Virus record (IMG/VR): IMGVR_UViG_3300046559_000164
Span: 1 to 21,612 of that record
DNA from: a virus
Direction: 5' to 3' (one strand)
Length of the DNA stretch: 21,612 nucleotides
Part shown: one piece after another, positions 1 to 21,612 of the stretch
Position numbering within the stretch: position 1 is the first letter of the stretch
Layout of the letters: every line of letters starts with the position of its first letter
Position numbers and translations under genes: made by a program
The notes under the pieces: generated by a model
Told to the model about the DNA's origin: nothing
The model's database searches: none
Seen by the model: the letters and a program-made list of their open reading frames with translations, nothing else

Positions 1-194
1 TAGGCATCACTAAACTTTTTTTTCTTACGCAAAATCTCAGCTATAAACGAATACTTATTTTCAGTAATAACAAATTCATGATTTAGAATTTTACCACGAG
101 AAAATTTAGGAATAGGCGTAGAAATAGAGGCATGTTTTAACCATTGTATAAAACTCTGGACAAACAAATTCGTGGAACGTTCACGGCACTCCAT
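1..194 (-). CDS. Small unknown protein, C-terminus cut by window edge
   Basis: This open frame starts with ATG at 194 and runs off the left edge after 64 codons without a stop. The product begins MECRERS, then has a hydrophobic/aromatic patch (LFVQSFIQWLKH) and a basic KKKK run near the visible end. I do not recognise it. A strong AAGGAGG site lies upstream, but 11 bases separate it from the ATG, which is long. The reading frame is open upstream (a Cys codon precedes the Met, giving CMEC), so a rare upstream start cannot be excluded. It lies 27 bases after the stop of the 49-residue basic gene and is probably in the same late operon. The assignment as a real gene rests on the ribosome site and the open frame only. 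Confidence 0.5.
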   Translation of the reverse strand, partial: MECRERSTNLFVQSFIQWLKHASISTPIPKFSRGKILNHEFVITENKYSFIAEILRKKKKFSDA

Positions 195-221
195 GCAAAC
201 AATAGCCTCCTTGCTATCTAA

Positions 222-371
222 TTAAATTTCGTGTTTGTAGTTCTTCTCTTTATAGTTTTTCTTAACCGCTGATTGACCCCTTTCGGATTTCATTCCTTTT
301 GACTTTTCATTTCCAGTTCTTGTCATTGGATCTTTTATTGGTTTTCCCATTTTAGCTTTAGTACCCTTCAT
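222..371 (-). CDS. Tiny basic protein (49 residues), function unknown
   Basis: This is a 49-residue, Lys/Arg-rich protein (MKGTKAKMGKPIKDP at the N-terminus, KNYKEKNYKHEI at the C-terminus) with no hydrophobic segment. I chose ATG 371 because AAGGAAG lies about 8 bases upstream. The frame is open up to 449, but that extension runs through the promoter of the divergent HNH gene and has no ribosome site. Its composition resembles the 51-residue protein at 1038-1193, and both have Gly-Lys-Pro motifs. It is separated from the other tiny genes by the plus-strand HNH gene, so it probably belonged to the same string before that insertion. Such proteins may be virion-associated or nucleic-acid binding, but that is inference from charge alone. 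Confidence 0.6.
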   Translation of the reverse strand: MKGTKAKMGKPIKDPMTRTGNEKSKGMKSERGQSAVKKNYKEKNYKHEI

Positions 372-400
372 CTTTTTTCTTCCTTGCCATCTTGGCCATA

Positions 401-429
401 TTGACTTTTCCGATTGAATAAAATAATAT
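401..429 (+). promoter_or_regulatory. Sigma70-type promoter of the HNH gene
   Basis: A -35 box TTGACT (401-406, five of six consensus bases) and a -10 box TAATAT (424-429, four of six) are separated by exactly 17 bases. The expected transcription start, seven bases past the -10 box, is position 436, the A of the HNH gene ATG. The promoter occupies the 64-base gap between the divergent 49-residue gene and the HNH gene. Confidence 0.5.
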
Positions 430-435
430 CTTAAA

Positions 436-867
436 ATGAAAAGTCGCACATATTATTACAATATATATAAACATTATTTGAAAACATTTTGCGAAAAATG
501 TAAGACATCAAATAATCTAGTTATTCATCATATTGATGAAGATATTTCAAATAATCTACCCCGCAACCTTACAACACTTTGCAGGAAGTGTCATCAAATT
601 GAACATAAATGTTGGGAAAACCTTCCTGATAATACTGGATCTAAAAGAATTAAACCTAAAAAATGTATAAAATGTAACAAAGAATTTTATCATCATCATG
701 GTTATTCAATTCAAAAATATTGTTCCCAGCAATGTTATTTAGGTTTTATTCCAGAAATAGAATGTAAATGGTGCAAATGTACATTCAAGCGAATCAAGGG
801 ACATACAAAACAACTATTTTGCTCGCGCTCTTGTGCCATGAAAAATAGAAATTCTATTTTTTCTTAG
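436..867 (+). CDS. HNH endonuclease-like protein with three zinc-binding units
   Basis: This 143-residue protein is the only supported plus-strand gene. Residues 19-53 form an HNH (beta-beta-alpha-metal) core: C19-x2-C22, the His pair H31-H32, N44 within RNLTTLC, then C49-x2-C52-H53. Two further zinc units of type CxxC...C-x3-C follow, at C77/C80 with C96/C100 and at C110/C113 with C129/C133. Each has the 'YCS/FCS..C' spacing seen in treble-clef-like tails of phage HNH proteins. The family nicks or cuts DNA, and free-standing members in phages often act as homing endonucleases. No Shine-Dalgarno site precedes the ATG; a promoter at 401-429 would start the mRNA on the ATG. The gene overlaps the converging 60-residue gene by 14 bases and is distinctly AT-rich, which suggests acquisition. 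Confidence 0.8.
   Translation: MKSRTYYYNIYKHYLKTFCEKCKTSNNLVIHHIDEDISNNLPRNLTTLCRKCHQIEHKCWENLPDNTGSKRIKPKKCIKCNKEFYHHHGYSIQKYCSQQCYLGFIPEIECKWCKCTFKRIKGHTKQLFCSRSCAMKNRNSIFS
841..861. terminator. A/T-rich inverted repeat at convergent gene ends
   Basis: A perfect 9-base inverted repeat (AAAAATAGA / TCTATTTTT) with a 3-base loop spans the overlapping 3' ends of the HNH gene and the 60-residue gene. Each strand has an A-run before and a T-run after the loop, the arrangement of a weak bidirectional terminator. The stem has one G-C pair per strand, so it is thermodynamically poor and may partly be an effect of Lys and Phe codons. Confidence 0.25.
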
Positions 868-1036
868 CTCGTTCTTTTCCCATTTCCGAGTATTTTGTCA
901 TTGCCTTTTGGCCATGTGCTTTTCTTCCAGCACTGGCAGCAATTGCTCCTGCGCTTTTTTCAGAATATCCTTCTTTTTCTACCTTCTCTTTTAATGCCTT
1001 GAAGCGCGATCCAGAGCCTAACTTTGCCTTAGCCAT
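854..1036 (-). CDS. Small basic conserved phage protein (60 residues)
   Basis: This 60-residue protein begins MAKAKLGSGSRFKALKEKV, has a central Ala-rich stretch (GAIAASAGRKAHG) and ends in a KERAKKK tail. The plan 'small basic N-terminus, GSGxRFxALKxK, Ala-Ala-x-x-GRKxxG, Lys-rich end' is one I recognise from many short conserved phage proteins of unknown function often encoded near structural genes. The central part may form a short helical hairpin. AAAAGGATATTAAA precedes ATG 1036, giving a good ribosome site. The upstream 51-residue gene stops one base before it, so the two are translated from one message. Its 3' end overlaps the converging HNH gene by 14 bases. Confidence 0.8.
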   Translation of the reverse strand: MAKAKLGSGSRFKALKEKVEKEGYSEKSAGAIAASAGRKAHGQKAMTKYSEMGKERAKKK

Positions 1037-1037
1037 T

Positions 1038-1193
1038 TTAATATCCTTTTGCTTTCATTGGTTTACCTTTGGGTCCTTTCATGCCTACTTTAACTTTATT
1101 CTTTTTTTCACCAGTTTCGCCTAAATTTCTTTCTTTACTTTTGTCTTTCTTGCTTTCTGGTTTGCGATCTTCTTTGCGTTCTTCTTTGTTCAT
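1038..1193 (-). CDS. Tiny Lys-rich protein (51 residues), function unknown
   Basis: This is a 51-residue, extremely charged protein: a Lys/Glu/Arg/Asp half (MNKEERKEDRKPESKKDKSK) followed by a Gly-Lys tail (MKGPKGKPMKAKGY). It has no hydrophobic core and is probably disordered unless bound to nucleic acid or another protein. Start ATG 1193 is chosen because AAGGAAA lies about 5 bases upstream and the preceding 45-residue gene ends one base before it. The frame is open further upstream, but that part overlaps the 45-residue gene in another frame. It sits in a head-to-tail string of tiny basic genes with one-base gaps. I do not recognise a family. Confidence 0.65.
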   Translation of the reverse strand: MNKEERKEDRKPESKKDKSKERNLGETGEKKNKVKVGMKGPKGKPMKAKGY

Positions 1194-1194
1194 T

Positions 1195-1332
1195 TTATTT
1201 TCCTTTTTTCTTTGCTTGACGTTGAACACTGTATCCAATCGCAACAGCTTGCTTAATTGGTTTTCCACTGTCAATTTCTTTCTTTATATTTTGCTGTCTA
1301 ACTTTATCGCTTGTTGATTTTTTAAGTGGCAT
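1195..1332 (-). CDS. Small phage protein with QAVAI motif (45 residues; DUF6496-like)
   Basis: This 45-residue protein begins MPLKKSTSDKVRQQNIKKEI, then has GKPIKQAVAIGYSVQRQAKKK. The combination 'MPLKKSxSxKxxxxNIKxEIxxGKPxKQAVAIxxS' is a pattern I recognise in small conserved phage proteins, close to the DUF6496-type 'QAxAIALS' family; function is not known. A short helix with a hydrophobic face (QAVAIGYSV) is flanked by basic ends. AAAGGAG lies 6 bases before ATG 1332, the best ribosome site in this cluster. It is 19 bases downstream of the 148-residue orphan and one base from the 51-residue gene. The gene is very short, but motif, start site and tight spacing make it convincing. Confidence 0.8.
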   Translation of the reverse strand: MPLKKSTSDKVRQQNIKKEIDSGKPIKQAVAIGYSVQRQAKKKGK

Positions 1333-1351
1333 TTTGAACTCCTTTCTTTAG

Positions 1352-1798
1352 TTAAAATAAATCATTTTTTTGCGAAAAATCTTTGTGACAAATGGCAAAA
1401 TAAATAAGTTCTGAAATATTAAATGTAAATGCATTTCTTGCGCGTATTGTTATTGTATCATTGCTTTGTTTATATTTTACTTTAAATTCATTAGCAGTAA
1501 TAAAAGCATCCATTTTTCTGTCACCATTTGTATATTCATAATTTCTGGATGTCGTTAAATTTTGATTTATATTTAAACTAAAATATCCATAAACCCTATT
1601 AACCCATTCATATAAAATGCTTGTATTGGTTACGTAATTTGCAGATAACATATCTAAATCTAATAAAAGCGCACTTACTGAAGTTAATTTAGTATTGTTA
1701 TCATATGCAAATGTAGTAATTAAACCACCATTTTTATAAACATTATAATTAGCAACTCCCAAAAATTGATCTACAGTTGTCGAAACATCTATTGACAT
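1352..1798 (-). CDS. Unknown protein after the adhesin (148 residues)
   Basis: This 148-residue protein is rich in Asn, Thr and Tyr, has no signal peptide or clear membrane segment, and I do not recognise it. Short alternating hydrophobic stretches (ANYNVYKNGGLITTFAY, DTITIRARNAFTFNI) suggest a beta-rich fold; the C-terminal ELIYFAICHKDF is the most hydrophobic part. GAGGAATTT directly precedes ATG 1798, and the adhesin gene stops eight bases before. Its place right after fibre and adhesin genes suggests a virion tip component, a fibre assembly chaperone or a superinfection function; none is shown by motifs. Its AT content is higher than that of the fibres and matches the tiny genes to its left, so it may mark the edge of an accessory segment. 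Confidence 0.75.
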   Translation of the reverse strand: MSIDVSTTVDQFLGVANYNVYKNGGLITTFAYDNNTKLTSVSALLLDLDMLSANYVTNTSILYEWVNRVYGYFSLNINQNLTTSRNYEYTNGDRKMDAFITANEFKVKYKQSNDTITIRARNAFTFNISELIYFAICHKDFSQKNDLF

Positions 1799-1805
1799 AA
1801 ATTCC

Positions 1806-2705
1806 TCATGATATCGGATAGCTTATAATTACTACACCGTCGCCACCAGTGCCGCCAGTAAATCCTGAAGCTGCTGAGTCTCCTGCGCCGCCGCCTCCAC
1901 CGCCTGTATTTGCAGTACCATTGCCACCATTGGCAGCATTGCCGCCCGTACCGCCTCCGCCAGCCCCTGGAGTGCCAGATGTGCCGCCAGTAAACGAACC
2001 GCCCGAGCCACCGCCCGCATAGGTTACAGAAGAGCCGCTAATCGAGCTTGCTATACCTGCCGCCCCAGCTCCACCGCTTGTTGTTGATGAAGTGCCGCCA
2101 ACAGCATTTGCACCCCCTCCACCGCAGCCACCTAACGCGCTAATCCCGCTTGTTCCTCCGTTTTTACCTTGATAAGCGGTTCCAGTTCCGGCTGCCGCGT
2201 TTGTGGCTGGTCCTCCCCCTGAACCTCCCGCTTTCCCGGCTGTCGTCGTAGAACCCCCTCCGCCTCCACCGCCATCAGCGGTGAGGCCATTGAATGTAGT
2301 GGCTATACCACTTGTGCCCTGGGCTCCTGATGTTCCGCCCCCTGCACCACCTGTGCCAACAACGATAGAATAACCTGTGCCAATCGCTAAGCTTGCTCCG
2401 CCCACAATCATTCCGCCTGCGCCACCACCGCCACCACTACGTAAATTTGCCTGTGTTCCGCCGCCACCACCACCACCGCCGACCATTACGAAGTCTACCG
2501 CTGCATAAAAATCTGTTGTGTCTACAGCCTGTTGCGTTCCTGCTAAATCATTTATTCCGGCTGCAACTGCTATCAGAGGTGTAAAGGTTCCAGATGTAGT
2601 AAATGTATGAATACGTCGGTTACCACTAGTAGTAATTGTTCCGCCCGTAGCCATCATGATTCCATTTGGCCTTCCAGGCGATAGAAAAGAGTTATTTTTT
2701 CTCAT
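1806..2705 (-). CDS. Glycine-rich tail adhesin (polyglycine-II type)
   Basis: This 299-residue protein has three parts. Residues 1 to about 70 form a beta-rich N-terminus (GTITTSGNRRIHTFTTSGTF). The centre holds long glycine tracts, including eight consecutive Gly after DFVMV at residues 76-83, alternating with Thr/Ser/Ala segments. The C-terminus is GGTGGDGVVIISYPI. This is the Gly_rich_2 type domain of phage tail adhesins. In Salmonella phage S16 gp38, a related architecture packs polyglycine-II helices that display receptor-binding loops; extending that to this protein is inference. ATG 2705 is chosen because it overlaps the previous stop as ATGA. A TTG six bases upstream is possible but has no better ribosome site. 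The gene follows the fibre genes, as expected for a fibre-tip protein. Confidence 0.85.
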   Translation of the reverse strand: MRKNNSFLSPGRPNGIMMATGGTITTSGNRRIHTFTTSGTFTPLIAVAAGINDLAGTQQAVDTTDFYAAVDFVMVGGGGGGGGTQANLRSGGGGGAGGMIVGGASLAIGTGYSIVVGTGGAGGGTSGAQGTSGIATTFNGLTADGGGGGGGSTTTAGKAGGSGGGPATNAAAGTGTAYQGKNGGTSGISALGGCGGGGANAVGGTSSTTSGGAGAAGIASSISGSSVTYAGGGSGGSFTGGTSGTPGAGGGGTGGNAANGGNGTANTGGGGGGAGDSAASGFTGGTGGDGVVIISYPIS

Positions 2706-3073
2706 GAGCAAATCTCGTATGAAGCGTTTGCAACTAATGTGTTTGCTGTGCCTGCGGTTATTCCTAAACTACTATCTTCCGTAAGATATATCGCAGTGTC
2801 TTTGCTGATTACGACCAATGTAGAATTTGCTGGAATTGAAGTCACAGAGCATAGAGCAAATGCCGTTCCAGCCAAAGCCGCAGCGCTATAAACATTAATC
2901 GTACAGTTACGAGCTACAGTATCGGTATTCGCTACCACCAAAGAATTCACTTTAACAATTGTACCGCTTGCGGCTGCGTTACTAATAATAGAGTTCGCGC
3001 TTGTATTTGATGGCGCTACGCTGGACTTTGTGCCAGATATCGTCGTGAGAGCCAACATATTCGGATTTGCCAT
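2702..3073 (-). CDS. Small beta-rich structural protein (123 residues)
   Basis: This 123-residue protein is rich in Ala, Thr, Ser and Val with few charges: MANPNMLALTTISGTKSSV, a core SGTIVKVNSLVVANTDTVAR, and a C-terminal LVANASYEICS. Alternating hydrophobic strands indicate a compact beta-sandwich. I recognise this plan from short proteins encoded among podophage tail-fibre genes and often annotated as virion structural proteins of unknown role. It may be a fibre joint, a tip cap or a bridge between the upstream fibre and the glycine-rich adhesin. GGGAG lies upstream of ATG 3073, and only four bases separate it from the fibre stop. Its own stop overlaps the adhesin ATG, so the two are likely translated together. 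Confidence 0.75.
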   Translation of the reverse strand: MANPNMLALTTISGTKSSVAPSNTSANSIISNAAASGTIVKVNSLVVANTDTVARNCTINVYSAAALAGTAFALCSVTSIPANSTLVVISKDTAIYLTEDSSLGITAGTANTLVANASYEICS

Positions 3074-3077
3074 TTAA

Positions 3078-5474
3078 TTATCTCCCAAAAAGTAATGCCA
3101 TTGCGAATGCTTTGCCGATTGTGATACTGCCACCACCGACAGCGGCATCGACGTATGCTGTGGTAGCGATTTTCGTTGAATTATTACTAGCCGCCTGAGT
3201 GGTTGCTGTTACATCACTGGCTAGGGCACATGTCGGCGTATTGTTTGCTGTCAATGTAATAAAGTCTACCCACGCCGCCCCGTCAACATCACGGGCTTGA
3301 AGTATCATCGTGTTACCAGCGCCTGTGCCAGTGCGATGTGTTAATCCATAAATATTTGCCCATCGAACTGTAGCCGTTCCTAGGTCATCTGTATTGTCTG
3401 TATCGGAAAGCAGCGTCGTGTTTATAGCTACAGCTGCTAAGTTTGATAAAGCTGTGTTGGCACCTGAGCCGCCAGCTGCTACCGCTGCATCTGTATAAGC
3501 TGTAGTTGCAATAGTTGTATTGTTCGTTGATGGTGCTTGAGTAACGGCAGTTACTGCTGTCCCTATCGAGCCTGTTGTGAATGTAAATGTAGTAGCAGAC
3601 ATCCCCGAAAGAGCGCCGCCTGTGATAGTTTTTCCGGTGAAAGTTAAGGCTGCTGGTAATGATAAAGTCCAAGTTCTATTTGTCGATAAATCTTGAGCGC
3701 CAGCGCTGCTTGTTATTTCATTTGCAGTGCCTGCAATTGTGATAGTAGTGGCTGGATCTACATAATCAGTCCCAGCCGCAGCAATCGAAACCACGCCAGT
3801 TGCTGTAGTATTTTTCATCAATCCAGTTGTAAGCAAACTCAGGGCTTGTTCTGCTGACAGTCCAGCATTAGGAGTTTGCGTTATATACGTCGCATTCGTG
3901 GGTGCTCCCGAGGCTGCTGAAGCATCCACGTAGGCCGTGGTAGCAATGCGTGTACTATTATCGTTAGCGGCTTGCGTTGTTGCTGTTACAGCACTTGCAA
4001 GCGAACATGTTGGTGTGTTGTTTGCAGTTAAAGTTATGAAGGCTGTAAACGCCGCTCCATCTACATCCCAAGCGCCAATATTTAACGCATCTGCCGCTGT
4101 ATGTCCGGTGCTTAATCCGGCACTATAAATTTGTCTATAACGATGAGTTCCATCACCCGCATCAATTGTGTTATCAGCGCCAGGCAACAGAGATGTATTT
4201 ATTGCAACTGCACTTAAATTATTTAAACTTACATTGGCTTTAAGTGCGCCTAAAGTGTCAGCATAAGCTGTAGTAGAAATCTTAGTTGAGTTGTCATTAG
4301 CGGCTTGGGTTGTGGCCGTAACTGCTGAATTTAAACTAGCAGTAGGCGGATTGTTTGAGGTAATTGTCAAAAAGTCCGTGTATGTAACTGCTGTTGGGTT
4401 ATAGCCCCTAATATTTAGTGTATTAGCTGCTATGCCTCCGCTGTTTAAAGTAAGCGCATAAATATCTTGCCATCTGGCAGTAAGAGTTCCCAAATCATAA
4501 CTGTTATCTGTGTCAGGAGGTAAAGCGCTGTTAATAGAAACGCCAGAAAGATTGTTTAATTCTTTTTTTGCAAAGGTGCTTGGTGAAGCTGTAAATTGTG
4601 AAAACAAGATTGGATCTGTTCCCACAACAGTGACAGTGGCTGATTGCAACCATGAAGTTTGAGCATATAAAGTCCCTTGCGTTACAGGAACTAAATTGCC
4701 GGGTTGAATTTCAACATTTGTATCATAATCTGTAGCTCTTGTGAGCACCCAGTTTACCGCGCCTGAACCCACGGTTGTAAGGGTGTATATACCGTTTTCT
4801 TCTTGCGCTGTTTGGAATGCTACAAGTACTCTATCGTTCAATGCTGGTGATACACCATCTGTGCTAAATGCTGCCATAGCTCCAGTGTTTGTAAGTGTAG
4901 CTCCTACACCCCCAGCTCCATTTGCATATGCAGCCGTTAGATTAGCTGTGGATGTGGCCACTACTGCTGGTTTAACGGTAAGTCCTGCGCTAATCGTGTC
5001 CGCATATTCCTTGGTGACTGCATCTAGCGGTCCTACAGGGTCTCCGCTTAGTTGAAGCAAGCCTGTCATAATGCCACCATTAATGGGCACATAAGGCACA
5101 TGGCCTACGCTACCAAAGAAATATCCTGATGTGGTTGTGTAGGCAATAAAGCATGGCAAGACTGCTTGCGTTCCGCCAGTAGGAATTGAGGATGTTAAAT
5201 CGCCACTACTGCTTGGGCTAAGGTAATAGAGTGTATTTGCTACCAATCCAGATAGGCCGCTAATGAATCCTTCTTGCATTACAAATATGTGATCTACATC
5301 GGCAACACCTGAAACCATTCCCACAACTTGTGCATGAGCTTCGGTATCTGCTTGAGCGGCTATAAAACTTCCCGCCGATAGTCTTACTACCTTTCCCTTT
5401 ACAAGCCCGTGACCAACTTGTAATACTGGATTTGATAAAGAGTTAGTTGCTAATAAACGTGCTGAGTTAGCCAT
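3078..5474 (-). CDS. Long modular tail fibre with three tandem repeats
   Basis: This is a 798-residue fibre. Residues 1-130 are a beta-rich module (GHGLVKGKVVRLSAG ... LVANTLYYLSPSSSG) resembling two modules of the neighbouring 764-residue fibre. Residues 135-300 include AVTKEYADTISAGL, common in phage fibre shafts, and a domain ending DPILFSQFTA. Three paralogous units of about 110 residues begin near 306, 417 and 676. Each starts 'LxNLxxVxIN', continues 'DNxxDxG...R...IY', 'FxTxTxNNxPT' and ends 'TATTQAAxxNSTxIxTTAY'. A divergent copy of the TTAY end lies near 655-665, inside an insert between units 2 and 3. The C-terminus is short (ITIGKAFAMALLFGR) and shows no chaperone-type peptidase domain. 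Its start overlaps the previous stop as TAATG. It likely forms a trimeric fibre or shaft. Confidence 0.85.
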   Translation of the reverse strand: MANSARLLATNSLSNPVLQVGHGLVKGKVVRLSAGSFIAAQADTEAHAQVVGMVSGVADVDHIFVMQEGFISGLSGLVANTLYYLSPSSSGDLTSSIPTGGTQAVLPCFIAYTTTSGYFFGSVGHVPYVPINGGIMTGLLQLSGDPVGPLDAVTKEYADTISAGLTVKPAVVATSTANLTAAYANGAGGVGATLTNTGAMAAFSTDGVSPALNDRVLVAFQTAQEENGIYTLTTVGSGAVNWVLTRATDYDTNVEIQPGNLVPVTQGTLYAQTSWLQSATVTVVGTDPILFSQFTASPSTFAKKELNNLSGVSINSALPPDTDNSYDLGTLTARWQDIYALTLNSGGIAANTLNIRGYNPTAVTYTDFLTITSNNPPTASLNSAVTATTQAANDNSTKISTTAYADTLGALKANVSLNNLSAVAINTSLLPGADNTIDAGDGTHRYRQIYSAGLSTGHTAADALNIGAWDVDGAAFTAFITLTANNTPTCSLASAVTATTQAANDNSTRIATTAYVDASAASGAPTNATYITQTPNAGLSAEQALSLLTTGLMKNTTATGVVSIAAAGTDYVDPATTITIAGTANEITSSAGAQDLSTNRTWTLSLPAALTFTGKTITGGALSGMSATTFTFTTGSIGTAVTAVTQAPSTNNTTIATTAYTDAAVAAGGSGANTALSNLAAVAINTTLLSDTDNTDDLGTATVRWANIYGLTHRTGTGAGNTMILQARDVDGAAWVDFITLTANNTPTCALASDVTATTQAASNNSTKIATTAYVDAAVGGGSITIGKAFAMALLFGR

Positions 5475-7768
5475 TATGCCACCGTCCCATATACTGAAAT
5501 TGTGCCGCCCGTGAAGAATGCTGTATTAGCACCAACAGGGTAATCTAAGAACAAATAGAAGCCAGTTAAATTTAGTGTATCTCCCACATATATCCATGAG
5601 TCGTTTTCAGTTGCATTTGGTCCACCACCGCCATGTGCTATATCAGAAATGTTAACCGAAGGAGGATTGCCAGTGGCGGGTGAAACTGTTGCGCTTTGAA
5701 CGGCTATATTTGTTTGATATACGTTTTTATATAAAGTTGTTGAAGGGGCATTTTTGATTCGCGCATCGAATTCAAAGCTACCACCAGCCACGGTACCAAA
5801 TGTTGCTGCTAACACCCCAAATGCTGTAGTAAGCAAATGAGCATTTGTTTTGTTTGCTTGCCCAAAGTTTCTATAGGTTGCTGCGCCAGTTCTTAAAATA
5901 CCATTAGTATAAACTTGCATTTTCAAAGCATTCGCTGCTGAATTTCCTGTACCATCAGCCACAGTAATTCCACGCCCTACTATTCTGATATCGGTGTAGG
6001 TTCCATCAAGAAGATTTGCGCCAAAATCTAGGAATGTATCGCCATTGTTCAATGTGAAAGTTTGTATAAGCTGGTCGCCGCCAGGAGCTGAAGGTGCGGT
6101 TACTGGCAATGGTCTTTGTTCAAGTATCCAGCCATGCTTGCTTGCCAAATCTGTTTGCACATAGAGTGGCTTTGTAAAAGTACCTAAGCCTGCTGGTGCA
6201 ATCTGAGTTAAGAATCCTGGGTTTGTCGTCGAGAGATAACAAATCGTACCACTTGCAATCGCACCGCCAATATCATCAACTGTTACAACATTGGTTATTT
6301 TTCCACTTTGTTGAATTGTAAAGCTAACAGCTGGAACTATATCTATAACAACCCATTCTACTTGACTGCTTGCAAATGCGGTTGCATCTCCAAGCGCATA
6401 CGTGTCATCACCTGTGCTATAAATCCAATTTCCTTTGACAAAAGTATGTGTTACATCATTTATCGTTTCAGTGCTTGTATCCACAACTGCGCCGCCACCA
6501 TCTGGAGCAGGTTCACCGCCTATGATAAAGCCACGAGATTGTCTTAACTGGCCGCCTGTTGCCGTTTCAGCAATGAATACTGGCAGTGAGACTTCGCCAT
6601 TTATAACTGGTTCATTTAATGTCATTGCGCCTAAGACGGTGTCACTAAGGAAGTAAATTCCCCCTGGTGTCAAGGGTCCAGGAGGCGTAACATTAAATGC
6701 TACTCCATCAATGAACCCTACTACCTGAAGTGTAAAATGGATTGTGTCAGGATTAACGCTGATTACCATTCCGGCTTCTTCGGCGGTTAATGGTATGGTT
6801 GATAACGTTTTTTGATAAAGCCCTGCTGCATCTACATATACGTGGTCGCCCTCTACAAGATTGTGACCTGGCTGTGCAATGACTTTAATGATTGAACCAT
6901 CAGTTCCGCCACCTGTAGAGAATGCTACCCAGGCCCCGTTTTCATAACCAAAAAACTGATTCAGGTTAGTATCATAATAGGTATCACCATCAACTGGTGC
7001 TACGGGTCTATTTGCCGTTACATGCGCTGGCCAATGCATTGCACCCCAAGTATCACCGAATCCAGTTTGAAGGTTAGCAGCCACACCTGCCGTTGGAATT
7101 ATAAAGTCTCCAACTATGTTTAAATTCGTATCTGTAATCTGAGTTCCATTGCCTGTCCAGTTAGCGATGGATTGACGCATAGGGTTACCAGTAGAAATTA
7201 CGTTTCCGGTTCCAGCCCCCCCAATGAATAACTTTGTTAGTCCCGTATTGGTTGCATTTCCTACCCAGGTCTCATTGGTCTCAAGCATAGGAAGGTTGAC
7301 ATAACTAAACGGCGTATTAGGATTGCTACGCGTAATCTGTACGTATTCACTTCTATCGTACTTTGGCATAGTCTGTTCTATGATAGTATCGATGTTCTTA
7401 ACCATCACAACCAGACGGTTAAAATCTTCATTCAATTGCGCCATCGAGACAACGCTTGAATCTTCATAAATAGAGAATCTATCAATAGGCATTCTGCCCA
7501 CGATAGTTACAGTAAATCCAATCGTTGGATTTACTGTTAAAGTAACCGTACCGCCTGTATTTAAACCTGCGCCTGTAACCGCATAATCAACTCCATAAAC
7601 CAATATGTTAAGCGGATCTTCCTGGTCAAAGTTATCAGCTGGATCTGACAAATAAACAAACAAATCTCCATTGTCAAAAAATGGAAAATCCACTACAAAT
7701 ACAGGAACGCCACCAGCATAGGTATATTGCTTGCGGGAGGGAAATGCATTAACTCTAATGTTGCTCAT
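5474..7768 (-). CDS. Tail fibre with T7 gp17-like N-terminal anchor
   Basis: This is a 764-residue fibre; T7 gp17 has 553. Residues 1 to about 135 match the T7 fibre anchor plan: RKQYTYAGG, VDFPFFDNGDLFVYL, VYGVDYAVTGAG, GGTVTLTVNPTIGFTVTI and GRMPIDRFSIYE, ending in a short helix. This part attaches the fibre to the tail hub. A short motif at 254-284 (RPVAPVDGDTYYDTN ... GYENGAWVAF) recurs in phage fibres. Two beta-rich modules (about 293-418 and 438-552) resemble each other and the N-terminus of the next fibre. Residues 565-764 form a distinct C-terminal domain and are the best candidate for receptor contact. A weak AGGA site precedes ATG 7768, three bases after the ejection-protein stop. 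Confidence 0.88.
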   Translation of the reverse strand: MSNIRVNAFPSRKQYTYAGGVPVFVVDFPFFDNGDLFVYLSDPADNFDQEDPLNILVYGVDYAVTGAGLNTGGTVTLTVNPTIGFTVTIVGRMPIDRFSIYEDSSVVSMAQLNEDFNRLVVMVKNIDTIIEQTMPKYDRSEYVQITRSNPNTPFSYVNLPMLETNETWVGNATNTGLTKLFIGGAGTGNVISTGNPMRQSIANWTGNGTQITDTNLNIVGDFIIPTAGVAANLQTGFGDTWGAMHWPAHVTANRPVAPVDGDTYYDTNLNQFFGYENGAWVAFSTGGGTDGSIIKVIAQPGHNLVEGDHVYVDAAGLYQKTLSTIPLTAEEAGMVISVNPDTIHFTLQVVGFIDGVAFNVTPPGPLTPGGIYFLSDTVLGAMTLNEPVINGEVSLPVFIAETATGGQLRQSRGFIIGGEPAPDGGGAVVDTSTETINDVTHTFVKGNWIYSTGDDTYALGDATAFASSQVEWVVIDIVPAVSFTIQQSGKITNVVTVDDIGGAIASGTICYLSTTNPGFLTQIAPAGLGTFTKPLYVQTDLASKHGWILEQRPLPVTAPSAPGGDQLIQTFTLNNGDTFLDFGANLLDGTYTDIRIVGRGITVADGTGNSAANALKMQVYTNGILRTGAATYRNFGQANKTNAHLLTTAFGVLAATFGTVAGGSFEFDARIKNAPSTTLYKNVYQTNIAVQSATVSPATGNPPSVNISDIAHGGGGPNATENDSWIYVGDTLNLTGFYLFLDYPVGANTAFFTGGTISVYGTVA

Positions 7769-7771
7769 CTT

Positions 7772-10700
7772 CTAGTCCTTTTCGGCTGCGCCAAGCTCAG
7801 TTGCTACGCCTTTCGTTATTTGCATATTTAAATATCTGATATACCAAAGATTCTGGTAAGGTATTAAACGCAAGATAGCGGCTGCGTCTTTTGTGTCGTA
7901 TTTTTCTTCGCCTTTAAATTTCTTGATTGCAGGTGAGATTAATGTATTTGCCACATCATCAATAATGCCAATCTCTGGTCCCAAAAAATTACCTACCATC
8001 CCACGATTTGTCATGCGCGATACGGGTTGACCAGGCAACCATCCTTGCTTTTGAAAAATATTAATTGGTTCCATTAAAATGCCAAATACAGCGCCCCTAT
8101 CTAAACCTTCTCTTAATAATTTCTCTGGGCTTAAATCTATGTCCGCTGTTGGGTCTTTTGCTAATGATGTAAGCACATATGAAAGCGATCCCATACTTGT
8201 TACTGCCATCAAAGACAATATTACATCGTATTCACGCTGACCTAGCTTCTGTAAGCCAGACAATAATAGTTTTTGTGTGGCGGCAAATAAGAAATCCTTG
8301 AAGTGCAAGAGTATGCGGCCCAGCAAATGATCAGCCCATGCAGGCACTTCAGATTTACTGCTTCTTAGGGTTGAGTGAGCAATATCTGTTGCTATGCTTG
8401 AAGTGAATTCTTGGAATGCTTTATTGCGTTCTGCTGTGTTCACATTCCACTTGTCATGACCCGACCAATACGCACCGTTTTCTACACCTCCCGACTCTTT
8501 GAACATGTCATAAATGTGACGTTCACTTTCTTCTGAGATTGTGATGTTGCGCAGTCTGATACGGTCGCGTTCTGATATCTTTCCTTTCTCTACTTTTTTG
8601 GCAATATTGCGTAATGTGCGTGAGATTGAAATATGCCCAGCCATTGATTCAACAGCATCAGATAATTGGTTAATGCCCGTAGCATTATAGAACATAGTAA
8701 CTGCTGGCTCCGCTATCTTGCGCCACCAACCTTGTTCAATTAATAAATCATTATTATCAATGAATGCTTTAGCGATTTGCCCTATCTCTGTATTGAGAGC
8801 AAACAAGCCATCTTTTAAAGAATTCTTATTCATCTTGAAGGCTGAATTTTTAGTTCCAATTCCACGCAGCGTTGGCAATAAAATATCTTGTGTCCAGTTA
8901 AAGATACCTTGTCTAAATGGGGCTACCATTATGTCAGCTATACTTGATAAGAATGCACTTCCCAACATTCTTTGGCCATTATACTGACGAAGGCGCGAAA
9001 CGAATCTAGCAAACCCAGGCCCAAGGATGCTTTCACCTTTTCCGCTCAATCCATATTGTTGCTCAAACATAGCGTTAAGACGCGCCAAATCTTTCTTCTT
9101 GGCTTTTTCTAATTGAGTCGCCTTCTTTCCTTCGGTACCTTGCATCTTGAACTGATAGTCATCGGTAATACCTTGAACATAGAATCTCTTGAGTTCTGTT
9201 TCATCTGCAAAGCCTCTGGCTTTGGCAACTTTGGTGAATGCAACCGTGGCTGCTGTTTGTCTACCATAGTTATCTAACATATCCCAAATATTGCGATTAT
9301 AGAAATCTGCCGCTCTTATAGTTCTACCATCAAATGTAGTAGTTGAATAATCCCATGGAATGGTGAGCACACGTTGTTGCAAGGGATCTGGTTTGCCGCC
9401 ACCTGGTCCACCAATCACGGGATTCATGAAGCGTTCGACATCTCCACCAGTCATGCGAAGAAAGGATTGATCGACAGCGGCCATCAAATCGATAGGAGTC
9501 TTGTTACCAGAGGGAACATGTCCATCAGCGGTTAAGTATTTTGGATCGATAGCATTGAATAAGGCTTCCTGAGATTCGCCCATTGCGTTCTTCAAATCTT
9601 CAAGTTCAAGTTCTAGTTCAGCGTGGCCTTTGAATCTTGCTAGTTTATTTGTTTCGCCAATAATTTTAAGCTCTTTTATATGCGCATCTACCTGGGCTTT
9701 CTCTTTAGTCTTTTGAGCAAGTTCCTTTTCCAGTTTCTTCCGTTTCTTAATCTGTTCATTTGTAGGTTGTCCTTGCTTCTCAAGCTTTTCAATTTCTTTC
9801 TTAAGTAATGAGATTTCTTTCTTTGTTGCTTTTTCTTCTTCTCTAATTCGTTGTCGTTCTTGTTTGGCCGCTTGCCTTTTAATTTTCAAGTCATTTCTAG
9901 TTTTAAGCTTTTCATTTTGAAAAACTTTATACTCTTCGGATTGCTGCATTGCATACATCTTGCCGCGTGCTTTCTCATACCCTTTTTCGGTATCATTTCG
10001 TGCTTTATTAAGTGGTGCTAAACGCTGCTTATTAGCTTTGAAATAATCGTTACATTCCTGATACCATCTTGTTAACAATAACTTCAATTCTGAATGGTTG
10101 CGTATAATATTGTTTCTATTCCAATGGCGCGTAAAATAGTTATCAAACTTTGGATCTAGAAACTTCTTATTTAGCAATCCTAATTCAACAAGTTCTTGCT
10201 TGGTCTCTTGCAGATGTTTTCTAACTGCGTCTACCGCTTTATTGATGGGATCATAAGATGATTTCTTACCGCTCTCCATAGCCTCTTGAACAGCAATGCT
10301 AAAGTCTTCCCGACCAAGACCTTTACTACCTTCTGCAATACGGGAGCGCACACCTTTAAACAGTCCTCCAACTACGCCCTGCTGCTCCATAAATATCTCA
10401 TTGACATCAACCATGATCTTTCTAGTTTTGTTGCGAGCTTGCGTAATAAAAATATCCACTGGGATATCATTAGCTTTATTCTTAGTGATGTTCTTATTCA
10501 CATTGAGAGCTGATGTTGTTATATCTGTGGCAGCCATGTTGGCTATAGGTGATTCTGAATTACGCAATCCGCCTGCGGGTGCAATGTTCATGAGTTTGCG
10601 AACCCAGCCAGGTAACGTTGCAACTACATTATCATTATTCATTTCAAATGCAGTCAACGGATCCATATTAAATACATATGACCGTGGCGCCATTGTAGGG

Positions 10701-11569
10701 GTTGGATTGCCACCCGCGATTACATTAGTTGTTTGCTGCTTAGCATGTCTTAATGTTGCACCTGACACTATGCCTGGGACCGCAGCTCCTAATACACCAC
10801 TGATAGCCGCTCCGGCCATTACGCCATAGAAGCTGTCTTGCAATTCTCTGGTTTCCATCAATCCAAGCATAGCGGCTTCTTGGATGGCCGCTGAACCTGC
10901 GCCAAGCAATGCCGCATGTCCTGCTGTTTTAGCCAATGCGGCTGCTGTTATTCCGGCCTTACCTGCTAAAGCTCCTTTATATGCTACTGTAGCCGCTTGC
11001 ACTATCTTAGAGCCTGGTATCATCCAATTTATTGGATCGCCCATTCCTGCCAAAGCAGCTTCTCCAAAATAAGTCCATGGATATTCTGCAATGATAGCTT
11101 GATTATGCTTTTCTCGGTCCAGTTTGAGAGTAGTTAAGTCTGTTTGTTCAGGATTAACATTGTCTATGTAATGAGGGATATCTTCTTCTGTAAGATATCT
11201 GTCTGGGATGTATTTCATTACATCGTAATTTGGCATGGGGGTGTTATCAGTCATGCCCTTTTCAATTAGATTGTAAACTTGCCCATATGTTGTGCCTTCA
11301 GCTACAGCGCCTTCCGTTATCAGCTCTGAGCGCTTTGGCCTTTCAGGTTCAGGAATGCCTGGCGTGGTTTCAAATGAGCCAAAATCTTGCGCTTGTGTGG
11401 ACATAGGGCGCACAGAATGTTTAACCTGGTGCTTGGGTATGGCTGGGGTCTCAATCGTTTGCTCAGCGCTTGCTGTGACAGGCGTATCTATATGTCCTGG
11501 CTCATTGGCAAATGGGCTACCTTTGATGTCATGACCTTGTCCTGCTTTTTGTAATGGTATAGGTTGCAC
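7772..11569 (-). CDS. Large internal virion (ejection) protein, T7 gp16 position
   Basis: This 1265-residue protein is close in size and order to T7 gp16 (1318), the core protein ejected into the cell envelope. Residues 1-130 are Pro-rich and probably flexible. Residues about 165-275 hold Ala/Gly-rich hydrophobic stretches (AAIQEAAMLGLM, AGAAISGVLGAAVPGIVSG) that could insert into membrane. Residues about 545-670 are a highly charged coiled coil (KKEISLLKKEIEKLEKQ). A second hydrophobic stretch (ILSLMAVTSMGSLSYVL) lies near 1115-1135. I see no soluble lytic transglycosylase motif at the N-terminus, unlike T7 gp16. The start codon is GTG at 11569, overlapping the previous TAG by one base, with AGGAGG nine bases upstream (11579-11584). 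Function is inferred from size, order and composition. Confidence 0.8.
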   Translation of the reverse strand: MQPIPLQKAGQGHDIKGSPFANEPGHIDTPVTASAEQTIETPAIPKHQVKHSVRPMSTQAQDFGSFETTPGIPEPERPKRSELITEGAVAEGTTYGQVYNLIEKGMTDNTPMPNYDVMKYIPDRYLTEEDIPHYIDNVNPEQTDLTTLKLDREKHNQAIIAEYPWTYFGEAALAGMGDPINWMIPGSKIVQAATVAYKGALAGKAGITAAALAKTAGHAALLGAGSAAIQEAAMLGLMETRELQDSFYGVMAGAAISGVLGAAVPGIVSGATLRHAKQQTTNVIAGGNPTPTMAPRSYVFNMDPLTAFEMNNDNVVATLPGWVRKLMNIAPAGGLRNSESPIANMAATDITTSALNVNKNITKNKANDIPVDIFITQARNKTRKIMVDVNEIFMEQQGVVGGLFKGVRSRIAEGSKGLGREDFSIAVQEAMESGKKSSYDPINKAVDAVRKHLQETKQELVELGLLNKKFLDPKFDNYFTRHWNRNNIIRNHSELKLLLTRWYQECNDYFKANKQRLAPLNKARNDTEKGYEKARGKMYAMQQSEEYKVFQNEKLKTRNDLKIKRQAAKQERQRIREEEKATKKEISLLKKEIEKLEKQGQPTNEQIKKRKKLEKELAQKTKEKAQVDAHIKELKIIGETNKLARFKGHAELELELEDLKNAMGESQEALFNAIDPKYLTADGHVPSGNKTPIDLMAAVDQSFLRMTGGDVERFMNPVIGGPGGGKPDPLQQRVLTIPWDYSTTTFDGRTIRAADFYNRNIWDMLDNYGRQTAATVAFTKVAKARGFADETELKRFYVQGITDDYQFKMQGTEGKKATQLEKAKKKDLARLNAMFEQQYGLSGKGESILGPGFARFVSRLRQYNGQRMLGSAFLSSIADIMVAPFRQGIFNWTQDILLPTLRGIGTKNSAFKMNKNSLKDGLFALNTEIGQIAKAFIDNNDLLIEQGWWRKIAEPAVTMFYNATGINQLSDAVESMAGHISISRTLRNIAKKVEKGKISERDRIRLRNITISEESERHIYDMFKESGGVENGAYWSGHDKWNVNTAERNKAFQEFTSSIATDIAHSTLRSSKSEVPAWADHLLGRILLHFKDFLFAATQKLLLSGLQKLGQREYDVILSLMAVTSMGSLSYVLTSLAKDPTADIDLSPEKLLREGLDRGAVFGILMEPINIFQKQGWLPGQPVSRMTNRGMVGNFLGPEIGIIDDVANTLISPAIKKFKGEEKYDTKDAAAILRLIPYQNLWYIRYLNMQITKGVATELGAAEKD

Positions 11570-14040
11570 TATTCTGCGCCTCCTATCTCAACTAACTTCT
11601 TCTTAGTAGCTTCTTTTTGACGATTGATTTTCTCGTTTTCAATCCGCTTAGGAATGGATATCTTTTCTTCTTCGATTTTGGCAAGCTGTTCTTTGCTGGT
11701 TTCTGGCACAAGCAAACCTTCAAATGTGATTCCATATTCTTCAAGCATGACCGCTAATCGATTACGTCCTCCTGCAATCTGGGCTGCTTTATTAATTCCG
11801 GTCTGCGCTACTTCATTGTTCATCTTCTCAACCATCGCCGGAACTACTTCGTTTGGTCCCTTGAATGTCATGGCAGCATTGCCAAGATTCAGCTTACCAT
11901 TCCTGTCTTTGGTGACTGCAAATATGGGATTACCGTTCTCAGTTTGCACAACATACATTAGTTCATTAAAACTAGTCGATTGATTGTAGCTGGGCGAGAT
12001 AAAATATACCCTTTGGTCTTTGCCGCCAATGTTCAACCACCACTCACCTTTGTCATATTTGTTGTTGTACATTTCTTCTTCAGATATGGCGTCAGGGAAT
12101 TCAGGCATCTTTTTTGACCATTTGATTTCATACGGCAGCGCATCTGGAGTTTCTTGCGCATTCAAAACCATTTCTTTCAAAAAGCGTGTAGCCTGATTCC
12201 TGACAATGTTTCCGTAATTGTAGAAAGGCAGTTTCTCAGGAGGGTTGTAAACAGGTGTTCCTTTTTGACCAAACATGGATATGCCAGCATTTCTTGTTAA
12301 GGTTTTTTCGGCAAAATCTTTGGCATCGCTCATATCGCCATATAAGTCAAAAGCATCTCGGAGTTCTTTGGCTGCATCATCGTAAATTTTAGCGCCAGGT
12401 TGCGCTAAAGTATTACTGATTTTAGAACCATAAACGCTCTTTACAAAATCGCTAACAGTAGATGCATGGTCTTTGAGTTCTTTATTCCAAGCATCATCAC
12501 GTCGCTTTTTAGTTTCTGCATCTACATTCAAAATCTGGGAATCTAAACGTTGAACTACTAATTCTGGAATCTGTCGAGTATTCTTTAAAGTCTTTAGTAA
12601 TGAATTAGCATAAGCGAGTTCTTTTTTATTCATCCCATTGAGAGCGCGCGGATTATGGGTATTCATATAATCGATAGCTTTTACACCATCAAGTTTGTCT
12701 TGAATTGTGCCGTAAATGATTCTGTCAGAAGTTTCTTTTTGCCATAGCGGGATTGCTACCATCTCACCCGCAATCGTTGCACCTACCAACCATTCGGGGC
12801 GTGAGTTCATTACTTTATCACCCATGGTTTTAGCTTCGTCTTGCGCATCGATTTGCTCTTGTATAAGCGCTTCTTTCGTATCTTTGTAGAAGTTGTTTTT
12901 CTCATCTCTTGTCAAGTCTTGTTGGGCGGTGAAATTGCCTGTGCTAATCATTTTGGCAATTTCTTTATTGCGCATGGCTTTAGTATTTCCTTTGCGCAAC
13001 ATCGCTTTGTATTCTTCACGCAACTTGAATGCTTGTGCATCGGTTAATGGCTTTCCATTCTCGTCACTCTTCTCAATTCTGGCATCCAAATCGGCCATGC
13101 TTTCAGGGGGATTGTCTCCTGTCATGTCTGATTTAAGATTCATGTAACCTTGTTGTGAAGCTTGTGTAATGGCTTGTGTGTCTCTGCCATACAGCTGCAT
13201 CAAGTGAGCAAGACCTGCTTCTTTTTGCGCTACTGTTAATTTAAGTTTTTCATCATCCCAAAACTCTTTTATGTATTTTGCGCCGCCCTCTTCTCCTTCA
13301 GCGCCCACGGATTGTTTATAGTTATATTCAGCTAATCCATTGATAGCCATTTGTTCCATCTCAGCTAAGCCTTTGGTGTAATCCAAATTGCTCATTTGAC
13401 CTGCTTTGACTAAGGCTTGATTTGTCGAATCTAGCTGCTGATACAAATCTTTAAATAATTCTCCTTGCCCATTTCTTGCATACTCTAGTAATTGTTTGCC
13501 ACCATCATAGAGCATCGTTGCATGTGTATCTTGGAGTTGCTTTTCGCTCCATGTATTCAAATTTTGGGCTATCTTGATTTCATTGTTGGCTGCCGCCATT
13601 TTCAAGCGTAGCGCAACTTCCGGTTTATTTTCATCGGAAGTGTTAGCCAGTATGCCAGCTATCGTAGCGTCTTGTTGCTGAGCTAACATCTTGGGTGAGT
13701 CTGGATTTAGATTCTCTGGCTTTGAGGCTTCCATTAAGCCTACTGCTAAGGCTTTCTCGCCATTGAGCAGGTTCAGGCTGGTATCCATCTTGTTATAGGC
13801 TTCATTGTAAGCCGCTGTAGCTTTGGTAATACCTGGAGCTAGTTTTACCTTCTTGCCTTCTAATCGTTCCTTAGCGCCTTGTAACGCAGCCTTCTCGACC
13901 GCTGATTTGACGCTCAGATTTCCTGCAAACTCTGCCAATCCACCCATTGCGGTGCTAAATCTACTGTAGACATCTGTTTTGGGTAATGTCTGAGGGCTTT
14001 CCCTCGTTTCGCGTGGATTAACTTTGAACTCATTCGCCAT
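11569..14040 (-). CDS. Internal virion (ejection) protein, T7 gp15 position
   Basis: This 823-residue protein matches the order of T7 gp15 (747 residues), a core protein that forms part of the trans-envelope DNA conduit. It is strongly predicted helical: the sequence is rich in Ala, Lys, Glu, Gln and Leu with long charged stretches and no signal peptide. The N-terminus (MANEFKVNPRETRESPQTL) is polar. The region FSTAMGGLAEFAGNLSVKSAVEKAALQGA resembles the start of the core helical domain in such proteins. The C-terminal 60 residues are Lys/Glu-rich (PKRIENEKINRQKEATKKKL). It starts by TAATG overlap with the previous gene and ends by TAGTG overlap with the next. Assignment is by position, length and composition. 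Confidence 0.78.
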   Translation of the reverse strand: MANEFKVNPRETRESPQTLPKTDVYSRFSTAMGGLAEFAGNLSVKSAVEKAALQGAKERLEGKKVKLAPGITKATAAYNEAYNKMDTSLNLLNGEKALAVGLMEASKPENLNPDSPKMLAQQQDATIAGILANTSDENKPEVALRLKMAAANNEIKIAQNLNTWSEKQLQDTHATMLYDGGKQLLEYARNGQGELFKDLYQQLDSTNQALVKAGQMSNLDYTKGLAEMEQMAINGLAEYNYKQSVGAEGEEGGAKYIKEFWDDEKLKLTVAQKEAGLAHLMQLYGRDTQAITQASQQGYMNLKSDMTGDNPPESMADLDARIEKSDENGKPLTDAQAFKLREEYKAMLRKGNTKAMRNKEIAKMISTGNFTAQQDLTRDEKNNFYKDTKEALIQEQIDAQDEAKTMGDKVMNSRPEWLVGATIAGEMVAIPLWQKETSDRIIYGTIQDKLDGVKAIDYMNTHNPRALNGMNKKELAYANSLLKTLKNTRQIPELVVQRLDSQILNVDAETKKRRDDAWNKELKDHASTVSDFVKSVYGSKISNTLAQPGAKIYDDAAKELRDAFDLYGDMSDAKDFAEKTLTRNAGISMFGQKGTPVYNPPEKLPFYNYGNIVRNQATRFLKEMVLNAQETPDALPYEIKWSKKMPEFPDAISEEEMYNNKYDKGEWWLNIGGKDQRVYFISPSYNQSTSFNELMYVVQTENGNPIFAVTKDRNGKLNLGNAAMTFKGPNEVVPAMVEKMNNEVAQTGINKAAQIAGGRNRLAVMLEEYGITFEGLLVPETSKEQLAKIEEEKISIPKRIENEKINRQKEATKKKLVEIGGAE

Positions 14041-14486
14041 TACATCTTCCCGCCTATTTTAGTAGCGGATTTACTGCTTGCATTTAGGTTGTAAGTGTTG
14101 CCGACATTCTGGCCAAAGCTGCTCAATAGTTGTAGGTCACGCAATCGGCGATCTCCATAGGCTTGGCCGCGTGATAGACTTCCACTAATCACTGCGTTCT
14201 CGCCTCTGCGCCTAATCGAGTTTTGATCTGCTAAATAGTTAGCATAGGATTCGACGCTGAACTGTTGCAGCATCGAGCCGCCTCCTCTGGCTCCCGCTAA
14301 GGCTATCTGAGTACCTACCGCCTGATTAAAGTTCCTCGTGCTCTCATAGGCCGATTCTGCCGCTGCTAGTTGAGCTGATTCTTGCTCATAGCCAATTCTA
14401 GCCACATCAAGCTTTTCTTGTTGCCTTGAGTCTCTCATGCCCAATGCCGTGAAGATTAACGCCGTTCCAATTCCTGCTTCTGCCAT
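14040..14486 (-). CDS. Small internal virion protein, T7 gp14 position
   Basis: This 148-residue protein lies between tail tubular protein B and the gp15-like protein, as T7 gp14 does (196 residues). Residues 1-20 are hydrophobic (AEAGIGTALIFTALGM). Residues about 20-55 form an amphipathic helix (QQEKLDVARIGYEQESAQLAA). A glycine hinge follows (ALAGARGGGSMLQQF), then a helical SYANYLADQNSIRRRGENA and a basic C-terminus. The family places a few copies in the internal core and ejects them early to reach the outer membrane; that role is inferred here. AGGTGG lies nine bases before ATG 14486. TAATG overlaps join it to both neighbours. Confidence 0.75.
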   Translation of the reverse strand: MAEAGIGTALIFTALGMRDSRQQEKLDVARIGYEQESAQLAAAESAYESTRNFNQAVGTQIALAGARGGGSMLQQFSVESYANYLADQNSIRRRGENAVISGSLSRGQAYGDRRLRDLQLLSSFGQNVGNTYNLNASSKSATKIGGKM

Positions 14487-16972
14487 TAGAAGTCCACCTT
14501 GTAGCCTAGCCCTATGATCATGAATGGGTATGGGCCTGTTCTTGTTATGGGTATTTCCTCACGTGGGTCACGCGATGGGTAAGGGCTGATTTCCCAAAAA
14601 TTTGTTTTCAATGTGAGCGGGATGTCAAGCATTGGCATACCAATCTGTAGTACCGGAATCTCTCTGCCAGCTACGATTAATCCTGCGCTTAGATAGAAGT
14701 CCACAAATAGCGATTGCACATACTTTGGTAGATATACATTAATTCCTGAGTTGAACTGAGCCACAGGAGGCATTGCTATGATTTGTGTAGGCGCATCTAT
14801 GCCAACGATGAATGTTTGATTAGCAAAGTTTGGCCCCATATCAACGAAGCCCATGTTATCGACAAACTTAGGTCCGAATGCATGCCCCGCATGTACGTTG
14901 TATGTATTGAATGTTTGCAGCAATAACCAAACTTGTTGACCTGATAGAAATGTCAGGTTAGAAACGAGACCATTAGCATCTGCTGTTTCTGTATATACAC
15001 TATCCAATAAGTACGCAAAATCAAGCTGCTCAAGATTGATTGTTTCTTGCTTGTCGCACGTGAGTTGCATCTCTATTGGTTCTACTGTCACCAATACATT
15101 ATCTTGTCGTATTCTTATCCAAAACTTTCTATCAACATTATTGACTGTTTGGGGTGCCCAATCGATTACATCTGCAAATGTCCACTGAATAATCCCATCC
15201 TGTGTAAAGCCGTTGGTTGTATCAAAAGCGTTAAGCGGTATCCATGTATTGGTCTTGCTCAAGTATTCAAATACTGGCATTAGGCTTACATCTGCTGGTG
15301 TAGCCAATGACACGCCTACTGTCAAATAGGGCGCAGAATTTCCTATCAATAAGTATTCTAAATTTTTGTTATAAAGCGACACGTTTGTGACAGTATCATT
15401 ACATTGGGATGTTATATCCGTGAATGCATTGAAAGCTATATTTGTTTTCCAAACTTGTTGGTTAGGTCCTACGCCTTGGGTTTGTCTTCTGATGAACAAA
15501 TAGCATTGATTTCTGTTAGAACAAATATCTAAAAAGTCACCTTGCGTAGATTGTAATGTCCATGCTGAAACATTTTGATTCTGTAGTGTCTGATATGCTG
15601 CTAAAGTTCCGTCGCCATTCACCAAAAAGTAGTAATTTCCTTCTGCTATTACAGGATTATCATAGATAGCCGCCTCTCTTGGGCTTCTAATCAAATGAGG
15701 CGCTAACAAACTTGCTTCTGATGTTTCAAAACGTGACTGTAGCAAATCAAATGTGACCGAAAGCACTGTATTAGAGTTAAAGTTTACATACACTATTTGA
15801 CTGTCAATAACATGCGCCAAACAATCGTTTGAGCCTTCCCTATTTTGCTCAATCAAGAATACATTAGCGGCTGTTAAAGGCGTGTCCGACAAGACGTTAG
15901 TTGAAAACACCGAGTTGGTGGTAATGGCTACTAATGAGGTAGAACCAACCATGTTTGTGACTTCATCTAACGAGTCCGAACCTAGCGAATAGGTGAACCC
16001 TTTATCGTCAGTTGCCTCGGTATCGTCAAAGTTATTGAATGTGAAAACGTTAGACGCAAATAAGGCATTCAGTAATGTTGGTGTATTAGCGTATATCAAT
16101 CTGTTTTGATAGATAGTCCCAACTCTGGGCCATCCGCGGGCTGCACCAGGAATCGCGCCACCTCCGTTTCCCCATGCTGGTTCAGTGAGTAAACTTCTAT
16201 CACCGCGTATTGGAGTCGTGTTAATGAAATCAGTGATTGTAAATCCACTAACGACGTTTGTTGAGGCGACCGCTGTAATGCGCAACACCCCGCCGTTCCC
16301 AACATACACACCCCCAATATGATTAGAAGTAAAAGGGGTGGCATTAGTCGCCGTAAGAGTGATATTCCCCGTGACAGCGCTGGGTGTGAACGTAACTGTT
16401 GGGCCAGTATATACAGCAATGCCCCCATCTTTTGAACTAAAGTCATATTGCGGTAACCATACAAAGGGTTGCGCCTCAATTGTCCAAGTCGCATCATTTG
16501 CCCCTCTTATAAGTTGATACGGTTGGGTCCCATGTTCAATAAATAAAGTCCTGTCGGGTGCTCTCACATACCGTATAAAGTCGACCTGAGAAACAGTCCA
16601 TGGAACACCATCGGCAGGGTTAAGTGTAGCTACAATCACGCCATCTAAATAGATATCAATGCTGACCATATCTGTTGCGGGTGTATTGCTTTCTATGAAG
16701 GGCCTTAAAACAATTAGATACTGCTTAGCCTTTGAAAAACTGAACACCATAAACATAACGTGAGTTTCATCTGTAATGAGTGTGCCCATGCTATCAATAA
16801 TGACATTAACAAAAGTCGTTCCAAAACGCTGTTTAATGCCGCCTTGTGGCACTACCAAAGCATTGCGTATTTTGCGTGCACCTTTATAGTAACCTTCAAA
16901 GTCTACGCGCGATATCAATAGGGGATCGAGTTCTCCCAAAGTGAACGTATTCTGAATTTGGCTTATAGGCAT
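14486..16972 (-). CDS. Tail tubular protein B (T7 gp12-like)
   Basis: This 828-residue protein is near T7 gp12 (794). It builds the tail nozzle below the gatekeeper ring and helps hold fibres. The N-terminus is diagnostic: NTFTLGELDPLLISRVDFEG, then YYKGARKIRNALVVPQGGIK and RFGTTFV, the 'GELxPxLxxRxDxxxYxxGxxxxxNxxVxPxGGxxxRxGT' signature. The rest is beta-rich, with Asn/Thr-rich repeats typical of propeller-like blades. I start it at ATG 16972, which overlaps the previous stop as TAATG and places the signature right at the N-terminus. A longer frame to 17023 adds 17 residues that overlap the upstream gene, which makes it unlikely. It ends by TAATG overlap with the next gene. Confidence 0.9.
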   Translation of the reverse strand: MPISQIQNTFTLGELDPLLISRVDFEGYYKGARKIRNALVVPQGGIKQRFGTTFVNVIIDSMGTLITDETHVMFMVFSFSKAKQYLIVLRPFIESNTPATDMVSIDIYLDGVIVATLNPADGVPWTVSQVDFIRYVRAPDRTLFIEHGTQPYQLIRGANDATWTIEAQPFVWLPQYDFSSKDGGIAVYTGPTVTFTPSAVTGNITLTATNATPFTSNHIGGVYVGNGGVLRITAVASTNVVSGFTITDFINTTPIRGDRSLLTEPAWGNGGGAIPGAARGWPRVGTIYQNRLIYANTPTLLNALFASNVFTFNNFDDTEATDDKGFTYSLGSDSLDEVTNMVGSTSLVAITTNSVFSTNVLSDTPLTAANVFLIEQNREGSNDCLAHVIDSQIVYVNFNSNTVLSVTFDLLQSRFETSEASLLAPHLIRSPREAAIYDNPVIAEGNYYFLVNGDGTLAAYQTLQNQNVSAWTLQSTQGDFLDICSNRNQCYLFIRRQTQGVGPNQQVWKTNIAFNAFTDITSQCNDTVTNVSLYNKNLEYLLIGNSAPYLTVGVSLATPADVSLMPVFEYLSKTNTWIPLNAFDTTNGFTQDGIIQWTFADVIDWAPQTVNNVDRKFWIRIRQDNVLVTVEPIEMQLTCDKQETINLEQLDFAYLLDSVYTETADANGLVSNLTFLSGQQVWLLLQTFNTYNVHAGHAFGPKFVDNMGFVDMGPNFANQTFIVGIDAPTQIIAMPPVAQFNSGINVYLPKYVQSLFVDFYLSAGLIVAGREIPVLQIGMPMLDIPLTLKTNFWEISPYPSRDPREEIPITRTGPYPFMIIGLGYKVDF

Positions 16973-17574
16973 TACCAGCCAATCCCTGAATAACCACCAA
17001 TACCAGCCCTGACCTGAATCCAAGGGTTATCCTGGATCGGATCTGATGGGTGATTCTGAGCATCTATATACAGAGCTAACGCTCTTACCTCGATCCTTTC
17101 TTCTTTCAACTTCTGTTCTAATTTTTCTGATTCTGCGACAGAGAATGCCAATAAGATCGCCAACTCGAATGCGGCATAATATCGGAAGTAAACAGGCCAT
17201 TTAGAGACAGGTAATTGAGTACGGTACTCAAGTTTCATGGGGCTTTGACCTAGGGTATAGATTTGGTCCCCATAAATTTGGAATGCTTGCAGAGGGTCTA
17301 CTCTAATGAGTGACAGAAAGTCTGCTGGTAGTTGCCACGCGAATTGCCAGTTTGCAAAATCTGGATTGAAGTTGGCAATAAGTTGCAATTGTCTTGTAAT
17401 GACATTGAACCGCCAGTGTGGAGCTGACAGCAAATGAGGCGTTATCATGTCGAACATTTTCTTAGCTGATAACGCGAATATGCCGCCATCATCTAATGTT
17501 GTAAATGGCGCTTTACCGCAGAGCGTTGCTGCGTTGGAAATGATTTCAATTTCGGTTGTAGGGCCGGTAATCAT
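16972..17574 (-). CDS. Tail tubular protein A (T7 gp11-like adaptor)
   Basis: This 200-residue protein closely matches T7 gp11 (196), the ring that joins the portal to the tail nozzle. The N-terminal 'EIEIISNAATLCGKAPFTTLDD' region and the following helix FALSAKKMFDMITPHLLSAP match the adaptor plan of two helices with a short loop. Next come HWRFNVITRQLQL, a strand-rich centre with LPADFLSLIRVDP, and a C-terminal helical bundle AFELAILLAFSVAESEKLEQK. It starts at ATG 17574, six bases after the 59-codon gene, whose stop overlaps its ribosome site (TGAGG). The stop overlaps the next gene start. Order with the gp12-like gene directly downstream supports the call. Confidence 0.9.
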   Translation of the reverse strand: MITGPTTEIEIISNAATLCGKAPFTTLDDGGIFALSAKKMFDMITPHLLSAPHWRFNVITRQLQLIANFNPDFANWQFAWQLPADFLSLIRVDPLQAFQIYGDQIYTLGQSPMKLEYRTQLPVSKWPVYFRYYAAFELAILLAFSVAESEKLEQKLKEERIEVRALALYIDAQNHPSDPIQDNPWIQVRAGIGGYSGIGW

Positions 17575-17580
17575 GCAACC

Positions 17581-17760
17581 TCATTTTCTATAGTAAACAA
17601 AAGCTGATTCGGTTTGAAACGTGAGAATAGGTCCTATCACTTCAGGTGATATGGTTTCCAAGACCTTTATCATCGTTTCTACATCTTCAAAAACTTCATA
17701 ATGTACGCCCGTGGTGCCTACATCATTTTTCTTGTGATACAAACAAACATACATACTCAT
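17581..17760 (-). CDS. Small unknown protein between head and tail genes (59 residues)
   Basis: This 59-codon frame lies in the only gap between the head-fibre and tail adaptor genes. The product starts MSMYVCLYHKKNDVGTTGVH and includes YEVFEDVETMIKVLETISPE and a C-terminal FVYYRK. It looks like a compact alpha/beta protein with one acidic amphipathic helix (about residues 23-38). AAGGATGA directly precedes ATG 17760, and the stop TGA feeds into the ribosome site of the next gene six bases downstream, so spacing is that of a real gene. I do not recognise a family. Position between the head genes and the gp11-like adaptor suggests a completion or assembly factor, but nothing in the sequence proves this. 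Confidence 0.7.
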   Translation of the reverse strand: MSMYVCLYHKKNDVGTTGVHYEVFEDVETMIKVLETISPEVIGPILTFQTESAFVYYRK

Positions 17761-17773
17761 TCATCCTTGAATG

Positions 17774-17804
17774 GGGAACCATTCGGAAAAACCGAACAGT
17801 TCCC
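17774..17804 (-). terminator. Strong hairpin after the head-fibre gene (terminator-like, no U-tract)
   Basis: Minus-strand RNA forms a 13-pair stem, GGGAACUGUUCGG / CCGAAUGGUUCCC, closed by a UUUUU loop. Two central pairs are U.G and G.U wobbles; on the plus strand the same positions are C-A mismatches, so only minus-strand RNA forms a continuous stem. It lies eight bases after the head-fibre stop and 13 bases before the 59-codon gene. No U-run follows the stem, so it is not a standard intrinsic terminator. Partial termination, RNase processing or 3'-end protection are possible. Confidence 0.55.
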
Positions 17805-17811
17805 AGTTTCT

Positions 17812-18600
17812 TTATAGTGTTGTAGTCACAGTCGCATACCATATATGCACATCTACGGTTGAGGTTCCCGTGTCGAAAGCGCCGGTCAAGTTGGACATGC
17901 AAATAGACTTATTGACGGTATCCACAGCGCCGCTGCTTGGGCATGCGCCTTGCAACATAAATGTGGAATCTGCTGCCCATGCAATCGCAACTGCAGCTGC
18001 CGCAGTCGCGCTGGCTCCAATTCCAGCCCCATGCACATCGGCGTCATACTGCAATCCGAAAACACCACCATTTGCGAACTGTGCTCCGCCATAATCGATT
18101 TCTAACATCACGCGATCGATAACATGTAATTTATTAGCGCCTGGCGCTGGAAGGATTTCAAATGGTGCGGCATACATGCCATTGAATTGAGCGGCTGTCA
18201 TTGGCACTTTTAGGTATTGAATCGTAGTTACAGCAAGCTTGGAAGTATCGACCGCATTAGCTGCAAGTTTGCCTGTTGTAACGCCCAAATCTGCAAGGGC
18301 TGCCGTATCCACTGCGCCTGCTTGGATTTGACCTGCACCAATACCACCCGCGCCAATCGTTGCAATCGCGCCTATTAATACTTGTGGTGTAACTGCCAAT
18401 ACTTCATAAAATCCAGGGCCATCAGTAGCCTGCACATAGAGATTATCGTTAACGCGCAAAGAAGTCGCAAAGTCATCAAAGTATCCTGCTGCTTCAACCG
18501 CTGCCGCTGCATCTACATCTGTAAAATAACTGTAGAAAGCTGGTGCGTTTGAGTTAGCACCAGAGGAAGTTCTATTTACATTTTCTAATTCAAAAGCCAT
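17812..18600 (-). CDS. Head-fibre or capsid decoration-like protein
   Basis: This 262-residue protein directly follows the major capsid gene. The N-terminus (about residues 20-75) has SYFTDVDAAAAVEAAGYFDD, then LRVNDNLYVQATDGPGFYEV, a small domain I recognise from phage head-associated proteins. The middle (about 80-125) has a repetitive pattern, AGGIGAGQIQAGAVDTAAL and GVTTGKLAANAVDTSKLAV, of the type that makes trimeric beta-helical stalks. The C-terminal 130 residues are Gly/Ala-rich and beta-strand-like (IDRVMLEIDYGG, GVFGLQYDADVHG, VDVHIWYATV). This plan of base, stalk and head suggests a trimeric fibre on the capsid; the function is inferred from position and repeats. AGGAG lies nine bases before ATG 18600. 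A hairpin follows the stop. Confidence 0.7.
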   Translation of the reverse strand: MAFELENVNRTSSGANSNAPAFYSYFTDVDAAAAVEAAGYFDDFATSLRVNDNLYVQATDGPGFYEVLAVTPQVLIGAIATIGAGGIGAGQIQAGAVDTAALADLGVTTGKLAANAVDTSKLAVTTIQYLKVPMTAAQFNGMYAAPFEILPAPGANKLHVIDRVMLEIDYGGAQFANGGVFGLQYDADVHGAGIGASATAAAAVAIAWAADSTFMLQGACPSSGAVDTVNKSICMSNLTGAFDTGTSTVDVHIWYATVTTTL

Positions 18601-18628
18601 GTTAATTTGCTCCTAATTTGGTTACTGA

Positions 18629-19468
18629 TTACGCAGTGATATCAATATGGATTTCTACGATACCTGTCGCATCGACTGCTACTGATTGCGCACTGAATAG
18701 TGAGTTCACAAGCCAGGAGGTTTTTTGTGGCACATAGTTGATTTCGGTGCGTTTGTCGATTCCTACGCCTATACCCATTGCTTGTTTAGCATACATAAAG
18801 CAAGTTCTATCGTTGCCTGCTAGTGGTAAGCCGCCTTCTAAGTTATCTGGGATGACGATGAACGTAACTCCCATGATCGAGAGTTTGCTAAAGCCGTCTT
18901 CAGTCAAAGGTTTACGGTCAACGAAGAACGCATTGGTTAGCTGTGCTTGTTGCAGGAGTTGTTCTTCTGCGAACGCATCGATAACGCAATAGATGTCTTT
19001 CGTAGCCGCTTGTCTGCGAAGGTCACGGAAGGCTGAGAGAAAGGTTACATAGTTGAAGCCTGTGCCTACAACGAATGGGATTACATTAGCTGTACCAGAG
19101 GCCGCTAAAGCGTCAATAATCATCTGGTCGCAACGTCGACCAATGGCCATACCTGAGCACTTAACTAGCTCAAATCTGTCATCCCAATTGATCTTTTGTT
19201 GCGCGAAAATATCGGTGTATTCAGGTGCAACCCAATCTTCTAAGTTGGCTGAGACTGGTGTGTACTGAACATTCATAGGAACTACATCAGACTGGAAAGG
19301 CTTTTGATTTGCCATTCCTTTGCCCATGACGGGGAACACTACTGTTTTACCAACAACGTTGGATTTGTAGCGTACTGATTCTTTTAATTGAAAACCCTCG
19401 GACTGGAATACTTGATGTACGTCCGATTCAAACTGGGTAATAAACACATTAGGTAAATTGACAGACAT
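18629..19468 (-). CDS. Major capsid protein (HK97 fold, not T7-type)
   Basis: This 279-residue protein is the shell subunit. I recognise the podophage capsid family (Phage_capsid_2-like) from the N-terminal FITQFESDVHQVFQSEGFQL, FPVMGKGMANQKPF, the central QKINWDDRFELVKCSGMAIG-R-R-CDQMIIDAL stretch, FRDLRRQAATKDIYCVIDAF, and the C-terminal VGIDKRTEINYVPQKTSWLV. It is shorter than most relatives (roughly 320-350 residues) but the conserved blocks appear in order. There is no N-terminal delta domain; a separate scaffold gene lies just upstream. GAGGTG (19474-19479) sits five bases before ATG 19468, an excellent ribosome site. The gene has its own promoter (19683-19711) and a structured leader of about 208 bases, fitting the need for hundreds of copies. 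Confidence 0.9.
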   Translation of the reverse strand: MSVNLPNVFITQFESDVHQVFQSEGFQLKESVRYKSNVVGKTVVFPVMGKGMANQKPFQSDVVPMNVQYTPVSANLEDWVAPEYTDIFAQQKINWDDRFELVKCSGMAIGRRCDQMIIDALAASGTANVIPFVVGTGFNYVTFLSAFRDLRRQAATKDIYCVIDAFAEEQLLQQAQLTNAFFVDRKPLTEDGFSKLSIMGVTFIVIPDNLEGGLPLAGNDRTCFMYAKQAMGIGVGIDKRTEINYVPQKTSWLVNSLFSAQSVAVDATGIVEIHIDITA

Positions 19469-19676
19469 GGTTGCACCTCGGCAAAGATAATTTGCAATAA
19501 AAAACTACGGTTCTTTATTGGGTATCCTGCTGAGTCCATGCGGGGCGCTTACGCGGTATCCCAGACCAATCAGGGCCAATGGGTTTACATCAGCCTAGGT
19601 GTCCTTTCGGGCTAGGTGCCAAAATGCCCTCGTGTCGTGCGAGTGTCGAATCCGCTTTACCCGTGAGCATTCCTGC
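19469..19676 (-). promoter_or_regulatory. Structured leader RNA of the major capsid gene
   Basis: About 208 bases lie between the predicted start (near 19676) and the capsid ATG, with no supported reading frame, whereas most other junctions in the window have gaps of under ten bases. Minus-strand RNA can form several hairpins. CCUAG/CUAGG pair at 19612-19616 and 19594-19598. At 19560-19583, CCCA/UGGG enclose GGCC/GGUC with a two-base bulge. An 11-pair stem lies at 19495-19520. AAUGCUC (near 19670) can pair with GGGCAUU, bringing the 5' part together. The local GC content is higher than in flanking genes. I do not recognise a named RNA family; a role in message stability or translation control is inference. 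Confidence 0.5.
19495..19520 (-). promoter_or_regulatory. 11-pair hairpin upstream of the capsid ribosome site
   Basis: CAAUAAAGAAC and GUUUUUUAUUG pair over 11 positions with one G.U wobble and a CGUA tetraloop. The stem ends 15 bases before the GAGGTG ribosome site. On the plus strand the wobble becomes a C-A mismatch, so the stem is complete only in minus-strand RNA. It may protect the message or keep the ribosome site exposed. Confidence 0.5.
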
Positions 19677-19682
19677 AATTTT

Positions 19683-19711
19683 AATATACTCTGACTAAAT
19701 CAATCTGACAA
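19683..19711 (-). promoter_or_regulatory. Sigma70-type promoter of the major capsid transcript
   Basis: The minus strand has TTGTCA (19706-19711, five of six -35 bases), a 17-base spacer and TATATT (19683-19688, five of six -10 bases). The -35 box begins on the base directly after the scaffold stop codon. Start of transcription is expected near 19676. Its position before the most abundant virion protein supports the call. Confidence 0.65.
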
Positions 19712-20530
19712 CTACCCTCGCATTGATTGCTCTCGGTTGTCAGCTTCCTCCCAACGACGGGCGATTTCAGAGCGATAGGCTTCATCATTCTGGTATTGTT
19801 TCCAGTTTTTGTTTTTCTCGGCTTCTATTGCTTTGACTGTTTCATAACTATGTCGGGATTCAAACTGATTTGCTGTAGGGGCAACAGAGTTTGCTCTCCC
19901 AGCCCTTATCATATCGAGGGCTTTGATATCCTTGCCGGACAACGACCATTCTTTGATTGATTCCTGCACTTCGGGGCTGAAGTTCTTTGCCCAATTCGCT
20001 ACACGGTCTACTACTTCCTTACTACCAGCCTCTCGCACGATTTCTTCTTGCGATTTAGCCGCCATCGAGTTACCTATTTCGGCAAACTTAGATGCCATCT
20101 TTTCAAAACCTTGTTGATCTAAATTCATTTCCTTGAAAGTATCCGTAAACCCCTGAAGTATGGGCGATGCTTTGTCGATACCCTCCGGAAGGTTGTCAAA
20201 GGAATAAGCTTCTGGCGCTCCTTTGAATGCCCCAAACCTTTTAAGCGCCTCTGGAAGCGCTCTGGCCTGCTCTGCTACGGATTTGTACTTCTCAAGTAAG
20301 TATTCGGGTTTATCGCCTTCGCCTTTAATACCATCAGCCCACATCCAAGCGGGTGACTCTGAAGTAAGGGTAGCTTCAGTGGCGACTTCAGTTGGGGTTG
20401 TTTTAACTTCAGTTGTGGTTGTAACCGCTGAAGCTGCTTCTTCTTTAGGCGCAAACGCCCCCAATTCTGACTTACTGAAATTGCTGGTCTCTGGTCCTCC
20501 GACCACTTCTATATCTACTGATTCTGACAT
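19712..20530 (-). CDS. Capsid scaffolding protein
   Basis: This 272-residue protein lies directly before the capsid gene, the usual place of the scaffold. Residues 1-65 are acidic and Thr/Glu/Ala-rich, probably disordered (SAVTTTTEVKTTPTEVA). Residues about 66-145 hold the conserved-looking block: PAWMWADGIKGEG, PEYLLEKYKSVAEQARALPE, FKGAPEAYSFDNLPEG and MNLDQQGFEKMASKFAEIG. A helical C-terminal half follows, ending in KNWKQYQNDEAYRSEIARRW and EADNREQSMRG. The order 'W..., KYKS, P.AY, helix-turn-helix at the end' is typical of podophage scaffolds, which guide shell assembly and then leave. AAGGAG lies ten bases before ATG 20530, with only four bases between it and the previous stop. Confidence 0.85.
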   Translation of the reverse strand: MSESVDIEVVGGPETSNFSKSELGAFAPKEEAASAVTTTTEVKTTPTEVATEATLTSESPAWMWADGIKGEGDKPEYLLEKYKSVAEQARALPEALKRFGAFKGAPEAYSFDNLPEGIDKASPILQGFTDTFKEMNLDQQGFEKMASKFAEIGNSMAAKSQEEIVREAGSKEVVDRVANWAKNFSPEVQESIKEWSLSGKDIKALDMIRAGRANSVAPTANQFESRHSYETVKAIEAEKNKNWKQYQNDEAYRSEIARRWEEADNREQSMRG

Positions 20531-20534
20531 AGGC

Positions 20535-20849
20535 TTACTTCTCCTTGCTTCCTAGCAGTTGCGCTGACATATAGCGATTAAATTCATTTTCTTCCTTGGC
20601 GAACATCTCAATAGCCCTTAATAAAGAGTTTTGCCCCTCCCTGAATCGACAATAGGCTGCTGGGTATTCCGGGCTGGCGACTGGGTTCTTGAGCATGTAA
20701 TAAACTTTCATGGCTTCTAACCATTCCTTGCCAGCTTTTCCGCTTAATAGCTTAAGTGTCAATTCCCGTAGATTCTTAATATCTTTGGGTATTAGCTGCT
20801 TCATTTGCTCGGCTGTTAACTCAGGCTGCTTGTTGCTGGGTCCCTGCAT
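20535..20849 (-). CDS. Bbp19-like small head-module protein
   Basis: This 104-residue protein sits between portal and scaffold, the same place as the Bbp19-type proteins of BPP-1-like podophages. The block LTLKLLSGKAGKEWLEAMKV, followed by AAYCRFREGQNSLLRAIEMF, matches that family plan: a short helix ending in 'GkeWLeal', a loop, then 'FxEGxxSLxxxI'. The protein is small, helical and without membrane segments. Its role is unknown; it is thought to belong to head assembly. AAGGAG with a nine-base spacer precedes ATG 20849. The gene overlaps the portal 3' end by 29 bases, in a different frame, which is more overlap than at other junctions here. Confidence 0.75.
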   Translation of the reverse strand: MQGPSNKQPELTAEQMKQLIPKDIKNLRELTLKLLSGKAGKEWLEAMKVYYMLKNPVASPEYPAAYCRFREGQNSLLRAIEMFAKEENEFNRYMSAQLLGSKEK

Positions 20850-21612
20850 TTTTCATTGCTCCTTGCTTTTGTTCCATTTCCATTTGTTGCTTTTGTTGTT
20901 GCTGCGCTTGTTTTTCAAGTTCCGCCATTATCTTTTTTATTTCCACTTCTGAACGAATGAGAGGCATATATACATTTAGATTCTCACCAAAGAACTTGGG
21001 TAGCATTGTAACGTTGATAGGTATGAGCGCTTTCTCTGGGCCAACGATTGCCGCCATATGTTGGAAGAAAAGCATAAATTGATTAACATCAAGCTGACCT
21101 TTGCCAAGGCTTAGCGGTGTTGTGAACTTCACATCTACAACTTTTCCGTTTACCTCAAACGGTGCAATCAATCCTTTCTTTTTCAGAATCCAAAGTATGC
21201 GCTTGATCAATGGGAAAAATAGTTCTCTTTGAAGTCTAGCAAATGAAGCTGCCGCATCTTCTACCATTTCATTTTGACGGATAGCAACCTCAGTCGCTGT
21301 AAGTTCTGGCGCGTCTTCAATCGGTCCTAGACTTGTGTTAAACATCAGCTTATCAATTTGAGCCCTCAAATCGTTAAGCACAATAGCACCAAAACCCACA
21401 TCACCTGCCTTGGGTAATGGCACGATAGGAAGCTGACCGCCTGCCGCAATAGGATTGACGGGAATGATGGTGTTTGCAGCTAGCTTAAAGGTGTATGGAT
21501 TGAAAAGGCCATCGCTGAACCCCAGGTAAATAGGCTTCGCCATGAGGTCGGCTGCCATGATTTCATCTTCCATAACCTTATTGATAGTGGCTGCCGATGG
21601 GAATGCATCAAG
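20821..21612 (-). CDS. Portal (head-to-tail connector) protein, C-terminal part
   Basis: The frame is open through the right edge, so only the last 263 residues are visible. Twelve-fold rings of this family sit at the capsid vertex through which DNA enters and leaves. Visible features: GGQLPIVPLPKAGDVGFGAI, an acidic segment GPIEDAPELTATEVAIRQNEM, the helix VEDAAASFARLQRELFFPLIK, and INVTMLPKFFGENLNVYMPL. 'TATEVxxRxxEM' followed by 'LxxELxxPLIxR' is a hallmark of podophage head-tail connectors (Head-tail_con family). The C-terminus is a Gln-rich coiled tail, QAQQQQKQQMEMEQKQ, probably flexible or barrel-like. The apparent internal ATG at 21573 is not the true start. It overlaps the next gene by 29 bases. 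Confidence 0.9.
   Translation of the reverse strand, partial: LDAFPSAATINKVMEDEIMAADLMAKPIYLGFSDGLFNPYTFKLAANTIIPVNPIAAGGQLPIVPLPKAGDVGFGAIVLNDLRAQIDKLMFNTSLGPIEDAPELTATEVAIRQNEMVEDAAASFARLQRELFFPLIKRILWILKKKGLIAPFEVNGKVVDVKFTTPLSLGKGQLDVNQFMLFFQHMAAIVGPEKALIPINVTMLPKFFGENLNVYMPLIRSEVEIKKIMAELEKQAQQQQKQQMEMEQKQGAMKNAGTQQQAA

Follow-up and report, generated by a model that had tools for sequence, protein, structure and literature searches.

A putative regulatory leader RNA with a repeated, inverted internal-loop module ahead of the PF19821-type major capsid gene of aquatic phages

Gene order and promoter at the capsid gene

The window analysed here is the complete IMG/VR record of 21,612 bases, which is itself probably a fragment. 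Its structural genes lie on the minus strand and encode, in this order, a portal-like connector, a 104-aa protein, a scaffold-like protein and, after a gap of 243 nt (19469-19711), the major capsid protein (Table 1). The gene order of Methylophilales phage MEP301 is the same. The gap extends from the end of the scaffold-like ORF at 19712 to the capsid ATG at 19468, and the leader that it holds is therefore located between the scaffold and PF19821 capsid genes on the same strand as both. A coding role was rejected because ORFs that overlap the interval are at most 51 aa long. In a quick capsid tree with long branches and unsure placement, the window's capsid forms a long separate branch.

Table 1. 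Features around the capsid leader of the window (all positions refer to the window).
Feature	Position	Strand	Remarks
Portal-like connector	20821-21612	-	
Capsid assembly/scaffold-like protein, upstream of leader	19712-20530	-	phrog_458; gene order as in MEP301
Sigma70-like promoter TTGTCA-17-TATATT	19683-19711	-	10/12 consensus match; placement shared with relatives
Capsid leader RNA, ~208 nt	19469-19676	-	Predicted start (inferred) to base before ATG; gap conserved in relatives
Anti-Shine-Dalgarno strand GCAUUUUGGCA, 5' half of 11-pair stem	19617-19627	-	MFE structure
Module copy M1: CCUAG-[C]-CC CGAAA GG-[ACAC]-CUAGG	19594-19616	-	Contiguous strand first, 4-nt loop strand second; held-out model R3
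Module copy M2: UGGG-[AUAC]-CGC GUAA GCG-[C]-CCCG	19541-19563	-	Inverted orientation
Putative module copy M3: AUUGG-[C]-CC ... GG-[AUAC]-CCAAU	19517-19580	-	Long-range, encloses M2; read by positional homology
Shine-Dalgarno region UGCCGAGGUGC, 3' half of 11-pair stem	19473-19483	-	GAGG at 19476-19479; MFE structure
Major capsid protein	18629-19468	-	PF19821 Phage_capsid_2 (E=2e-55) / phrog_3437

A first-pass annotation made from the window alone had pointed to the mostly short junctions in the rest of this late block, which is broadly true; wider ones are the 28 nt after the capsid gene and the 51 nt before a 59-aa ORF. This ORF (17581-17760, minus strand) is under the usual length cut-off, lies between tail-fibre-like and tail tubular protein A-like genes and takes up most of the apparent gap at this place. 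Just past the gene ending at 17812, the minus strand can form a strong hairpin, GGGAACUGUUCGG-UUUU-CCGAAUGGUUCCC (17774-17804), without a U-run behind it.

The promoter-like sequence that the annotation had placed right after the scaffold stop is present there, with a -35 element (TTGTCA, 19711-19706) and a -10 element (TATATT, 19688-19683) separated by a 17-nt spacer, and is the top match of the region to the sigma70 consensus (10 of 12 positions). The non-coding leader of about 208 nt proposed downstream of it agrees with the predicted transcription start near 19676. Promoter-like sites in the window region occur at chance level (6 versus 7.3 in shuffles) and the folding energy of the leader is no better than that of shuffled sequences (z -0.96), so that the case from the window by itself would be weak; it is comparative evidence that carries it.

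Among relatives, sigma70-like promoters matching the consensus at 10 or more of 12 positions were found in 24 of 92 leaders (2.8 in shuffles, maximum 7), mostly with the -10 element 110-170 nt upstream of the capsid ATG, and an intrinsic terminator follows the scaffold stop in 29 of 92. In cluster L058, the promoter starts directly behind the scaffold stop like in the window. The separate capsid promoter suggested earlier thus gains support from these relatives, and the lack of an annotated RNA polymerase in MEP301 fits a promoter of the host type. A subgroup of relatives (L018 at about 4476-4870, also L006, L009, L010, L019-L021 and L233) carries, downstream of the scaffold gene and ahead of the capsid promoter, about 400 nt of conserved GC-rich sequence, which is probably a non-coding RNA and has no match in Rfam.

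A repeated internal-loop module in capsid leaders

Relatives of the capsid gene were collected from three sources (viral contigs, GTDB genomes and phage records). This resulted in 264 loci with a usable start. The gap could be measured at 241 of them, with a median of 180 nt, and the leaders were grouped into 103 clusters. Across these clusters, the non-coding gap between scaffold and capsid genes is kept. The leaders share a module composed of a 4x1 internal loop, [A/C]YA[A/C] or C[A/C/U]YA facing a single C, between two covarying helices. The 4-nt strand mostly reads AYAM or CNYA, and the flanking helices vary freely in sequence. The module occurs in two inverted orientations, one in hairpin E1 (loop strand first), which mostly ends 75-115 nt before the ATG, and one in hairpin E2 (loop strand second), which mostly ends 35-60 nt before it.

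With consensus thresholds that were set after the relatives had been seen, E1 and E2 consensus hairpins are found together in 56 of 103 leaders, compared to 2.3 in shuffles (maximum 7). We also asked for nothing but the 4x1 geometry at the two positions where the hairpins are expected. A C then faced the 4-nt strand in 61/81 and 56/81 hairpins, compared to about 12.7 in shuffles, and this strand matched the consensus 56 and 50 times, compared to 3-4. Because the module comes close to being self-complementary in that scan, the reverse-complement strand did not serve as a control. Two other descriptions of the element were discarded: A bulge of 3-4 nt without an opposing base failed in a strict scan for the first hairpin, for which the 4x1 module was used instead, and CsrA sites were rejected because, as read from the sequences, many copies have no GGA.

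The window has both orientations of the module, and the scores of M1 and M2 were equalled by 1 of 3000 shuffles. A covariance model, R3, that had been built without the window sequence matches M1 at 19593-19617 on the minus strand (21.9 bits, E=4.2e-4) as the only significant match in the window, with the next at E=0.16. The third candidate, M3, lies at the place of the relatives' second hairpin with its end 48 nt before the ATG, so that it is plausible as a module copy by position; in the fold model it comes at a cost of about 7 kcal/mol, and it is weaker than M1 and M2. The four-hairpin architecture of R2, a covariance model of the MEP301 subgroup, has no significant match to the window leader. 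Judged by these sequence comparisons, we assign the window leader to the PF19821-linked family of capsid leader RNAs.

Covariation and specificity

The structured leader proposed from the window is borne out in relatives, where both covariation and conserved pairing were looked for and found. Across 11 aligned hairpins, the outer helix of E2 shows a covariation of 0.611 compared to 0.157 in shuffles and at most 0.09 when slid, with changes on both sides in 6 of 6 pairs, figures that lean towards structure given that these hairpins had been selected by a scan requiring pairing. This bias does not apply to 25 MEP301-type leaders aligned simply with MAFFT, in which RNAalifold found four hairpins unaided. 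A 23-pair structure on this alignment is paired in 88.8% of cells and has a covariation of 0.406 (0.145 in shuffles, reached by 0/500), which drops to at most 0.072 when the structure is slid along the alignment. On the divergent L017-type alignment RNAalifold found almost nothing because these sequences do not align, and this group was instead tested by permutation (see below). MEP301-type leaders (L082 2861-2975, alignment A5) contain further conserved hairpins between E1 and E2, and one of these, GGCU..CGUAA..AGCAAGC, is nearly invariant in its loop and 3' flank.

The element is specific to its place in the genome. Strict E2 matches numbered 36 in 20.6 kb of leader sequence versus 2 in 602 kb of other DNA from the same loci, and all 40 matches of R2 over 635 kb, searched on both strands, fell into capsid leaders, including leaders beyond the seed of the model in Hyphomicrobiales, Actinomycetes and Pelagibius contigs. 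Matches were found in 5 of 14 records, with one per matching record. Among the matches listed from a scan of 2.9 million viral contigs with an RNA-only pattern of the MEP301 group, about 116 of 120 lie at a PF19821-type capsid gene, and the others are mostly cut by the contig end. Another scan of viral contigs with a short pattern was left unused, since only 3 contigs of its 70 matches were in the capsid-leader set and the rest were judged to be mostly chance.

The first-pass annotation had been unable to match the leader to a known RNA family, and a search of Rfam 15 (4227 families) came out likewise: The window, its leader and 18 related loci have no match at the gathering threshold, and permissive thresholds gave only chance snoRNA matches (snoTBR5, 19.1 bits versus a threshold of 44, which we took as chance). 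Comparison of the leader DNA with phage and plasmid records returned nothing of use, and no earlier description of the leader was found in open PubMed Central papers.

Competing helices at the Shine-Dalgarno sequence

In one large lineage, the leader strands follow the order A1-B1-B2-A2-SD, where A1 and B1 are the 5' and 3' strands of E1, A2 is the 3' strand of E2 and SD is the Shine-Dalgarno sequence. A1 pairs with the SD of its own leader at a mean of -10.5 kcal/mol versus -7.5 kcal/mol, which was reached by 0 of 5000 permutations, a value that is not an exact probability because the clusters are related and not independent. An unbiased scan for anti-SD sequences gave the same count (0/5000) and centred on A1. 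Examples are AUACCUCUUUUAAAG with CUUUUAAAGAGGUAU in L044 and CCUGAAU with AUUCAGG in L266. For leaders outside the MEP301 group, the z score is -9.8 for A1 with SD (compared to the SDs of other leaders) and -6.1 for B1 with A2. This complementarity supports the earlier suggestion that the leader may control translation, in the lineage in which it was found.

The pairings define two mutually exclusive states of the kind that a translational switch would have. With A1:B1 and B2:A2 paired, both module hairpins would form and leave the SD free, while pairing of B1:A2 and A1:SD would cover the start site, and for many non-MEP301 leaders the covered state is predicted to be 10-19 kcal/mol more stable. 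When the modules were forced to form in the fold model, whose energies take no account of proteins or tertiary contacts, the SD opened by over 0.2 in just 7 out of 38 leaders, so that this model backs the mechanism only in part. Leaders of the MEP301-type group show A1:SD and B1:A2 pairing no better than that of permuted pairs (z -1.6 and -0.7), which argues that the module is broader than the switch and that the SD switch is not universal.

For the window, the predicted MFE structure contains the 11-pair stem covering the SD motif GAGG (Table 1) that had been described as complete only in minus-strand RNA, which it is because it includes G-U pairs. This stem is not individually better than stems with swapped SD regions (percentile 0.168). 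It encloses the module hairpins and is compatible with them, so that module formation alone would not open the start site, which is predicted to be closed by default.

Interpretation and alternatives

We regard it as fairly likely that the capsid gene has a transcription unit of its own, with promoter and 5' leader contained in the interval, and that this leader acts in cis as a regulatory RNA, most likely on the translation of the capsid. By sequence comparison, the leaders constitute a conserved RNA family with the repeated 4x1 module in two opposite orientations as its core, and they probably control the timing and amount of capsid made in many aquatic phages with this capsid type. Formation or binding of the twin modules would shift the mRNA to its translatable state, and capsid synthesis would be held back until a partner is present, probably a phage or host protein recognizing the twin loops; alternatively, a fold made during transcription might give a timed pulse. 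More tentatively, and with a little less than even confidence, we propose that these leaders represent a regulatory RNA class devoted to a phage capsid gene, in which a sensor of two inverted modules would open or close the capsid start by strand exchange for a phage or host partner.

In a special case of this regulatory leader, with the partner named, the capsid or scaffold protein would use the twin modules as its operator, binding its own leader and adjusting capsid synthesis to assembly. Other structural and replication genes of phages are known to be under autogenous control. One element per genome in the searched records, in every case at the capsid gene, with none elsewhere, would suit such control, as would two inverted module copies for a dimeric or multimeric protein. 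However, stabilization of the modules in the switch lineage would open the start site, opposite to simple repression, and we consider this possibility rather unlikely.

The other alternatives are weaker. Control of stability had been named as another option in the first-pass annotation. If the hairpins only protected the 5' end or marked an RNase site, an abundant and stable capsid mRNA would result, which would suit hairpins at the start of the transcript of a gene whose expression is presumably high, but plain stability needs neither conserved internal-loop nucleotides nor inverted copies nor competing helices, which makes this explanation improbable. We are equally if not more skeptical of a metabolite riboswitch with 4x1 loops binding a small molecule that reports the host or infection state. 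Conserved loop nucleotides between covarying helices together with competing SD pairing are the usual anatomy of translational riboswitches, but the leader is tied to a single gene and not to a pathway, and no Rfam riboswitch matches it. Quite doubtful is an action on RNA polymerase by which terminators in the long downstream structural operon would be ignored, similar to the put RNA of phage HK022; this operon and the position of the first hairpin close behind the predicted start in many relatives would fit, yet neither the complementarity of A1 to its own SD nor the near-constant spacing between the second hairpin and the ATG would be explained. Chance hairpins in an ordinary intergenic gap would agree with the ordinary fold energy and chance-level promoter sites of the window but are contradicted by covariation, specificity and the held-out R3 match to the window, so that we dismiss them as very improbable.

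The proposed regulatory leader makes clear predictions on competing helices, nucleotides contacted by the partner and mutations rescued by compensating changes, and the short RNA module both marks the family and predicts the capsid gene. The timing and dosing of capsid synthesis are often ascribed to promoter strength only; if true, our interpretation would reveal how host transcription is used by some podoviruses to time or dose it.

Comparison with known systems

Several known systems resemble parts of this arrangement. Like the capsid genes studied here, T7 gene 10, which encodes the major capsid protein, has its own promoter and leader; the T7 promoter is one for the phage polymerase, whereas ours is sigma70-like. 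Autogenous translational operators such as those of the R17/MS2 coat protein, T4 gp32 and the P22 scaffold also place a structured RNA beside the start of a phage gene whose dosage has to be tight; the leaders described here differ by two inverted modules and by their promoter-proximal position at the capsid gene of podoviruses. The put RNA of HK022 consists of two hairpins just after a promoter and makes polymerase ignore terminators. It may resemble the capsid leader in its two hairpins near a phage promoter, and the capsid leader differs from it in that its end keeps a fixed distance from one start codon and in its pairing with the SD in one lineage. Translational riboswitches that sequester the SD have in common with it the 5' leader, covarying helices with conserved internal-loop nucleotides in between and, in one lineage, the competing anti-SD strand, but the capsid leader occurs only at a phage capsid gene, has no Rfam match and contains the same 4x1 module twice in inverted form. 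Finally, marine phage Melnitz carries a regulatory RNA as well, a glutamine riboswitch that belongs to a known class of Rfam and is linked to a tmRNA gene (PMC9004378), whereas capsid leaders match no Rfam family. It seems rare for a regulatory RNA to be tied to a single structural gene of phages and to be conserved over such distant relatives, and no comparable one was found in Rfam or the searched open PubMed Central literature.

Occurrence in cultured phages

The element is present in the cultured phages MEP301 and CKB-S2. It is absent from vibriophages 416E50-1, PG9A-2 and 1.138.O and from Pelagibacter phage Hodr despite their related capsid genes; the cultured vibriophages and Hodr (L466, L467, L468 and L469) have a gap of 39-69 nt without the element, which was either lost or never present. 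Another record among the relatives, "Dunaliella viridis virus SI2" (NC_023841, L083), encodes a PF19821-type capsid together with phage tail genes. It is a tailed phage, and its algal host entry is thus probably wrong.
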